Of a stretch of 64,000 nucleotides of DNA, positions 1 through 64,000 are shown piece by piece. The first letter of the stretch is position 1. Each line of letters starts with the position of its first letter. Under the pieces are notes generated by a model. It ran no database searches. It was not told the origin of the DNA and was given only the letters and a program-made list of their open reading frames with translations. This DNA is from a virus. The stretch is taken from positions 62,001 to 126,000 of the IMG/VR virus record IMGVR_UViG_3300032032_000001; one strand, given 5' to 3'. The translations under genes were made by a program, and so were the position numbers.

Positions 1-1
1 C

Positions 2-3000
2 GACAAGAAACGCGGCGAGGTTGTAAAGCTGGCCAAAGTATTGTCACGCGGGGCAGCCCCGGCGAACGATACTGAAGCGGCAAGTATAATTAAGGAAGCT
101 TACGCTGGTACCAAGCTGCTCCCTGACACAACCAAAATCACCCTGGGGTCAGCGTTTGACTCGGTAAATGGGGACGCTCTCCTGGCTACATCGTCTAAGT
201 TATTAGGCGTTAATAGGGGAGAGAGGGATGTTGATAACCGAGACTCTCTACGGTTTAAGGAGCTTTGGTCAATAAATGACCATATTCCGGAACGAATTCA
301 GAACTCTCAGCGCAGGATCAAATACAAGCTCGGAAACAATGTGGACCGGAGAGACAGCGTCAGATCTATTATCACGTCTGATATCTTCAACATCCCCATT
401 AAGACGTTCTTTACGTCAACGAGCCTGTCGCAGCAGACATCCCAGGTTAATCCTGTGGACATGATGGGCGGGTTTCTCCGTACGACAATCATGGGGCAAG
501 GCGGTATCGTGAGCGAAAACGCCGTGTCCGAAGACGCCAAGCTGATCGACTCTAGTTACCTAGGGTTTATTGATCCGGTACACACTCCTGAAGGAAAGAG
601 GTCTGGCATCAGTGGCCACCTCTCTCTTGGGGTAGAGAAGCACGGCACCACGCCAAAGATACAGGTGTACGACGTTAAGGAGAAAAAGTTCGCGGCACGG
701 AGCCCTGGAGAGCTTGTCGGGAAAGCGGTCGCGTTCCCTGATCAGTATTCTTTTAGTGGCAAAGCGCCCAAGGCTATCAGTGATCTGGTTACGGTAGTCA
801 GGAAGGATGGAGGCGACCCTGAAAAGATCAGCCCCTCCGAAGTCGATTACATCATAAAGACCCCTAAGCAGCTGTTCTCGATAACAGCTAACCTAGTGCC
901 GTTCCTTCCGTCGGATCAAGCCAACCGCGCCGGTATGGCCACCCGCCACTTAGAGCAGGCGATCTCATTAAAAGACCGTGAGGAGCCCTTGGTTCAGGTC
1001 ACATCCGGAAACCCTAGTGAGAAGTACAAGACCTGGGAGAAGATTGTGGGGTCTTTTACGAGCCACACAAGCCGCGTCTCCGGGACGGTTGAGACCGTCG
1101 GGAAGAACAAGATTGTGGTTCGCGGGAGCGACGGTGAGAAGCACGAGGTTCCCCTCTATGACAACTTCCCACTAAACGACAAGAAGGCCTTTATTTCAAG
1201 CACCCCAACGGTTGCAAAGGGGGACAAGGTTAAGGCCGGTCAAGCTGTGGCGGATACGAACTTCACTAAGAATGGGACGTTGGCGATGGGGACAAACCTA
1301 CGCGTCGCCTATCTACCATATAAGGGGTTAGTGTTTGAGGATGGTATCGTTATATCTGAGACCGCTTCAAATAAGCTTATCAGTGAGCACCTCCATAAAA
1401 ACAGGGCGTATGTCGAGAAATCCATGGGAGTTGGTCTGAAGAAGTTCAGGGCAAATTTCCCTGGGTACGTGACCGAGGATAACGCCGCAAAGCTCGATGA
1501 AGATGGCGTGATAAAGAAGGGTCAAAAAGTTGACCCAGGTGACGTATTAATGACAGTCCTGCAAAAGACGGAGCCCTCTAAGGAGCAGCTACTTCTTAAG
1601 GGGATCCATAAGTCACTAATAAGGCCCTACAAGAACAAGTCTGTGACTTGGGACAAACCGTATACTGGCGTCGTAACGGATGTTGTTAGGAATGGTCGCG
1701 AGATTGTTGCGTACGTCAAGACCGAGGAATCGGCAGATGTTGGCGATAAGCTTACTGGGAGACACGGTAACAAGGGTGTGATTACAGCCGTAGTTCCTGA
1801 TGAGGAAATGCCGAGGGACGCTGACGGCAACCCCGTCCAATTGATCTTAAATCCATCGGGGGTTCCTGGACGAATCAACCTGGGACAGGTTCTGGAGACC
1901 AGTCTGGGCAAGGTGGCTAAAAAGCGCGGGGAGCCTTATGCCGTTGAGAACTTTCAATCTAATGACAGCAAGAAAGTCGTTACCGTACGTGAGCATAAGC
2001 GCACCGTTAAAACTACAAGTGGTGACACTAAAGAAATCACCGTTAAAGAGCACACTAGGGAACTTGGTTACCAAGAAAGAGTTAAGCAGATTTTGGCCGA
2101 AGAGGGTGTGTCTGAGACAACTGAACTATTTGACCCCGAGACTGGAAAGAGTCTGGGAGAGGTACTGGTAGGCCAGCACTACACTCTTAAGTTAATGCAT
2201 CAGGTGGATAAGAAGCTTCGAGCAAGGGCGCATGGGTACGGGCACGACTATGATGCCAACCTCGTCCCTAAGGGCGGCGGGGAGTCCGGTGCTGCTCAGA
2301 GGTTTGGGGAACTAGGTCTATATGCAATGCTTGCACACGGCGCGACCTCAAATATACGAGAGGCACTGACCTACAAGAGCGATAAGGCGCAAGACGAAGT
2401 TTGGACAGCTGTGCAGACAGGGGCGATCTTACCGGCACCAAAATCCTCGTTCGCATATGAAAAGTTCCTTGCGTACATGCAGGGACTAGGCCTCAACGTG
2501 GAGAAGGAGGGCAACGGGTTAGTTGTCAGTCCTCTCACGGAAAAGCAGATTAAAGAAGCGTCTAACGGGGAGATCAAAGACGGAAGCAAGGTGATCAGAG
2601 GGAAAGACCTGAAGCCTGAAAAGGGCGGTCTTTTTGATGAGACCGTGACCGGAGGTCCCGGCGGGAAGCACTGGGCACATATGGTGCTTGGGATGTCCAT
2701 GCCCAACCCGATGTTTGAGAAGTCAGTCAGATCATTACTCGGTATCACCGGGAAGCAGTACGACGGCATTGTCGATGGCTCTCTGGGGTTTGATGAGAAC
2801 GGGGATGTTGTGCCAGCAGCCGATGGCATTCAGACGGGGCCCGAGGCATTAACGAGGGCGCTGGGTAGCATCAACGTAGATAAAGATTTAGCGAGCGCCA
2901 AGAAAGACATAAAAACAGCTCGTAGGAACAATTTGGATAAGCTGAACAAGAAGATCAAGTATCTTCTCATGCTTAAGAAAAATGGTCTTTCGCCAAAAGA

Positions 3001-5689
3001 GGCGTACACGACATCAGTTGTTCCGGTTCTACCCCCCGTATTCCGACCAATCACGGCTATGGAGGGCGGTGACTTAAACATCGATGGCACAAACATGCTT
3101 TACAGAGACATCGCCATCCTCAGCCAAAAGCTCAAAGAGTCCACCGGGGTCCTTCCCGAGGAAGCCATCTCCGCCCTTCGAGGCGACCTGTATGACGCTG
3201 TTGATGCGTTGATGGGGACATCCACGCCCTCTGAGTCGGCCACCATGACGGACGGGCAAGCCCGCCCACCCGGAATCCTCACCATCCTGTCCGGCAGGCA
3301 GTCGCCCAAGCAGAGCTTTTTTCATAAGCGCATCTTGGATCGAAAGCAGGACATTTCTATGCGGTCGGTGATTGTTCCCAACATGGATCTGCACTTGGAT
3401 GAAATCGGCCTTCCTAGAAAAGGGGCCATGAAAATATACAGACCATTTGTGGTGAAAGAGCTTGTTAGAATGGGGTACACGCCCCTTAGGGCGCGTGAGG
3501 AGATCGAGAAGAAAACGCCCCTTGCGGATAGAGCGCTTGAGGTTGCCGTAAAGAAGCGGCCCGTGTTCTTTAAGCGAGACCCTGTCCTGCATAAGTTTGG
3601 GATTATGGCCTTCCGCCCCAAGCTTCACGACGAATCATCTATTCATATCCACCCCCTGGTGACCGGCGGCTTTAACGCCGACTTTGACGGCGACACGATG
3701 GCTGTGTTTCTTCCTGTGTCCCAGGAGTCTATCGACGAAGCGGAAAAACTACTCCCGTCCAAGAACCTGTTTAACCCCGCCACTGGAAAGGTCATGTACC
3801 AGCCCACATTGGAGGGGCAGCTTGGACTGTTCCTGCTTACGCAGATGGGGAAGAATACCAAGAAGAGCTTTGGCTCGGAAAAGGAAGCGATAGCCTCTGC
3901 GAAAGCGGGGGACACCGCTATGTCTGACGTTGTTTCTGTTGGCGGGAAAAAGACTACGGCAGGTAGATTATTATTCAATAATGCGCTGCCCTCTAAAGTC
4001 CGTTCAGACAAGCTTCTTACTGATCCAGACATGGTTATGGGGAAGAAGAATCTCCAGGCAGTCCTTCGTGGCATTGCTACCAAGTCGCCAGCCGAGTTTC
4101 AGGTAGCGGTTGATAAGATTAAAGATCTTGGGTTTGGGCACGCTTACAATATCGGGTTCTCGTTCAACCTCGGAGACTTTGACGCGATGAGAGATCTTCG
4201 GGAAAAGAAGATGAAGGGGGCGCACGCTAAGGAGGCGGTTATCCGCAAGCAAGAGCGGATGAAGCTCATATCCCCGGAGGCCGCAGAAAAGAAGATCATA
4301 GATCTGTACACGGAGGTCACACAGGATTTATCCACAGAGGCGAAAAAGATCTTGGACAAGAAAGGCAACAAGTTGAGGACGATGGAGAAAGCTGGGGTGA
4401 AGCCCGCCTGGGCTCAGTTGCAGCAGATGCTTATTGGTCCGATGCTGTTGGAGAACGCTAAAGGGCGCGTCATCCCAGTGCCTGTTGATCGATCATACTC
4501 GGAAGGGTTGCGGTCATCCGACTATTGGGTTGCCTCCTCCGGCGCTCGAAAAGGCCTTATTGAAAAAGTCCAGTCTGTGCAAAAGCCTGGAGCTTTGAAC
4601 AAACAGCTTGCAAATACAATGATGTCGTACATCGTCACCGCAGATGACTGCGGGACAACTAAGGGCATCGCCCTAGATGCCGCTGACTCAGACCTTGTTG
4701 ATAGATTTACGGCTAAGCCTATAAGCGCTAAAGGGTTACGAGTTTCGGCCAACACCGCACTAACTCCTGCCCTAGTGTCACGGATAAAGAGCGCTAAGGT
4801 GTCTAAGATTGTCGTTAAGTCCCCTCTCAAGTGTGAGGCTAAAAAAGGGCTGTGCTCAAAGTGCTACGGGCTACAAGACAACGGACTCCCGATCTCAAAA
4901 GGTACGAATATTGGCGTTATAGCCGGTACCGCGCTGGGAGAGCGGGGGACCCAGTTGTCTATGAAAACCTTTCATACTGGTGGTGTCGCTGGCTCATCCG
5001 GCGGAGTCGTTGGTGGGATAGATCGCATTAGCCAACTACTCAAGATGCCAGCAACTCTCCCCAACGCTGCTGTTCTCTCCCCAGCAACCGCGACTGTTTC
5101 CAGTATCAAAGAAAGCCCCGTGGGTGGTTTTGATATGACAATCGGGAATGAGGATATTTACGTCCCTGCCGGGAGAACCCTGAAGGTAACTAAGGGCTCC
5201 AAGGTGAAGAAGGGGCAGCAGATTTCCAGTGGTGTAATTGACCCACGGGATCTTCTATCTAAAACCAACGTAGATACCGTACAGGCATACATCGCTGATG
5301 AGATTAATAGGGTTTATAAAGCAGAGGGCATTAAGCGCCGAAACATCGAAGTGGTGACTAAGGCGATAACTAATCTCGGCAGAGTAACTAACCCTGGCGG
5401 GTCTGATTTTATCAAAAATGACTACATCTCTATATCACACGCTAATGCCCTAAATAGATCTGGGAAGCTGAAGGAGCCGTTGGTGGTTGAGCCAACGCTT
5501 CGTGGAATTGAGACCCTTCCCCTAGACCAAACAACGGACTGGCTGGCAAGGCTTCAATACCGGAAGTTAAAGGAGACATTTATTAGGGCCGCCAACGAGG
5601 GCTGGGAATCTGATATACATGGAGTGCACCCAACCCCAGGCATCGCCTATTCGGCAGAGTTTGGGAAAGGTAAGGAGGGCCCCTACTGA
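2..5689 (+). CDS. Fused beta/beta-prime RNA polymerase polypeptide, 5' end outside the window
   Basis: Catalytic core of a multisubunit DNA-dependent RNA polymerase with beta and beta-prime parts in one chain. The frame is open to the left edge, so the N-terminal part of beta is missing; a TTG at 41 is only the first possible start. Numbered from that TTG, beta motifs come first: HTPEGKRSG near 190, GRHGNKGV near 573, then NPSGVPGRINLGQ and AAQRFGELGLYA. Beta-prime follows: LKPEKGGLFDE, RSVIVPNM, the catalytic NADFDGD (Asp1214, 1216 and 1218), the zinc site Cys1598/1605/1608 (CEAKKGLCSKCYG) and GTALGERGTQLSMKTFHTGG in the trigger-loop region. The N-terminal zinc-binding domain of bacterial beta-prime seems absent: LKPEKGGLFDE leads to HWAHMVL without the Cys cluster. 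Alpha, omega and sigma partners are not seen here. It directly precedes virion genes, so packaging in the virion is possible but inferred. Confidence 0.95.
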   Translation, partial: DKKRGEVVKLAKVLSRGAAPANDTEAASIIKEAYAGTKLLPDTTKITLGSAFDSVNGDALLATSSKLLGVNRGERDVDNRDSLRFKELWSINDHIPERIQNSQRRIKYKLGNNVDRRDSVRSIITSDIFNIPIKTFFTSTSLSQQTSQVNPVDMMGGFLRTTIMGQGGIVSENAVSEDAKLIDSSYLGFIDPVHTPEGKRSGISGHLSLGVEKHGTTPKIQVYDVKEKKFAARSPGELVGKAVAFPDQYSFSGKAPKAISDLVTVVRKDGGDPEKISPSEVDYIIKTPKQLFSITANLVPFLPSDQANRAGMATRHLEQAISLKDREEPLVQVTSGNPSEKYKTWEKIVGSFTSHTSRVSGTVETVGKNKIVVRGSDGEKHEVPLYDNFPLNDKKAFISSTPTVAKGDKVKAGQAVADTNFTKNGTLAMGTNLRVAYLPYKGLVFEDGIVISETASNKLISEHLHKNRAYVEKSMGVGLKKFRANFPGYVTEDNAAKLDEDGVIKKGQKVDPGDVLMTVLQKTEPSKEQLLLKGIHKSLIRPYKNKSVTWDKPYTGVVTDVVRNGREIVAYVKTEESADVGDKLTGRHGNKGVITAVVPDEEMPRDADGNPVQLILNPSGVPGRINLGQVLETSLGKVAKKRGEPYAVENFQSNDSKKVVTVREHKRTVKTTSGDTKEITVKEHTRELGYQERVKQILAEEGVSETTELFDPETGKSLGEVLVGQHYTLKLMHQVDKKLRARAHGYGHDYDANLVPKGGGESGAAQRFGELGLYAMLAHGATSNIREALTYKSDKAQDEVWTAVQTGAILPAPKSSFAYEKFLAYMQGLGLNVEKEGNGLVVSPLTEKQIKEASNGEIKDGSKVIRGKDLKPEKGGLFDETVTGGPGGKHWAHMVLGMSMPNPMFEKSVRSLLGITGKQYDGIVDGSLGFDENGDVVPAADGIQTGPEALTRALGSINVDKDLASAKKDIKTARRNNLDKLNKKIKYLLMLKKNGLSPKEAYTTSVVPVLPPVFRPITAMEGGDLNIDGTNMLYRDIAILSQKLKESTGVLPEEAISALRGDLYDAVDALMGTSTPSESATMTDGQARPPGILTILSGRQSPKQSFFHKRILDRKQDISMRSVIVPNMDLHLDEIGLPRKGAMKIYRPFVVKELVRMGYTPLRAREEIEKKTPLADRALEVAVKKRPVFFKRDPVLHKFGIMAFRPKLHDESSIHIHPLVTGGFNADFDGDTMAVFLPVSQESIDEAEKLLPSKNLFNPATGKVMYQPTLEGQLGLFLLTQMGKNTKKSFGSEKEAIASAKAGDTAMSDVVSVGGKKTTAGRLLFNNALPSKVRSDKLLTDPDMVMGKKNLQAVLRGIATKSPAEFQVAVDKIKDLGFGHAYNIGFSFNLGDFDAMRDLREKKMKGAHAKEAVIRKQERMKLISPEAAEKKIIDLYTEVTQDLSTEAKKILDKKGNKLRTMEKAGVKPAWAQLQQMLIGPMLLENAKGRVIPVPVDRSYSEGLRSSDYWVASSGARKGLIEKVQSVQKPGALNKQLANTMMSYIVTADDCGTTKGIALDAADSDLVDRFTAKPISAKGLRVSANTALTPALVSRIKSAKVSKIVVKSPLKCEAKKGLCSKCYGLQDNGLPISKGTNIGVIAGTALGERGTQLSMKTFHTGGVAGSSGGVVGGIDRISQLLKMPATLPNAAVLSPATATVSSIKESPVGGFDMTIGNEDIYVPAGRTLKVTKGSKVKKGQQISSGVIDPRDLLSKTNVDTVQAYIADEINRVYKAEGIKRRNIEVVTKAITNLGRVTNPGGSDFIKNDYISISHANALNRSGKLKEPLVVEPTLRGIETLPLDQTTDWLARLQYRKLKETFIRAANEGWESDIHGVHPTPGIAYSAEFGKGKEGPY

Positions 5690-7155
5690 TGGATGATCTA
5701 ACCAGCGCAAACCCGGAGGGGTCGTTTGAGGACTCATATACAAAAACAGGAGCCCAATCGGACGGGCCCGCAAGCATTCAGCTCGCTCAGATAACTAACG
5801 TTAACCCGGAAGAGTACACTGTCGATGTGATGACGACCTACACGCATAAGGCGTTGGTTGACCTCCCGTTCGCTTCGCCGTTATGCCACCGAGATCATCG
5901 CGGCGGCATGTACGCTATGCCGGAGAGAGACGCGTACTGTTACGTGTGCCAGTGCCAGGATGGGACATCTTTTGTCTTAGGGTTTATTAACAACCCCGTT
6001 ACCATAGTGCCTGAAGAGTACGCAGCCGTTGAGGGCTCAACAGCGGAACTGATAACGGAAACAGCAGACAAGGGACCAAGCTTTAAGGGCGCTCGTGGGC
6101 ACCTGGAGCCTGGGGATATTTTCCTGGGCACCCTGGACGGTAACAGCGTTATCGTTCGAAGGGGTGGGATGGTCCAAATCGGGTCTACGTCATTAGCGCA
6201 ACGCATCTATCTGCCGGTCGAGAACGTCATAAGAGATTACTTTCAGAGATACCAAGCAGTAAGCCCTGTAGGGGAGATCGACTGGGGGCACGCTATTTTA
6301 GTGGAGGGCGAGACGCCCACGCAACAGGGCGGGTATCTCGCTAAAGACCTAAAAGACGACAATATCCCCAGCGAGGTCTTAGAGGTCGCTGAGAAGACCC
6401 CTGTTCTTGTTAAGTACAATATTAAAGACCTGTGCCAAGAAGATGTCACTGAAGGCAAGTACACAGTTGAGCTTAGGGTTGGAAGGCTTACGGCGGAACA
6501 GCTTGATCCCGAAGAAGACCCTGAGCATGTGTTCGGTCAGGCGGACCACAAGGCGTCCTCGGACCCGAGAGTAGAAAAACCTGTCAAGGCGTCTTCTGGT
6601 GACAAGGGCATTATAAAAGAAGAAAAGGGCGTTCTAAGTTTCACGATATACCAGCATGATGATGGTGTAGATGACAAGGAACGCGTTAGGTACGTATTCC
6701 AACTTAACAGGGATGGTGATAATCTAATCTTTACGCGTGGAAATATTCACGCCGAAGTATCCCAGACCGTATATGCAAATGTCCGTGAAGGCATTAAGAT
6801 CGTGTACGGAGACAAGGGCGGTAGCAAGGAAACCAAGGAAAACAAACAGTCCATAATTGAATTATTACAGGATAATGATTTCAAGGCGTTTGTTAAGAAT
6901 ATGGTTATAGAGTGCATGGAGGGCTATCACCTAAAGTCCCCCAAAGAGGTTTACATCGAAGGAGAGGCTGAGGTGCAGCTAGGTAAAAAAGGACAAGGCG
7001 GCGCGGATCAATCGGTAGTTCTTTTGGACGATCTGGCAACTTGGCTTACCACAAGCTTTTCCTGCATGACCGCTTGGGGCCCCAGTGGACCTGTTATCAC
7101 ACCACCCACACAGTCGGACATTGCGTCAGCCAGTGTGAAGGCAAAGAAGGGGTAG
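5689..7155 (+). CDS. Baseplate spike / gpV-like candidate
   Basis: A 488-residue protein starting at the last base of the polymerase stop codon, with AGGAGG upstream. Residues about 25-115 look like the OB-fold domain of phage baseplate assembly proteins (gpV/gp5 type): ASIQLAQITNVNPEEYTVDV is followed by a conserved-looking segment of alternating hydrophobics (PLCHRDHRGGMYAMPERDAY) and VLGFINNPV. The middle is acidic and charged, and the C-terminal part (about 385-488) could be a spike or oligomerisation region. The order of OB fold then a beta-rich tail is typical of hub/spike proteins that pierce the host envelope. The assignment rests on pattern only. An unrelated OB-fold virion protein is the main alternative. 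Confidence 0.5.
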   Translation: MDDLTSANPEGSFEDSYTKTGAQSDGPASIQLAQITNVNPEEYTVDVMTTYTHKALVDLPFASPLCHRDHRGGMYAMPERDAYCYVCQCQDGTSFVLGFINNPVTIVPEEYAAVEGSTAELITETADKGPSFKGARGHLEPGDIFLGTLDGNSVIVRRGGMVQIGSTSLAQRIYLPVENVIRDYFQRYQAVSPVGEIDWGHAILVEGETPTQQGGYLAKDLKDDNIPSEVLEVAEKTPVLVKYNIKDLCQEDVTEGKYTVELRVGRLTAEQLDPEEDPEHVFGQADHKASSDPRVEKPVKASSGDKGIIKEEKGVLSFTIYQHDDGVDDKERVRYVFQLNRDGDNLIFTRGNIHAEVSQTVYANVREGIKIVYGDKGGSKETKENKQSIIELLQDNDFKAFVKNMVIECMEGYHLKSPKEVYIEGEAEVQLGKKGQGGADQSVVLLDDLATWLTTSFSCMTAWGPSGPVITPPTQSDIASASVKAKKG

Positions 7156-7159
7156 TATT

Positions 7160-7630
7160 ATGCCATTAGCTGGCGCTTTTAATGATATGAAACAAGCTAT
7201 ATTGTCCTTTGACCTGTCGCCCGGATTTCATGCCGGTAATGAGTGGGCAAAGGTAGCGGAAGCTTATTTCCAGAACGGAACCAACCCTGTCTGGGCTGAC
7301 CTAAGCGCGGGCAAGGCCCAGTTTGCCGCGACAATGGGCCAGGAGATTCCTGCTGACCCGATGCCCGCTGCTGCTATTATTTTCGCTAACGCGTGGGCGG
7401 CTTTTGCGGGAACCTGTGTAGCGAGCTGCTCACCAGGACTCCCCGGATTTATCCCGCCCATAGCGCCGCCACCAAACCCGCCCACTTTTACGTGGAGTGC
7501 TCCGGCAGACACTGTGGACGCGCAGGTGACACAACTTTTGGCAGATTTAACCACGTGGGTTAATGCTGGAACCGTGGCGGTACCGCCTCCGGGACCAGGA
7601 AGTCCTATTCCTACGCCCCCATGGACATAG
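7160..7630 (+). CDS. Hypothetical proline-rich virion-region protein
   Basis: A 156-residue protein four bases after the spike candidate and probably co-transcribed with it. The first 100 residues are alanine-rich and probably helical. There are PPIAPPPNPP and PPPGPGSP segments, and the protein ends in PTPPWT. I do not recognise a family. Its position beside a baseplate candidate suggests a small tail or baseplate component. Confidence 0.75.
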   Translation: MPLAGAFNDMKQAILSFDLSPGFHAGNEWAKVAEAYFQNGTNPVWADLSAGKAQFAATMGQEIPADPMPAAAIIFANAWAAFAGTCVASCSPGLPGFIPPIAPPPNPPTFTWSAPADTVDAQVTQLLADLTTWVNAGTVAVPPPGPGSPIPTPPWT

Positions 7631-7639
7631 GAGTAGTCA

Positions 7640-7717
7640 GTGACTTCAACAACTGATAAATACGCTGTATTATTAAAACGGACTAAGAGCCAAGCAACCG
7701 TGGACTCAAAGTCGTAG
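7640..7717 (+). CDS. Possible 25-residue peptide
   Basis: GTG start at 7640 with AGGAG (7629-7633) six bases upstream; 25 codons ending in TAG. It fills the only gap between two co-directional genes. No recognisable motif; basic and polar. It could equally be untranslated spacer. Confidence 0.3.
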   Translation: MTSTTDKYAVLLKRTKSQATVDSKS

Positions 7718-7727
7718 GAGTTAAATC

Positions 7728-9704
7728 ATGGAACTAATTAGAAAATTGCAGGGACCAGCGTTTGAAAAAACAGCGGGCAAATTCCTGCTCGGGGATAACC
7801 CGAATACGTACGCAAGCGAGTTGATCGCACACCTGTACAAACAACACCCTTACTTGGGGCAGTATCAGGTGAACATCTCCATCCAGGGGCAAGACCAAAG
7901 CATGGGGTTCTTGTACGGGGTTTTTCTGGTTAGTCAGAATTCTGATGTCCCGCCCCCGAGCGGGCAGCAGCAGATGGGACAGGTCATTAGTCAGGGCCAG
8001 CCACCAGCGGACCCTAAAGAGAGCGTTAGAATACCCATTATCGTTGAGAATAAGAGAGCGTACTCCTACGACGTTTTCATTACTCCAGACGGAAGGTTTC
8101 TACCCCTCAGTGAGGAGCGGGTCGCTTCGGCAATGTTTGATTCCTCGCCGTACTCAGTGGCCCCGGCCCTGAAAGACACTGCTAATCCTTCAGCAGCGTC
8201 CCAAAACATCAGTCCAGAGATGCCTACGTCAGCGGACGGCTCAGCGGGTGGTGGTACCCCCCTAAGCAAGATGTCTTCCTTGGATTTCGTGAGAATCTCT
8301 AAGGAAAGTGTGAATGACTTCCTGAACAAGATCGCGGTTGATCAGACCCTTGTTGACGCAGCGTCTATTAATTCTAGCTTCGCCGAGGCTCTCACTAAAC
8401 TAGCGTCAGCCACCCCCGAAGAGGCCGCTGAAGAAAGCGCTGATACGATTGGCGATTTTGATGCGGCTGTTATCTCGAAGGTCTCTGGTGGATATCGCGT
8501 AAAGACAGCGGTAGCTAACGGGAACTTTACTAACGAGATCTTTATTGAGAACAAGAACGCAGAAACAATCCCAGTGGATCTTCGCCAAGCCATCATTAAG
8601 CACGGATCGGTTTTATTATCCGGTAATAATGATGAACTTCTTGGCGTCCTGCCTACCTATGGCCTTGAGTCTGTAGTTGATTCTGGGGTCTATTCTGTCA
8701 TCAATAAGCACGGGAGTGCCCAACGGGCAGCAATTATTACGGACGTAATATCCTTGAGCGGCAAGAGCATGGGCGTCAACCTTGTGGTTGGTAAGTCCGG
8801 TGCCGCAATCCAGGAGAAAGTCGCCGGTGTCCAGTGCGGAGAATTGAACTTCTCTGAGCTGGCTGGCGGGAATCCTCATGGTGATGGCGTCTTTCTTTTT
8901 AAGTCTGCTAACGCTGTGTCCCCACCTGTTGAGGTTAAGCACGCAGTTCTCACGCAGGGTAGTGCGCCTGAGTTTATCTGTGACCACCCGATGCTTGGTA
9001 ATATTACGGTCAAGACCGCGAATGTTGTCAGGCCTACACAGGAAACCGATAACTCCTTCTTAGTCCCTAGTGATACCGTGTTCCTGCCTCTTGAGTTTGG
9101 GGCTAGATACGGAGAAGAGATTGACTCCGTAGAAAAGATCGCCAGCCGAAGAGATGCTATCAATAAGGTTAGGATCGTATCTAACGGATCTGAGTTCTCC
9201 TTTTCCGGGAAGCCCGTTGAGCATCTTGAGAAGAACGCGAATCTCAATTCCGAAGACACCCTTTTGCGTATTGGCCTGCTTGGGGACTCCTCAGAGGGAG
9301 CGCTGAAGAAATTAGCTGCGGCATCCCGAGGGGAAGAGGTAACGTTTGTTCCGAGTAATAGAATTATTAACGATTTACCGGGGTCCGACGCTGACGAGGA
9401 AATCGCTAATATTGCAAATATTATCAGACTAGATTTGGTAAAGGAGGCCGCTGCGCTATCTGGGGCAGACACCGTGGACTCAGTATTATCGCTTAATTTT
9501 ATTACCCCGGAGAATGTTCAGGGGTATATTGACGCACTACCAACTTTTGAGGAGTCTTCGTCGAAACTTGCTGAACTACTTGTTGGGGTTCGGCTCGGTT
9601 TATCTGATGTTCCTGAGGCAGCGGTATCTTCTGCGCTTCGTGGAATGGAGCGTGCAGTCCAAGGGCTCAAGAAGCTCCAAATCAGGTCAAATGCGACGAT
9701 TTAA
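7728..9704 (+). CDS. Large hypothetical virion-type protein
   Basis: A 658-residue protein with AGGAG before the ATG. I do not recognise the family. The N-terminus has FEKTAGKFLLGDNP; residues 35-75 look beta-rich. It contains several short K-x-A motifs (EKTAG, TKLAS, EKIAS, KKLAAAS) that recur across the head-gene region. No transmembrane segment, signal peptide or enzymatic motif is visible. Its position among structural genes suggests a virion protein. A portal of divergent sequence cannot be excluded but nothing specific supports it. Confidence 0.85.
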   Translation: MELIRKLQGPAFEKTAGKFLLGDNPNTYASELIAHLYKQHPYLGQYQVNISIQGQDQSMGFLYGVFLVSQNSDVPPPSGQQQMGQVISQGQPPADPKESVRIPIIVENKRAYSYDVFITPDGRFLPLSEERVASAMFDSSPYSVAPALKDTANPSAASQNISPEMPTSADGSAGGGTPLSKMSSLDFVRISKESVNDFLNKIAVDQTLVDAASINSSFAEALTKLASATPEEAAEESADTIGDFDAAVISKVSGGYRVKTAVANGNFTNEIFIENKNAETIPVDLRQAIIKHGSVLLSGNNDELLGVLPTYGLESVVDSGVYSVINKHGSAQRAAIITDVISLSGKSMGVNLVVGKSGAAIQEKVAGVQCGELNFSELAGGNPHGDGVFLFKSANAVSPPVEVKHAVLTQGSAPEFICDHPMLGNITVKTANVVRPTQETDNSFLVPSDTVFLPLEFGARYGEEIDSVEKIASRRDAINKVRIVSNGSEFSFSGKPVEHLEKNANLNSEDTLLRIGLLGDSSEGALKKLAAASRGEEVTFVPSNRIINDLPGSDADEEIANIANIIRLDLVKEAAALSGADTVDSVLSLNFITPENVQGYIDALPTFEESSSKLAELLVGVRLGLSDVPEAAVSSALRGMERAVQGLKKLQIRSNATI

Positions 9705-9709
9705 TAGAT

Positions 9710-10525
9710 ATGAAGCAACCGAACGAATATTGGCTAAAATATATGCTGATGTTCTCGGGCCTGACCCTGGAGCAGATTGCCGAAATGGCGATCATGTACG
9801 AGATGACGCCGCCGGATACAACGTATCTGTCCGCGCTTAGGGACAAACTCCTAGAAACGCGCCCGACACCATTTCGCATAACCTCTACCGAAGCCCGAGC
9901 ATGGGTGCGTAGGCAGAGGTTTATGTCGTTGGTCAAAGAAGATAAGTACGCTGTAAAAGCGAGGGACCTTCTTGGGGACACACGAGTTCGCCCAATCGTA
10001 GAGGCATTAATTTTATCAGACATGCCCCATGACGAGGTGTCTTCATATACTAAGATTATCACGGGGGCACAGGTTTCCAAACGCACGCTCGAAATGTTCC
10101 AGCACTACTTCTGGAATCGCGATTTATTATCAACTAGGCAGTGGTACTCCTACCTAGAGGGCCATCCTAAAAACATCACCCTTAAGGCGTGTTACGCACA
10201 AGGCCCGAAGTTTGCGCTTTGGAAATCAGGATACCGACCAGAGCTTCAGCAGAAGGAGGTCATTAAGGGCCTGTTTGATGAATCTGCCATGCGTTTTTTT
10301 GAGACCACTGCCATGCCCAACGGCAAAGACACGGCGATGACGGCGAAGCTTTGGGCTGAAAATATATTTAGAGCTACAGAAGAATTAAATAGGACCGGGG
10401 ACGCTGTTCAGCAGGTGGTTGACGGCCTACGTGACATTGCAATTAAATTGGGCAAGCGGGACATATCTAGCATCCACGAACTGGCTGACCCAGCAGATGA
10501 GGAGGACAGTGATGTTCGGGAGTGA
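9710..10525 (+). CDS. Hypothetical helical protein
   Basis: A 271-residue, mostly helical protein rich in Trp, Tyr and Arg (for example REARAWVRRQRFMSL-like segments and WNRDLLSTRQWYSYL). There is no clear Shine-Dalgarno sequence before its ATG, so it may be translated by coupling. The C-terminus is acidic (ADPADEEDSD). A DNA-binding or small-terminase role was considered because of the helical pattern, but no helix-turn-helix can be shown with confidence. Confidence 0.8.
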   Translation: MKQPNEYWLKYMLMFSGLTLEQIAEMAIMYEMTPPDTTYLSALRDKLLETRPTPFRITSTEARAWVRRQRFMSLVKEDKYAVKARDLLGDTRVRPIVEALILSDMPHDEVSSYTKIITGAQVSKRTLEMFQHYFWNRDLLSTRQWYSYLEGHPKNITLKACYAQGPKFALWKSGYRPELQQKEVIKGLFDESAMRFFETTAMPNGKDTAMTAKLWAENIFRATEELNRTGDAVQQVVDGLRDIAIKLGKRDISSIHELADPADEEDSDVRE

Positions 10526-10835
10526 CGTGTCTATACAGGCAATTATATTCAAACCGGCGAAGACCAAAATTCCAGGGGTTCGATCTGAGTACTATTTAAC
10601 GGATAATGGTATCAAGTTCCATCTTTGGAAAGACCCTGAGTTTCCTGAGGGTCTAGGGGACCACATACTTAAGGCTTGGGGAAGGTTCCCAAAAGAAACA
10701 CTAATTGTTGAGTATGTCCCCGAAGTTGATAGTTGGTATGCCGAGATAAAAGAAATCGGAATCGGACTTAGTGAGATGCTGATAGAGAGCCTGCTTAAAA
10801 AAATAGCGGCGGAGGTAAAAAAAGCTGATGGCTAG
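10512..10835 (+). CDS. Hypothetical small protein
   Basis: 107 residues. The ATG at 10512 is chosen because GGAGGA lies five bases upstream; a longer reading from 10419 has no such site and would overlap the previous gene by over 100 bases. It starts 14 bases inside the previous gene. Mixed alpha/beta with a central WKDPEFPEGLGDHILKAWG segment and a lysine-rich C-terminal helix. Family not recognised. Confidence 0.75.
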   Translation: MFGSDVSIQAIIFKPAKTKIPGVRSEYYLTDNGIKFHLWKDPEFPEGLGDHILKAWGRFPKETLIVEYVPEVDSWYAEIKEIGIGLSEMLIESLLKKIAAEVKKADG

Positions 10836-11559
10836 TAAACCAAAAAAGCAAGACCCAACGTATTTCAAGGCGCTTGCGGCATCAGCTCCCGTCTTTGGCG
10901 CGAAGGCAATCATCGGCGATCTCCCTAAAGGCGCGTTAGAAAAGGCTGTCCAATTAAAGATCGAACGCAACACTCCCATGAAGCGCGGACTCAAGCAGGG
11001 GGTAAAGGGCCGTGGATTTGGCAGAGCTGTTGGCGGACTTACTGGGGTTCTTACAGCGCCCCTGTACCTTAAAGGGTTGAGTCTTCTTAGCTCGAAGAAA
11101 CGCTCGGACAAGAAAAAAGGTATGGCCCTAATCTCAGGCGTCACAGGAGCTTACCAGCTTCAAAAAGGCGTTAATGAGGGGTTCTTCGAGCACGCCAGGA
11201 AAGGTAGGGGTGCCGCCGTTAAGCGTGGATTAGGGCTTGGTCTTGGAAGGCTTTCCTACAAAGTTCCTGCCGCCTTACTGATGGCAAAAGCCGTGGCTGA
11301 TGGGCAGAAGAAGGGCAAGGGTAATAAAGGTTTAGCCAACGTAGCCCTCTTGGGCGCTCTGTCTGGCGCGGGTAGCCGTGTTGGAGATGTGGCTAGTGAG
11401 AAGGTGTTCGGAAAGATTACCTCAGGAAAGAAGATTAATTTTAATAAAGCGCTCGGTAGGAAAGTCTTGGGTGCCGCCGGTGGCGGCGCTGCTGGTGGAC
11501 TGCTTGGTGGGCTTATTTTGTCCAAGGCTGTCTCAATGGCTAAAGACTCACTCAAGTAA
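10828..11559 (+). CDS. Gly/Ala/Lys-rich protein, possible internal virion protein
   Basis: A 243-residue, strongly basic protein rich in Gly, Ala and Lys. Glycine-zipper-like segments occur around residues 65-80 and at AAGGGAAGGLLGGLIL near the C-terminus. These could insert into or associate with membranes, as seen in some ejected internal proteins. It overlaps the previous gene by eight bases. No known family recognised. Confidence 0.75.
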   Translation: MASKPKKQDPTYFKALAASAPVFGAKAIIGDLPKGALEKAVQLKIERNTPMKRGLKQGVKGRGFGRAVGGLTGVLTAPLYLKGLSLLSSKKRSDKKKGMALISGVTGAYQLQKGVNEGFFEHARKGRGAAVKRGLGLGLGRLSYKVPAALLMAKAVADGQKKGKGNKGLANVALLGALSGAGSRVGDVASEKVFGKITSGKKINFNKALGRKVLGAAGGGAAGGLLGGLILSKAVSMAKDSLK

Positions 11560-11571
11560 AGGATACTCAAG

Positions 11572-12180
11572 ATGGATAACAAAGAACTCAAAAAATCTGC
11601 CTTAGCCCAAACGCTAAAAGAGAAGCTCTCAGCGGCTGTCCAGGCGGGGAACCCTATGCAGGCCAAGCCCACACCGAATATGGGTAAATTGCAGCAAGAC
11701 CCGAAGATTCAACAAGCCGTAGCTGAGGCCAAAAAGATGAATAAGGGGGACCTGAAAGCTGGCGTTAAAAACATGATGGCCCAAAACACCCAGGCTAAAA
11801 ACACCCAGGGCACGCCGCCTGCGCCAGCAGCGCAACCGGCACCAGCAGCGCAACCAGCAGCGCCAATGGGAAGCGCCCAGGCGGCGACACAGGGTATGCA
11901 ACCCGCTCCTCCGCCTCCCGCCCCGCCCCAGCAGGCTATCAAAAAGCCTCCTGTAGCTCTCGCAGCTGGAGCGGCACAGCCCGCTCCTCCAACAGAGGAT
12001 CAGAGGAAAGAGCAAGCTAAAACTGAGCATACCCAAAGGGCGTTAGTAGGTAATACTGCCCCGGACCCACAGCAGGCCGCTATTAAAAGACAGAAAAGGT
12101 TCACCCGAGGAGGGGGAAATTTTCAGGCACGGCTAGATAGGGCCCGGGCAAGAACAGCGCAGGGCACGGAGACACCATAA
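11572..12180 (+). CDS. Low-complexity Ala/Pro/Gln-rich protein
   Basis: 202 residues. A short helical N-terminus (ELKKSALAQTLKEKL) is followed by long disordered Ala-Pro-Gln stretches, including a tandem APAAQP repeat encoded around 11820-11865, and a basic C-terminus (KRQKRFTRGG). Probably an unstructured linker, scaffold-like or DNA-associated virion protein. Its stop overlaps the start of the helicase gene by one base (TAATG). Confidence 0.75.
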   Translation: MDNKELKKSALAQTLKEKLSAAVQAGNPMQAKPTPNMGKLQQDPKIQQAVAEAKKMNKGDLKAGVKNMMAQNTQAKNTQGTPPAPAAQPAPAAQPAAPMGSAQAATQGMQPAPPPPAPPQQAIKKPPVALAAGAAQPAPPTEDQRKEQAKTEHTQRALVGNTAPDPQQAAIKRQKRFTRGGGNFQARLDRARARTAQGTETP

Positions 12181-14000
12181 TGAGCCTGGGCGACTACCTC
12201 ATAAAATCCGCCGCTGCGGACGTTGGCAAGGAGAAGAAGCCTCACGGCACCGGTATCCCTGCCATGAAGGAGTGGTTCGCCCCATACCCGCACCAAAAGA
12301 GAGCCATTGACCGACTGTTCTCCAACAAGGGCAAGATGATTCTGGCCCACGAGATGGGGACCGGAAAAACCGCAGCGTCTATCTACGGCTTTGAGCGCCT
12401 CCGTCACGAAGGGAAAGCAAAGAAAGCCTTGGTGGTGTGCCCCTCAGGGCTTAGAGCAAACTTCGCTGAGGGCGGAGTACAGAAATTCACGACAAGTTCT
12501 GTCGAGGTCGTTGGTTCAGCGTCTGAGGTCTCCAAGAAGGCTGGGTATGTTAGGCCCGGTAGCGAAGGTGGCGCAGCGTACACGATTGTCAGCTACGCGC
12601 AGTTCAGGCGAGACCCTGAAGGATTCATGAAAAGAACGGGGGCTGACACCCTCATCCTTGATGAGTTCCACAAGACGCGTAATGAGCGAGCCTCCACGTT
12701 TAAGGCAGCGCTCGCCGCCCGCAGGTACGCCCATAACTTCATGGGGCTTACAGCATCACTGATTAATAACAATCCAGGCGAAGTGGCTACGCTGATGACT
12801 ATCTCTGAGAAGAACAGAGATATGTCTCCAACAGAATTTCGGAAAAGGTTCACCAAGACCATTGGCTACACAAAAGGATTTGGTGGCGGAAAAAAGAAAA
12901 TCAAAGGCTTTAAGAACGTAGAGGAACTTAAAGCTCGTACCCAGCCAAAGATCGACCATGTCCGGACAGGCGACCTGAAGGGCAAAACTATGCCCAGGAA
13001 AGATGTCCAAAACATTGATGTTGAGATGTCCCCCAAGCAGTACCAGCTGTACCAACTGGCATTAGACAAGCTCGGGCCCCTGAAAGAACGGGTGCTTCGG
13101 AGCGACCCAAACGTTTCAGTCAGAGAGGCGGAGTTCCTGTTCGCGCAAATATCTGCCGCTAGACAGGTCGCAAACTCAGTCCACACGGGACGCAAGGACA
13201 TCACTCCTGAGAAATCGTCCAGAATCACCCCGAAGGTGAACAGGCTGCTGACGGACACCGAGTCTCATTTAGCTTCAAAGCCGGATAACAAAGTTGTCCT
13301 CTATTCTAACCTTGTTCGGGGAGGGGTTGATGTCCTCTCTGCTGGGCTGACGGCTCGTGGCATTGATCACGCACTGTTTGTAGGCAAGGGCAAGGAGGTC
13401 GGTGGCAGGAAGGTGACTGGGATAACCAGACAGAAGGGCGTTCAGGAGTACAAGGACGGGAAGAAGCGAGTAATTGTTCTGAGTGGTGCGGGCGCTGAAG
13501 GCCTGGACCTTAAGAACTCCACTGCTTTTTACGCCCTGGATGGACACTTCAACCCGCAGCGTATTCTACAGGCAGAAGCGCGTGCAAGACGGCTGGGCGG
13601 CCAGAAGCATCGTGAAGAAAAGAACCGGGCAGTGGACACGCGTAGGTATAGGAGCGTGGTCCCGAAGTCGTCCCACCCAGGGATCATCGGCAAGATGTTC
13701 GGAAGAAAGGTGCCTAAGACAACGGACCAGTGGATGTACGATGTCGCAGGCCGGAAGCATAAAGAGCAGGAACAGTTCTACAAGGCCTTCCGAGAGCCGC
13801 CTAAGCATATTTATAAGTATAGAGACAAGAACGGGAGGGTTCGATATGTATACCCCAAAAAGCAGCAAAAGCAGCAGAGTAAGCCAGGAATCTTTTCTAG
13901 ACTCTTCTCCAGAAAGCCCACCGTCCCAACTGCTGAGCAAGTTGGGCGTGCGACAGGTACCCAGCTTGCGATTAGCGCAAACAGACCAACGGTGTCTTAA
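12180..14000 (+). CDS. SNF2-type superfamily 2 helicase/ATPase
   Basis: 606 residues with a full set of SF2/SNF2 motifs. Motif Q/I region YPHQKRAIDRLF and HEMGTGKTA (about 57-65, Walker A); VVCPSGLR (Ia); TLILDEFHK (II, DEFH rather than DEAH); GLTAS (III); NKVVLYSNLVRGG (IV); SGAGAEGLDL (V); QAEARARRLGG (VI). Such enzymes translocate on double-stranded DNA using ATP. The N-terminus GDYLIKSAAAD resembles short N-terminal segments of neighbouring virion-type proteins. Lying inside the structural block just before terminase, it may act in packaging or enter the cell with the DNA; that role is inferred. Confidence 0.93.
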   Translation: MSLGDYLIKSAAADVGKEKKPHGTGIPAMKEWFAPYPHQKRAIDRLFSNKGKMILAHEMGTGKTAASIYGFERLRHEGKAKKALVVCPSGLRANFAEGGVQKFTTSSVEVVGSASEVSKKAGYVRPGSEGGAAYTIVSYAQFRRDPEGFMKRTGADTLILDEFHKTRNERASTFKAALAARRYAHNFMGLTASLINNNPGEVATLMTISEKNRDMSPTEFRKRFTKTIGYTKGFGGGKKKIKGFKNVEELKARTQPKIDHVRTGDLKGKTMPRKDVQNIDVEMSPKQYQLYQLALDKLGPLKERVLRSDPNVSVREAEFLFAQISAARQVANSVHTGRKDITPEKSSRITPKVNRLLTDTESHLASKPDNKVVLYSNLVRGGVDVLSAGLTARGIDHALFVGKGKEVGGRKVTGITRQKGVQEYKDGKKRVIVLSGAGAEGLDLKNSTAFYALDGHFNPQRILQAEARARRLGGQKHREEKNRAVDTRRYRSVVPKSSHPGIIGKMFGRKVPKTTDQWMYDVAGRKHKEQEQFYKAFREPPKHIYKYRDKNGRVRYVYPKKQQKQQSKPGIFSRLFSRKPTVPTAEQVGRATGTQLAISANRPTVS

Positions 14001-14130
14001 CTGTGCTCAGTTTATGTACGCTGCTGGCCGTGCCCACTCGGGCGATGGGGAGTGCTCTATGCACCGCACACCTGTTAGGGAAGACTTTGTGTGCGATGGG
14101 TGGGAAGACGTTAACGGCGACGAAGAGTGA
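13948..14130 (+). CDS. Small cysteine-rich (possible metal-binding) protein
   Basis: About 60 residues read in a different frame from the helicase end and running past it. Four cysteines are arranged as CLNC, then EC and VC (CxxC-x15-C-x11-C), followed by DGWED, which resembles small iron-sulfur or zinc proteins in phages. The part beyond 14000 is clearly protein-like. The start is uncertain: GTG 13948 is used, with TTG 13942 and TTG 13966 as alternatives, none with a good ribosome-binding site. Confidence 0.5.
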   Translation: MRQVPSLRLAQTDQRCLNCAQFMYAAGRAHSGDGECSMHRTPVREDFVCDGWEDVNGDEE

Positions 14131-14425
14131 TTATAGCAGTACCGGTCTTCTTATTGATTGTTATCTTGGCTCTTGGGATGAAATCTTTGACTAACTGGCC
14201 AATCAATTGTTTATTATGGTGTGATATTGGTGGCCACAATTTTAACACGTAGGTATTTTCTTCTGTATGAGTGTATTCGATAAAATCATTACCGACTGCT
14301 CTAGAAAGAGAGCCAGCAAGCCGATGGATGGTGTCTTTAGCTATGTCGCTTCCGTATGAAATAGCAGAGGAAAGCCCGGATCGGTCGTTGTTTCCTACTG
14401 AGTTTGTTGGGTCTTTCTTCAACAT
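14111..14425 (-). CDS. Possible antisense gene overlapping the terminase start
   Basis: 104-residue frame on the opposite strand to all neighbours. It fills the 200-base gap before terminase but overlaps the terminase 5' end by about 80 bases. The composition looks protein-like, ending in beta-type sequence (RAKITINKKTGTAIITLRRR). GGGAGGGG directly precedes the ATG at 14425, closer than usual. No family recognised. It could be spurious; the alternative is that terminase begins further downstream or that this gap is non-coding. Confidence 0.4.
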   Translation of the reverse strand: MLKKDPTNSVGNNDRSGLSSAISYGSDIAKDTIHRLAGSLSRAVGNDFIEYTHTEENTYVLKLWPPISHHNKQLIGQLVKDFIPRAKITINKKTGTAIITLRRR

Positions 14426-15968
14426 CCCCTCCCTGGGTGAGCTTGAGAAGTTCTCCTTTAGGGGGCGTAGGTACCTTGTGCCTATCTACGACACGCCCGC
14501 CAAGAGGCTTCTGCTTCAGTGCGGTCGTCAGGTTGAGAAAAGTACGACCCTGGGTAATATTATCCTAACATACTCAATGCTACGCAGACACTTTAGATCA
14601 CTGTTTGTCAGCCCGACGCAGCAGCAGACTGAGACATTCTCTAGGGATAGAATTGCTACACCTACCGAGCTTTCGTCAACCCTTAAAGCGTTTACTCGTG
14701 GGGATGGGACTAAAGACAACGTATTGTACAAGAAGTATGTAACCGGTTCGGATATTACGCTGAGATACGCCTTCCTACACGCTGATCGTGTTCGTGGTAT
14801 CTCCGCAGACATGCTCTTGCTAGATGAGATCCAGGACATTTTGACAGATGTGATTCCTGTTATTGAGGAGTCCCTGTCCCACTCGCCGTTTAAGATTCTT
14901 AGGTATTCCGGCACGCCCAAAAGCCTGGACAATACGATCAGCTACTACTGGAATCAGTTTTCCACCCAAAACGAATGGGTAATCCCCTGCGAGGCGTGCA
15001 ATAAGTGGAACGTTATTGGTGAGAACAGTATTGGCCCCGTAGGGCTTATTTGCGACAAGTGCGGCAAGTCTATAGATCCTGATCATCAAAGAGCGCAATG
15101 GGCATCCATGAGATCTCCGGAGTGGCTTACTAATCCGCCTGTGAATACTCCGTTTGAGGGTTACAGGATCCCCCAGGTGATCGCCCCGTGGATAAACTGG
15201 AACGACATTCTAGACAAACAAAAGCGCTACAGCAGGGCGCAGTTCTTTAACGAGGTTCTTGGGCTTGGCTACGACTCTGGTGAAAAGCCGATTACCCGAG
15301 ACCTTCTGATTGAACACTGTTCCAATGAACCGAATAACCTAGAAACAGCACTAAAGCTCAATGCGCGAGGAACCGGGGCCTGCTGCATGGGGATTGACTG
15401 GGGAACGGGAGAAAACACCTACACCGTCCTTACTGTTGGGAAATACTTCGGTAATAAGTTTAGATATATCTACTTCAAGCAGTTTTCTGGACCTGAGGCT
15501 GAGCCAGAAGTGATGATGAAAAACATTGTCAACTTAGTGCATCAATTTAAATGCGAATGTATCGGCGTTGACTACGGCGGTGGGTTTGACCGCAACGATA
15601 AGCTGATCCGAACTTTTGGGATAACACGTATCGCTAGATATCAGTATGTAAATACGCGGCGCATATACTTCGACAAAACGCTTGCAAGGTTTATGGTTAA
15701 TAGAACCGAAGCGTTGATGTCGGTCATTAATGCGTTAAACAGGAAAGATACATTCATGCTCCCCAGGTGGGATACTTTTGAGACGCCCTTTGCAAGCGAC
15801 ATGCTTTCTGTATTTACTGAGTACAACGAGGCCCGAAGAACGACTATTATTAATAAGACTCCTGGGACTACGGACGATACATTGCACGCAATGACTTACT
15901 GTTTCCTAGCGTCTATGATAAAGCACCCAAGACCTGATATATTAGCACCGAGTGGAGACAAAGACTAG
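14343..15968 (+). CDS. terL: Terminase large subunit
   Basis: The DNA-packaging motor ATPase and nuclease. The ATPase part has a Walker A-like CGRQVEKST, a Walker B MLLLDEIQD and a following SGTP coupling motif. A zinc ribbon (CEAC...CDKCG) sits between the ATPase and nuclease halves. The RNase H-like nuclease has MGIDWGTGENTY, CIGVDYGGGFDRND and a final TDDTLHAM with acidic residues for metal binding. Length (about 541 residues) fits the family. The start is uncertain: ATG 14343 is used, with ATG 14328 and GTG 14271 in frame; none has a strong ribosome-binding site. Confidence 0.93.
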   Translation: MSLPYEIAEESPDRSLFPTEFVGSFFNIPSLGELEKFSFRGRRYLVPIYDTPAKRLLLQCGRQVEKSTTLGNIILTYSMLRRHFRSLFVSPTQQQTETFSRDRIATPTELSSTLKAFTRGDGTKDNVLYKKYVTGSDITLRYAFLHADRVRGISADMLLLDEIQDILTDVIPVIEESLSHSPFKILRYSGTPKSLDNTISYYWNQFSTQNEWVIPCEACNKWNVIGENSIGPVGLICDKCGKSIDPDHQRAQWASMRSPEWLTNPPVNTPFEGYRIPQVIAPWINWNDILDKQKRYSRAQFFNEVLGLGYDSGEKPITRDLLIEHCSNEPNNLETALKLNARGTGACCMGIDWGTGENTYTVLTVGKYFGNKFRYIYFKQFSGPEAEPEVMMKNIVNLVHQFKCECIGVDYGGGFDRNDKLIRTFGITRIARYQYVNTRRIYFDKTLARFMVNRTEALMSVINALNRKDTFMLPRWDTFETPFASDMLSVFTEYNEARRTTIINKTPGTTDDTLHAMTYCFLASMIKHPRPDILAPSGDKD

Positions 15969-16526
15969 ATGTTCAGCAAGCAAGCCAAATTAAGATCTTT
16001 GCTTAAAGCAAAGCTGCGTGAAGCAGGACTCCTGAAGTCCGTGCGTAGCGGTAAGCTAGATTTTAAGGAGCTTGGTAATAGCCCTATGTTTCGGGTCCCA
16101 GACTCCCTAAAGAAGGTTAAGGGGCTTACCCCTGATGACCTCACAAGTCTGAAGAAACACCACCATGGACGACTTGCGGCCCGAAACCCTGATAAGGGTT
16201 ACTTGGCTGCCGCTAATGAACTCGGAGAGAAAGGTGCCATCTCTGAGGCCGAGATGCATAAATTAATTTCTGATCACCCACACTGGTCCAATATCGCTAA
16301 AGGGCTTCTAGCTAAAGGCAGCAAAAAAACAAAGACGCTGGGTCTAACCAGATCTGAGATTCTGGAGAATCCTGGGGCGGCGGCTGCTGGAGAAGTTATT
16401 ACTAGGGATATGGTCAAGGGGCTCTCAAGGGCCTTCAAGGGTAAAGAAGGCCTACTTAAGGGCAAGAAAATAAACGTTAACCTGCGAGTGAGCGGCGAGA
16501 AGCCCCAGCTCAGAGTTATCAAGTAA
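15969..16526 (+). CDS. Hypothetical basic virion-region protein
   Basis: A 185-residue basic protein starting on the base after the terminase stop. Lys-rich N-terminus (SKQAKLRSLLKAKLREAG), helical middle and beta-like C-terminus (KKINVNLRVSGEKPQLRVIK). No known domain. Likely a small head-region protein because of its place between terminase and protease. Confidence 0.75.
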   Translation: MFSKQAKLRSLLKAKLREAGLLKSVRSGKLDFKELGNSPMFRVPDSLKKVKGLTPDDLTSLKKHHHGRLAARNPDKGYLAAANELGEKGAISEAEMHKLISDHPHWSNIAKGLLAKGSKKTKTLGLTRSEILENPGAAAAGEVITRDMVKGLSRAFKGKEGLLKGKKINVNLRVSGEKPQLRVIK

Positions 16527-16537
16527 AGGGGTATACC

Positions 16538-17599
16538 ATGGATTTTGTTCAATATTTATCATCTAAAGAAGATGCTGGCGCATCTCCAGAAACTCTCCGC
16601 CAACTGGGTAGCCGTGCCGCAGTGCGCTTTGTTCAGGAAAAAGCCCCGCTAAACCATTCTATAGCCTCTATGGCTAAGGAAGCTGGGTTGAATATTGAGC
16701 AGGTTAGACGTGTGGCGGAGTACGCTAATAATGCTACATTCGCCCACCTGTTCAAGAACGGGTACGAAAAAAACATCACCTTCCCCATGGCTGACGCCTC
16801 CGCGATCATGCAGGAGAAGGACTCAACGGTCACCAAGACCGCCTCAACTAAGCCATATATCCCAGAGAGCAAGTATATTCCAGGACAGGAGTACGTCAGC
16901 ATCGACGACGCTTTCGGGGCGTCCGAAGACCTTGAAAAGGTTGCAGGCATCTCTGACACGGAACGACATGTTAAAGCGCTAGAATTTTTAGACCTAAAAA
17001 GGGAATCGGACAGGCTGGATAGTGAAATTAAGCTGGCCGCCGATGAGTTTGCCATCAAGCTGCACGGTCTTAAAGACTTGTGTAAAGAAGCAGCCAATAG
17101 CGGGTACACCCCGAGCACTATTGGGGCTGCCATTGAGTCGGCGAACCCCTCCGATGGTCTCCTCTCCGTCATTAAGACTGACTTTGAGGATTCGGTTTCT
17201 TTCGGGCATATGGACAAGCTCGCCTTTGGCGGCATGGCTGTTATGCCGGGGAACCCGGTCACTGGGCTCACCCAGGACCTGGAAGGCGTTAGCGGGAAGC
17301 TGGTTACAGCGCAGCAAGCTATGCACCGAGTCCAGATGGCCATGACCGAACTTTTAGGAATCCTTAGAGGCCCCGCTCCGGGAAGCGATATGGCCAACAC
17401 AGTCTTCAACCCAGGCGGTATGGGCTCTCAGCCCGCGCCTCCCCCAGGAGCCCCGGCTGCTCCGCAAGCGGCTGGCGCTCCTCCCCAGGAGACACCGTCG
17501 GCCTCTCCCCCCTCGCAGGGCGCAGCCGGGGCACCTACCTCCCCCGAACCCCAAGCACAGGGTGGTGGGTTAGGTCAATTATTTGGAGGTAATAGATGA
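16538..17599 (+). CDS. Hypothetical head-region protein with Pro-rich tail
   Basis: 353 residues preceded by AGGGG. The first 280 residues are mainly helical and contain several K-x-A motifs (AKEAG, TKTAS, EKVAG, DKLAF). The last 65 residues are Ala/Pro/Gln-rich and probably disordered. It overlaps the next gene by four bases (ATGA). No family recognised. It could be a scaffold or internal head protein; a portal is unlikely at this length. Confidence 0.8.
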   Translation: MDFVQYLSSKEDAGASPETLRQLGSRAAVRFVQEKAPLNHSIASMAKEAGLNIEQVRRVAEYANNATFAHLFKNGYEKNITFPMADASAIMQEKDSTVTKTASTKPYIPESKYIPGQEYVSIDDAFGASEDLEKVAGISDTERHVKALEFLDLKRESDRLDSEIKLAADEFAIKLHGLKDLCKEAANSGYTPSTIGAAIESANPSDGLLSVIKTDFEDSVSFGHMDKLAFGGMAVMPGNPVTGLTQDLEGVSGKLVTAQQAMHRVQMAMTELLGILRGPAPGSDMANTVFNPGGMGSQPAPPPGAPAAPQAAGAPPQETPSASPPSQGAAGAPTSPEPQAQGGGLGQLFGGNR

Positions 17600-18264
17600 T
17601 CGATCCAGCAAGAAAGATTGCCCTACTTACGGAGCTTGAGAAGCGAGCCGCCCCTGGGGATAGCTGGGATAATATTAAATCCTCTATTCGTGGTGGCGTT
17701 GACAGGATGAAGAATGCGCCAGTCATGGGCGGCCCCTCCCTAAACAAGATGATGAGTAGGGCGCACGGTGCCGCATGGGCTGGTCCGTCGAAAGTAGTCG
17801 CCGCTCCGATCAAGTCTGGAACCGAGCGTGCCAAAGAGCTTCTCCTCGGCGAGAAAGCTACGCACGGCCCACACAAAGGCTCCCGCCTGCACCCAGTCAA
17901 GGGTGGCCCTGGCGGGTACCATGGTGGACTTAAGGTTATCGAGAAGGCTGAGTATGATGCCATCAAGGCAGGCTCGAAGAAGGGGCAGGTCTCCGCAAGC
18001 AAAATTGGCGGTAAGACGTTCTATTTTAAGCGTAAGTTTAGACCAGGAGGCCTCGCTGGTGTGATGATGCGTCACCCAGGGAAGTCGGCGCTAGGAGCCC
18101 TAGCTCTTTACTGGCTCGCAAAGAAAGAAAACAGGCAGGCTGCTGGGCAAGCGGTCGGAGGTATGCTTCCAGGTATGCCGAAGGGCCCAACCGAGGACGT
18201 TCAAAAAGAATGGTCCCAGCAACTGTCTTACAAAAACCCGCTGTCTGAACAGGCCTGGGGATAA
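17596..18264 (+). CDS. Hypothetical basic protein
   Basis: 222 residues with GGAGG before its ATG. Basic N-terminal two thirds, then a hydrophobic stretch (GKSALGALALYWLA, about 160-175) that may be a membrane segment, and a polar C-terminus. It shares style with the two genes that follow (basic, one hydrophobic stretch), suggesting a set of related virion proteins. Function unknown. Confidence 0.75.
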   Translation: MIDPARKIALLTELEKRAAPGDSWDNIKSSIRGGVDRMKNAPVMGGPSLNKMMSRAHGAAWAGPSKVVAAPIKSGTERAKELLLGEKATHGPHKGSRLHPVKGGPGGYHGGLKVIEKAEYDAIKAGSKKGQVSASKIGGKTFYFKRKFRPGGLAGVMMRHPGKSALGALALYWLAKKENRQAAGQAVGGMLPGMPKGPTEDVQKEWSQQLSYKNPLSEQAWG

Positions 18265-18274
18265 GGAGTCCACA

Positions 18275-18757
18275 ATGGATAAAGAAGCTAAATTTCGACT
18301 CATGAAAGCCCTCAAGAACTCCGGCATTGCCCGTATGTACAGGGGGGCCATGACACCATCTGTGAGAGAAGGCCTCCAGAAAGGCCTTGTCTGGGGAACC
18401 GGTGCGGCTGGCCTTACGGCAGGTATTCGCGGTATGGATGCGGCCATCGATTCGGTGCGTGTACCCAGGCAAAAGCGTAAGGCTTTTAATGATATGATCG
18501 AGGATAACCCAACCCTCAAGAAAGAGAACACAAAGGATGTCGCCCGTATCTTTAATACGCTGCACACCTTCAACCCAGAGATGGCGAGTGATCCTCTGGT
18601 TGCCGGGTCTTTTATGCGTAGAGCACTCCAGTTCAAAGATGAGGGCCTTCAACCAGTCGATGTGAAGACTTTGGCTGAAGTTAGGAAGCTACACTCAGAC
18701 GGTAAGCGAAAAGAAACGCTACTTCAGGCCATGTTTGGCTCAAGCTTGCCAGGGTAA
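18275..18757 (+). CDS. Hypothetical protein
   Basis: 160 residues after AAGGAG. It begins MDKEAKFRLMKALK, a short basic helix like those opening other genes here. A Gly/Ala-rich segment (VWGTGAAGLTAGIRGMDAAI, about 43-62) could associate with membrane. The C-terminal half is helical. No recognised family. Confidence 0.75.
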   Translation: MDKEAKFRLMKALKNSGIARMYRGAMTPSVREGLQKGLVWGTGAAGLTAGIRGMDAAIDSVRVPRQKRKAFNDMIEDNPTLKKENTKDVARIFNTLHTFNPEMASDPLVAGSFMRRALQFKDEGLQPVDVKTLAEVRKLHSDGKRKETLLQAMFGSSLPG

Positions 18758-18760
18758 ACA

Positions 18761-19447
18761 ATGAGCAGTGGGAAAAAGAATAAGCGATTCCAAGAGTCAA
18801 GGGCTGCTGAGTTTCTAGCGTCCCCTGCTGGGAAAGCTTTGTCTTCCGCTGCGTTTACAGGGGTTTCTCTTGTCGGACTTAGGAAAATCCTGAGAACAAG
18901 GGGCATCCGAAAAAGATTGCCCACATCGTTCAAGGATATGAAGGGGGATGTTCGGGGTCTTTCAAACAAAGACCTCAGAAGCGCCTCCGGGTTATCCGCA
19001 ATTATGGGCGCTGCGTTTGCTGGACCAGACAAGAGTACCTACGCGAACAATCTGAATAAGCGACTACTCTCTGGTGGAAAACTTACCCGGACGGAGCGGA
19101 AGCGCTTGTTTGGGGGGGAAGCCCCGAAGGCGCGGAAGAAGAAGTCTAAAACCGGCTTTAATGATGTGTACTGGTCTCCTAAGAAATGGGGGGCCGCGAT
19201 GGCAGCATCGACAGGGCTCGGTAGTTTAGTGTCTGGATCCATGGGTAGAGGGTGGTCATTCACGCCCAGGGTGGCTGCGGGGCAAGCTCTTCTTAGTTTC
19301 CCAACCATGATGGGTGAGGCCACAATAAGAAAAGAAATTCAAACCAGAGCCTTAGCAAGTAGGCTCAGTAGCGGTAAAGATCTTCTGCCCGCTGAGAAGC
19401 GGCTGCTCTCTACGATGAAGAAGATTAGGGCGGAAGGCGGAAAATAA
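18761..19447 (+). CDS. Hypothetical basic protein
   Basis: 228 residues, three bases after the previous stop and overlapping the protease start by one base. Lys/Arg-rich, with two Gly/Ala-rich hydrophobic stretches (about 25-45 and 145-160). Similar in make-up to the two preceding products. Possibly an internal or ejected virion protein; no motif shows this directly. Confidence 0.75.
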   Translation: MSSGKKNKRFQESRAAEFLASPAGKALSSAAFTGVSLVGLRKILRTRGIRKRLPTSFKDMKGDVRGLSNKDLRSASGLSAIMGAAFAGPDKSTYANNLNKRLLSGGKLTRTERKRLFGGEAPKARKKKSKTGFNDVYWSPKKWGAAMAASTGLGSLVSGSMGRGWSFTPRVAAGQALLSFPTMMGEATIRKEIQTRALASRLSSGKDLLPAEKRLLSTMKKIRAEGGK

Positions 19448-21129
19448 TGCTTAAATTACTTACATTCCCAGGGTCAGACGATGATGGGAACATTTTTGTT
19501 CAAGCCATCAACCCGGCAGAAGACTTAACTAAAGTCGCCGACGGGACCCTTTCCCCCGAGATCTCGAATCACATCTCCACGCTGAAAAGCAGCCCCGGCT
19601 GTTTGTTTGTTCTAGTTAACGCTTTGGGGGCTGGTGAGTATTACGGTAGTAATATTAACGGTGATTACTTTGAGGAGTCTGAGCTAAACCCCAAAACCCC
19701 CACAGATTTGGCAGGGTACAAGACTTTCGCTAACGCGGGCATCTACAGGCACCATAAGAATAAAGACATAGCTAAGTCTATGGGTCAGGTTGTGTTCTCA
19801 AATTACAACCCCGTAATGCACCGAGTTGAGCTGATCATACGGGTTGATAGGACAAAAGCGGAGTCAGAGGGCCATTCGGATCTTGTCCGTAGGCTTGATG
19901 CGGGTGAACACCCTGCGGTCAGTATGGGGTGTAAGGTTAAGTACGATGTGTGCTCAATATGTGGCCACAAGTCCAAGACTAGGGCCGACTACTGCGTACA
20001 CGCTAAAACAATGATGGGTAAGGTGTTCCCAGACGGTAGAAAGGTTTTCGTATACAATCCTAGGCCAAGGTTTTTCGACCTAAGCTTTGTTGTTATTGGT
20101 GCAGACCGAACAAGTTACGCAATGGCAAAGGTCGCCAGCGTGTATGGTGGCTCATCTGCCTATGCCGCAGAAGCGGAAGGTTTGCGGGACGGGGATACGG
20201 TTTCAATGCTCAAAGAGAAGCTGGCAAAGAAGCAGAAAGTGTCTCAAATACTTAAGCAGGTGCCCGCCATGTCGGCAAAGGTTATGCCCCCGATAACCAG
20301 GGCGGAGCCTAATATCGGGTGCTCATGCTTAAACCAGCTTGGAAAGCAACCGCTCCAGAAAGTCCTAACAACCTCTGCGTCTAGCGGGATTGTTTTGAAG
20401 CCGCAAGAGTTCCAGAGAATTGTACTTGTTAGGATGGGGCACAAGCCTTTGGCTGATAGACTTGACAGGTCCGGGCAAATTTTCCCAGAATCGTCAAATG
20501 TTGACCGAAGCGTTATTATTGGTAGACCCCATGACCATTCTCATGGCATTAGAGATTTATTGATGAATATTCTCCAACAAAGGAGTATGTTCGGACCGGT
20601 ATTGCGTAAACGCATTATCATTATTAAGAAGATGGGGCCTTCTACAGAGGCCCACCCACAGCATATGCTAGGGATGCGGAAATTAAGTGGCATTAAAGAT
20701 ACCAATCTATCAAGTGGGGAAAAGGCTCTTCTTAATAAGATCGGTGCAAGTTACAATGGTTACCGCGAGCAACTATTAGAGAAAATAGGATCTATAGTTG
20801 ATAATATTACGAGAGGTGATATAAAATTGCTTTCCGCAATCGACAATGGCACAGGATTAGAAGATGCCTTTACCGGAGACCCCATGACTAAAGAAGCAAC
20901 GCTGCCGTTCGCTTTGTTGGGTGTACTTCCTATGGCTTATCTTTACGGGGCCCACGCACGAACTAAGCGAGGTCGCGGCCAATCACTAAGTGCTCTTGAT
21001 ACTTTTGTGGAAAAACATCCGGTTTTAGCATCCTCTGTTTTCCTTGGATTGACACGGCTTGGGGCAAAAATGTCTTCAGCGGGTATGTTCAAACAGGGAC
21101 TGGAGAAGCTCCTTGCTAAAATCGATTAA
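19447..21129 (+). CDS. Prohead maturation protease with zinc-knuckle-like insertion
   Basis: 560 residues. Residues about 50-225 resemble the HK97/T4-type prohead serine protease. NINGDYFE is followed by YRHHKNKD (candidate catalytic His102/His103) leading to SMGQV, and by PAVSMGCKV with candidate nucleophile Ser159, then FFDLSFVVIGAD. Between these lies CSICG...YCVH (Cys169, Cys172, Cys183, His185), which could bind zinc and is unusual for the family. Residues 230-560 form a long extension of unknown role, with a hydrophobic part near 480-495. Gene position (after terminase, before scaffold and capsid) supports the call. Confidence 0.75.
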   Translation: MLKLLTFPGSDDDGNIFVQAINPAEDLTKVADGTLSPEISNHISTLKSSPGCLFVLVNALGAGEYYGSNINGDYFEESELNPKTPTDLAGYKTFANAGIYRHHKNKDIAKSMGQVVFSNYNPVMHRVELIIRVDRTKAESEGHSDLVRRLDAGEHPAVSMGCKVKYDVCSICGHKSKTRADYCVHAKTMMGKVFPDGRKVFVYNPRPRFFDLSFVVIGADRTSYAMAKVASVYGGSSAYAAEAEGLRDGDTVSMLKEKLAKKQKVSQILKQVPAMSAKVMPPITRAEPNIGCSCLNQLGKQPLQKVLTTSASSGIVLKPQEFQRIVLVRMGHKPLADRLDRSGQIFPESSNVDRSVIIGRPHDHSHGIRDLLMNILQQRSMFGPVLRKRIIIIKKMGPSTEAHPQHMLGMRKLSGIKDTNLSSGEKALLNKIGASYNGYREQLLEKIGSIVDNITRGDIKLLSAIDNGTGLEDAFTGDPMTKEATLPFALLGVLPMAYLYGAHARTKRGRGQSLSALDTFVEKHPVLASSVFLGLTRLGAKMSSAGMFKQGLEKLLAKID

Positions 21130-21228
21130 ACGCCATGTGGTATTTAGGCTGAATATCGGCCAAAGATGGTGCCCCGGCAGGACCGTGTTAAAACTTGAAA
21201 ACTCAAATCCCTTAAGGAGGGTAAAACG

Positions 21229-21840
21229 ATGAACGAACTGTTAGCACAGGCCTACGGAACAGCCGACAATATCCAGATCAACTCTGGCGTAGAGAAGACT
21301 GCCGAGGCCGCACTACTTGAAGAACTTGAAAAAATCGCAAGCGCTGAGGGCATTGACCTCAACGAATTCGACGATAATGACATCATGGAAATTATCGGCG
21401 AAGCGCTTGGTGAGACCGAGAAGGTGGCCGCTGCCACTGAAGAGACTGAAGAGGTTGCTGAAGAGGGCGAGGCCAAATTGGCTGAAGCTGACTTCCTTGG
21501 CCGAACCATGGCTCACTCGTTCTACGATGAACTTACCTCCATTCAGCATGGTGGCACTGAGAAGACCGCCGCTCGCAACAGCGACAACTTCTTGAAGGTT
21601 GCTGCTGATGAGGTCAACGCTGATGAGATTGACCCTGAAATGGCTCAGGCTTTTGAGGACGCTGCTATGGCTCGCGCTTCTGAGATTATCGAATATCTCG
21701 ACAGCGGTGAAGTTAAGCAGTCTTCTGCTGCGTACGATGACGAAGAGCTTGACTCTGCTGTCACCGAGCGTGCCGGAGAGCTTCTCAGTGAGGCTGGTTA
21801 TGACGTAGAGGCAATTTCTGCGGCACTCACTGGCGAGTAA
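21229..21840 (+). CDS. Acidic head protein / scaffold candidate
   Basis: 203 residues, strongly acidic and helical, after a 100-base gap and a good site (AAGGAGG). It has at least five K-x-A motifs (VEKTAEA, EKIAS, EKVAA, EKTAA, LKVAAD), the densest set in the window. Acidic helical proteins between protease and capsid genes are often scaffold or core proteins removed by the protease. That role is inferred from position and composition. Confidence 0.8.
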   Translation: MNELLAQAYGTADNIQINSGVEKTAEAALLEELEKIASAEGIDLNEFDDNDIMEIIGEALGETEKVAAATEETEEVAEEGEAKLAEADFLGRTMAHSFYDELTSIQHGGTEKTAARNSDNFLKVAADEVNADEIDPEMAQAFEDAAMARASEIIEYLDSGEVKQSSAAYDDEELDSAVTERAGELLSEAGYDVEAISAALTGE

Positions 21841-21845
21841 TTACT

Positions 21846-22037
21846 TTGTCTAAGAGGGATAAACAAAAGCAGGAGAAGATCGAAAGGCTCAAGAAAGCAT
21901 TTCGAAAAGCGCAGGAAGAGGGTGAAGACTCTCTAAAAAAGGGCTCTAAGGAGCTTAAAAATAACCCTGACAGGTCTGCCTTGTTTACCTTATTAGCTGG
22001 TAATATAATCAACAGGAGTAAATCGCAGAAGCGATAA
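21846..22037 (+). CDS. Small basic protein
   Basis: 63 residues, Lys/Glu-rich helix (KQKQEKIERLKKAFRKAQEE) with a short hydrophobic FTLLAGNII near the end. Starts with TTG five bases after the previous stop and lacks a strong ribosome-binding site, so translation may be coupled. Function unknown. Confidence 0.55.
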   Translation: MSKRDKQKQEKIERLKKAFRKAQEEGEDSLKKGSKELKNNPDRSALFTLLAGNIINRSKSQKR

Positions 22038-22047
22038 TAAGAGACAA

Positions 22048-22075
22048 CCCCCGCTCGGGGAAACTCGGGCGGGGG
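22048..22075 (+). promoter_or_regulatory. GC-rich hairpin before the second scaffold candidate
   Basis: CCCCCGC at 22048-22054 pairs with GCGGGGG at 22069-22075. No T-run follows, so it is more likely an RNA stability or processing element than a complete terminator. Confidence 0.5.
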
Positions 22076-22098
22076 GAGTCCCCAGGAGAAAAGCACAT

Positions 22099-22887
22099 AT
22101 GTCATCTTTAGACACACTTATACAAAAGCTTGCTGGGGCCGCCTCTTCCGCTTCCACGTCCGAATCCTCTTCGGCAAACCCACCTAGCAAGGAAGCGACG
22201 CTAACGGACCCCGTGTATGTCGAGAAATTGGCCTCTGCGGTCGATTTTATTATCGATACCTGGGGAAGTGAGCCGGAAGAGGTCGGGACCACCGCTCGAC
22301 CAGAGCTAGATAATCATACTGCGGTCAAAACCGCTGCACCAGTGGAAGAAGTTCCGGCTGAGGCAGTAGTAGAGGCCGATATTAACTCTGTGACTAAAAT
22401 CTCAGAACTCTTAAAAACCAAGCTTCAAACAAAGCTTGCTTCCCGCCGTGAGGCTGAAAGCGCTGCAATTGAAGAACGTGGCTCTCAGATCGCAGAAAGC
22501 GTTCTAGGGAAGCTTCTTGAGTTAAGAGGCGATGTTGACGAGTTGAAGAACGAGTTCAACGACTCTACCCCGGAAGAGGTAGAGGATGTTATTGCTCGGA
22601 GCTTCTACTCAGATAATAATGATAATAATATGGATAGCGAGAACGAATCTGACTCAAATGAGGCAGATGGTGAGGCAGCGATCAAGGCAGCAGCCGCAGA
22701 TCAAAGTCTTGCTGATGTGCTGAATGCAGCACTTGGTACTGACGAACAAACCGATGAGAGTGTCCAAGAGGACACAAAGACCGCTGGGGTTCGTGGTAGC
22801 GATGGGTCAACTAAGACCCGTAAGGCGGCCACTACGCTTCTAAAAGAGAAGTTAATGGCCAAACAAGGTGAGGAGGCACAATCATGA
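22099..22887 (+). CDS. Acidic scaffold/core protein candidate
   Basis: 262 residues, acidic, helical with disordered Ser- and Glu-rich stretches (about 170-195 and 215-235). K-x-A motifs occur at IQKLAGA, VEKLASA, VKTAAP, TKLASRR and TKTAGV. Followed by a four-base overlap with the next gene. Composition and place just before the capsid block suit a scaffold or core protein. No known family recognised. Confidence 0.8.
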   Translation: MSSLDTLIQKLAGAASSASTSESSSANPPSKEATLTDPVYVEKLASAVDFIIDTWGSEPEEVGTTARPELDNHTAVKTAAPVEEVPAEAVVEADINSVTKISELLKTKLQTKLASRREAESAAIEERGSQIAESVLGKLLELRGDVDELKNEFNDSTPEEVEDVIARSFYSDNNDNNMDSENESDSNEADGEAAIKAAAADQSLADVLNAALGTDEQTDESVQEDTKTAGVRGSDGSTKTRKAATTLLKEKLMAKQGEEAQS

Positions 22888-23231
22888 GCAAACTAACCAA
22901 GGAATCAACCCAAGAGGTGTTGTCCCAAGTACCTGAGGCCCTTAGGGCTTTAGTTGACGAGAACACCAAGCTCGCATCTGCTTTGGCAGAATATGAGCGC
23001 AGGGATAAAGCTGAGGAAATCGTTTCAATGATGGATGCCCGTGGCTTCTCAGACAAAGCAACTCCTTTTAAGAAGAAGGTGGCAGCCCTGTTAGCTTCTA
23101 AGAAGGATTTGTCTGTAGTTAAAGAAGCTCTGGCCCTATCCGCACCTGATTTGTCCTTTGCATCACTCTCCGACGTGCCGGAACATAGAGATGCAACATC
23201 CGCCTTCGAGAACTTTCTTCTCGAAGATTAA
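22884..23231 (+). CDS. Small helical head-region protein
   Basis: 115 residues with GAGGAGG upstream, overlapping the previous gene by four bases. Helical, with TKLASALAEYERRDKAEE near residues 28-46. The pairing with the acidic gene before it suggests a joint role in head assembly. Function unknown. Confidence 0.75.
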   Translation: MSKLTKESTQEVLSQVPEALRALVDENTKLASALAEYERRDKAEEIVSMMDARGFSDKATPFKKKVAALLASKKDLSVVKEALALSAPDLSFASLSDVPEHRDATSAFENFLLED

Positions 23232-23253
23232 ACTGTAACTGGAGGAAAATAAA

Positions 23254-23835
23254 ATGGCATTACAACCATTAGAAGCCACCAGACGGCGGAGTGTAAGCCC
23301 TACCACGTCAACTCTTCACATGCTTGTCGAAGATATTGACTGTAGTGCTTTAACTGCTGCGCCCGAAGATGGTCAATTTATTGTCGCGGTCTCTAAGACT
23401 GGACAGGACGGGGCTGGGCTAACGCTCAACCACGACAACGCTGGATCTGTTGATTCGTTAGGCGCTGGTCTGTCCATGGTCTGGGGTTCCGCTCAACGGT
23501 CTGATCGACAGGCACGAGGAGACGCTCGCGTCCCCGTTATCCGCAAGGGTGGCGGTCGCTTTCGTACCAAGTGTTTCTTGCGTGACGACAACGATGGTGA
23601 TCTTTCAACTAAGTACATCGAGGGTGCGGCGTTAACCGTTGCTCCCCCGGCTACGGCGTTGCAAGGATCTACTGATCGTTTGATGATCACAACCGTCTCG
23701 TCTGCTGCTGGCAACGACAACTGTTGGGTTATTGGTTACTGCATCCGCGTAATCACTGATTCGATTGTTTCCGGAACCGGCGAAATCGAGTTTTACCTGT
23801 ACGACCAACCACGTCTCGTCCAGACGGACGACTAA
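23254..23835 (+). CDS. Capsid decoration or head-stabilising protein candidate
   Basis: 193 residues with a strong site (GGAGG) and C-ending codons like the capsid gene, which suggests high expression. Predominantly beta-type sequence (QFIVAVSKTGQDGAGLTLNH; GEIEFYLYDQPRLV). Located immediately before the major capsid gene, the usual position of decoration proteins. The call rests on position, expression signals and fold impression. Confidence 0.5.
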   Translation: MALQPLEATRRRSVSPTTSTLHMLVEDIDCSALTAAPEDGQFIVAVSKTGQDGAGLTLNHDNAGSVDSLGAGLSMVWGSAQRSDRQARGDARVPVIRKGGGRFRTKCFLRDDNDGDLSTKYIEGAALTVAPPATALQGSTDRLMITTVSSAAGNDNCWVIGYCIRVITDSIVSGTGEIEFYLYDQPRLVQTDD

Positions 23836-23847
23836 AGGAGGATAATC

Positions 23848-25044
23848 ATGTCTAGTGTACCTAGCGAAGTCCTCAACGAGTTGTTTGTAAGCAAACTCGA
23901 TTCTGAGGCTGGAAAAGAAAAGATCGCTGCTCTTGGTGGCGATTACATTAAAGATCGTTTGCGTGAGGAGAGCTTTGCTCGCAAAATTCTTCCCCCGAAG
24001 ACGGTTTCACGCTCTGACCTTCAGGTCAGTGTTAGTCACGATACCCTGGTTAAGATCGTAGAGGTCGAACCCCAGAGCCGTGCCATGAGTATGTCTTTCC
24101 GAGGTCAGCCCTCGGTTAAGTACTACACTGGTCCGCGCTTTGAGGTGCCCTTCCACACGGTGGGCTCCGAGCGATACGAGCAGACTGAGCAGGAGTTGAT
24201 GGCATACACGATGCCTATTACGGAGATCATCCGTCGTAACATCGTGAACGACATCCAAGAGGTTGAGGACACTGTGTTCTTGAGCCACATGGAGTCGGCA
24301 TGTCAATCGCTTCAGCAGGATGCACAGGATCTTGTCTTTGGTGCTGATTACGCGGCAAACGTTTCTTTCACTGCAAAGAACGTTAACGCAAACAGCGTCC
24401 CTGAGATTGGTAAGTGTAAGGGTGTTGATGTCCTTCAAAACGCGGACGCTGGCTTAGCCGACGGTCTCGCAAACGACGAGGACCTTGCGTTCCCCGTCCA
24501 GAAGGATGACTTCATTAAGTTGTTCCAACTCTTCACGGGCTCGGGTAACCGAGGTTCGCGTCTGCGTTGTGATCAATTCCTGATGACTGATACCGATTTT
24601 GAAGATCTTAACGCTTGGGTCCATGCGGACATGGGTGAGAAGATTGTCGGTGAGACTACTGTTGACGGGTACAAGTACTCTACGGTTATTGGCCGTAAGT
24701 TTGTTCGTACCTTGAAGACGGACATTCTCCGCCCCGGCAATATCTACGCCTTTGCTGCCGCTGAGTACCTTGGTGGCTTCTTGCTTCTCAACAAGACGAA
24801 GTTCTACGCTGATAAAGAGCGTAACCGAGTCTCGTTCGAGGCGTGGGAAGATATCGGCATGTACATCGGCAACGTTGCTGGTGTCCGTAAGCTTGAATTG
24901 TATGCAGGTTCTGTTGAGACCGTTACTGCGACTCCCAACACGAACACGCGTGCTGCTCGCTTGCCTGTTGATGAAACCGATCTCGGTAAGAAGAACAACC
25001 TCGTCGAGGAAGGCCAGACCTTCCCCGCCGTAACGTCCTTCTAA
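23848..25044 (+). CDS. Major capsid protein (HK97 fold)
   Basis: 398 residues preceded by AAAGGAGG. Codon use is biased to host-preferred forms (CGT, GGT, AAG), as expected for the most abundant virion protein. The N-terminal helix KEKIAALGGDYIKDRLREES is followed by a beta-hinge-like region (VPFHTVGSERYEQTEQELM), a long helix (TEIIRRNIVNDIQEVEDTVF) and a C-terminal beta-rich part, consistent with HK97-type capsid proteins. It follows protease and scaffold candidates, and a strong hairpin follows the stop. KEKIAAL near residue 20 may be a processing site. Confidence 0.8.
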   Translation: MSSVPSEVLNELFVSKLDSEAGKEKIAALGGDYIKDRLREESFARKILPPKTVSRSDLQVSVSHDTLVKIVEVEPQSRAMSMSFRGQPSVKYYTGPRFEVPFHTVGSERYEQTEQELMAYTMPITEIIRRNIVNDIQEVEDTVFLSHMESACQSLQQDAQDLVFGADYAANVSFTAKNVNANSVPEIGKCKGVDVLQNADAGLADGLANDEDLAFPVQKDDFIKLFQLFTGSGNRGSRLRCDQFLMTDTDFEDLNAWVHADMGEKIVGETTVDGYKYSTVIGRKFVRTLKTDILRPGNIYAFAAAEYLGGFLLLNKTKFYADKERNRVSFEAWEDIGMYIGNVAGVRKLELYAGSVETVTATPNTNTRAARLPVDETDLGKKNNLVEEGQTFPAVTSF

Positions 25045-25058
25045 TTTGCCCTCGTGGG

Positions 25059-25086
25059 GGTGCCCCTGGCTTCGGCTGGGGGCACC
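25059..25086 (+). terminator. UUCG hairpin after the capsid gene
   Basis: GGTGCCCC (25059-25066) pairs with GGGGCACC (25079-25086), with an inner stem closed by a C(TTCG)G loop. Only a weak T-rich stretch follows, so it may be a partial terminator or an mRNA-stabilising 3' end for the capsid message. Confidence 0.6.
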
Positions 25087-25116
25087 TTCCACTTACTTTA
25101 TTTGGAGGTAATAAAG

Positions 25117-25677
25117 ATGCCTTACATCATCAAAGCATTAATTGGCGGTCGAAGAGACCCGCTACACAAGCCCAAAAAGGGCGGTAGGCATTTGTCCCCT
25201 GCCTCTCGACGCGCATATGGGCGCTTGACAATTGGGAACAGAACTATCAAACGCGGAAAACAGATTTCCGTAAGTGACGATGTCTATGATCAATTTAAGA
25301 CTAAGATTGACGCACTCGCTGAGAGCGGAATCATTGCTCTTACCAAGACAGGTCACACTAAGGATGGGTGGAAACAAGAACAGCTCCACGCACCAGCGCC
25401 CCCTGCTCACGCCCCTGAGCCACCCGCTCCAGAGGTTAAAGAAGAAGAGCCTACACGGGGTGTAATTGAAATCGATATGTCTCCAGCTGACGAGCCAGTA
25501 GAGGAGCCCGTTGTTGTGGCTGCCCCTGAGCCGGAGCCAGAAGAGCCGAAGGCCGAAGAGCCCGCCCCAAATAAGCGTGCATCTAAGAAGGTATTGGCTA
25601 AGGAAGACAAAACTGAAGAGGCACCTGCCGAAAAGCCAAAGAGACGTGGTCGAAGAAAAAGCAAGAAGGATGACTAA
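25117..25677 (+). CDS. Protein with disordered Pro/Glu region and Lys/Arg tail
   Basis: 186 residues. The ATG at 25117 is chosen because GGAGG lies eight bases upstream; an in-frame ATG at 25054 would run through the hairpin. Residues 1-85 are a compact basic domain; then comes a long PEPEPEEPKAEEP-type linker and a basic end (KPKRRGRRKSKKDD). Possibly a capsid-surface or DNA-contacting accessory protein. Not a recognised family. Confidence 0.75.
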   Translation: MPYIIKALIGGRRDPLHKPKKGGRHLSPASRRAYGRLTIGNRTIKRGKQISVSDDVYDQFKTKIDALAESGIIALTKTGHTKDGWKQEQLHAPAPPAHAPEPPAPEVKEEEPTRGVIEIDMSPADEPVEEPVVVAAPEPEPEEPKAEEPAPNKRASKKVLAKEDKTEEAPAEKPKRRGRRKSKKDD

Positions 25678-25935
25678 ATGTATATTCGAAGCGAAAGAAA
25701 GGCTTGGAATATCGAAGGAACCTACTTGATTCCTGGAGCCACCATGTCCATCGATCAGGCAACGTTGAGTAAATATCAGCGTCTGGTCGATAGGGGTGAC
25801 TTGGTTGTGTTTGAGAGAGACCCAAACGCAAAGAAGGTAGCTGCTAAGCCTACGGTGGAGGTCCCTCCTGAGAAGGAGCCTAAGCCTAAGGCAAAGAGAA
25901 AAAGAAGCACTAAGAAGAAGGTAACTGATGCCTAA
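25678..25935 (+). CDS. Small protein with Lys-rich tail
   Basis: 85 residues starting on the base after the previous stop. A short folded N-terminal part (WNIEGTYLIPGATMSIDQAT) and a basic tail (KAKRKRSTKKKV). The tail mirrors the previous gene product, suggesting both contact DNA or the acidic capsid interior. Confidence 0.7.
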   Translation: MYIRSERKAWNIEGTYLIPGATMSIDQATLSKYQRLVDRGDLVVFERDPNAKKVAAKPTVEVPPEKEPKPKAKRKRSTKKKVTDA

Positions 25936-26461
25936 TGATCCTCTAAAGCCTAGCGGTGATGCGCACGGAATCGATGCGTCTGCGAAAAAGGGATTGCCAG
26001 AGAAGCTGGTAAATCTCATCGCACTGATCCGCGCAAAGCTTAGGGATTATCCGGAACTCAATCGCCTTATTGAAGGTAACGAAACCTCTGATAGAGAGAT
26101 CGCGTTTGCGATCATGGAAGCAATTGACGACTTCAACACATCTCCCCCACTTATCGGGCAGTTTGGGTTGGAGAACTTTCCGTCTACCTCCCTTCTTATC
26201 AGAGGCTCTATTATCAACGTGCTTGAGTCTGTCGGCTTACTACAGACACGTAACCAAATGAACTATTCAGACGGACAAGGCTTACAAGTTGGTGTCTCTG
26301 ACAAAGCTCCCATGCTCATGAACTGGATTAATCTCTATACGAACCAGTATGAGCAGAAGAAGTTTCGTCTTAAACAGGCAATCAATCTTGGCGGAGCTTT
26401 GAACGGCTCAGCGGTACCTTCCGAGTATGTGCTCGTGAATGGGTACTTTGATGATCTGTAG
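25928..26461 (+). CDS. Head-tail connector candidate
   Basis: 177 residues, overlapping the previous gene by eight bases. Helical N-terminal half (EKLVNLIALIRAKLRDYPEL) and a mixed C-terminal half. Located between capsid and neck/tail genes, where connector and completion proteins normally lie. No specific motif supports more. Confidence 0.5.
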   Translation: MPNDPLKPSGDAHGIDASAKKGLPEKLVNLIALIRAKLRDYPELNRLIEGNETSDREIAFAIMEAIDDFNTSPPLIGQFGLENFPSTSLLIRGSIINVLESVGLLQTRNQMNYSDGQGLQVGVSDKAPMLMNWINLYTNQYEQKKFRLKQAINLGGALNGSAVPSEYVLVNGYFDDL

Positions 26462-26472
26462 GAGATACTGAT

Positions 26473-26901
26473 ATGGCACAGATTCCAAATAAGAAGCTTG
26501 AGATTCTGAATTTCGGTCAACCAGTTCCGCTCGCGGACAACGGGACCGAAGTTATTAAAATCCCAGACTCACACCTTTACACGAACTTCTCCCTTACCTT
26601 GGGCACGCTTACCAATGTAGCTGTCACAGTTTCGGGCCTTGTTTCTGGATCAACTGAGCCTGGGGTCGCCGCCCCCGGAGCCAACGTAGGCTCTAAAGAG
26701 ATTGTGCTCATCGGCGGATCCACAACGAACAACGAAGTTGATGTAAAGCCTCAGAAGAACCAAACGTCCACCTGGGCCCTAAGCACTCCTTTTCCGGGAG
26801 GTGTAGAGGTCACAGTTGTAAACACTACCGGTGGAAATGTCGTGCTCAATTTAGCAGTGATGATGTCTGGGTCTCTGTATAGCTCGGGGAGGAACTCATG
26901 A
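26473..26901 (+). CDS. Hypothetical beta-rich protein
   Basis: 142 residues with GGAG upstream. Mostly beta-type, Gly/Thr/Val-rich, with no charged clusters. Its size and style suit a small head-fibre, decoration or neck protein. Family not recognised. Confidence 0.7.
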   Translation: MAQIPNKKLEILNFGQPVPLADNGTEVIKIPDSHLYTNFSLTLGTLTNVAVTVSGLVSGSTEPGVAAPGANVGSKEIVLIGGSTTNNEVDVKPQKNQTSTWALSTPFPGGVEVTVVNTTGGNVVLNLAVMMSGSLYSSGRNS

Positions 26902-27260
26902 ACCCATTCGACACTTTGGCCGAGAGTAACACCGACGACAACTACCTTGCGCGTGTTGAGTTCTTCTTAAGCCTTAAGGAAAAGATCGGAAGTGTTTCGT
27001 CCGTCAAATCTATCGCTAAGGATGAGGTTAAGGCCCTTCTTAAATCTAAAGGCGTCGGCAGCGCCAAGCTCAGAAGCGCACTTTCTGGGAAGATGAACAA
27101 GCCTAAAGACATCCCAGGGTTCTCCAAGAAGCTTGGGCCCAAGTCTGATGTAAAAGTCAAAAGCACCAAGATCAAGAGCCCCGACAAAGTTAAAGCACCC
27201 AAGAGTGAGGCTAAGCAGAAGCTAGTCTCCGCGCTTAAGAGACTAAAGGCGGGGATCTAG
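26898..27260 (+). CDS. Lysine-rich small protein
   Basis: 120 residues with GGGGAGG upstream and a four-base overlap with the previous gene. The second half is very basic (repeated KSKGVG, KLGPK and KVKSTKIKSPDK segments) and probably disordered. Could bind DNA. Function unknown. Confidence 0.7.
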   Translation: MNPFDTLAESNTDDNYLARVEFFLSLKEKIGSVSSVKSIAKDEVKALLKSKGVGSAKLRSALSGKMNKPKDIPGFSKKLGPKSDVKVKSTKIKSPDKVKAPKSEAKQKLVSALKRLKAGI

Positions 27261-28156
27261 TGATCAAAGTCTCGGACATACGGGTACGCAGCTTTAATGT
27301 TGATTACCTAGATATCTATTGGGATATCGAGCCCGCGTTCGAAGACTTGAATAACTATGAGTTTGTTGTAGAGCGCTCCGAGAACGAATTCGGTCCGTAC
27401 GAGCCGCTTACAGGGCCCATCATTGACAAGTATCACATAAGAGATATTACCCTTCGTGGCCGATTTACATATTACACGAAAATATACTATCGTGTCCGTG
27501 TTAGTAATCGCGAAACGGGGGAGAGCTTAGTATATCCTGAGACTGGTGGCTCGAAGTTAGCCGCTAAGCCGGATTTAGCCGCTCTAGAGATGGCAAGACT
27601 TAACAACCTAAGACTGAAAGAGTTTTCCGGAAGGAAGCTGTGGATCTTCCCAAAAAGAAAGATGGGGCAGCGGTGTAGTATCTGCTGGGACCAGACATCT
27701 GGGAGAAAGCTTAGGTCACAATGCCCCAACTGTTTCGATACTACATGGGTCGGGGGTTATCATGCCCCTGTTGAGACCTACGGCTTAATTGCCACACCAA
27801 ACGAGCAGACTATCCACGCGAACTTCGGAAACGTGGAAAATGAGAACACTTCATTTAATCTGGGAAACTTCCCTGAGTTGTTTGAGGGCGATCTCGTCGT
27901 GGAGGCCGAAAACGTCCGATGGCGTGTGGCCTCCTCCGTGTCTAAAGTAAAGAAATCTCGTTCGTTGGTACGACAACAGGCTGCTTTGCATAGAATACCT
28001 AAAGGGGATATCGAATATAGAATTCCTCTTAACCTCTCCGATGAAGAGATCAGCATTTTGACTGCTTCCCCGGAAAGGAATTATACAAACCCCCAGACAA
28101 TGTCTGAGGCTAAATTGTCTAATGTGTTAACCGACGTTTTTGGAAATAGATCTTAG
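27260..28156 (+). CDS. Fibronectin-III-like plus zinc-ribbon virion protein
   Basis: 298 residues from a GTG start that overlaps the previous stop. Residues 1-95 look like a fibronectin type III domain (YLDIYWDIEPAFEDLNNYEF; TKIYYRVRVSNRETGE). A zinc-ribbon-like motif follows (CSICWD...CPNCFD, about 140-160), then a beta-rich C-terminal domain. The combination suggests a neck or tail-completion protein between head and sheath genes. The domain reading is moderately certain; the role is inferred. Confidence 0.6.
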   Translation: MIKVSDIRVRSFNVDYLDIYWDIEPAFEDLNNYEFVVERSENEFGPYEPLTGPIIDKYHIRDITLRGRFTYYTKIYYRVRVSNRETGESLVYPETGGSKLAAKPDLAALEMARLNNLRLKEFSGRKLWIFPKRKMGQRCSICWDQTSGRKLRSQCPNCFDTTWVGGYHAPVETYGLIATPNEQTIHANFGNVENENTSFNLGNFPELFEGDLVVEAENVRWRVASSVSKVKKSRSLVRQQAALHRIPKGDIEYRIPLNLSDEEISILTASPERNYTNPQTMSEAKLSNVLTDVFGNRS

Positions 28157-28157
28157 A

Positions 28158-28778
28158 ATGACTGCTTTAGCGAACGAAACCACCTTTGTGCTGCCTGACG
28201 ACCGACTGGTCGTAGCAACACGTGCGTGGATTATCTTCCTACAAGGCTTATTTAAAGGTCGTCCTGCCGGTTTTCATAAGTGGTCTCCCAATATTGATGA
28301 GACTGAGATTATAATTACAGATCAGAACCCCTCTCATATCGAGAGCACGAACAATAGACCGATTATTTGTACAGCAAGAGGTCCAGCAACATGGTCAGGA
28401 ACTTCATTAAGCCAAGCGATGCAGCCAGTGTTTCATTCGCCAGCCAAGGTGATGTCCGACATGATGGGGACTTCGATGACACTTAGTGTGGTTGCCAGGG
28501 AAGGGTTAGAAGCCCAGAGTCTGGCATACTTGATTTTTAGAATGATACCTATCTTTAAGCCGCAGATTATGCGATTGGGAAGAATGCACGCGATTGGTAA
28601 TAATATTACCTTGACCCAGGAAACCCAAATGGGACAAATTGTCCCTGGCTCGTCTACACCTGAATGGAAAATGGTCCAGTTAATGATTCCATTTTATATA
28701 CAGGATGTAATATCGGCAGATGAGAAGGACTTCTACTCAATGGTGCAAGCTGTTAACCTACATATGGGTTTGGGATAG
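28158..28778 (+). CDS. Tail completion / neck protein candidate
   Basis: 206 residues; ATG 28158 immediately follows the previous stop (a TTG at 28140 in frame would overlap it). Mixed alpha/beta with a Met-rich central part (PAKVMSDMMGTSMTLSVVAR). Directly precedes the tail sheath gene, the usual place for tail terminator or neck genes in myoviruses. No specific motif. Confidence 0.55.
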   Translation: MTALANETTFVLPDDRLVVATRAWIIFLQGLFKGRPAGFHKWSPNIDETEIIITDQNPSHIESTNNRPIICTARGPATWSGTSLSQAMQPVFHSPAKVMSDMMGTSMTLSVVAREGLEAQSLAYLIFRMIPIFKPQIMRLGRMHAIGNNITLTQETQMGQIVPGSSTPEWKMVQLMIPFYIQDVISADEKDFYSMVQAVNLHMGLG

Positions 28779-28802
28779 CAAACCGACAGGAGTAATAAAG
28801 AA

Positions 28803-31800
28803 ATGGCAACGCTTACTCGTCCAGGCGTCGAAATCGCACAAGAAATTACTGCGGGTGCGCCGACAATATTGACCCCAACTTTGGTTCCGTGCCTAGTTGG
28901 GCCTTGTTTTCAAATCGTCTCCCCTCTGACCGAGGATGGTGCTTTGAACACCGGGGCTATCGTTTCGGTAGCCGCCCTTGTTCAGAGTGATCAACCGCTT
29001 CCAGCGGCCCTGAGTTTATCAGGTCGTTCGATGCAGATTAAGGTCAACAATGGGCAGGTGCAAACCATCAACTTCCCAGTGACTATTAACGGCGAGGCAA
29101 TCGACCACGCATTAACTGTTAATACGATCAACAAGCAGCTCACGGGCGCTGTTGCGGAAATCGTTGGTGATAAGCTCAACATCCGGACCAACTCAAAGGG
29201 TTCCAGTCAGAGTATTGAGTTAATCAATATTGCTGACCCAAATGTTGAGGCATATTCACTCTTAGAGATTAACCAACTTGTTGGTGTGGTTGTTACTGGC
29301 CAGAGCCAGTACACTAATATCTCTTACACTGTCCCCTACTCCAGTTTTCCGTCTCCGATGGCTTCCGTGGACGAGGTAGTCATTACAGACGAAAACACTA
29401 AGATGTACCGATACTTCGGTGGGACTCTTAGAGAATTCTCTGAGGATAGTGCAATTAATACGAACGCTTACGCGTGGAACGTTATGCAGGTTGCTGACCA
29501 TACGGTCGCCTCCGCACATAGCCCCGCGTTTGGAGACTCTAAGTCTTGGATGTTCGGCAAGGTTAAGGCTGGGTCTAAGACAGACACCATGCAGCACCTT
29601 GGTTCCGATGCCTACCTAGAGTTCCCCCTCTGCCATGATGTGGCCCCTGATGGAGGCTCCCTCGGAGTAATGACCCAGTGGCCAGACCCCCGTGGAAAGA
29701 ACAAGATTGTTCTCCACGCTAAGGGTATGAGTGACTACACGAGCAGCGGAATTCTCTCTTCTATGGGGACTGCCGCAAGTCTTGGTAATGCTGGTAATAA
29801 TCTTTCGCTAACCATGTCGCACAACGCTGGTCTTGGTGATGGCGCTACGGTTGTTTATACGCCGGGTACCGGTCTAGAAGTGACCGTTTCCGACGACACC
29901 ACTTTCGCCACGTTGGCTGCTGCTATTGCTGCATCGCCATCCTTGGCTGACGCCTCGGGCGAGATGTCCGTAACGCTGGAAAGTGATGTGGACGACCCTG
30001 CCGTAGCAACTGTGCGTAATTTCACCGCAGGTAACCCTGCTGGAGCACCTTGGAACAACGCCAACACGTGTTCCCTTAACCTTTCTTACGGTTCTGACCC
30101 TGTTGACTTTAGCATCGACGCTCCAGTCGCTGAGGGTTGTGGCCAAGGTGAGGCTAACAACGAGAACCTCTCGCAGGCACATGTTTGTGGCGCTGTTCCA
30201 ATCGGCGGCGGCGACACGGCAACCGACCTAGGCATCGCTGGGGAGACCATTAGTGTCTCTATCGACGGTGGCGCAGCTGTCTCCCATACCTTTATTGGTG
30301 GGGACCCTGTTATTGGTGGTCTGAACACCGCCCTGACTGGGGTAGGTACTGCGACGCAGGTTGGTTATGCCTTAAGCAATGATATTGGCGAGACTTTTCA
30401 GCCTATCCGAATCACCTCTGTCTCAGACAACGGGCACGACTCTACTATTGAAATCTCCGCAGATAACGCACTTGTTATCCAGAGACTGTTTAGTGGTTCG
30501 GCCTCCGGTTCTGGCTCAGCCGCCCCGGCTGCTCAGACTGCCGCTCTGAATGAAGATCGTGGCGGGCTCCTTACCTCTGCTGCGTACAACGCTGTCACTG
30601 GGCAGAATGAGTCGGTCAACCAGCGAGCCTTGGTTCCTGGTAGCGTGACGATTCAAATCGACGGAGCCGTCGCCATTGGCTGTATCGCGGGAATCGGTGA
30701 CGATACCTGTAACGCCACCGCTGGTAACGCAGCCGCTACTGTTAATATTGAGGTTGACGGCGGAGCGACCAGTTTTGACGTTAATATGCCCGCTGGCGGA
30801 TGGCCGGGAGACCCGGGCGCTGCCGCCGCTGCTATGCAGGCGGGAATTGTTGCCGCCGGTGGTGGCTTAGATTCCCAGATCTGTGCTTCAGAGCACGCGG
30901 GAACTGTTGTCATCTCCAGGTTCTCCGGCAATGTTGGCGACTCTATCGCCATCCTCAGTACCGGTGACGCTGATCTTGCTGCGTACTTTGCGAACACGGA
31001 TGTGACATCCACTTGCGAAGCAACCTCCATCACTCTTAGGGACTCTGGCGCAAGCCCTGCGTTCCGAGTTGAATGTACGGCTGCCTCCACTGGATCTCAG
31101 ATTGGTGTAGCTGGAACTCTTGATGAGTGGGTTATGGGTGGAGCGGAGGCCGACAATACTGGTAGAGCCGCGACACAGATCAACTACTCCTCGGGTGACA
31201 TTAACTTCGCTTTTGCTGGTGACGATTTCGCGGGCGCTTACGCCGATGCACATCCGATTACCATGAAGCTCGGTGCCGCACCTAGCGCTACGGTTACTTA
31301 CAACCGATCTTGGGCCAATACGGTTCAAGCGGCTAAGCAGGGGTATACCGGAAAGCTTCATCACGGTCAGAGCAACAGAACGATTCTCTCCGACTTTGTT
31401 TCACACGATGGCAATGTCCTTGGTCGCGTTTCTGCGATTGAAGACTTCGCTGCTGGGGGTGCTACTTTTAGTGGAGCCCAGGTTGTCCTTTCTGAGTTCG
31501 CTCTGGACAACAAGCAGCTCTCTAACAAGTGGTACATGACTGCTGACGGCGTAGTTGCCGGATCTGTTGACAACCCACGTGTTGAGCCTGAGGCAAGCGG
31601 AAACGATCTTGAGCAGATCTACACTCTGAAGCACGCTCTTAACCGAGACTCTTCGGGCGTAGCGATCTCCGGAGGCGCAGACATCTATGTTGACTACAGC
31701 GCTCTCCGAAGAGACGTTACAGGATCTGCTGCGGACCCAGGATTATTAGTCTTTAATAGTATTGCTGAAGTAGAGGCAAATATCGGGCCTATTAGTCCTG

Positions 31801-33155
31801 ATAACCCCCTTGCTTTCGGTATGTACTTGGCGTTCCTCAACACCTCAAACATCAACATCGCAGCATTCGGTGTCGATGAGGTTACTGCGGATGCGCCACA
31901 GGGGACTGTTAAAGCATACGCTGAGGCACTTGACTTCTTACAGATGAAGGAAGTCTACGCTCTTGCTCCTCTCACGCATGACATGGAAGTGTTCAAGGTG
32001 TTCAACCAACACGTGAACGACATGTCGGCACCTACGGGCAAGAAAGAGCGGATGGTGCTTTGCTGTCCAGAGCTTCCTTCTGAGAAGCCCTCGATCCTAG
32101 CCTTCTCCTCAACGGACTTCGAGATTAGTCCAGAGGGTGGCGGAAAGTGGAGACTAACTGACGCGAATGGTGGAAACATCATGCTGGCTCTAAATGAGTC
32201 CACTGTTAAGGATGCTAACGGAAACCCGCTCGACCTGAGCGTTGGCGACTCGTTGCTCCCTGAGCAGGATGTTTATATCGACCGTGAGGGAGATCCCTAC
32301 CGATACCTGATCACCGCACTTCCCGCTGCCGATGCCGTAATCATCGAGCCTGCGAATGATGTGTGGCGTCCAGGCGTCTACGGCCCAGGAACGGGTGGCA
32401 ACGCTGACGCGTATTACAACAACGCTAATCCTGAGGATTGGGCAGCTACTGGAGAAGGTGCTTCCATCTTCGTTAGACAGGCAGCTACTGATTTGTCTAC
32501 CACTGGTGGCAAGCTCGCTACCTGTGAGACTCTCGCGGAGATTGCTGGCGGACCTACCGGGTTCCAGAACCGAAGACTCGTACTTGTTCTTCCAGACCAA
32601 GTTGGTGTTTCGATTGGTGGCCTTGAGTCCGCTGTGAACGGCTACTACTTATGTGGTGCCATCGCTGCAATGATTGGTCAGCAGAATCCATCACAACCGT
32701 TTACCAACCTGCCTATGGTTGGGTTTACGCGCCCGATTGGATCCAATGACTTGTTCAGCGAAAACGCTATGTCCACGGCTGCTGCTGGTGGGATTTACTG
32801 GGTTATTCAGGACAATCCTGGCGGAGCGCTGGTGTCAAGGCACCAATTAACAACGGACCTCACTTCTATTAAGACTAGAGAAATGTCTATTCTTAAGGCT
32901 GTGGATTACGTTGCTAAATTAATGAGAGGACAGGTTAAGCGATTTATCGGTCGCAATAACATCACTAAGCAGCTTCTCGAAGCCATCTCTTTGGGGATGC
33001 AGGGATCGCTCGCTAGTGTAACTGGTTCGGTTGTAGCTGAGGCCACTCTTGATTCTTTGACTCAAGACTCGGACCAGCCGGATACAATTAGAGCGGAAGT
33101 GACCTTGGTTCCGTTCTATCCCGCAAACTACATCAAGATCACTATTTACGTGTAA
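28803..33155 (+). CDS. Tail sheath protein with large inserted domains
   Basis: Contractile tail sheath, 1450 residues; typical sheath proteins have roughly 350-700. The N-terminus LTRPGVEIAQEI is the usual sheath opening, and the C-terminal part (SILKAVDYVAKLMRGQVKRF, near 1360-1380, to the end PANYIKITIYV) fits the conserved sheath core. Between about 60 and 800 are several Ala/Gly/Thr/Ser-rich beta domains that look like repeats of one fold (for example ISVSIDGGAAVSHTF and VNIEVDGGATSFDV). At least eight cysteines lie in this inserted part. The extra domains probably decorate the outside of the tail. The gene has a standard site (AGGAG) and favoured codons. Confidence 0.88.
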   Translation: MATLTRPGVEIAQEITAGAPTILTPTLVPCLVGPCFQIVSPLTEDGALNTGAIVSVAALVQSDQPLPAALSLSGRSMQIKVNNGQVQTINFPVTINGEAIDHALTVNTINKQLTGAVAEIVGDKLNIRTNSKGSSQSIELINIADPNVEAYSLLEINQLVGVVVTGQSQYTNISYTVPYSSFPSPMASVDEVVITDENTKMYRYFGGTLREFSEDSAINTNAYAWNVMQVADHTVASAHSPAFGDSKSWMFGKVKAGSKTDTMQHLGSDAYLEFPLCHDVAPDGGSLGVMTQWPDPRGKNKIVLHAKGMSDYTSSGILSSMGTAASLGNAGNNLSLTMSHNAGLGDGATVVYTPGTGLEVTVSDDTTFATLAAAIAASPSLADASGEMSVTLESDVDDPAVATVRNFTAGNPAGAPWNNANTCSLNLSYGSDPVDFSIDAPVAEGCGQGEANNENLSQAHVCGAVPIGGGDTATDLGIAGETISVSIDGGAAVSHTFIGGDPVIGGLNTALTGVGTATQVGYALSNDIGETFQPIRITSVSDNGHDSTIEISADNALVIQRLFSGSASGSGSAAPAAQTAALNEDRGGLLTSAAYNAVTGQNESVNQRALVPGSVTIQIDGAVAIGCIAGIGDDTCNATAGNAAATVNIEVDGGATSFDVNMPAGGWPGDPGAAAAAMQAGIVAAGGGLDSQICASEHAGTVVISRFSGNVGDSIAILSTGDADLAAYFANTDVTSTCEATSITLRDSGASPAFRVECTAASTGSQIGVAGTLDEWVMGGAEADNTGRAATQINYSSGDINFAFAGDDFAGAYADAHPITMKLGAAPSATVTYNRSWANTVQAAKQGYTGKLHHGQSNRTILSDFVSHDGNVLGRVSAIEDFAAGGATFSGAQVVLSEFALDNKQLSNKWYMTADGVVAGSVDNPRVEPEASGNDLEQIYTLKHALNRDSSGVAISGGADIYVDYSALRRDVTGSAADPGLLVFNSIAEVEANIGPISPDNPLAFGMYLAFLNTSNINIAAFGVDEVTADAPQGTVKAYAEALDFLQMKEVYALAPLTHDMEVFKVFNQHVNDMSAPTGKKERMVLCCPELPSEKPSILAFSSTDFEISPEGGGKWRLTDANGGNIMLALNESTVKDANGNPLDLSVGDSLLPEQDVYIDREGDPYRYLITALPAADAVIIEPANDVWRPGVYGPGTGGNADAYYNNANPEDWAATGEGASIFVRQAATDLSTTGGKLATCETLAEIAGGPTGFQNRRLVLVLPDQVGVSIGGLESAVNGYYLCGAIAAMIGQQNPSQPFTNLPMVGFTRPIGSNDLFSENAMSTAAAGGIYWVIQDNPGGALVSRHQLTTDLTSIKTREMSILKAVDYVAKLMRGQVKRFIGRNNITKQLLEAISLGMQGSLASVTGSVVAEATLDSLTQDSDQPDTIRAEVTLVPFYPANYIKITIYV

Positions 33156-33182
33156 TAAAGCCCACGTTTAAGGAGAAAGAAA

Positions 33183-33440
33183 ATGGCAAGTAAAGCTTTT
33201 GGATCGCAAAAAAGACCCGCTGGTAAAGAGTTTCGTGACGGAACTGTCGGAGAGGCCCTTGACGAAGTGTACAAGGACGTTGACGCCGGATTCGCTAACC
33301 TGGAACAGCCACTCATCGCTGACTCCGCTGAAGTAGGCGGTAACGAGGCAGCAAACGAGGCTAGCATTATTGCTCACGCAGCAAAGATTAACGAGATCCT
33401 CGTTGCCCTTAAGGCGGCTGGAATCGTTGCAGAAGCGTAA
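33183..33440 (+). CDS. Small helical protein between sheath and tube
   Basis: 85 residues after AAGGAG. Helical, alanine- and glutamate-rich; GEALDEVYKDVDAGFANLEQ suggests a coiled or bundled helix. Translated from the same message as sheath and tube genes. Function unknown. Confidence 0.75.
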   Translation: MASKAFGSQKRPAGKEFRDGTVGEALDEVYKDVDAGFANLEQPLIADSAEVGGNEAANEASIIAHAAKINEILVALKAAGIVAEA

Positions 33441-33474
33441 GCTCACCACGGAACCACCTGATAAGGAGTAATTC

Positions 33475-34239
33475 ATGCCCGGTTTAGAAAATTGGTCACC
33501 ATATAAGACCCACGTACAGGGTGGTCTGCGAGAAGGTAACTTCCTAAACGGGCAGTTCATCCTCATCTGCGCGGGACCACCGTTCTTTAGTCAGCTCGCC
33601 CTTGGGTCTGGAGACTCTGATCTGTCGAATACCATCGTGTATCCGATTGGTTTGACCCAGAACATCGCGCTGTCTCAGAACAAAGCCATCAGTCGAATCT
33701 TTGAGATTGGTTCGGACCGAAGCTACTTCATCTCTGGCCGAAGCGTTGGACAGTTGTCCCTCGGCAGAGTTGTGTATCACGGACCTTCCCTTCTTCGCTG
33801 CTTGTACGCATACTATGACACCACTAATGGTGACGTTGATGAGTACAAGATCCGTCCTTTGATGGAGACAGCAGGTTTGGGAATCAACCCCTTCTCCACC
33901 GAAGGCGCTGATAGTGTTAGTTCGGGACTTCACTCTGTGAAGATTCCCCCAGGTTACGACAACATGTTCTTGAACTTGGCGTCGGATCTGTTCAGCCAGC
34001 CTCTTGGCATCTTGCTTATCTTCAAAGATAACGAAGAGAACAACATCGCAACGGTCTATCTTGACCAGTGTTATGTGCCACAGCACTCTCTTGCTGTTGA
34101 CGCACAGGGCCTCCTTATTCAGGAGTCTGTGGGTATTCAGTATGAGAAGATGGTTCCAATTAAGCTCGCGCAGCTTAACTTGATCCAAGGCATTCTGGCA
34201 GACGACACCGGCGGATTCACTAGCGAATCACAGGTGTAA
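33475..34239 (+). CDS. Tail tube protein candidate
   Basis: 254 residues with AAGGAG. Beta-rich middle and a pattern typical of myovirus tube proteins (NKAISRIFEIGSDRSYFISG; SVGQLSLGRVVYHGPSLLR), with a C-terminal QYEKMVPIKLAQLNLI segment. In contractile-tailed phages the tube gene usually follows the sheath gene, as here. Favoured codons point to high expression. The call is supported by position and general pattern, not by a unique motif. Confidence 0.65.
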   Translation: MPGLENWSPYKTHVQGGLREGNFLNGQFILICAGPPFFSQLALGSGDSDLSNTIVYPIGLTQNIALSQNKAISRIFEIGSDRSYFISGRSVGQLSLGRVVYHGPSLLRCLYAYYDTTNGDVDEYKIRPLMETAGLGINPFSTEGADSVSSGLHSVKIPPGYDNMFLNLASDLFSQPLGILLIFKDNEENNIATVYLDQCYVPQHSLAVDAQGLLIQESVGIQYEKMVPIKLAQLNLIQGILADDTGGFTSESQV

Positions 34240-34240
34240 T

Positions 34241-34549
34241 ATGCCTCCTTGGTCAGAACTTGCCACAGTACTCTTCCTTGCTGGCGTAATTACTTACGGC
34301 GTAACGGAAATTTTCAAAATTGCTTGCCGTAAGTGGGTGGGTACTGATGTTAACAGTGCGGACCCCGTGTGGTGGCAAGTTGCGTTCCGAGTTATCCCAA
34401 TCGCAGTCGGGACCCTTGTAGGTTGGCGCTTCTATATGGAGCAGCCAATTTGGGGTCTATCGGTAGGCTGCTCAGCCGGAGTTTTAGCGGCACTTATTTA
34501 TAAGAAAGCCAAAGAGATGATAGGTGCAATAAGGAGCCCCCAAAAATGA
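34241..34549 (+). CDS. Holin-like membrane protein
   Basis: 102 residues with three probable membrane segments (LATVLFLAGVITYGVTEIFK; VAFRVIPIAVGTLVGWRF; GLSVGCSAGVLAALIY) and a charged C-terminus, the make-up of class I-type holins, which form lesions in the inner membrane at lysis. Spanin-like genes lie less than 3 kb away on the other strand. Overlaps the next gene by four bases. Confidence 0.6.
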   Translation: MPPWSELATVLFLAGVITYGVTEIFKIACRKWVGTDVNSADPVWWQVAFRVIPIAVGTLVGWRFYMEQPIWGLSVGCSAGVLAALIYKKAKEMIGAIRSPQK

Positions 34550-35601
34550 TTCCTTTAGACAAAGAAGCCACAAAGCAACATCTCATTAGCTTGCTGACAA
34601 AAACTTCTGAGGCTGAACGGGTTAATATGCCCGCCAAGTTAGTACAGACACGAACCCGCGCAAAGTTTGACGTACCACACGCTAAGTTTATTAAACGTGT
34701 GAAACGGGATATGCGTAAGGCTAATCGCGGTGGCGGTGGGGGCGGAATTGTTCGCACCCATAGGTCTGGTCCTGACAAGCCCAAAAGCACCACATTCGAT
34801 GTTGCGGGTGGGCAGGCCAAGGCTAAACATGTTGGCGTAGATCACTACCAAGCACCGGCTAAGCTAATCCAGGCTAGGCCTAAGCCTAAATTTGGGCCTT
34901 TGTTTGGTGGTCCTGGGTCCATGGCTCAGAAGAAGCTCGAAGATGGAGCAGCAGCCAAGAGGCGAAAAGCAAACACAAAGAGCGATCTCCAGAGAAAGCT
35001 TTTCGGTGTTGCGTCTCTTAAGCGTGGGTGGGCCCCTGGAGACCAGTCCAACATGACTGGTATGCAGAAAGACTACTTGGCTAGAAATAAAGGAAACTTG
35101 TCTTCATCTTTGGATGAGCAAGGAAACTTTCTTAGGCCCGGAGCTAAAAAGCTTGAAAGCCCTGTGAAGGCCCTGGCCGCAGCCAAGACCCCTGTGTCTA
35201 CGCCCAAACCAAAGGCGGAGGCTACTAAGCCAGCCGCTAAGCCCGACCGGTTCGCTGGACGCCCAAAAACAACTCCTGACGGTAAACCCATCCAATACAT
35301 CGACATCAAAGAGCCGATGGTTATCAAGGGCAAGGCACCAGCGAGTAAACCAGCGTACGCGCCACCTAAATCATTGGTTGGTGCAAACTACGCGTCTCGT
35401 AAGAAGTTTATTGAGCATCACGGCGGTAATGCTGCTGACAGGAAGACGTGGAACCCTACGGTTCGTTCGGCAATGAACAAGTGGTACGGAGACCTTAAGT
35501 CTAGAAGAGCTGCCGCAAAGAGCAAGCCACCTGTTCAACACATCACTATGCCCACTATGCATATCAAGGGACGGGCTCCTGCCAAGGTTGCCCAGAAATA
35601 A
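34546..35601 (+). CDS. Basic low-complexity virion-region protein
   Basis: 351 residues, very rich in Lys, Ala and Pro. Opens with PLDKEATKQHLISLLTK, resembling the openings of other virion-type genes here. Contains two short repeats (PAKLVQTRTRAKF and PAKLIQARPKPKF) and two similar segments KEPMVIKGKAPASKP/TMHIKGRAPAK. A folded segment lies near 280-330. Possibly a DNA-associated internal protein; no family recognised. Confidence 0.7.
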   Translation: MIPLDKEATKQHLISLLTKTSEAERVNMPAKLVQTRTRAKFDVPHAKFIKRVKRDMRKANRGGGGGGIVRTHRSGPDKPKSTTFDVAGGQAKAKHVGVDHYQAPAKLIQARPKPKFGPLFGGPGSMAQKKLEDGAAAKRRKANTKSDLQRKLFGVASLKRGWAPGDQSNMTGMQKDYLARNKGNLSSSLDEQGNFLRPGAKKLESPVKALAAAKTPVSTPKPKAEATKPAAKPDRFAGRPKTTPDGKPIQYIDIKEPMVIKGKAPASKPAYAPPKSLVGANYASRKKFIEHHGGNAADRKTWNPTVRSAMNKWYGDLKSRRAAAKSKPPVQHITMPTMHIKGRAPAKVAQK

Positions 35602-35613
35602 AGGACTATACTT

Positions 35614-36192
35614 ATGAACGTCTTTGAAAAATTCGCTGCTAAAAGATTCCTCACAGAGGCTTTGTTTTATAAGGTAGCGCAACTGCCCCCAGCACAGCAG
35701 AATGCCATCCGTGGCCGCGCAGCGAGCGCGTTTGCTGAGATGGACGCTATGCCGAAACCAAAGCCCCTGCCGCAGAACCCTAAGAAGACCACCACTTCAA
35801 CGGGTACCATGAAGGTACCACCTATTGGCGGTCCGAAGCCTGGGAATCCACATGCGGCAACTCCGGCCATAAAGAGCCCTAACCAGCCCATTAAGCGCCC
35901 CGTTCCACAGAGCAACCCTAACGTTTTAGACACAGCGGCTAAGGGTCTTAAGAAGATCCCAAGTGCTATGGAAAGAATGAAGAGACGCCCAGCGAAAACC
36001 ACTGTTATGCAGGGTTCCACCGGGGCAAATGTGAAGGGCGGATTTGCGTTTGATCGGAAGGCTGCCCAGGCGGACTACATTAAGAAGCGCGGTACGTACA
36101 GCAAGAACCCCAGCATGGATAGAACGATCCACTTCAGCCGAGCACGACGCGCCGCACTGAAGGCACACCACGCGAAGCAACAAGGGCAGTAG
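35614..36192 (+). CDS. Basic low-complexity protein, related in style to the preceding gene
   Basis: 192 residues after AAAGGA. N-terminus FEKFAAKRFLTEALFYKVAQ, then a Pro/Lys-rich disordered middle and a basic C-terminal helix (RARRAALKAHHAKQQG). Last + strand gene of the structural block; it ends four bases from a convergent - strand gene. Function unknown. Confidence 0.7.
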   Translation: MNVFEKFAAKRFLTEALFYKVAQLPPAQQNAIRGRAASAFAEMDAMPKPKPLPQNPKKTTTSTGTMKVPPIGGPKPGNPHAATPAIKSPNQPIKRPVPQSNPNVLDTAAKGLKKIPSAMERMKRRPAKTTVMQGSTGANVKGGFAFDRKAAQADYIKKRGTYSKNPSMDRTIHFSRARRAALKAHHAKQQGQ

Positions 36193-36195
36193 GCT

Positions 36196-36621
36196 TTAGT
36201 CGGGAGTGTTTACCGCATAGGTAATTCCGACAGTCGTGCCTGTGGCGACCACAAACCCAACAGCGAACCAAAAAGCAGGGTGCTCATACCAAGCTGGCTT
36301 AGCCACCACGAGCGCTTCTTGGTGAAGCTGGAACAACTTATCGCCCCTCGTCTGCTCTGCCAGCAGGAGGGATGTGAGGCGCTTCTCACGGCTTTCCCAC
36401 AGCTCTTTGTGGAAAGACAGCTCCAGCTTTAGCCTGGGAACGTCTATCTTCAGGCACCTCAGTCCATCAGCCGCAGCGTCCGTGGGCAATAAGACCCCGG
36501 AGCATGGCGATGTTACCGCAATTGGCACCGTACATTTGACCGGCGTTGGTTCTTGCGCACTCACCTGTAGTGGTAGAAGAACCATAGCGGCACATAGATA
36601 CGCTGATATGAGTCGTTTCAT
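36196..36621 (-). CDS. Spanin-like secreted protein with C-terminal membrane anchor
   Basis: 141 residues. Signal peptide (MKRLISAYLCAAMVLLPLQVSAQ, cleavage likely after VSA; quoted part exceeds none of the mature chain). A periplasmic helical region (RLKLELSFHKELWESREKRL) follows, then a C-terminal membrane segment (FWFAVGFVVATGTTVGITYA). This topology resembles unimolecular spanins, though no clear lipobox Cys is present. It overlaps the preceding spanin-like gene by four bases, which supports a paired lysis function. Confidence 0.45.
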   Translation of the reverse strand: MKRLISAYLCAAMVLLPLQVSAQEPTPVKCTVPIAVTSPCSGVLLPTDAAADGLRCLKIDVPRLKLELSFHKELWESREKRLTSLLLAEQTRGDKLFQLHQEALVVAKPAWYEHPAFWFAVGFVVATGTTVGITYAVNTPD

Positions 36622-37016
36622 TCGTCTTCCCCGTTCTTTTTCTTCCTTTTAAGAAGGAACTCGCTCCATTCGTTTGCAATAGCCACGGGCCCCTTGACCT
36701 CAGCGTTCTTTAGCTCATCTTCTTCGTCCTTTAGGACCTTGAGCTTTTCTTCGTGAGCCGCCCGTATCTTCTTTTCTTCTCTTCTAGACACGTCCCCGAT
36801 CTCTGCGATCTCATCAGCGTGCTCCTTCTCTACTAGAGACACTTTTTTCTGAACCTTGAGAAGCTTCTTACTGGTCGCAGCTCGCTGCATAAAATACCAA
36901 ACAGCCGCAACTAAAAAGAAGCCGCAGACCAACGCCCAGTGTGGAAGCTTCTTGATAGCCGCCCACGCCTTAGAGAACGCCCCCTTTGTACTCAACCATA
37001 TTGATGCCCATTGCAT
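36618..37016 (-). CDS. Inner-membrane spanin-like protein
   Basis: 132 residues with AGGAGG before the ATG. One N-terminal membrane segment (HWALVCGFFLVAAVWYF, about 27-43) is followed by a long charged coiled coil (about 50-105). This is the usual inner-membrane spanin topology, which helps disrupt the outer membrane after cell-wall degradation; if right, the host is Gram-negative. The overlapping downstream gene would be its partner. Confidence 0.5.
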   Translation of the reverse strand: MQWASIWLSTKGAFSKAWAAIKKLPHWALVCGFFLVAAVWYFMQRAATSKKLLKVQKKVSLVEKEHADEIAEIGDVSRREEKKIRAAHEEKLKVLKDEEDELKNAEVKGPVAIANEWSEFLLKRKKKNGEDE

Positions 37017-37036
37017 AATTCCTCCTACTGATAGTT

Positions 37037-37070
37037 AAAAAAACGCGAACCCATGGGGGGAACGCGCTTT
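37037..37070 (-). terminator. Rho-independent terminator
   Basis: Read on the - strand: GCGCG, an inner CCC/GGG stem and CGCG, followed by seven T. It lies just after the stop of the DUF1257-like gene and ends the operon that starts with the ParB-like gene. Confidence 0.8.
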
Positions 37071-37079
37071 TGTTATATA

Positions 37080-37502
37080 TTAACCTTTTGCTAAGACAAG
37101 TAGCTTTCCATCTTCTTCTTTAACCTTTGCAACCAAACCCTGCCTCTTTAAAGCCTTTTGCGCCTTTAGAGCAGAGTACCACTGGTTTACCGATTTCGAG
37201 AAGCTATTGGTTGCTCCGGTCTTAGCCACAAGTCCTCCGACATCGTCTGAGTCATCTACGTGGATGCCGTAGGTGCCATCATCGTTCTTCGCGAAGCCGA
37301 ACCCGGAGTACCCTCCGTGGAACTCTTGCTTCACGAGTATTTCTACTTCGGACTTGTGTGATGTGTAGTACCCTTGGAGGGTGATGGTCTTTCCCTCTTC
37401 AGCCACCACGATCATATCGTCGGGGACCCCTAGCTTTTTCAAGGCAGAAAGGACCGTCTTTTTATCCTTCATGCAGGACTTGCATGTTACCAAGTGTGAC
37501 AT
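37080..37502 (-). CDS. Ycf35/DUF1257-like protein
   Basis: 140 residues. The MSH start, a CxxC near the N-terminus (CKSC), the pattern LSALKKLGV...TLQGYY...EILVKQ and a C-terminal helical part (ALKAQKALKRQGLV) are reminiscent of the DUF1257 family (plastid and cyanobacterial Ycf35). The family's biochemical role is not established. It is last in an operon that also has a Ycf46-like ATPase and a DUF2997-like protein. The three together support each identification. AGGAG lies upstream. Confidence 0.6.
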   Translation of the reverse strand: MSHLVTCKSCMKDKKTVLSALKKLGVPDDMIVVAEEGKTITLQGYYTSHKSEVEILVKQEFHGGYSGFGFAKNDDGTYGIHVDDSDDVGGLVAKTGATNSFSKSVNQWYSALKAQKALKRQGLVAKVKEEDGKLLVLAKG

Positions 37503-37504
37503 TG

Positions 37505-38083
37505 TTACTCCTTCAGTGCTCTCATGAGTCCTAAACTGACGCCTCTAGTCGGGAACCCCGCTATGGTAGCGGTATCCCCATCTATGTGTACTTCTACATC
37601 TGGGATGTCGTCTAGGGACTCTTTTGAGATACGGTTTGTGATGAATACTAGCTCTTGATTTGTCGAGCCCCTCAAGGGCTCATTACATGCCAGATCCCTT
37701 CTGTAAGGACCGGCCACAATTAAGTCGAAAAACCTAGAACCATCAGCATCCCAAAAGGGCTTCTTTTTCAGATCTTCGTACGTAATACCTGTGAACATAA
37801 TTACTGACATATCTGGGTGGCAGAGTCGTACCCTTTCGAGTATCGTCATAATAGGGCTCCACTGCTCTGTTGGCTCCCCACCGCTTATGGTGATTCCGTC
37901 AGGATCCCCACTAACGAGGTCTTCGTAGACCTTGTGCCAAGGCGTGACTGTACCCTTCTCCGCGCTCCAGGTATGCGAATTAAAGCACCCAGGGCATCCT
38001 ATAGTACACCCCTGGACATGTAGAACATTTCTACGCCCAGGGCCGTTAACGTAACTATTTTTGGTTACCTTTGAGATCCTCAT
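37505..38083 (-). CDS. Radical SAM activase-like protein (NrdG-like)
   Basis: 192 residues. CTIGCPGC (Cys26, Cys30, Cys33; CX3CX2C) binds the 4Fe-4S cluster of radical SAM enzymes, and ITISGGEPTEQ is the SAM-binding GGE motif. Short length and the HVQGC lead-in resemble activases of anaerobic (class III) ribonucleotide reductase. No class III reductase is in this window; the phage reductase here is class II and needs no activase. It may act on a partner outside the window or another target. Overlaps the upstream gene by four bases. Confidence 0.8.
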   Translation of the reverse strand: MRISKVTKNSYVNGPGRRNVLHVQGCTIGCPGCFNSHTWSAEKGTVTPWHKVYEDLVSGDPDGITISGGEPTEQWSPIMTILERVRLCHPDMSVIMFTGITYEDLKKKPFWDADGSRFFDLIVAGPYRRDLACNEPLRGSTNQELVFITNRISKESLDDIPDVEVHIDGDTATIAGFPTRGVSLGLMRALKE

Positions 38084-38382
38084 TCGGCACCATCATCTTC
38101 ATGAACTGCGTCTGGATCAAAGTCATCCCACATCGCCCAGTTTTGTAGAACCGGACCATCAACGTCCGCGTTGGAACACGCCTCTGTGGAGAATGGGTAC
38201 ACGTCAATAGATAAGCCCTCGCTGTTAATGAGGATTCCTATATCGGCTTCGCTAGTCCCACTGGGGTCCTTGACACGAATCCATACACGATTATCTGCGT
38301 GTTCTTTAACGAGAGTGTATTCAAACACACTGTTCTGCGTTAAGGCAGGAACGTTCGGACATCCTGACGGGAGGTCCTTCAT
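38080..38382 (-). CDS. Hypothetical acidic protein
   Basis: 100 residues, acidic, beta-type middle (SVFEYTLVKEHADNRVWIRV) and DDFDPDAVHEDD at the C-terminus. Overlaps both neighbours by four bases, so it is part of the ATPase operon. No family recognised. Confidence 0.75.
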   Translation of the reverse strand: MKDLPSGCPNVPALTQNSVFEYTLVKEHADNRVWIRVKDPSGTSEADIGILINSEGLSIDVYPFSTEACSNADVDGPVLQNWAMWDDFDPDAVHEDDGAE

Positions 38383-38561
38383 GTCTTTAGACTTTCGGAG
38401 TCAGTTTCATAGAACTCCGGCTTGATTTCTTCTTTTACAACTTCTCCGCCAAGAGCCTTGATAACGGCGTCAGTGTACTGCTTACAGCCACCGCCTTTGA
38501 TCCCGTTTACCTCGGTCTCGACAGACCCATCCTCATGGATGGTTACTCGCACTTCAACCAT
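38379..38561 (-). CDS. DUF2997-like small protein
   Basis: 60 residues. ATG 38561 is chosen because GGAGG lies seven bases upstream; an upstream in-frame start would lie inside the preceding gene. Sequence VRVTIHEDGSVETEVNGIKG followed by GC...T-A-IKALG resembles the DUF2997 pattern (beta hairpin, Gly-x-Cys, helix). DUF2997 and DUF1257 proteins are often annotated near each other, and both occur in this operon. Function unknown. Confidence 0.55.
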   Translation of the reverse strand: MVEVRVTIHEDGSVETEVNGIKGGGCKQYTDAVIKALGGEVVKEEIKPEFYETDSESLKT

Positions 38562-39405
38562 TGTAATACCTCCAGTATTTAGTGAAATTTTTCTCAATTT
38601 GTTCCGCTGCTTCAATATGCCCAGGACCAAGCGAGACCCCGTCGGGATCCCTCAAATATGACCCAGCCTGTTCGAGTATATTACTTGATAATAATACCCG
38701 CATTAACTCAAACCCACGGGAGAACCCCCGCTGGCTGAACAAGAACCCGCACGATTTACTGTTGGGTGGGCACACCATCGATCTGAATATATTGAATCTA
38801 ACTCTTAGGTAGGCGAGAGACCCGTATTCATTTCTGGTCTTCTCGCGCTCGGTCCTTATCCGGACAGAGCATAATCTGTTGATTGTTCCCTCAAGCGCTG
38901 AAGAAGGCTTAGGGACTAAATCTCGTACAGGAACCCTTAACTGGTTTACGACCAGGATTAAGGCTCCTCTTTTTAACGCTTCCTCTCTTAGAAAACTAAG
39001 GCCGTGGTATGCAGCCTTCCTCTCGGCGAAGGGGACACGTTCATCAACACCTAAGCGCTGATCGCACAGCGGCTCTGTGGAGGACAGGGAGTCTATAGTT
39101 ATCACCATGGCCCCCTCATCAAGAAGGGTGTAAGCCGATTCTATAGCAGACTCCATGCTGTTTGGGATGACGGCTATTAGGTCCTTTGGACCAGCAGCCT
39201 GTATATACCCAGAGCTAGGGAAAGCCTCCGTATGGATAAGGGCGGTCGGGAGGCCCCCAACGGAGGCCTCCCTCATCACACTGAAACACAACGTAGATTT
39301 ACCACTAGCGTCCTCCCCGATAACTTCACAGATACCGGGTGGTATTCCTCCAAGGAGCGCTTCATCTAGTTGATAGATGCCAGTGCGATGCCGCCCATAA
39401 CTCAA
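38554..39405 (-). CDS. RecA/KaiC-like ATPase
   Basis: 283 residues. Walker A GEDASGKST (30-38), Walker B-like VITIDSLSS (about 100-108) and a RecA-like ILVVNQLRVPVRD segment where DNA-binding loop 1 would follow. Length is shorter than bacterial RecA and fits phage RecA-like recombinases. It overlaps the AAA+ gene by four bases. Role in phage recombination or replication is probable. A KaiC-like regulatory ATPase is the alternative. Confidence 0.8.
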   Translation of the reverse strand: MSYGRHRTGIYQLDEALLGGIPPGICEVIGEDASGKSTLCFSVMREASVGGLPTALIHTEAFPSSGYIQAAGPKDLIAVIPNSMESAIESAYTLLDEGAMVITIDSLSSTEPLCDQRLGVDERVPFAERKAAYHGLSFLREEALKRGALILVVNQLRVPVRDLVPKPSSALEGTINRLCSVRIRTEREKTRNEYGSLAYLRVRFNIFRSMVCPPNSKSCGFLFSQRGFSRGFELMRVLLSSNILEQAGSYLRDPDGVSLGPGHIEAAEQIEKNFTKYWRYYNG

Positions 39406-41006
39406 CTGTCGCCCTCTGCTTTTCGCAGTTCGTCCCAGCCGCTACCCTTGACACTTGTCACCTTAGCGGTGCGCCGTGATCTCTTGGGCTTCTTCTGCTT
39501 TGCTTGGGTTTCTTGAACTGTGTTAGCCAAGAGCGCTCTACCGTTTGCCCACTTGCGTAAGGCTTCGATCTTAGTACCCATTGTTGTTGACAGCGGGACT
39601 GTATTGGAAGCTGCGGTGACCATGTCATCACACTCCAGGTCTCTATTTTCAGCGAAAGCCTTGTACATACCGTCCACAACAACCTGTTCAATTTCGGCAC
39701 CCGTGAAGGAGTTGGTCTCCTCCGCCAGACGCTTAACGTCAAACTTGTCTGAGTCTCTACCCAGTCTGGATATGTGGATCTTGAACACTTCCTCGCGATC
39801 AACCTGTGAGGGTAGGTCTACGAAAAACAATTCGTCAAACCGGCCCTTTCGAAGCATCTCTGGCGGAAGCGCAGATACGTCATTAGCGGTAGCCACTACG
39901 AAGACCTGAGATGTCTTCTCAGACATCCAAGACAAGAAACTACCAAACACACGAGCAGATGTTCCACTGTCGTGTGACCCAGAAGCCGAACCAAAACCCT
40001 TTTCGATCTCATCGATCCAAAGGACACATGGTGAAATAGCTTCAGCGGTCTTGATAGCTTTCCTGAAATTGGCTTCAGACTGTCCAACATACTGGCCAAA
40101 CAAGGCACCTACATCCATACGGAGTACGGGCATTTGCCAAGCCGAACCAATACACTTTGCAGTTAGTGATTTCCCTGTACCAGGGATACCAACAATGAGA
40201 ACGCCTTTGGGGTGCGGGAGACCAAACTCCCTAGCCTCTTCAGAAAAAGCTCGACCACGCTGGTCCAACCATGTCTTAAGAGTATTCAAACCACCAACAT
40301 CACCCATCGCCCGATCAACTTCATGGTACTGAAGCACGCCAGACTTGCGGATAATGTGCTTCTTCTCATCCAAAACAACGCGAGGCTCTATGCCCTCACA
40401 CTTTGCTAAGGATTTCGAGAAGACGTTCTCTACTTCTGTAAGAGTTAAGCCTATAGCGGCTGAGCAACCCTCTTTGAGCATGTTATCTTTCTCTTCATCG
40501 GTTTTAGAATCCCCAAAGAAGTCTTCAATAATATGCCTGTTCCAGCGCTCTAGTTCAGATTCATCAGGTAGATCAAAATCTACAACAGACATAATCTTCT
40601 CAAGCCGTGGGGGAACCTTTAGTTCGCTATCAATTATTACCACGGTAATACCGGGGTTCATTGTATTGGCTAGATCCCTAAGCTTCCTCTGCACTGGATA
40701 ACATGGACCCTCGTTGAGCCAGTAGCCGAAGTCCTTAAGAAGGAATACAGCTGACTGCTCATGCTCCCCGATTTTTTCGAGGATATCTAAAGGTGTCTCA
40801 ACATCTGGGAAATGCTCGTTCCCACAGTATGCTCCCTCAGTGAAGCTCCACGTCCAAAGTGACGCGTTTGCTTCAGAGGATACGTTCTTTCTCTCAACGA
40901 CACTTGCCAGTGCCTGCGCAACCCGATGCTCTTCGTGGCTAACCACATAGACCACCGGGTGCGCGGCTCTGACAAGAACGTCGAGTTCTTCGACGCTACG
41001 GTTCAC
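39402..41006 (-). CDS. Ycf46-like AAA+ ATPase
   Basis: 534 residues. The N-terminal domain (1-230) is specific to this group; the AAA+ core has GIPGTGKS (273-280), VLWIDEIEKG (Walker B, about 328-337), VATANDV (sensor 1) and LRKGRFDELFF with arginine-finger candidates. The sequence around GTSARVFGSFLSWM matches the style of Ycf46 AAA proteins of plastids and cyanobacteria. The C-terminus is basic and disordered. Substrate unknown. It shares bases with both neighbours, and its operon also holds DUF2997- and DUF1257-like genes. Confidence 0.88.
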   Translation of the reverse strand: MNRSVEELDVLVRAAHPVVYVVSHEEHRVAQALASVVERKNVSSEANASLWTWSFTEGAYCGNEHFPDVETPLDILEKIGEHEQSAVFLLKDFGYWLNEGPCYPVQRKLRDLANTMNPGITVVIIDSELKVPPRLEKIMSVVDFDLPDESELERWNRHIIEDFFGDSKTDEEKDNMLKEGCSAAIGLTLTEVENVFSKSLAKCEGIEPRVVLDEKKHIIRKSGVLQYHEVDRAMGDVGGLNTLKTWLDQRGRAFSEEAREFGLPHPKGVLIVGIPGTGKSLTAKCIGSAWQMPVLRMDVGALFGQYVGQSEANFRKAIKTAEAISPCVLWIDEIEKGFGSASGSHDSGTSARVFGSFLSWMSEKTSQVFVVATANDVSALPPEMLRKGRFDELFFVDLPSQVDREEVFKIHISRLGRDSDKFDVKRLAEETNSFTGAEIEQVVVDGMYKAFAENRDLECDDMVTAASNTVPLSTTMGTKIEALRKWANGRALLANTVQETQAKQKKPKRSRRTAKVTSVKGSGWDELRKAEGDS

Positions 41007-41899
41007 TATTCACCCATCCGAATGCGGCGTTTCCGCTTGACGGTTGGCTTCTTAGTTTCCTTTGAGACCTCAACCGCATCGGTTGCGTCAATAATATGCA
41101 GAAGGTCCTCTGTCTCAATTTCACAGAAGTACCAACGCACAACTCGGTCAACCGCTTCGCGGTACTCCTTGTCGAGGTCAGCATTATCCTTTGCAAGGAA
41201 CGTTCTAAGCTCTTCCATCTCCTTCTTGGAGCGGTAGGTCTTAGCTCGCTTACGCTGCTTCTCCTTGGGGACCTCATCAGCACCCTGGCCAAGCATGACC
41301 TCTAGGGCCTCATCCTGTCCCTTCTCGTTGGGATTACCGTCCTCGCGGACGATCTTCGACAACTGCTTCGCCTGGGTCATTGTGATTCGACCGTGACGAA
41401 GCGCCTCAAAGGATACAGTGCTCAAGCCTTTGTAGGTTGCGCAAAGAACGCTAACCTGTGGCTGTGAGATATTCAGCATACTGGCTACAGACTGTTGATT
41501 CCCAACGCGGTCATTAAGTCGATAAATCGACTCACAACGATCCGCGAAGTTCAGCGACTTCCTCTGTAGGTTTTCTGCAATGTTTAAGGCCAAGGCATCC
41601 TCAAGAGATCCTTCATGGACACCGCATTGGATGGTATCAAAGAAACCATCACCATCGTTTCCACGAGAGTCTCTCTCCTCAAGGATTGCTTGAACCCTAC
41701 GATAACCAGCGATCAGAAGAACTCTCTCATTGCCCTTGTCATCCTGAAGGATGTGGACAATAGGGGGGTTCATCAATCCATCGGAAATGATGGAAGATCG
41801 TAGGTCTCTGGTATCGCCCACATCAGAACGGCTGTTCTTGAATCCGAGCGTATTTCTCTCAATGTCTTCAATTTTGAATGACTTTTGCGCAAGTTGCAT
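41006..41899 (-). CDS. ParB-like DNA-binding protein
   Basis: 297 residues. ATG 41899 is chosen for its AGGAGG six bases upstream. The ParB-type N-terminal domain has IAGYRRVQAI and AENLQRKSL (CTPase/nuclease-fold motifs), followed by a helix-turn-helix (QQSVASMLNISQPQVSVL) and a charged C-terminal region ending in a basic tail (KRKRRIRMGE). It could act in partition, nucleoid-like organisation or transcription control. Operators with palindrome TGACAA-N8-TTGTCA lie in its upstream region and make it a candidate for binding them. It is first in the ATPase operon and overlaps the AAA+ gene by one base. Confidence 0.85.
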   Translation of the reverse strand: MQLAQKSFKIEDIERNTLGFKNSRSDVGDTRDLRSSIISDGLMNPPIVHILQDDKGNERVLLIAGYRRVQAILEERDSRGNDGDGFFDTIQCGVHEGSLEDALALNIAENLQRKSLNFADRCESIYRLNDRVGNQQSVASMLNISQPQVSVLCATYKGLSTVSFEALRHGRITMTQAKQLSKIVREDGNPNEKGQDEALEVMLGQGADEVPKEKQRKRAKTYRSKKEMEELRTFLAKDNADLDKEYREAVDRVVRWYFCEIETEDLLHIIDATDAVEVSKETKKPTVKRKRRIRMGE

Positions 41900-42009
41900 T
41901 AGTTTCCTCCTATCTGCGTTGATAAGCGCACACACGTTACGAAAGTTTCCGGGCTGTAGTAGTCGGGATAAACCAGCCCATACTTATATCCACGTTTATT
42001 ATTAATAAA

Positions 42010-42050
42010 TGACAATGTATACTCTGTCGGTGACAATTTAAAAGCTGTCA
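42010..42050. promoter_or_regulatory. Operator pair A and B
   Basis: Two 20-base palindromes of the type TGACAA-N8-TTGTCA: 42010-42029 (CTGTCG in the right half) and 42031-42050 (CTGTCA). They begin 21 bases apart, about two helical turns, so dimers could bind side by side. They are upstream of the ParB-like gene. Confidence 0.75.
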
Positions 42051-42103
42051 TCAATTCTCCAGTTAAAACCAGCACTTATAGTAGTTCTGGTGTTTTTCGG
42101 GAG

Positions 42104-42123
42104 TGACAAGATTATTATTGTCA
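42104..42123. promoter_or_regulatory. Operator C
   Basis: Perfect TGACAA-N8-TTGTCA palindrome at the 3' end of the 42131-43207 gene and upstream of the ParB-like gene. A TATAAG-type sequence lies between this site and operator B. Confidence 0.75.
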
Positions 42124-42130
42124 CCCTTAC

Positions 42131-43207
42131 CTATGTTTTCTTCCTCGGGGAAATGTTTCTTTTCCTCCGCTGATTAACACTCTCCTTAGCGACTGCGCCG
42201 CTAGAACCTGTATATAACTTTAGGGCAGCAGGATCTCCCTCCACTCTTACAGAGTCTGGGGTTAAGATTATCCTTATCCCCGTTAGGTTGATCACTAAAT
42301 CCTCCCCGTACCCTGAGCATTTTGTCAAGGCTGGGAACCACTGCCTAAGTTGTCCAATTTCATATTGCAGGGTGCCTACGTGTGCAGGCTTAGTTGTTGG
42401 TGACTCTTGTTTAGAGTCTACCCTGAATCTATGTATCGCCTCTCTTTCAAAGCGTGTGTAGTTTATACCTGTCAGTCTGGATACAGTCTGACTCACTCTC
42501 TCTGCTTCAGAGTTAGCTCTTACTGAGTCAGTCTTTCTACCGACTTCTTTTTCCAGAGCTAACGTCAGTCTCACAAGATCAGCACTTCTTCTCTTAATGT
42601 CCTCTGCTTGTTCTCTGAACCATGCAAATTCCTTAAGAGCATCATCTAGCTTATCCTGAGTATCTAACTTGTAGTCAGTAGTTCCACTACATCTTTCTTC
42701 TCTCATATCGTGTATTTTACGAATTAATTCTTCCGATTCCAATACAAGTGTTTCCTGATCAGAAAGTAACTTTCCTAAGTCTACTTCGTCTTTTTCAACA
42801 GTACCACCTAACATCTCTACTCTAGAATTAAATATAGAGAAGTCAGTTTTACTGAGAGAAAAGTTCTGTAGGCAAGATCTAGGTTTTGCTACCAGTACTT
42901 GAGGGATACTTCTACCTATATAGGGTCTTTGACTTCTGTAAGAAGCTAACCCTAAAACAAGTGTAGCTGTTTCAGCATCCATTACTCTGTAAGGCATGGA
43001 TACTTGGACATGGTCGTTCTCAGTTAATTTCCAGAGATACACATGTCCCTTCTCTATAGGGGTAAGGTCATCATCGTAAAAAGCTATCTCTTCAGGATCA
43101 GCTGGGTCACAGAATAAGTTCTGCGAGTACTCAGAGGTACGTTTTGTGATGAGACCTTTGATTAGTATAGGTGGGTTTGCCCTATCGTTCACAAACCGTA
43201 ATTCCAT
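42131..43207 (-). CDS. Hypothetical protein with coiled coil, flanked by operators
   Basis: 358 residues. N-terminal beta-rich domain (1-130), central charged helical region (about 150-240) likely to form a coiled coil, and a C-terminal domain ending in basic residues (RRKRNISPRKK). Base and codon use appear more AT-rich than neighbours (many TCT, AGA and TTT codons), which may signal separate origin. It has operators on both sides, so it is either regulated by them or codes for the factor that binds them. No family recognised. Confidence 0.8.
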   Translation of the reverse strand: MELRFVNDRANPPILIKGLITKRTSEYSQNLFCDPADPEEIAFYDDDLTPIEKGHVYLWKLTENDHVQVSMPYRVMDAETATLVLGLASYRSQRPYIGRSIPQVLVAKPRSCLQNFSLSKTDFSIFNSRVEMLGGTVEKDEVDLGKLLSDQETLVLESEELIRKIHDMREERCSGTTDYKLDTQDKLDDALKEFAWFREQAEDIKRRSADLVRLTLALEKEVGRKTDSVRANSEAERVSQTVSRLTGINYTRFEREAIHRFRVDSKQESPTTKPAHVGTLQYEIGQLRQWFPALTKCSGYGEDLVINLTGIRIILTPDSVRVEGDPAALKLYTGSSGAVAKESVNQRRKRNISPRKKT

Positions 43208-43244
43208 ATTGTCTCCTTATGCAGTTCAAAGATCTAAGAGGGGG

Positions 43245-43264
43245 TGACAAGTTAATGGTTGTCA
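43245..43264. promoter_or_regulatory. Operator D
   Basis: Perfect TGACAA-N8-TTGTCA palindrome, 38 bases upstream of the 42131-43207 gene and just downstream of a TATAAG-type promoter motif, a position that would block transcription start. Confidence 0.78.
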
Positions 43265-43266
43265 GA

Positions 43267-43282
43267 CCCCTTATACCACAAA
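43267..43282 (-). promoter_or_regulatory. Promoter motif candidate upstream of the operator-flanked gene
   Basis: TTTGTGGTATAAGGGG on the - strand. It resembles TTGTTGGTATAAGC found twice elsewhere upstream of isolated genes. Lies between operators D and E. Confidence 0.45.
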
Positions 43283-43317
43283 TCGTTCCTAAGTAGGCGT
43301 AGATACTACGTTTCTTG

Positions 43318-43358
43318 TGGCAAGTTAAAGGTTGTCAGTGACAGGTTTCCACTTGTCA
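43318..43358. promoter_or_regulatory. Operator pair E and F
   Basis: 43318-43337 (TGGCAA-N8-TTGTCA) and 43339-43358 (TGACAG-N8-TTGTCA). Starts are 21 bases apart, the same spacing as pair A/B. Confidence 0.75.
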
Positions 43359-43375
43359 CCTCATTAGTAAAGAAT

Positions 43376-43443
43376 AAAAAGTTGCCCGTCAGTAGAGGAG
43401 GCAGCCACCCCTTTGGATGACTGCCCCCTCTACTTTGGACGGG
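43376..43443 (-). terminator. Strong terminator ending the Ubl-enzyme operon
   Basis: Two-part stem on the - strand: CCCGTC/GACGGG enclosing GTAGAGGGGGCAG/CTGCCTCCTCTAC, followed by five T (43376-43380). It lies directly after the 43454-44197 gene. Confidence 0.85.
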
Positions 43444-43453
43444 AGGCTGTTGA

Positions 43454-44197
43454 CTACTTCTGAGCGGCTGCCTGTCGTCCCTTACGCGCCTTACGAACAC
43501 GCTTGAACTTCAGTCCAGCAGACTTCATCAGGTGGACGTGAGCCTCGGTTAGAGCCGAAGTCAAAGCGATCTCATCGCTCTCACCATCCCATTCACCCTC
43601 AGTCGCCTTAGCGTACGTGGGCTGCACGTACCTTGAGATCGCCTTAGGCACATCCACTTCGAACCTCAGACCGCGAGATGCAGCCAAGTTGACAACGAAC
43701 GCCTTGACGCCAAGAAGGGCGTACAGGTTCCGATCCTCAGGGGTGATATCCCCCTCAGACACGGACAGTCCGGTGTCACGCTCAAGCGTGGACTTCAACT
43801 CCTGCCAGCGGTCTAGCCCCTGAAGGATGATTGCGCCGGAGATTGCCTTGCTAACGAAGTTCTTTCGACCTTCGAACAGCTGCTCTCTCGTAGGCTTCAC
43901 AGTGCCCTTACCCCAACCACCTTGAACGATAAAGTTCAAAGCAGCAGTTCCCGTAAAGAAACCGTTGGTCTCCAGGGTTAGTGCAAACTTGCAACGCTTT
44001 CCTCCAGAAGACACAGGGGTGCCAACATAGAGGATAGAACCATCCTCACGGGTCTGCTTCATCAGATCCGTAGAGGTTGTGGCCCCAGACGGTGCCTCGT
44101 GCTCGACAGTGATAACGTCGGGCGCTCGTTGTGGGTCAACCAGACCGCACATAGGGAGTCCTGTGGACCAGGACTTTTTCTTGTCAAAACCGCTCAT
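43454..44197 (-). CDS. Hypothetical protein at the end of the Ubl-enzyme operon
   Basis: 247 residues from ATG 44197, which has AGGAGG five bases upstream. Mixed alpha/beta; N-terminal DKKKSWSTGLPMCGLVDPQR, central beta part (KFALTLETNGFFTGTAALNF), helical C-terminal half and basic end (KFKRVRKARKGRQAAAQK). It follows the E1 gene by 42 bases and precedes a strong terminator. Codon use suggests good expression. It may be a substrate or regulator of the conjugation set, but nothing in the sequence proves it. Family not recognised. Confidence 0.8.
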   Translation of the reverse strand: MSGFDKKKSWSTGLPMCGLVDPQRAPDVITVEHEAPSGATTSTDLMKQTREDGSILYVGTPVSSGGKRCKFALTLETNGFFTGTAALNFIVQGGWGKGTVKPTREQLFEGRKNFVSKAISGAIILQGLDRWQELKSTLERDTGLSVSEGDITPEDRNLYALLGVKAFVVNLAASRGLRFEVDVPKAISRYVQPTYAKATEGEWDGESDEIALTSALTEAHVHLMKSAGLKFKRVRKARKGRQAAAQK

Positions 44198-44239
44198 AAT
44201 AGCCTCCTTCACATATGTGATTGTTTTTTTTACGGTTGC

Positions 44240-44917
44240 CTAATTGGCTACAGTTGTGATGACTTGATTCATAAAGATATTAGCGAAATCAATTTCCGCA
44301 GAATCAAAACGAATCTCCTCACCGATAATACTCTTTGCAAGCAAGGAGCAGATGATCGAAGATAAGCCGTACGCACAGAAGACCGTCGCCTTCTCAGTAC
44401 AGGGGAGCGCTACCGCTTCATCATCGGAGAACAAGCTTGCCTCGTACTTTTCGATAGACTTACGGTTAGACTTGTCTACAAAGAAGACTTGCCCAAACCG
44501 TGCGGCCATCCGGCCATCGATAAAGTATCTGGAAGATGTACTCATGAGGAAAGATTCAAATATGGCCTTTCGAGAAGCCATATTATCCACAGCAGAAACT
44601 ACGTACACTTCGTCAAACTTGTGTCCGTCCTCTACCCTTTTGTCCTCAGCAATGATTTCAGCACCAGTGCCTTCTGTAAGACGCTTAGCTATTGCTTCAC
44701 ATTTCTTATACCCGATTTCAGGTATGAAATAGCCTTGATTGGCTAGGTTATGCATCTCCACCGTGTCATCATCGAAGACCCGAATTTTGCGCACACCCAT
44801 CTTAGTCATAGCCTCCGCAGTATGGGAGCCAATAGCCCCCACACCCACAACAGCTACCGTAGTATTATTAATGAGTTCGTCAGGAATGATTCCACTCTGC
44901 CTTGTTGTATCAATCAT
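44240..44917 (-). CDS. E1-like ubiquitin-activating enzyme (ThiF/HesA/MoeB fold)
   Basis: 225 residues. Adenylates the C-terminus of a ubiquitin-like protein. Visible features: VGVGAIGSH (Rossmann nucleotide loop, 24-32), FDDDTVEMHNL (ribose-binding acidic residues), Lys71/Lys72, SAVDNMASRK with Asp111, and LPCTEKATVF with Cys173 as candidate catalytic cysteine. The family signature NLNRQ reads NLANQ, so the conserved arginine is replaced. No separate zinc Cys pairs or Ubl-fold domain; it is a minimal E1. It overlaps the JAB gene by eight bases and is the fourth gene of the set Ubl, E2, JAB, E1. Confidence 0.9.
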   Translation of the reverse strand: MIDTTRQSGIIPDELINNTTVAVVGVGAIGSHTAEAMTKMGVRKIRVFDDDTVEMHNLANQGYFIPEIGYKKCEAIAKRLTEGTGAEIIAEDKRVEDGHKFDEVYVVSAVDNMASRKAIFESFLMSTSSRYFIDGRMAARFGQVFFVDKSNRKSIEKYEASLFSDDEAVALPCTEKATVFCAYGLSSIICSLLAKSIIGEEIRFDSAEIDFANIFMNQVITTVAN

Positions 44918-45911
44918 CTAATTCCTCCTTTTTCTCATCCTCATCCTCTTGCGCCATATAGGCCTCATAATCAGAACCATCGTCGTCTTTAGTTGGGGTA
45001 ACCAACTCTTCGACATCTACACCGTGCACAAGCTCAAGCTCCTGCAAGAGTTCTTCTTTTGAGATCTCTTGCGCGTAGAACTTGGTGTAAAGCTCCATGG
45101 CATCATTGGCTCCGATATCATTTCCATCGTAAGCCTTCTGTAGCTCAGGAAGCTCAAAGGGGAAGTCGAGGGCCTCAATAACCTCCTCAACCTTTCCAGC
45201 AGCATCATATGCACCATGGACTCCTCCCATAGCCCAATCCGTATCGTCGTCCATTGCCCAGGATGTGTCGTAAACCTGACCACCAGTACCGATGCGGGTA
45301 TACCCACTACCGGTGTACCAACTCTTTGTTTTTGCGGCGGGAGCCTTAGTCACACTGATACGCTCGGCGCGGAAGGTTGCCTTCTCTACATACTTCTCAA
45401 TAATGTCTTCCGCCCAGCCATCTGGGAGGATGTCAATTTGATCAACAGCATATGAGCACTTCTCAAACGAGTACCGAATAGGTGACATCATGTCGATTCT
45501 CAGATTGAGATCACCCTTCTTATTGGTGATCACAGAGATACACACCGAATCAAAATCAAACTTCTCAATTTGACTCTCATCAGTACCGCTGTGTCCCGTG
45601 TCCATGTTTACGTGACTATGCCACCAAACAACAATCTGCTCAGACTTGATCCCCTTCTCCCGTAGGTCGAAAGTTAGATCCACAAGAGCTTCGTCATCTA
45701 GAACAGTGGATGTCCCAGAGCACAACTGCTTAACAGGGAAGAACTCTGTTACGTAGAAGTCTTCACCGACTCCCGCGTCATCCTTTTCTTCTTCGGTGGC
45801 GATGATTCCCATCGCACTTATTTCAATGTCACATTTATTTGTTAGTCTAAACATTTGCTGGTAGGCCTTCTGGGAAAACCTAACCGTCGGCTTGCTGAGT
45901 ACTTTCATCAA
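44910..45911 (-). CDS. JAB/JAMM-family metallopeptidase
   Basis: 333 residues, AGGAG six bases before the first of two adjacent ATG codons. The JAMM motif is intact: Glu30, then WWHSH (His98, His100), seven residues, and SGTD (Ser108, Asp111). These enzymes cut isopeptide bonds or trim the C-terminus of ubiquitin-like proteins. The rest (150-333) is an acidic extension with Trp- and Gly-rich segments and a final run of Glu/Asp, which may bind partners. It sits between E2 and E1 genes and overlaps both. Confidence 0.93.
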   Translation of the reverse strand: MMKVLSKPTVRFSQKAYQQMFRLTNKCDIEISAMGIIATEEEKDDAGVGEDFYVTEFFPVKQLCSGTSTVLDDEALVDLTFDLREKGIKSEQIVVWWHSHVNMDTGHSGTDESQIEKFDFDSVCISVITNKKGDLNLRIDMMSPIRYSFEKCSYAVDQIDILPDGWAEDIIEKYVEKATFRAERISVTKAPAAKTKSWYTGSGYTRIGTGGQVYDTSWAMDDDTDWAMGGVHGAYDAAGKVEEVIEALDFPFELPELQKAYDGNDIGANDAMELYTKFYAQEISKEELLQELELVHGVDVEELVTPTKDDDGSDYEAYMAQEDEDEKKEELDD

Positions 45912-46974
45912 TAACTCCTAGTTTCTGTATTTGGGTAACTGCCGCTTTAGCGACATCAATAAATTCTACAAATTCACCCAAAACACAGGACCCCTTAGAG
46001 AGTCCCGGGTGGGAGTTTCGATGCCAGCGCATACATTCAGATGCACTCATTCCACAGTCCTCAACAGGACCAGTACTTTCACAGCCACACTTGTCTATCC
46101 AAAGACCCTTCCCACATGCACAGAGCTTGTGGTCCCAGCGATTCGCTATGCCAAACTTATGTAGTCGCGCATACGGATCGACGTGGTTGTATGTGATTAA
46201 ATATTCTGTGGTTGTTACTATTACGTTAGCGATGTCTTTGTTCTTCATGTGCTGAAGAAGCATCCTCTGAACGTTCCCCAAGCAGGGACTACCATCTGTT
46301 TGGATATGCGGATGGGAGTACGATGAGAAGCTGATATTGTTACCCGCTTGTCGGAACGAGGCTGTAACGCCCTGAAAACCATTCGCTTGGTAAGTGTAAC
46401 GGATCTCTACCTTGAACTTACCAAAGACCTGATCAAGGAAGCCTCCGAAGCCATCCTTCAGCTTAATTGTGTTTGTTGTCCACGATAGAATTGAGACCCC
46501 GCTTATGGGATCCTCAACATAGTTTACCGGGACGCGCTTATCTATAAACGAGTCAACTGACTTAAGCATGAACGCTCTATTAGAGAGCGAGGACTCATCG
46601 TATAGATCATCAAAATTCGACAGAAACGAATTCTTAGAATGAATCTCCGCAGACAGGTTACGCTGCTCATCAGCTAACTGGCTAACACGGGACGACTTAT
46701 CCAGGTACTTACGCCTTGCAATCTCACTTCTTGACTTGGCCGCCATGTAATCAGAGTACTTCTGGATCTCACGGCTTTTCTGTTTTTCATATATTCTTTG
46801 CCGAGCGGCAGCCTTTGCTTCAACAGCTTCTTGACTCTTCACTACTTGTGCGAGCCTCTTACCAAGACGCTCACTGTCTTCACGTGCGGATGAAGCGGCA
46901 GACTCTACAATACTGTCTAGATCTTTTATTAATGTCTCATCTTCGGCACACAGCCGAATAGAAAATGCGTTCAT
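45880..46974 (-). CDS. E2-like ubiquitin-conjugating enzyme with coiled coil and Cys/His-rich C-terminal part
   Basis: 364 residues. Residues 15-115 form a probable coiled coil. The middle resembles the UBC fold: beta strands around 185-218, then SHPHIQTDGSPCL, which matches the E2 pattern HPN-x-G-x-x-C-L; Cys231 would carry the tag. After helices to about 275 comes a Cys/His cluster (Cys285, 287, 296, 298, 307, 314, His318, His322, Cys330) that could bind two zinc ions like a RING or treble clef. E2 and E3-like functions may thus be fused. GGAGG lies before the ATG; its end overlaps the JAB gene by 32 bases. Confidence 0.85.
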   Translation of the reverse strand: MNAFSIRLCAEDETLIKDLDSIVESAASSAREDSERLGKRLAQVVKSQEAVEAKAAARQRIYEKQKSREIQKYSDYMAAKSRSEIARRKYLDKSSRVSQLADEQRNLSAEIHSKNSFLSNFDDLYDESSLSNRAFMLKSVDSFIDKRVPVNYVEDPISGVSILSWTTNTIKLKDGFGGFLDQVFGKFKVEIRYTYQANGFQGVTASFRQAGNNISFSSYSHPHIQTDGSPCLGNVQRMLLQHMKNKDIANVIVTTTEYLITYNHVDPYARLHKFGIANRWDHKLCACGKGLWIDKCGCESTGPVEDCGMSASECMRWHRNSHPGLSKGSCVLGEFVEFIDVAKAAVTQIQKLGVIDESTQQADG

Positions 46975-46994
46975 TCCACACCTCCATGGGTTCC

Positions 46995-47027
46995 AAAAAA
47001 AAGGGGGAGGACAAAAGCCCTCCCCCC
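46995..47027 (-). terminator. Terminator between Ubl and E2 genes
   Basis: On the - strand, GGGGGGAGGG and CCTCCCCC with a short loop, followed by eight T (46995-47002). Stops most transcripts after the Ubl gene, so the tag would be made in excess over the enzymes. Confidence 0.85.
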
Positions 47028-47047
47028 AGAATTATTAACAAGTAATA

Positions 47048-47500
47048 CTAGATTCCACCGGCAACCTTTTGTGCGATGAAAATCTCGTGCTCACCCGGAC
47101 CAACTGCTTGGGACAGGTCAGTAATCTCTACGGTCTGCCCAGGGCCAACACGACGTTTAAAAGTAACGTCATCAGTTGACCAGCTCAGGGAGTGCATAAG
47201 GTCGGCAACAGAAGTGTGCGCCGGAACCTCTACACACCGATCACTCTTACCGCTGCGGATTAACGAAACAACACAGAATTCTGCGTCGCCCTTAGCCTCG
47301 GAGGACATGCTAGACGCCGCTTCCTTAGCTTCGGCCTCCTCTAACGCCGATGTCTTAGTGGCTACCATTTTCTGCAAAGCGGAAAGCTTATCCATAGCGG
47401 GTTGACTAAAGTTCTCAGCAAGCTCTTTGTATTGAGCGTCACGCTGTGTGGTGGTTTCTTCTAGGTCCGTTTTCAGACGGGCCAGATTATCATTTGCCAT
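47048..47500 (-). CDS. Ubiquitin-like protein (beta-grasp) with N-terminal coiled coil
   Basis: 150 residues with AGGAG upstream. Residues 1-60 form a charged helix or coiled coil. Residues about 74-150 read as a beta-grasp domain: FCVVSLIRSGKSDRCVEVPA (hairpin), TSVADLMHSLSW (helix), VTFKRRV, VEITDLSQAVGPGEHEIFIA. The C-terminus is KVAGGI, with Gly148-Gly149 followed by one Ile, so the JAB enzyme or another peptidase would have to expose the di-glycine before activation. First of the four conjugation genes after the 47490-47849 gene. Its terminator suggests high, separate expression. Confidence 0.85.
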   Translation of the reverse strand: MANDNLARLKTDLEETTTQRDAQYKELAENFSQPAMDKLSALQKMVATKTSALEEAEAKEAASSMSSEAKGDAEFCVVSLIRSGKSDRCVEVPAHTSVADLMHSLSWSTDDVTFKRRVGPGQTVEITDLSQAVGPGEHEIFIAQKVAGGI

Positions 47501-47849
47501 TAGGCGTCTCCTTTTCCCACAGGAACTGTGGAAATGTTTTTGTTATTTCTTTTGTAATAGATTCCGGTGTCTCACCAGACCACATAACCACAGAGGACTC
47601 CCCTGCGTTTATCCTAGTAGCCCCGCCCCCTGGTTCTGGGTTTGCGGACTCGGACCTGTTGGTAGTTGTTGCCGAAGCTGTATATCCAAGCCTATCCAAC
47701 AGCTCTCCCTCAACTTTAGGCTCAGGCCCAAAGTAAAGAGTCACAGTCCAATTCTTGAATTCTGTAGTTTTGACAGTTCTCTGTTTTCCAAGCGCCGCCG
47801 CTATATTATGGGGCGTTGGATGATCGGGGATATTCTCGTCCGATTTCAT
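47490..47849 (-). CDS. Hypothetical protein before the Ubl gene
   Basis: 119 residues from ATG 47849 (GGAG five bases upstream). Overlaps the Ubl start by 11 bases, so the two are translated together. It has a short beta-type part (KNWTVTLYFGPEPKVEGELL), a disordered Ser/Thr/Gly middle and a C-terminal helix (ETPESITKEITKTFP). A second tag, an adaptor or a substrate are possibilities; none can be shown. Confidence 0.7.
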   Translation of the reverse strand: MKSDENIPDHPTPHNIAAALGKQRTVKTTEFKNWTVTLYFGPEPKVEGELLDRLGYTASATTTNRSESANPEPGGGATRINAGESSVVMWSGETPESITKEITKTFPQFLWEKETPNGK

Positions 47850-47902
47850 CAATTCTCCACTAATTCCCGACTACTGAGAAAGTGTGGATCTCCCAAGGTG
47901 TG

Positions 47903-48526
47903 TCAGATTGGGAGGGGTTTTCGTTTATGCTCCCTCTTGAGGAACCTAATCGCACGCAGAACGGCTCGTTGATACCTAGCCGGTCTACTACATTTACGGA
48001 CGCACTTGTCGAAGAACTCTTTGTCCTCGATAGCCCCGCATCTATTTTTTTCGATACACTGGTTCATCCGGACCTTCCAGCCCTGACCTCCGTTGTAACA
48101 AGCGTAGGCGTTCCTACCTCTACACTGCTTGTAGTTATTTCTGAATAAGAGCAGTATACGAATACCAGCCTTCACATTGACCGGTATATGTAACATTTCC
48201 TTTTCACAATTAACTACACCAAACTCTCTCTTGAGTCTCTTGCGGTGTATGCGACAGTTGACCTGTATAACCCCATAATCTCCCGTATGGCTTACAGCCC
48301 TAGGGGTGAGATTGGATTCAACAATACCTATGGCGAGGATCTCAAACGGATCAACCCCATCAGGGATGTGCTTTACGATTTCTTTCACAACCAGACGCTG
48401 CCTATCAGACAGCTTCTTCGGAGGCTTTCTACCAGACCCACTATAGTTCTGGGCGTACGCCAGACTACAGGTGATCATAAGAAAAAAAGTAATTAAAGAA
48501 ACAACCAGACGTAGTTTAGATCTCAT
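47903..48526 (-). CDS. Secreted lytic transglycosylase (SLT-type endolysin)
   Basis: 207 residues from ATG 48526, preceded by GGAG. Signal peptide (RSKLRLVVSLITFFLMITC, cleavage probably after AYA). The catalytic region has LAIGIVESNLTPRAVS (catalytic Glu in IVES), TGDYGVIQVN and AYACYNGGQGW, matching the SLT pattern that cleaves peptidoglycan glycan strands. Six or more cysteines in the mature part suggest disulfides outside the cytoplasm. Ends in a basic tail. Export by Sec would make it a holin-independent or SAR-type lysis enzyme. Confidence 0.88.
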   Translation of the reverse strand: MRSKLRLVVSLITFFLMITCSLAYAQNYSGSGRKPPKKLSDRQRLVVKEIVKHIPDGVDPFEILAIGIVESNLTPRAVSHTGDYGVIQVNCRIHRKRLKREFGVVNCEKEMLHIPVNVKAGIRILLLFRNNYKQCRGRNAYACYNGGQGWKVRMNQCIEKNRCGAIEDKEFFDKCVRKCSRPARYQRAVLRAIRFLKREHKRKPLPI

Positions 48527-48569
48527 TTCAAAAATCTCCGCGCTAATAATTATACTCCACACAAGCAGG

Positions 48570-48960
48570 GGGGCGACATATTACACGCCACCACCCCTAC
48601 TTGTACAGAGATCTCACCTTGCTTCAGCAAAAGGCGAACCCTAGCCACTCCTTGAGGGACCCCTCGGGGTAATCGAAGAAGTATGGATTGAGAGTTCGGG
48701 GGATTCTTGTCTAACCGATGTCGCTTGTCCTTCTACGAAGAAACAAGGTATTACCAGAAGACTGGAAAATCCCTCCCGCTCAGCCCTGTCTTTCCAGGCA
48801 GTCATCCTAAGATAGTTTCGCAGACCTAAGTCTGTTTCCCTGCGTCCTAAGAAACGCCTTAGACAACTCTCCAATATAACGAATCTGCTCACGGTGCACT
48901 CGCGTCAGCCCAGGTCATATAGTCTAATTGCCTAACAAAACTATTATACCCAACTATTAT
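48570..48960. other. Coding-free region with stem-loops
   Basis: About 390 bases between two - strand genes without a convincing gene. A frame at 48641-48892 gives a low-quality protein. Read on the - strand there are several hairpins: CAGAC-TTAG-GTCTG, CCTG-GAAAGA-CAGG, CTTGTTTCT/AGAAGGACAAG and CCCC-GA-GGGG. Candidate non-coding RNA; no match to tmRNA, RNase P or 6S features. Confidence 0.4.
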
Positions 48961-48991
48961 TACAGTTTGCATGTAGATATTAGCGCGTAAT

Positions 48992-49288
48992 TTATTTCAT
49001 TTTATCTGTTTCAAAAACAGAGTCTATTACTTGATGAAGGAGGACACCGAAAACTTGTATGCTTTGGTGCTCCATATCGGCCTCACCGAAGAAGTTTAGA
49101 GCTTCCATCACCTCGTGCCAAAATGTCTCCCAGTACAGGGACCCACTCAGGGAATCATCAATAGTTATAGTTAGTTCTGTGGGATCAAACATGCCGTAAG
49201 CTTCGGCGTGCTCCATTAGATTTTTACGTCTAACAACTTTGAGAGTGTGCCCTCCCACACGTATCTTCTTAGGTAACTTGTTTTTCAC
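48992..49288 (-). CDS. Small metallopeptidase-like phage protein
   Basis: 98 residues. KIRVGGHTLKVVRR at the start, a beta part (ELTITIDDSL), and WETFWHEVMEALNFF with an HEVME motif followed by a MEHQSIQVFG helix. This resembles small phage proteins with HExxH-like motifs; here the second metal His is replaced by Glu, so activity is uncertain. AGGG precedes the start. Confidence 0.65.
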   Translation of the reverse strand: MKNKLPKKIRVGGHTLKVVRRKNLMEHAEAYGMFDPTELTITIDDSLSGSLYWETFWHEVMEALNFFGEADMEHQSIQVFGVLLHQVIDSVFETDKMK

Positions 49289-49328
49289 AGGGACCCTCCA
49301 CGAGTTATATTAACGGTGAGGGTCCTGA

Positions 49329-49448
49329 CTAATTACCAGAGAAGTGCGAGCCTATTGATATTCGAACATCCCCCTTAGCGATACTAAGATGAATGGCCGT
49401 TGCCAAACAGAGAGCAGCTAGAGCGAGCAACCACTTAATTTTCCGCAC
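49329..49448 (-). CDS. Small membrane or secreted protein
   Basis: 39 residues from GTG 49448: RKIKWLLALAALCLATAI is a hydrophobic N-terminal segment after basic residues, then KGDVRISIGSHFSGN. Fits a small inner-membrane or exported peptide. Weak ribosome-binding site, so moderate certainty. Confidence 0.5.
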   Translation of the reverse strand: MRKIKWLLALAALCLATAIHLSIAKGDVRISIGSHFSGN

Positions 49449-49460
49449 AGAACACCAAAC

Positions 49461-49754
49461 CTAACCTAGTTCGCGCAAACCGTTCTGCGTTTTTGCATAC
49501 GCGTTGGCGAACTCTATTAGCTTAACGGCTTCGGCGTCCGCGTAGTAGCTCTTGTCCAAAGTGCACAAATGCTTGTGTAAAACGCGGGCTGCCTCAAAGA
49601 GTTCAATACTTTTAGGATCATACGACCTAGGCATTAACCCTACATCTAAGAGATTATGGAAAAACCCCTGTAATACCTCAGCTTTATAATCGTCTAATTC
49701 TGACAAATGTGCGTATTTTTCGAAGTCGCGGTTTATAGAATCTTTAGTACTCAT
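49461..49754 (-). CDS. Hypothetical small helical protein
   Basis: 97 residues, start overlaps the stop of the upstream gene (TAATG). Helical, acidic/neutral; no recognised domain. Accessory phage gene of unknown role. Confidence 0.75.
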   Translation of the reverse strand: MSTKDSINRDFEKYAHLSELDDYKAEVLQGFFHNLLDVGLMPRSYDPKSIELFEAARVLHKHLCTLDKSYYADAEAVKLIEFANAYAKTQNGLRELG

Positions 49755-50470
49755 TAGGATAACTCTCCTTCGTTCACACGTATCATGTGCTCAACCTCGT
49801 CTGCACAGAATTCAAATAGTGGATTTCCGTTCTGGTCCTTTGCATCCGCTTCGTCCGACAACTCAGCCAGAACGTTTCCGTCCAGAACCTTCTTGTAACC
49901 AGCGAACCACATGCCAAGCTCTGAGTACTCACAGAGCATCGTCAGCTTAGGCCAATCCAGGGACACCGTATCCATCCACTCAAGTGGCGGACCCCACGCC
50001 GTATCAAACGATACGTACAAGCCCTCGTCCCCTTGTTTGTATGTGATGCTTAGGCCCCCGTCTTTCGTAGGAACATCCCATTTCGTGCCCCAATTTGCGA
50101 TAGCCCAGCCGTACCAGCTTTTGAACCCGTATGCCTCCAAGTTGTACTTGTAGAGGTCAGCGTCCTTTTTCGTGAACCTAGGTTTGTCTTGCGCCTCGAA
50201 GAGCGCGATTAATTTTTCACGAACTTCTGGATCATCCTTAGCAATTCCACTCTCCTTAATATCTACCCAACCAAACGCATAGTCGGGTATTTCGCCATAA
50301 TAAAGATTGTACGAGAACTCATCTGTTCCCTTCGAAGCTTCTTTAAGCGACTCCGGCATCGGAAATAGTGCTGACAAGAGCCCTTCCGAGTTTTCTATCT
50401 TAGAAACAAAAAGGGCCAACTCTTCAGCTGGCCCCTTTACAGTTAATTCGTTGCTACACCAATTTGGCAT
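49754..50470 (-). CDS. Api92/YubB-like ferredoxin-fold protein
   Basis: 238 residues from ATG 50470 (GGAGG four bases upstream). MPNWCSNELTVKGP with EELALFVSKI is the opening of the Api92-like/YubB ferredoxin-like family found on phages and plasmids. GYAIANWGTKWD- and YVSFDTAWGPPLEWM-type segments follow, in line with this family. Function is not established. Confidence 0.75.
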   Translation of the reverse strand: MPNWCSNELTVKGPAEELALFVSKIENSEGLLSALFPMPESLKEASKGTDEFSYNLYYGEIPDYAFGWVDIKESGIAKDDPEVREKLIALFEAQDKPRFTKKDADLYKYNLEAYGFKSWYGWAIANWGTKWDVPTKDGGLSITYKQGDEGLYVSFDTAWGPPLEWMDTVSLDWPKLTMLCEYSELGMWFAGYKKVLDGNVLAELSDEADAKDQNGNPLFEFCADEVEHMIRVNEGELS

Positions 50471-50495
50471 AATTCCTCCATGTTTGTTTTTTTGA

Positions 50496-50702
50496 TTATC
50501 TATCCTCTCCGTCCCACACAGCCATGTGTAGTCCGTACACGTCAATAGAGCCTAGGTGGCTCGGTGGTCCCGACCGCCTTCTTCTCTGCTCTTTTTTCTC
50601 TACCCTGGCTCCACGAATCTCTTCAAGAAGAGACCGAGCCTGGGCCACAGACATAATGAATGTGCTTACGTTTTCATGGGTATTTCGAACTTCATCGAGC
50701 AT
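50496..50702 (-). CDS. Hypothetical small protein
   Basis: 68 residues from ATG 50702; longer in-frame readings would overlap the upstream gene. Helical start (ARSLLEEIRGARVEKKEQRR) with a basic stretch, then SIDVYGLHMAVWDG. No family recognised. Confidence 0.6.
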   Translation of the reverse strand: MLDEVRNTHENVSTFIMSVAQARSLLEEIRGARVEKKEQRRRRSGPPSHLGSIDVYGLHMAVWDGEDR

Positions 50703-50718
50703 ACACTCGATCTCTACG

Positions 50719-50934
50719 TCACTCAGGTAGTTCACAAAACTTAACACTCCACAGAACCTTTTGCTCACCCTCGTCCAGGGTGAATACACGGACTCCGTTG
50801 TTATCAACAGACACCGAAAGTTCTCTGTTGTTGTTAGCTGATCTATTAGGAAGGATGTCTACACGTCTACTGTCGTGGGCTTCCCCACTCTCTCCAAGAT
50901 ACACGGTAAGGTTCTTTTCGAGTTCGGCAGTCAT
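50719..50934 (-). CDS. Hypothetical small beta-type protein
   Basis: 71 residues from ATG 50934 (GGAG seven bases upstream). Beta-type sequence (ELSVSVDNNGVRVFTLDEGE). No family recognised. Confidence 0.7.
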   Translation of the reverse strand: MTAELEKNLTVYLGESGEAHDSRRVDILPNRSANNNRELSVSVDNNGVRVFTLDEGEQKVLWSVKFCELPE

Positions 50935-50947
50935 TTGTGATCTCCAA

Positions 50948-51553
50948 TCAATTATGTAGGTCAACAGCTACGAGCCATTGCTGGCTTGGCTTTTCCTCAC
51001 ACCTTGTGTCAATGCCGGTTCGCCAACAGCAATGCTCTTGGCCATCAAGCAATGGCGTATCGAAAGTGTATCTCCCCATAGCGAGATCACACAAGTTCTT
51101 CATGTAATAAGCAGCCATGGATTCATCACCAAGTGACTGGATGTCCCTCGGAACCCGCTCCCACTCCATAAGTCTACTGAACGCCATACCGAAGTTTTTA
51201 TTACTTTCAGTTACGCGCTTCGCGTATTCTTCCTTATCCTGGACAGGGAACCCTAGCGGCCCGGTGTCATCTACGTCTTCGGCATGGATAGCGTTACCCA
51301 TAACCTTGTCCCTACAGTCTTTGTACGAAGCGTCCATGCGCTCGTACGCTTGCTCTATGGTTTTGTTCCATAGCTCTGGGTCATCTTCGTACTTGAGGAC
51401 ATTCTTACCACCGAGGATTCCATCCCAGCGTCCCCCAATGGCGTACCAATCCCAGCACTGCCCATCACCGTATGGCTCAAGGGCACCCTCTGCGGCCATG
51501 ATGGCCTCTTCTTCTGTTTCCGCCTCTACGGCGATAAAGTGTACGGTATGCAT
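50948..51553 (-). CDS. Conserved-type phage protein of unknown function
   Basis: 201 residues from ATG 51553 (GGAGG six bases upstream). HTVHFIAVEAETEEEAIMAA followed by WDWYAIGGRWDGIL resembles small proteins widespread in phages, with an alpha/beta domain and a conserved GGRW motif. Two cysteine pairs near the C-terminus. Function unknown. Confidence 0.7.
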   Translation of the reverse strand: MHTVHFIAVEAETEEEAIMAAEGALEPYGDGQCWDWYAIGGRWDGILGGKNVLKYEDDPELWNKTIEQAYERMDASYKDCRDKVMGNAIHAEDVDDTGPLGFPVQDKEEYAKRVTESNKNFGMAFSRLMEWERVPRDIQSLGDESMAAYYMKNLCDLAMGRYTFDTPLLDGQEHCCWRTGIDTRCEEKPSQQWLVAVDLHN

Positions 51554-51575
51554 AAGCAACCTCCTTATTAGGTTT

Positions 51576-51863
51576 CTAGTCGTCATTTTCTTCTGTTAAT
51601 TCTTTTGGCTCTATGCCGTTATTCACAATAACATCGACTTCGTTCTGTGTCTCGATCCATAGTCGAGCGCCGCAGCTTAGGGGCTTGTGTGGGCGATATA
51701 TAACCCTCGCAGCCTCCTCCCCGTCTTGCCCGTAGATCACAGCTTCATGGCCGTAGTCGTTGCTTTTGTATGTTTTCACCGTTATCACGGGCTCAGCACC
51801 ACAACCGTCAGATTTTATGTTTCTGCGGATAGCGTGCTGGTTAACATGTATAACTGTTTTCAT
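51576..51863 (-). CDS. Conserved-type small phage protein
   Basis: 95 residues from ATG 51863 (GGGGGAG five bases upstream). TVIHVNQHAIRRN and YRPHKPLSCGARLWIET resemble a family of small phage proteins of unknown role. It starts 21 bases after the tRNA-Arg gene, so it may share its transcript. Confidence 0.7.
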   Translation of the reverse strand: MKTVIHVNQHAIRRNIKSDGCGAEPVITVKTYKSNDYGHEAVIYGQDGEEAARVIYRPHKPLSCGARLWIETQNEVDVIVNNGIEPKELTEENDD

Positions 51864-51884
51864 ATAGACTCCCCCTAACCAAAG

Positions 51885-51961
51885 TGGCACCCCCTGGAGG
51901 ATTCGAACCTCCGACCCTCGGCTTAGAAGGCCGATGCTCTATCCAGCTGAGCTAAGGGGGC
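51885..51961 (-). tRNA. tRNA-Arg (anticodon TCT)
   Basis: 77 bases. Acceptor GCCCCCT/AGGGGGT, D-arm GCTC/GAGC, anticodon arm TCGGC-CTTCTAA-GCCGA, T-arm GGAGG-TTCGAAT-CCTCC, and encoded CCA. Reads AGA codons. Confidence 0.96.
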
Positions 51962-51975
51962 TTTAGGGGTGGACA

Positions 51976-52449
51976 CTATGATGAAATCTTGGCCCTTGTC
52001 TCCGGCGAGGAGAGGTCCAAGAAGGATATTTCACCACTTAGGATCTTGGGTGTCCAGTTACCGTTTAGCTTTTCACTGAAGAAGCTAAGCGACATCTTCT
52101 TCCCACCCTTTTCCAGGATAGAGAACGCTCTAAGTAGCGCACTATCATTCGAGATAATCATTACCTTTTCGTGATCAGACAGCGCTGCCCACACACCTAA
52201 CTCCACCGAGAAGTTGGGCTTTGTGTTGAAATCATAAATATGCAACGTTACCCCAAGACCCTCAAGCCTCTTCAGAAATTTGGTTTGAGATTGGTTTTTA
52301 GGATCCGCGATAGAGAACGCGTGTATCTCTACAGCATCCTCACTATCGGATTGGGACCGAAGCCATTCGATGAGGCTTTCGTAATTAACGGTGATATTGA
52401 TTTCACGTATTGCGAAATACAATGAGCTAAGATCTACACATACCAGCAT
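51976..52449 (-). CDS. NYN/PIN-like nuclease-fold protein
   Basis: 157 residues, AGGAG six bases upstream. MLVCVDLSSLYFAI (Asp near the first strand), then a Rossmann-like order and VMIISNDSALLRAF, resembling NYN-domain proteins, a branch of PIN-fold ribonucleases. Some acidic residues of the active site are visible (Asp6, Asp in SND). RNA-cutting activity is possible but not proven. Confidence 0.6.
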   Translation of the reverse strand: MLVCVDLSSLYFAIREINITVNYESLIEWLRSQSDSEDAVEIHAFSIADPKNQSQTKFLKRLEGLGVTLHIYDFNTKPNFSVELGVWAALSDHEKVMIISNDSALLRAFSILEKGGKKMSLSFFSEKLNGNWTPKILSGEISFLDLSSPETRAKISS

Positions 52450-52459
52450 GGGCTGCTCC

Positions 52460-52708
52460 TTACACCGCCCACGGAAGATTTTCTTTTGAGATCTCTACAG
52501 CGTATGTGCTTTCATCAGAAAACACCGCCCCAACCTCATCAACCGTCATAGGCGTTTTAATAGTCGAATTATCGAAGTGGATAACCGAGCCCCTCCTACA
52601 GGACTCCACCCACAGAATATTATTAATGTTAACCAAAGCTTCTGCGTCAGAAGAAGCCCCAATTTTTTCCAGCGGATCGTTTTTGCAAAGAGGAATCTTC
52701 TTAAGCAT
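52460..52708 (-). CDS. Hypothetical small protein
   Basis: 82 residues with GGAGG upstream and an eight-base overlap with the upstream gene. VNINNILWVESCRRGSVIHF then KTPMTVDEVGAVF has the look of a small beta domain. No known family identified. Confidence 0.7.
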   Translation of the reverse strand: MLKKIPLCKNDPLEKIGASSDAEALVNINNILWVESCRRGSVIHFDNSTIKTPMTVDEVGAVFSDESTYAVEISKENLPWAV

Positions 52709-53351
52709 CTGTCTTCACCCTCCCCACCATCCAATCAGCAACCGCCTTGGCTGCTGCGCTGTATTGGAACCCACGCCCCATCTTTTGATCGTATTCAACC
52801 CCAAGGTCGTTCGCAAGCGCACATATTACTTCAAGACCGTACACCGCGTCCATGGACTCTACAATTTTACCGTTACGAAAGATGGCCCCCTTAGGGCTCC
52901 AACAGGAAACCTCTCGGATATCCTTGCACATCAACTGAGACACGATTTCCTCGGCCCAGCCTATTTCATCAATATCACCGGCACGCATCCCACCAGACTC
53001 GTTGATGAGTCCTTTGACGCTCTCCGCGATCACTTCGACGGCTTCGTAATTAAGGGTTCTTTGGCTCACATGGGTCTGGGTAAACCCAGAAACAATGTCT
53101 TCTGGCAGCCCTGCTTCAATGTAAGCGTCTGGTTCGAATAGTGTGTGGCCATCGCCAATCGCCACTACCTTCTCAATTGTTTCGTTGGACAGCTTTTCTG
53201 CCCATCCTTTTGAAAGTGTCATATGACTCTCCTTTTTCTGTTTTATTTCTTCGTAATAAATTCCCACTGGGGATTCCCAGCAGTATGGACAATTTGGGGT
53301 GTCTCTTAAAAAAGCGTGCCCACAACTAAAGCACCTTATCACTTGGTTCAT
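52701..53351 (-). CDS. Zinc-ribbon protein with a likely internal start
   Basis: 216 residues if read from ATG 53351. Residues 1-30 form a zinc ribbon (CFSCGHAF...NCPYCWE). A second, better start at ATG 53222 has AGGAG six bases upstream and would give 173 residues without the ribbon. Both products may be made. The remainder is helical with no known domain. The upstream zinc-ribbon gene overlaps the first start by 26 bases, which suits coupled translation. Confidence 0.65.
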   Translation of the reverse strand: MNQVIRCFSCGHAFLRDTPNCPYCWESPVGIYYEEIKQKKESHMTLSKGWAEKLSNETIEKVVAIGDGHTLFEPDAYIEAGLPEDIVSGFTQTHVSQRTLNYEAVEVIAESVKGLINESGGMRAGDIDEIGWAEEIVSQLMCKDIREVSCWSPKGAIFRNGKIVESMDAVYGLEVICALANDLGVEYDQKMGRGFQYSAAAKAVADWMVGRVKTDA

Positions 53352-53472
53352 TTTTAGCCACTACATGCCTTGAACATTCTGGGCAACTACGTATAGGTAC
53401 GCCACGTTTTAGCTTAGTCCTATAGAGCGCCCCGCATCCGGGACATTTAATCGAGACTACTTTTTTAGCCAT
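53326..53472 (-). CDS. Small zinc-ribbon protein
   Basis: 48 residues: KCPGCGALYRTK then SCPECSRH make a CxxC/CxxC zinc ribbon with basic residues between. GGAGGG precedes the ATG (12 bases). Overlaps the next gene. Could bind nucleic acid or protein; function unknown. Confidence 0.65.
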   Translation of the reverse strand: MAKKVVSIKCPGCGALYRTKLKRGVPIRSCPECSRHVVAKNEPSDKVL

Positions 53473-53519
53473 AAGGCTTCATTTCCCTCCACTCTTTTTT
53501 GTAATAAAATGAGGCATCT

Positions 53520-53735
53520 GTTTAGCTAATCGCGCATCCTCGCCACAAAGCTACCATCGGCGGGCGGTGCTCCCCCATGCCTCCCTGCGGGTTTGAGAGA
53601 GCCTACAATATTGCTCCGGGCCGAAGTCGGTGTTCGGCGGGAGCAGACCCAGTGGTGGCGCATGGGAAAAATCGCGCCCACTTCCGACACAGGGTTTTTG
53701 CTGGCTGGCTCTCATCTTCTCTCCACGGAGATAAG
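53520..53735 (+). ncRNA. Candidate structured RNA near the tRNA genes
   Basis: GC-rich, no convincing gene. On the + strand, GAGAGCC (near 53608) pairs with GGCTCTC (near 53706) as an outer stem. Inside are GCTCC-GCCGAA/TTCGGC-GGAGC (53613-53644) and GTGG-GCGC/GCGC-CCAC. CCCATGC (near 53574) can pair with GCATGGG (near 53660) as a possible pseudoknot. The strand is uncertain because neighbours read -. No match to a known class by eye. Confidence 0.4.
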
Positions 53736-53812
53736 TTAATAATACTTTATTACAAGCCTGTGTAAAATACCCTGTTTTACTACTTCTATCAAAGACCCTA
53801 GGTATAAAAATA

Positions 53813-53888
53813 TGGTGGGCCGCCTGGGACTTGAACCCAGAACCTGCGGATTAAAAGTCCGATGCTCTACCTGTTGAGCTAACGGCCC
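53813..53888 (-). tRNA. tRNA-Lys (anticodon TTT)
   Basis: 76 bases. Acceptor GGGCCGT/GCGGCCC, anticodon arm TCGGA-CTTTTAA-TCCG(C), T-arm CTGGG-TTCAAGT-CCCAG and encoded CCA. Reads AAA/AAG. Confidence 0.96.
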
Positions 53889-53901
53889 TGTACAAGTTAG
53901 G

Positions 53902-53987
53902 TGGTGGGGCTGGAGGGACTCGAACCCTCAATCCCATAGGGCGTCAGATTTTAAGTCTGATGCGTATACCAATTCCGCCACAGCCCC
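53902..53987 (-). tRNA. tRNA-Leu (anticodon TAA)
   Basis: 86 bases with the long variable arm of leucine tRNAs. Acceptor GGGGCTG/CAGCCCC, anticodon arm TCAGA-CTTAAAA-TCTGA, T-arm GAGGG-TTCGAGT-CCCTC, and encoded CCA. Reads TTA. Confidence 0.96.
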
Positions 53988-53997
53988 TAGCGATACA

Positions 53998-54366
53998 CTA
54001 ATTCATGTACCCTTTGTCGGGTTTTGGCATGTTCGCTAACATTTGCTCAGCAAGCTCGTCTTTAGTCATTGGGCGTCGCTCTTCTGCGAGCCCACTATCA
54101 ATAATTATGTCCTTGAGCATCTCAAGCTTTTTGTGATGTTCCTCAAGAGTTTCGCACATGGACCCCATCAGGTTTGCGATGGATGGGAACTTCTCCTGAA
54201 AAGCAGCCGCCTCCCTCATATGGGAAGTCAGCCCCTCAAGCATGGGAACGACACTGCTTAAATCGTCGTCATCCTCACCGCTTTCGGACTTCTCTTTAAT
54301 GAAGCTAGTGAACTGCTCCATAATTTCAATAAGGTTAATCTCTTCTACTTCGCCCTTTTTACTCAT
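53998..54366 (-). CDS. Hypothetical acidic helical protein
   Basis: 122 residues with GGAGG upstream. Acidic, helical, with EEHHKKLEMLKDIIIDSG near residue 75. Lies between two tRNA genes. No family recognised. Confidence 0.75.
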   Translation of the reverse strand: MSKKGEVEEINLIEIMEQFTSFIKEKSESGEDDDDLSSVVPMLEGLTSHMREAAAFQEKFPSIANLMGSMCETLEEHHKKLEMLKDIIIDSGLAEERRPMTKDELAEQMLANMPKPDKGYMN

Positions 54367-54397
54367 AAGACCTCCAGATGTGATGAGTGTTTTGTTG

Positions 54398-54494
54398 TGG
54401 TACGCCCGGTGGGACTCGAACCCACGACCTTGCGCTTATCAGGCGCTAATACGAGGTATAAGCTCGCTGCTCTAACCAACTGAGCTACGGGCGC
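54398..54494 (-). tRNA. Unusual tRNA-Ile with two tandem anticodon-like arms
   Basis: 97 bases. Acceptor GCGCCCG/CGGGCGT, D-arm GCTC/GAGC, T-arm GTGGG-TTCGAGT-CCCAC and encoded CCA are normal. Between D-arm and T-arm are two hairpins with canonical seven-base anticodon loops: GCGAG-CTTATAC-CTCGT (anticodon TAT) and GCGC-CTGATAA-GCGC (anticodon GAT), the latter followed by AGGTC as in ordinary tRNA-Ile. Either the first is the anticodon arm and the second a long variable arm, or an ordinary Ile(GAT) gene carries an inserted arm. Both read isoleucine codons. Confidence 0.85.
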
Positions 54495-54503
54495 GTAGTT
54501 CAC

Positions 54504-54605
54504 CTACAGGCTCCGTATAAGATGGATAGCTACAGCCAAAATGCCGCTGAATAGGATGATGGGTATCCGAGAGCGGAAGTGCTCTCTCCAATCAAACTGT
54601 TTCAT
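54504..54605 (-). CDS. Small single-pass membrane protein
   Basis: 33 residues from ATG 54605 with GGAGG upstream: KQFDWREHFRSR then IPIILFSGILAVAIHLI, a clear membrane segment. Starts close after a - strand GGTATAAG motif. Function unknown. Confidence 0.65.
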   Translation of the reverse strand: MKQFDWREHFRSRIPIILFSGILAVAIHLIRSL

Positions 54606-54677
54606 ATTCCTCCGGATATCTAAGACACTAAATTGTGACTCAATCTGCTTATACCTCATAAGGTCAACCTCTTGCGG

Positions 54678-55055
54678 TCAGTCTTCATCGTCGGTTACGA
54701 CTGGTAGCTTTTTCGCACATAGGTTTGCGTACTCTTTATACAGGTGTTTTTTCGCGTCCTCTGACCGAGCGCCTTCAAATATAAGCTCAAGCGCCATGGA
54801 GGACAACATGTGGGAGTAGCACCCACAGTTCTCAGAGCATGGGAAGTTATCTTTCTCCAAGCTCTCTTTACAATCCTCGTTGAATTTTCCACGATAACGG
54901 GTTGCCATATTTATGCTGGAGATGGCAACGATTAGATCTTGGACGCAATCCTCGTTCACAGAGAGCGTCTCTATTTCCTCCTCCACCACCTTTCGGGTCG
55001 GGAAGGGTATTATTTTGGCAGTAGTGCCCTTGGGCTGTTTTTCGTCTTCTGACAT
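54678..55055 (-). CDS. Hypothetical Cys-containing protein
   Basis: 125 residues from ATG 55055 with AAGGG upstream. NFPCSENCGCYSHMLSSMAL has three close cysteines; the rest is helical and charged. Metal binding is possible. Family not recognised. Confidence 0.7.
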   Translation of the reverse strand: MSEDEKQPKGTTAKIIPFPTRKVVEEEIETLSVNEDCVQDLIVAISSINMATRYRGKFNEDCKESLEKDNFPCSENCGCYSHMLSSMALELIFEGARSEDAKKHLYKEYANLCAKKLPVVTDDED

Positions 55056-55146
55056 CACTTCATCCCTTTAGGGTTATCGACCGGAGTCACTCTCCGGAGA
55101 CTGCCACATTTTAACCCCGTTACGGGGTCGGGTAACAGAGGCCAGA

Positions 55147-55326
55147 TTACTGTCTAATAATGGGGTCCCATAGATATATTTCATAACACGCACTCTCGAT
55201 TATTAACGAGTATACACCGGTGTTTGTGGACATCTGTATATCAACAACGAAACCTGTAGAGTCCCCAGTAATTTCAAACCCTTTGTTGGTATAAGCCAGA
55301 TGAAGGCAAATAACTGTCTTCACCAC
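55147..55326 (-). CDS. Possible small beta-type protein
   Basis: About 59 residues from GTG 55326. Protein-like beta composition (GFEITGDSTGFVVDIQM; GVYSLIIESACYEIYLWD). No ribosome-binding site is visible, and the 5' part coincides with the + strand promoter motif at 55283, so the frame may be fortuitous. Confidence 0.4.
   Translation of the reverse strand: MVKTVICLHLAYTNKGFEITGDSTGFVVDIQMSTNTGVYSLIIESACYEIYLWDPIIRQ
55283..55296 (+). promoter_or_regulatory. Promoter motif candidate
   Basis: TTGTTGGTATAAGC, identical to 57982-57995. It lies 48 bases before the 55345 gene. Related sequences occur on the - strand near 43267 and 54650. Confidence 0.55.
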
Positions 55327-55344
55327 AACCAAGTAGGAGCAACT

Positions 55345-55869
55345 ATGATTGTTGATTTTGAGGTGGTTAAAACCACAACGTTCGGTAGATTTTTAGCAGC
55401 ATCGTTCCAAGACGCGCTGCGCCAGCTAATGGAGGGCCCCGAGCCTGGGGATCCATCCTCCCTGGATATGAGTGCGCTTGATATTGGCGTAACCCTCAAC
55501 GGTCGGGATCTCGACATCCGTAGGGTGTTTAGCTCATTTGGGTCCGGGAGCAGCACTCCGGAGCAGCAGAGCAATGAAACCCGCCCCCCTATGCCCTCTG
55601 AGATTGTTGTCTCACGTGAATGGCTACGCAACTTAGCGGATAATGTTCAGACCGCCTACGACGAAACGCACTCCGTGGACAGCTATGTGTACGATCAATT
55701 CTATGACGGCGCTTCCGCAGCAGCGTCTGTTGTAACCGCTGATGTAGAAGAGGCTGCCCGAGAGGCGGCGTCTGACCACAGTCCCGGAGACTCGGCCAAT
55801 TATGAGGTACGAGAATCATTGGGTCAAGCGCGGGCAGACATAGACAGTATGCTGGAGGGTGTTGGGTAA
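55345..55869 (+). CDS. Hypothetical acidic protein
   Basis: 174 residues from ATG 55345 (AGGAG five bases upstream). N-terminal beta-type part (IVDFEVVKTTTFGRFLAASF), acidic helical C-terminal half rich in Ala, Glu and Ser. It is an isolated + strand gene with its own promoter motif and terminator. Function unknown. Confidence 0.8.
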   Translation: MIVDFEVVKTTTFGRFLAASFQDALRQLMEGPEPGDPSSLDMSALDIGVTLNGRDLDIRRVFSSFGSGSSTPEQQSNETRPPMPSEIVVSREWLRNLADNVQTAYDETHSVDSYVYDQFYDGASAAASVVTADVEEAAREAASDHSPGDSANYEVRESLGQARADIDSMLEGVG

Positions 55870-55875
55870 AAAATT

Positions 55876-55905
55876 GTGGGGGGCTTTACACCCCCCACTT
55901 TTTTT
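55876..55905. terminator. Bidirectional terminator
   Basis: GTGGGGGG (55876-55883) pairs with CCCCCCAC (55891-55898), followed by seven T on the + strand and preceded by six A, so it also serves the - strand reductase gene. Confidence 0.9.
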
Positions 55906-55907
55906 AA

Positions 55908-57887
55908 CTAAATGACACAGGTGTCCCCATCACAAAACTTTTCGGTAACCTCATGCCTTGAATTGCTGAAGTCAATGTCGGTTGTTTGTGATGTCATAGT
56001 TTCATATTGATCTTTTGTGATCTCAATATACGGAGCCTGGACGTACCCATGGTCACCATCCATCAAAGGAAGAAGAGACACAGACTTTAGCCTAGTCTCA
56101 TAAATCTCTAGACATGTCTTAATGTCCTGAGACTCATCTTTCTTAAACGTCACAGTGATGCTTACCTGATTGTCGGCCCAATGCTTCTGAAGGTCCCCCG
56201 CGTTCGCGAACTGCTCCCAGATGGTTACATCAGACTTACCCTTTTGGTAGTGCTCTTCTTTAACCGGGAAGCTGATACATGATGTGTCCGACGCGTAAGC
56301 GTCTTTCTCAACAAGGTACCCAGCCTTCGCCGCAGCGTCTACAAGCGGCGACGTGTTCGCCACCCGAATATTTCTTATGTAATACTCGCTGTGTGGGTAG
56401 TGAATTCCCGGACTTGCGCCACACAGAAGACTAACCGTACCACTAGGCTTAACGCTCGTGACCTTGATTGATCTGGGGATACATAACCACTCGCTATACA
56501 TCCTATCCAGATCTCGTATAAATCCATACCCGGAGTCGCACCACTTAAGGAACTCTCTCCGACCATGCTTGTTCATCGCTTGGACGATGCCACTCATAGA
56601 ACACCCGATTCTCCGATTCCGCATCATTACAGCGTTTGTTCTAGGATCGTGTGTGGGAAGCAGCGTAACCGTTTTGGCGTACAGGTACGCAAACTTGAGG
56701 GTTCTCTGGTAGTCTTCAAGATCCTCATGGTGCGCGGGAAAGGTTTCAACAAGACAACAAAGCTCGAAGGACTCAAGCGTCTGTTCCGAGCAAGGGTTGC
56801 TACCCATAGCTCTAACATCGTAGTTGTTCTTGTTTCCGTCCATTCTTCGGTAGTGCTGCATGTTATCCAACCAGATAACCCCAGGCTCCCCGTTCACAGC
56901 AATCGACTCGGCAATCGACTCGTAGTCCATCCCGATATGCCCGAACACGGAGTTGTTTGAGGCCCACCGGCGGTCACGAAGAGCTTCCTCGTCCTGCTTC
57001 AGGGTCACAAACTCTTGGTCAGTCGCTTCCCCAAACATGATCTCAGCAGTTCTACGGATACCACCACTTACGACGCACTTACCTACAAAGTTGAAAATAT
57101 CAACAATGACCGAGCTTGTAATCTTATAAGACTCCCCATTCCTAGGCATCAGGAGTGCGGACAGGTTATCTACCAGATCCACCAACGGCTGCGGGCCAGA
57201 GGCCACACCGCCGAACCCGTTGATCTTAGCCCCACGGGGCCTGACCTTAGAGTAGTCGATATTCTTTGGGTAGTAGCCTTTTCCAACGAAGCTATAAAGA
57301 ATCACTTTAGCAAGCTCAACCCAACCCTCCCTTGAATCATCCACAACGTAGGGCTCGTCGGAAAACCGAGGCACCTGTATTCTAACCTTACCAGCGCCCT
57401 TACAGTCACCACCGACACCCACTCCCAGCATGGACATGTCCATAAGGAATGTGAACGGCGCAGCAAAGTCTACGTCAATTTCTTCCGTGCTAACGAAAGC
57501 ACAGTTATTTAGTGCGGCTGACCCCTTGGTCATCACCATATCTGTTCCCATGACCCACAGGCCCCTTCCGGGCGGGAGCCACTTAAATCCCCACATGCGC
57601 TCAAACATCTCCTGGGCGCTCTTCTGAGCCTTGGGCTCATTCCATGGAAGCCGCAAAGACCTACAGTGTAATTTCTGGACGTTATACACGCCCTCGACTA
57701 CTCTCTTACATGTTTGCCAGAACTCTTCAGTGCCCCCTTCTTCAAGAGGCCTTGCATATGTACGTTTGAATGTGAAATAACCCAGAGGGCCCCATTTGGG
57801 CTGCTCCCCCATGTAGTCCTCAATAAAAGATGAACTGAGGGTGAAAATTCTCACCTTCCTCTCATCAGGCTGCTGATTAAATACCAT
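55908..57887 (-). CDS. Class II (B12-dependent) ribonucleoside-triphosphate reductase, monomeric
   Basis: 659 residues; converts ribonucleoside triphosphates to deoxy forms using adenosylcobalamin. The radical/active-site pattern is clear: ALNNCAFV (first redox Cys), NPCSEQTLESFELCCLVE (catalytic Cys and Glu two residues apart, second redox Cys eleven residues later) and the C-terminal CDGDTC (Cys652, Cys657), spaced as in the monomeric Lactobacillus-type enzyme. Other family motifs include SVKPSGTVSLLCGASPGIHY. Works with or without oxygen. AGGAGGAG lies upstream. Supplies DNA precursors for phage replication. Confidence 0.95.
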   Translation of the reverse strand: MVFNQQPDERKVRIFTLSSSFIEDYMGEQPKWGPLGYFTFKRTYARPLEEGGTEEFWQTCKRVVEGVYNVQKLHCRSLRLPWNEPKAQKSAQEMFERMWGFKWLPPGRGLWVMGTDMVMTKGSAALNNCAFVSTEEIDVDFAAPFTFLMDMSMLGVGVGGDCKGAGKVRIQVPRFSDEPYVVDDSREGWVELAKVILYSFVGKGYYPKNIDYSKVRPRGAKINGFGGVASGPQPLVDLVDNLSALLMPRNGESYKITSSVIVDIFNFVGKCVVSGGIRRTAEIMFGEATDQEFVTLKQDEEALRDRRWASNNSVFGHIGMDYESIAESIAVNGEPGVIWLDNMQHYRRMDGNKNNYDVRAMGSNPCSEQTLESFELCCLVETFPAHHEDLEDYQRTLKFAYLYAKTVTLLPTHDPRTNAVMMRNRRIGCSMSGIVQAMNKHGRREFLKWCDSGYGFIRDLDRMYSEWLCIPRSIKVTSVKPSGTVSLLCGASPGIHYPHSEYYIRNIRVANTSPLVDAAAKAGYLVEKDAYASDTSCISFPVKEEHYQKGKSDVTIWEQFANAGDLQKHWADNQVSITVTFKKDESQDIKTCLEIYETRLKSVSLLPLMDGDHGYVQAPYIEITKDQYETMTSQTTDIDFSNSRHEVTEKFCDGDTCVI

Positions 57888-57981
57888 TTAGCTCCTCCTT
57901 ATATTTCTCGGTAGTTTCGGTATATTGTATTAGAAATGTATCTATATTGATGTAGTTATTGTGTGCGCAGTATCCCCCGCC

Positions 57982-57995
57982 TTGTTGGTATAAGC
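57982..57995 (+). promoter_or_regulatory. Promoter motif candidate
   Basis: TTGTTGGTATAAGC, same 14 bases as at 55283-55296. Lies 34 bases before the 58030 gene and diverges from the reductase gene. Confidence 0.55.
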
Positions 57996-58029
57996 ACTTC
58001 GGAAACCCCAACCAACAGGAGGATAACAC

Positions 58030-58641
58030 ATGTATCCAAAGGAAAGAATTCTACGCGAGTTTCTTCGCAATGATTCAGGAGCGCTTAGTAAAAACTATAT
58101 AGACATTCTTCGCAATTTCTACGGAGAAGACTTAGCAAGGCTAAGTTTTATCCATAGTATTGAGAGACTTGTCAACACTGGTCAACTCTTTAAACAAGAA
58201 GACTGCTTAGCGGAAGGCTACAGGCCTTACGCGGTGCTCAATACTGTGGGGAATAGATCCCTGTGTGAGAGTATGTTCTACACAACCGGCCCGTACATTG
58301 TACACCAACGCTCGCCAATCATTGCTATGATAGCGGGGGCTAACTCGTTGTTCGTAGAATCAGGGAACGCCAAGAAGGAGAATCTCCCAAGCATGGCCAC
58401 ACCCGTTGCCTATAATGCCGGAAGACTAGGGTCGGCACTGGACCTGTTTCTAAGTGCGGCTCCCTCTGAAGAGGAGCGCAGCGCCCTGCAAAACGCTGCG
58501 CAGAACATCCACAAGGCATATATTAGTAAGGTCTACGACCGATTATCCGTGCAGGAGTATACTAATCTCGATCTACTAATATCCTCTGTTGATGAGGATG
58601 CGTTATTTGCGCGTGATAATTGGAGAGCATGGATTAGTTAG
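58030..58641 (+). CDS. Hypothetical protein
   Basis: 203 residues with AGGAGG upstream. Mostly helical, with LREFLRNDSGALSKNYIDIL at the N-terminus resembling a short DNA- or protein-binding helical bundle. No family recognised. Own promoter motif; may be regulated separately from neighbours. Confidence 0.75.
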   Translation: MYPKERILREFLRNDSGALSKNYIDILRNFYGEDLARLSFIHSIERLVNTGQLFKQEDCLAEGYRPYAVLNTVGNRSLCESMFYTTGPYIVHQRSPIIAMIAGANSLFVESGNAKKENLPSMATPVAYNAGRLGSALDLFLSAAPSEEERSALQNAAQNIHKAYISKVYDRLSVQEYTNLDLLISSVDEDALFARDNWRAWIS

Positions 58642-58809
58642 CAGACTACGGATTTTAAAGATGAGCCTCTCCCCGCCATGAAATACTGGTGGGGGGAGGC
58701 ATCACTTGGAACGCACCTTTATTAGCTACCACCGGATTATACTGCGCCTACCGGTCGGTCCCTGCGGATAACCGCAGTTTGTGTGTTCTAGACGCTGGCG
58801 GAGGCGCAC
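58642..58809 (+). other. Intergenic region with two strong hairpins
   Basis: GCCTC-CCCC-GCCA near 58665 pairs with TGG-GGGG-GAGGC near 58690; no T-run follows. CTGCGG-ATAA-CCGCAG near 58763-58778 is followed by TTTGTGTGTT and may act as a weak terminator. These separate the two + strand genes. Confidence 0.5.
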
Positions 58810-60300
58810 TTGGAAGAAAATATACCAGAGTCGTGGATATCCCTTGAGAGGGAGTATGGCGACCGGCTGCTCAGGCAGTTACGGAACAGGGAGTGGCGTG
58901 CTGTACACAAGCGGTACGGTGATCGTTTTGGGATGGACTACGAAGAGTTAGTCGCCTGGGGAAAATGGGTTAGGTTCAGTAGAGCGGAAACCGAAGAGAT
59001 GACGCCCCCTCCTACCCCAGAAGACGCGGGTGAGCCTGAACAAGCATCATATGTCAGCGACAGCCGATACTGGTTTGACTCTGATCGGGATGTTTATATC
59101 ACTTTCATACCCGGCGTACCCCAACCCCTAGAAGTCCCAGGCGCTGTCCACAGAGACATGCTCCGAGCCTACTCAAACTTTGACGGCAAGCCCGCTACAA
59201 TCAACGAGATATGTAGAGAGTTTAAAATGCCACGCTCGTGGTTTGAGAAGTACAAGCGTATCCACGGATGGACAAAAGACCACGAACCATTCACCCCAGA
59301 TGAGATGATGGAGCGAGACGAGGGCGACCTCCTAAATGAGGCCCTACAGCTCAGGCGGGCGAACTTCTATCGCAAGTTCGAACAGGAGAAATGGAAAGAG
59401 GTCCAAGTAGAGGCGAAGAAGTGGAGAGAGTTTGAGGACCATGTATTCAGGAAGATCCTGGATGTCATTGGTGACCGCAAGCCCCCCAAGCCCGCAAAGA
59501 TAAAAATAAAACCAGCGAGGGCTCCATACGCTGCCATTGTTGGGCTCTCCGATTTCCATTGGGGCAAGTATTCCGATGATGAGAACTGGGAGTTTTACGA
59601 CCGAAAGATTGCTAGAAAAAGACTGTTCTCCTGCACAGAGGATGTTCTATCCAGACTGATCCAATTTGGGACACCAGAAAAGTTCATCGTCCCTATAGGC
59701 AGTGATTTTCTTAACATCGATAACGACCTAAAGAACACAACAAGGGGGACACCCCAAGACTCCGATGGGAACTTTTATGACATCATCGAGACTGCATGTG
59801 TTTTAATGGAGGAGTGGATTGAGACTCTAAGGCAAATAGCGCCTGTGCAACTCGTACTAATGAGTGGCAACCACGACCGAGCCATGGGGTATGTCTTGCT
59901 TCTGTACCTGAGCGCCTTCTACAAAAACGCCGCTGACGTGACAGTGGTCAAAGACAAACAACCCAGACAATACGTTGCCTACGGAAAGAACCTGATCGGT
60001 CTTGTCCACGGCGATGGTGTATCAAAAACCAAAGATTTAGCCGGTCATATGGCCAGGGAAGCAGCAAAAGATTGGGCGAAATGTCCATACCGTACAATCT
60101 ATACGGGTCATTTGCATTATGAAAAAACGGAGACCGATGTAGCATATGGAGTAACGCGCCGCCAACTTCCTTCCCTGTCAGGCCCCGACAGGTGGCACGC
60201 ACGATCTGGCTATGTTGGGGCCCCTAAGAGCCTCCCCTTGTATTTACACGATAAAGAGCGTGGCCTAGTTGCTGTTATCCATGGCCCACCAACTGAGTAA
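58810..60300 (+). CDS. Calcineurin-like metallophosphatase with helix-turn-helix N-terminal part
   Basis: 496 residues from TTG 58810 (GGAGG upstream). The N-terminal half has a winged-helix-like segment (ATINEICREFKMPRSWFEKY) and a long charged helix. The C-terminal domain carries metallophosphatase motifs: LSDFHWG (Asp248, His250), IGSDFLN (Asp299), SGNHDR (Asn354, His355, Asp356), LVHGD (His400) and TGHLHYE (His434, His436). The substrate is unknown; nucleic acid or nucleotide phosphoester is likely because of the DNA-binding-like N-terminus. Confidence 0.85.
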   Translation: MEENIPESWISLEREYGDRLLRQLRNREWRAVHKRYGDRFGMDYEELVAWGKWVRFSRAETEEMTPPPTPEDAGEPEQASYVSDSRYWFDSDRDVYITFIPGVPQPLEVPGAVHRDMLRAYSNFDGKPATINEICREFKMPRSWFEKYKRIHGWTKDHEPFTPDEMMERDEGDLLNEALQLRRANFYRKFEQEKWKEVQVEAKKWREFEDHVFRKILDVIGDRKPPKPAKIKIKPARAPYAAIVGLSDFHWGKYSDDENWEFYDRKIARKRLFSCTEDVLSRLIQFGTPEKFIVPIGSDFLNIDNDLKNTTRGTPQDSDGNFYDIIETACVLMEEWIETLRQIAPVQLVLMSGNHDRAMGYVLLLYLSAFYKNAADVTVVKDKQPRQYVAYGKNLIGLVHGDGVSKTKDLAGHMAREAAKDWAKCPYRTIYTGHLHYEKTETDVAYGVTRRQLPSLSGPDRWHARSGYVGAPKSLPLYLHDKERGLVAVIHGPPTE

Positions 60301-60340
60301 AAAAAAGAGAGCGGGGGGACTATACCCCCCCGCTCCTATT
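60301..60340. terminator. Bidirectional terminator between convergent genes
   Basis: GAGCGGGGGG (60309-60318) pairs with CCCCCCCGCTC (60325-60335), flanked by an A-run on the left and a T-rich stretch on the right; serves both convergent genes. Confidence 0.85.
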
Positions 60341-61578
60341 TATCGTTTATCACAATTCTCAAACCTGATAGGGCCGTCATAGATTTCCCCAAGGTCTTTG
60401 ATTACCTTGGAACGCACCATGTTGTAGTACTCCCTCAATTGGTCATCAGTAGCCCCGGGTAACTCTCTCAGCATTAGCTGCCGAGAAACCGTACCCTCTG
60501 GGCCATCTAGGTGGGGGAAACTTATTGCTAAGGCCTTTTCCAGGATGGCATCTCTAGGCAGAGGTGCGGGACACATATCACCAGTTCCGAAATTGTATGG
60601 GTTGATCACTTCGATACCACCCCTGTCTGGGATAACTTCTTCTTCCCACGCTTTTTCGCGCTCAAGCTCGTTCCGATAGAACCCAATCTGGCCCTTTATA
60701 TGTCCAACGTCTTTGCCTTCCTTGGCAGCCTCATCGAGCAATTTCTCAAGCTCGTTTAGGGCAACAGCAGAATCGCGGTAGGGATCATCATCCCTGGACC
60801 CGAACCTGAAAAGCTTTGAACAATCGATATCCGAGTACCCCATGAACCACCTAGATAGCTCGCGGTACTTGATGGCACAGATCTTCCAATTCATTGTTGA
60901 GATCATTGGGTCCAAGGCCGTCACTGTCATGGTTGGGTTGGACTTCGGATCATAGATAGAAACCCTGGTGATTGCTCGTGCTGGGATATCTGACATAACA
61001 GCAACGTTGCCCAAGCCCGATAGAGACTCATCCCAAAGGTGGGAAAACCTGTGAGGGTTGTCGCGAAAGAACGAGGTTCTCTCAACCATGCCCCCTTCCC
61101 ACGGAAACCCCTTGAAAAGGTCCGATACCCCCAACTCTTTGGCCTGCTCCTCAGTCATGCCCCTGGACGACTGCTCAAGCCAATCCTCGTCAGGGACCAC
61201 ATCCTTGTTAGCATACCAGGGGGACAACCTTGTCCCCACGCGTGTTGAACCACTGGTCAAGATGGTGTCCAGATCAACTTCAATAATTCCCCATTTCTCC
61301 CCATCACCAGCCGCCTGGGATGCAAAGTACGGGGCATATCCTTGAGTTAAGTACACACGATCAGACCCAGAGGGAACAGTGTGATCCCAGTTACCTTCAG
61401 ACCCAGTAACGTCTCGGCGGAGTATGCCGGACTTCAAGGCCGCACGAGCTACTTTTTCAGAGGTCCCGTGGTACACCTTGGTCCCCTCATGCCTGCCCTC
61501 TGTCTTGCCCTTCATTCTCTCTAGCTGCTCAGCCATTGATTCGCCGTTAACTAATTCTTCAAATTTATTCTTTGGCAT
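60340..61578 (-). CDS. ADP-ribosyltransferase-like protein
   Basis: 412 residues from ATG 61578 (GGGAG six bases upstream). Residues about 35-110 fit the ART fold: VYHGTS (His-Gly-Thr of the NAD site), AALKSGIL, RVYLTQGYAPYFA and a final strand WGIIEVDLD. This order is seen in ARTs and RNA 2'-phosphotransferase relatives. The rest has no recognised domain. It could modify host proteins or nucleic acid. The catalytic Glu cannot be placed with certainty. Confidence 0.5.
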   Translation of the reverse strand: MPKNKFEELVNGESMAEQLERMKGKTEGRHEGTKVYHGTSEKVARAALKSGILRRDVTGSEGNWDHTVPSGSDRVYLTQGYAPYFASQAAGDGEKWGIIEVDLDTILTSGSTRVGTRLSPWYANKDVVPDEDWLEQSSRGMTEEQAKELGVSDLFKGFPWEGGMVERTSFFRDNPHRFSHLWDESLSGLGNVAVMSDIPARAITRVSIYDPKSNPTMTVTALDPMISTMNWKICAIKYRELSRWFMGYSDIDCSKLFRFGSRDDDPYRDSAVALNELEKLLDEAAKEGKDVGHIKGQIGFYRNELEREKAWEEEVIPDRGGIEVINPYNFGTGDMCPAPLPRDAILEKALAISFPHLDGPEGTVSRQLMLRELPGATDDQLREYYNMVRSKVIKDLGEIYDGPIRFENCDKR

Positions 61579-61828
61579 CACAAACTCCCTGTTCAATTAG
61601 TGAATTGGCCGTTCGACCGTAGTGCCCTTGTAGCTGCCAACACAGACCTGAATTAATAAGCTCCTGGAAAAAACTGACGACCTCGTCATCACTCATCTCG
61701 CCGGACTCATATCTCATGATGCTAGTCACAAGAGCGTTATTTTTTGATGCCCCTCCGTCTCCGGAGGAACCCTTAGTATTATTAGGTGTGATGTCATTTT
61801 CTTCTGACCAGCCTTGTTCTTTTGTCAT
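61565..61828 (-). CDS. DUF7417-type small phage protein
   Basis: 87 residues from ATG 61828 (AGGAG six bases upstream); longer in-frame readings lack such a site. MRYESGEMSDDEVVSFFQEL followed by INSGLCWQLQGHYGRTA and LIEQGVC is the pattern of a common phage protein family of unknown function. Overlaps the next gene by 14 bases. Confidence 0.85.
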   Translation of the reverse strand: MTKEQGWSEENDITPNNTKGSSGDGGASKNNALVTSIMRYESGEMSDDEVVSFFQELINSGLCWQLQGHYGRTANSLIEQGVCDAKE

Positions 61829-61901
61829 TAACTTCTCCTTTGGAGGGTTGAAGTGGGCGATCTCCTGCGAGATCAGCCAGCAAGTTCGAAGGTACGAGGG
61901 T

Positions 61902-62087
61902 ATGTCGTATCGAACGGTTGATATTTTTAAGATAAACGGGGCCATGTGCGCCGAAGAGGCGCTGTCAGGTCCTGAGTGGAAAAAATTACTAAAAGACGCT
62001 GGCGGCCTAGATGACTTTTGGGACATCACCGCCGAGCATCTTTTAATGATAGCGAGCGCTTCTTCTATGAAGCCCGCTAGCGCTTAA
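61902..62087 (+). CDS. Possible small + strand protein
   Basis: 61 residues from ATG 61902. Protein-like helical sequence (AEEALSGPEWKKLLKDAGGL; FWDITAEHLLMIASA) in the gap between two - strand genes. GAGGG is only two bases before the ATG and GAAGG is eleven bases before it. Overlaps the neighbouring - strand gene end by 11 bases. Confidence 0.55.
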   Translation: MSYRTVDIFKINGAMCAEEALSGPEWKKLLKDAGGLDDFWDITAEHLLMIASASSMKPASA

Positions 62088-62409
62088 GGATGTCTTCAAC
62101 CTCGCCACGAGAATTCACGGCTGTCAGTTTAAAGACCGTCAACTCATCCGGGATAGGCTTATCCATTTGAAGGTTGAAATAGATCCTAGGGTTGTGCTGG
62201 AACATGAGGGACCCACGTTGACCAGTAGACTTCTCCGTCACCGATATGAACGGAGCAAGGAAGCCCTCTATAACGAAGTCCTCCTGCAACTCTATCGTGT
62301 CCCACACTTTTCCGAACTCGCGTTCGAGTTCCTCCCTGCTTCTTTTAGTTTCATTTATTTCTTTAACAAGCTCACGTCGCTTGTCTTCTAACAGTTCATC
62401 GTCAGTCAT
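62077..62409 (-). CDS. Hypothetical protein
   Basis: 110 residues. ATG 62409 is chosen because GGAGG lies six bases upstream; ATG 62415 is directly against it. Helical N-terminal coiled part (ELVKEINETKRSREELEREF) then a beta domain (VIEGFLAPFISVTEKSTGQR). No family recognised. Confidence 0.75.
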   Translation of the reverse strand: MTDDELLEDKRRELVKEINETKRSREELEREFGKVWDTIELQEDFVIEGFLAPFISVTEKSTGQRGSLMFQHNPRIYFNLQMDKPIPDELTVFKLTAVNSRGEVEDILKR

Positions 62410-62494
62410 CTTCATCCTCCTCGAAGTTTACGTTGAAATATATAAATACAACGCCGGATGCGATAACCATCGCGGCGAGAACTAAGTCTTCCAT
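62402..62494 (-). CDS. Small membrane protein
   Basis: 30 residues from ATG 62494: EDLVLAAMVIASGVVFIYF is a membrane segment, followed by NVNFEEDEDD. Its end contains the ribosome-binding site of the next gene. AGGGGA precedes its ATG, partly within a hairpin (GGAGAGC 62509-62515 with GCTCTCC 62538-62544). Confidence 0.65.
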   Translation of the reverse strand: MEDLVLAAMVIASGVVFIYFNVNFEEDEDD

Positions 62495-62568
62495 ATAAAG
62501 TCCCCTGAGGAGAGCGCGTGACCCTCATTCAAAGCCTGCTCTCCCCAGGAAACTCTATGGGATATTTT

Positions 62569-63993
62569 TTAGATAGCAACCGCTTTATCTACGGAGTCAA
62601 TAGCTAGGTACTCAATGAGATCCCTAAGCTCTTCCACCGTGTACGGCTTACCTTTTGTTCCACGGCTGTGGATGTATTTATGGCATTCGTAACAGACTGG
62701 CACCAGATCCTTAACTGGATCCACTACGTGCTCCACGCCGTTGCGGGAATGGATGGGGTTGACGTGATGAACCTGTAGGTATCTTTCGACCAAGCTTCCC
62801 AATTTATGGTGCTCCCCCGGAGCATAGTCACAGACCTGACAAACAAACCCGTAATGGTCTAAGCAGGCTGCTCTCGCCTTTGGGTCTCGTTCGTAACTGG
62901 TCAACTTGACTTCCTTAGCCTTACCCTCTTTGAAGATGTAGTTAGCTAAGAGCCTGTGCTTCTCTTCACATGCCATCGTGAAACCGTACTCATGTGCACC
63001 CTCGTACGCAGGCTCTGCGTCCGGATTACAAAGGGTAGGTTTCACCCAGCGTGTGATCAAAGACCTAATAGGCTTATCGTCGTAAACAGAGCTTTGCCAG
63101 TTCTCGTAAGGGATTACTTCGCCGACTAAGTCGTGACCGGATGGGTACTTCTTAGGACCAGTCCAGAATCGGTGTTCGTGCCCACGACGCCACCGCCGTT
63201 TCTTCTCCCACGTAAATCCCTCTACTTCTGTGATTTCTGACTCTTCACGCTCACCAACATACGTAACACTTCTTGGGCTAACCCTATTAAGCATGGTTTT
63301 GTAGATACGGGCTTTCTTACTGTTGGGCTTTTTACAGCGCCTGAGCTTGCCCTTCCACTTCCTACGCTCATTGATACCAGTAATATCCTCTCGAACACTG
63401 GGGTCCTCGGTTTGCAGATACATAAGCATCGAAGCAAACACTCGGTAAATAGACATGAAGGTTTTACCGTTCTCTATGTTTCTCGCATCAGAAAGCTCCG
63501 CTCCAGGAGAGGAAGCATTTCTGGCAGGCTCGGAACACACAAAGTTAACGTAGTCACCAACACACTCAAAATCCCTGAAGCAAGTCACCAGATTCATCTT
63601 AAGGAAGAACTTTGACCCAAACTCCCCATCCCTTCCCTCTGCGTGAAGAAATAGGATGAGATTGTCTACATCTTTATCGGATTTATTATCCCTTAATACG
63701 TAGAACCCTGAGATTGGGTAGTAGCACTCGTCGTATAAACTCCACAGGCTCCAACCGCATTTTCTCAGGTTAACGTAGAAGCATGGGAACGGGAGCTTCT
63801 CAAGCTCCTCCATCCCAACCTTGCTTATGTCGGTAGCCTCTAGCTTTTCCTGCATAATCTTGGGGAGGCAGAAAACCTGCTGACCCCACTTGTTGTAGTC
63901 GAGCATACAATGGATCTCATTCTTAAAGACCTCATCGTATGGACCACTCATAAATTCGGACGCTAACCAGTCGGCGACGCTGCCATTACCCAT
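62569..63993 (-). CDS. HNH endonuclease with large unknown N-terminal region
   Basis: 474 residues from the last in-frame ATG inside the window; the frame stays open to the right edge, so the true start may lie beyond. The C-terminal HNH nuclease has CQVCDYAPG, LQVHHVNPI, then a spaced PVCYECHKYIHSRG, giving the histidine pair and two Cys pairs of zinc-bound HNH domains. The N-terminal 380 residues include an aromatic, Cys-containing part (FPCFYVNLRKCGWSLWSLYD) and a basic middle (KKRRWRRGHEHRFW). Possible homing, packaging or defence nuclease; not resolved. Confidence 0.75.
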   Translation of the reverse strand: MGNGSVADWLASEFMSGPYDEVFKNEIHCMLDYNKWGQQVFCLPKIMQEKLEATDISKVGMEELEKLPFPCFYVNLRKCGWSLWSLYDECYYPISGFYVLRDNKSDKDVDNLILFLHAEGRDGEFGSKFFLKMNLVTCFRDFECVGDYVNFVCSEPARNASSPGAELSDARNIENGKTFMSIYRVFASMLMYLQTEDPSVREDITGINERRKWKGKLRRCKKPNSKKARIYKTMLNRVSPRSVTYVGEREESEITEVEGFTWEKKRRWRRGHEHRFWTGPKKYPSGHDLVGEVIPYENWQSSVYDDKPIRSLITRWVKPTLCNPDAEPAYEGAHEYGFTMACEEKHRLLANYIFKEGKAKEVKLTSYERDPKARAACLDHYGFVCQVCDYAPGEHHKLGSLVERYLQVHHVNPIHSRNGVEHVVDPVKDLVPVCYECHKYIHSRGTKGKPYTVEELRDLIEYLAIDSVDKAVAI

Positions 63994-64000
63994 ACCGGCT

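Follow-up and report, generated by a model that had tools for sequence, protein, structure and literature searches.

What kind of RNA polymerase (RNAP) does a phage encode when the motifs of both catalytic subunits, β and β′, follow each other in one chain, and with which partner would such an enzyme find its promoters? The window, i.e. the whole stretch of 64,000 nucleotides analysed here, covers positions 62001-126000 of a 148,364-bp virus record, and its position 2 is a mere window edge that cuts the open reading frame (ORF) of this RNAP. The complete ORF encodes 2089 aa and occupies positions 61420-67689 of the record (L002:6420-12689), starting 580 nt upstream of the window with an ATG and a GGAGG ribosome site. 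Residues 195-2089 lie at window positions 1-5689 on the plus strand, and the frame runs uninterrupted from position 2 to a TGA at 5689; the stop or frameshift that an earlier note on this DNA had named as evidence against a fused chain does not occur. A second two-barrel RNAP is not indicated, since the record yielded a single DxDGD protein.

Along the chain, Pfam domains occur in the order Rpb2_3, Rpb2_6, Rpb2_7, Rpb1_1 (second half only), Rpb1_2, Rpb1_3 and Rpb1_5, and PHROG matches are likewise ordered β then β′; E-values are 8.6e-58 for Rpb2_6 and 1e-112 for a bacterial β′ from the PDB. Landmarks were checked in an alignment of 46 distinct fused sequences against E. coli RpoB plus RpoC (plus strand, window positions throughout). 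The β fork and rifampicin-pocket region (residues 331-362) lies at 410-505 and carries Gly at H526 and Ser at D516, and therefore the fused RNAP is predicted to be rifampicin-resistant. It is followed by the β double-psi barrel domain (Rpb2_6; 1070-2236, including GDKLTGRHGNKG at 1742-1777) and by the β/β′ junction (residues ~1000-1050; 2417-2569), which is one unbroken frame in all fused members. At 2639-2677 the N-terminal zinc-binding domain (ZBD) of β′ is missing, GLFD..TGGPGGKHW being joined directly, and its cysteines C70, C72, C85 and C88, part of the bacterial core, all fall in a gap in 46/46 sequences; the domain is also missing in the more distant fused members L267-L322 and L308. 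The β′ clamp helices (residues 1225-1262) are found at 3092-3205, where the bacterial σ contacts R275, E295 and R297 are not conserved. The catalytic NADFDGD (residues 1419-1425) is located at 3674-3694, the bridge helix, in place in the alignment, at 4517-4624, the C-terminal zinc site (C1744, C1805, C1812, C1815) at 4649-4864 and the trigger loop, GERGTQLSMKTFHTGGVAGS, at 4940-4999. D460/D462/D464, trigger-loop H936 and β K1065/K1073/R1106 are invariant in all 46 sequences, and the C-terminal zinc cysteines C814/C888/C895/C898 are retained in 46, 46, 46 and 43 of them. Finally, an AlphaFold2 model of residues 930-2089 (pLDDT 87, pTM 0.83) superposes over its full length on bacterial β′ with a TM-score of 0.83. 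The earlier note had described a single phage-borne chain with β motifs ahead of β′ motifs, an intact NADFDGD centre, a seemingly deleted N-terminal and a present C-terminal zinc site, and a form close to that of cellular enzymes; each of these points is borne out by the single ORF and by the alignment, in which all catalytic landmarks find their E. coli counterparts.

The fused gene is not restricted to this record. One scan of IMG/VR yielded 72 loci, 53 of which hold a single ORF of 2040-2230 aa (the 46 distinct sequences), while most of the others are longer through inteins or are cut by contig ends; in later scans 60 of the 109 loci examined were fused, the remainder being split, truncated or broken by single stops. 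Split enzymes are found in Salmonella phage Arash and Vibrio phage D69, which carry β plus the N-terminal part of β′ in one gene and the C-terminal part of β′ in another, the cut falling after the β′ barrel at residue ~1510 (residues 1507-1513 of the present chain, 3938-3958 in the window, plus strand); an additional cut near residue 1130-1140 occurs in several related enzymes. The phylogeny that the earlier note had proposed was inferred with FastTree, with bacteria as only outgroup, and all phage enzymes form one clade outside the bacterial RNAPs (support 1.000). The split enzymes form a subgroup in the β′ tree (0.96) and in the tree of both halves (0.97), in which they are nested among fused lineages, whereas β alone gives a single origin of splitting a support of only 0.06. 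In these trees of long branches and with no archaeal outgroup, fusion is likely to be the ancestral state of the phage clade. The earlier note's fused phage RNAP is confirmed, but far from being confined to one unusual phage it is a member of a large clade that matches the mReC RNAPs (PMC7481178).

Several members of the wider set deserve separate mention. A very distant fused RNAP of 2329 aa (L308, contig 3300031722_000008; 27% identity) is placed nearest to bacteria in the trees. Relatives including L048, L053, L057-L059, L065, L068-L071 and L081 carry in-frame insertions of ~320-515 aa at the β GDK-GRHGNKG motif, at NADFDGD or near the fork loop, and matches to LAGLIDADG_3, together with weak ones to Intein_splicing, mark some of the active-centre insertions as inteins. 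In L291 (3300000172_000001) and L327 (3300035698_022190), in-frame TGA codons stand at several tryptophan positions conserved in the family, and a full-length chain of ~2020 aa results when TGA is translated as Trp; these phages therefore seem to use a recoded TGA. Besides these, phage-labelled records such as OR844998.1, OR846602.1, CAKLQH020000005.1 and AFYI01000006.1, among others, appear to hold ordinary bacterial rpoB/rpoC and probably represent contaminants or prophage-carrying bacterial contigs.

The surroundings of the gene are those of a phage. A portal homolog recurs near the RNAP in ~142 loci, and a baseplate-spike-like gene (5689-7155, plus strand; weak gp5-type match), which overlaps the RNAP stop, has homologs near the RNAP in ~105 loci, directly downstream of it in the loci checked. 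We had considered this gene as an additional RNAP subunit, but rejected that candidate in view of its weak baseplate-spike matches. No family match was found for the protein of 658 aa at 7728-9704, which is conserved near the RNAP in ~104 loci. Further downstream on the plus strand follow a SNF2-type helicase (12180-14000), syntenic with Arash gp217, and the large subunit of terminase (14271-15968), which marks the context as phage.

A search for α, ω and sigma-like genes, likewise proposed in the earlier note, led to a possible partner. Family and profile searches revealed a divergent σ70-family protein throughout the clade, including Arash gp10, and also at the left end of the present record, where the C-terminal 62 residues are encoded at positions 1-195 (E 4e-14) and the contig end truncates the rest; Pfam Sigma70_r2 alone missed this copy, which was detected by the family profile. 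The family is present in 35/37 RNAP-bearing records of at least 150 kb and in 12/18 of 100-150 kb, and is absent from the genome of the distant fused L308 (G043) and from record G008. Its profile matches solved σ70 factors at 2.5e-15, Sigma70_r3 is matched by 10/10 members, regions 2, 3 and 4 occur in order, and the predicted structure has a σ fold, with σ factors making up 50/50 among the matches listed. Two parts of the protein are altered: region 2.2 is devoid of the QEGN core-binding motif of rpoD, and region 2.3-2.4 is devoid of its two tryptophans. The change in region 2.2 and the loss of the clamp residues R275, E295 and R297, i.e. a parallel divergence of two co-occurring proteins, suggest that phage σ and fused core form a private pair. 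By contrast with the bacterial α2ββ′ω core, neither α nor ω was found in any of the 21 records tested (0/21 for each, the records being incomplete), while controls were positive in 13-14 of 14. A second, more canonical σ is encoded by G005, G012, G015, G017, G021 and Arash (gp196), and in G021 it nearly retains the region 2.2 motif (AEGN). This protein may steer host RNAP, in which case part of the phage would still use the host enzyme.

Candidate promoters for such a pair were sought between the genes. The top-ranked intergenic 8-mer is CTTATACC/GGTATAAG in the present record, in the relative G003 and in Arash, with intergenic counts of GGTATAAG of 9 versus 0.1, 10 versus 0.1 and 21 versus 0.6, respectively. 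The motif is enriched in G013 too, and variants occur in G017 (CTTATCCC) and G016 (CTTATGCC); it is not universal, as Vibrio phage D69 possesses core and σ yet little enrichment of GGTATAAG. Of the 12 sites in the present record, 10 fall between genes, a compartment that makes up 5.5% of the DNA (binomial ~1e-11), and one of the 12, within a tRNA anticodon loop, is probably spurious. The sense orientation is GGTATAAG: 27/31 Arash sites in this orientation are closely followed by a ribosome site and start, as against 10/31 in reverse, and the T4 and T5 stretches have no GGTATAAG sites in such a position. Promoter-like sites in the window are situated at 55288-55295 (plus strand, upstream of a plus-strand gene), 57987-57994 (plus strand, upstream of the gene at 58030), 54648-54655 (minus strand) and 43270-43277 (minus strand, 63 nt upstream of the minus-strand gene 42131-43207). 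A copy of CTTATACC 41 nt upstream of the RNAP gene was rejected as its promoter, because the sense orientation faces away, towards a small ORF preceded by a ribosome site of its own. Repeats of another kind were observed in Arash, where five near-identical dispersed units of ~150 bp (26632-26781, 66379-66528, 100135-100284, 138482-138631 and 173256-173405), flanked by inverted AAACGTTGTAACC arms, could possibly represent an origin, a terminator or a mobile unit.

Taken together, these observations are best read as an α/ω-free holoenzyme of fused core and phage σ, a reading that we consider fairly probable. One polypeptide carries the entire catalytic core of an RNAP of the cellular, two-barrel multisubunit type, in which β is linked head to tail to a β′ that has lost its zinc-binding domain. 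As α and ω genes were not found and a single chain houses both barrels, the covalent link probably replaces the α dimer as assembly platform. The phage σ70-family protein, whose core-binding and -10-reading regions are altered, is likely to dock on the altered clamp and to direct the core to phage promoters, for which GGTATAAG is the best candidate. We infer that the fused enzyme is active, that σ binds it and that GGTATAAG is its promoter; if σ indeed pairs with the core, the result would be a nearly host-independent transcription machine of two proteins only.

Different readings can be given of when this enzyme acts and of what σ is for. RNAP and σ could be late products, synthesised together with the virion proteins and packaged, which after injection would read early genes from GGTATAAG promoters, a scenario that we regard as quite possible without calling it probable. 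Virion RNAPs have precedents in phiKZ and P23-45; the RNAP gene is situated between the portal and the baseplate-spike-like gene, overlapping the latter, and the σ gene overlaps the one that opens a long operon on the plus strand, in which a homolog of a structural protein of Arash is also encoded. GGTATAAG sites in Arash lie mostly ahead of small or metabolic genes on the minus strand, whereas (C)TAAAATA, a motif read by eye, is seen at several virion genes of the plus strand and at the RNAP piece with the β′ C-terminus. The annotation of Arash, however, labels neither RNAP nor σ as structural, nor does it so label portal or capsid. The more specific proposition that a virion-packaged holoenzyme of β-β′ chain and σ, free of α and ω, is injected with the DNA and fires early GGTATAAG promoters appears somewhat unlikely to us.

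Alternatively, a non-virion RNAP could be made during infection and read middle and late genes, while host RNAP reads the early ones, a scheme that has a real chance of being correct but falls short of the probable. Most phages begin with host RNAP, and some relatives carry a canonical σ able to steer it; on the other hand, the clade-specific motif is located at early-type genes, and the RNAP gene belongs to the virion gene block and would therefore be made late. Another view holds that the σ-like protein retargets host RNAP, as gp55 of T4 does, and that the fused RNAP works without σ. Although in other large phages σ usually occurs without an RNAP (PMC7598289), and two of four additional σ-bearing records showed no RNAP (fragments of 95 and 111 kb, however), this view is unlikely given the near-universal co-occurrence of σ and RNAP and the loss of the bacterial core-binding motif from region 2.2. 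Finally, a chimeric contig or contaminating bacterial rpoBC, the refutation that the earlier note had named and that plain bacterial rpoBC in some database phage records might encourage, has a negligible probability and is rejected, since many independent contigs contain the one-chain gene next to the same phage-type neighbours, at identities as low as ~35%, since this gene is only ~30% identical to bacteria and forms a separate clade at full support, and since 0/80 bacterial loci are fused.

According to reviews, phages with their own multisubunit RNAP are without σ homologs and σ-encoding jumbo phages are without RNAP, and it is an unsolved problem how α-less phage cores stay together (PMC7598289, PMC13282480). 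The σ of this RNAP-bearing clade breaks the former rule, and covalent fusion is suggested as an answer to the latter problem. The split enzymes, nested among fused lineages in two of the three trees, hint at secondary cutting of one-chain enzymes, which bears on the origin of phiKZ-type RNAPs. If the packaged two-protein holoenzyme were true, it would be the simplest known σ-dependent cellular-type RNAP and, judged by the accessible literature, the first such phage RNAP with a true σ sequence homolog; the culturable relative Arash opens the system to laboratory testing.

Among known systems, the closest are the mReC RNAPs (Weinheimer & Aylward 2020, PMC7481178), which likewise are β and β′ of caudoviruses alignable to cellular RNAP, form a clade apart from bacteria and come from the same kind of source, IMG/VR; the present enzyme, too, has β/β′ homologs with NADxDGD on a caudovirus contig, and the fused 2044-aa L277 derives from sample 3300017989, the source of two mReC example contigs. 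The main text on the published set of 97 contigs treats β and β′ as two subunits, mentions no fusion in the mReC clade, raising it for crAssphage only, and contains nothing on ZBD loss, σ or promoters, although an earlier report of the fusion elsewhere is possible. New here is the phage σ70-family partner across the RNAP-bearing clade, which has no detectable α or ω. The split RNAPs of Arash and of Vibrio phages D69, D148 and D181 show homology along the full length of the chain (the large piece being ~31% identical), and Arash also agrees with the present record in the σ family (as does D69), in GGTATAAG and in the arrangement of genes around portal, RNAP, helicase and terminase; they differ in consisting of two proteins, cut at ~1510, with others of the lineage cut again at ~1130-1140. 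The phiKZ/AR9-type RNAPs of jumbo phages share the two-barrel phage enzyme without α and ω, but are far more diverged, come in four to five pieces where the present enzyme is a single ORF, and have no recognisable σ sequence homolog (PMC7598289, PMC13282480); spans of PHROG families suggest that their β′ is cut near the same place. YonO, crAss-like gp66 and P23-45 gp64/gp96 similarly unite two barrels in one phage-encoded chain, but these and the single-chain phage RNAPs of PMC10770324 are far more diverged, and the mReC study detected no homology between crAss RNAP and the COG models (PMC7481178), whereas the present chain matches Rpb2_6 and keeps all bacterial active-centre landmarks. Lastly, a natural β-β′ fusion of ~2900 aa is found in the RpoBC of Helicobacter and Wolinella (PMC1557499), but that enzyme is bacterial, while the chain described here, which has ~2090 aa and lacks the ZBD and E. 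coli-type insertions, is borne by a phage.
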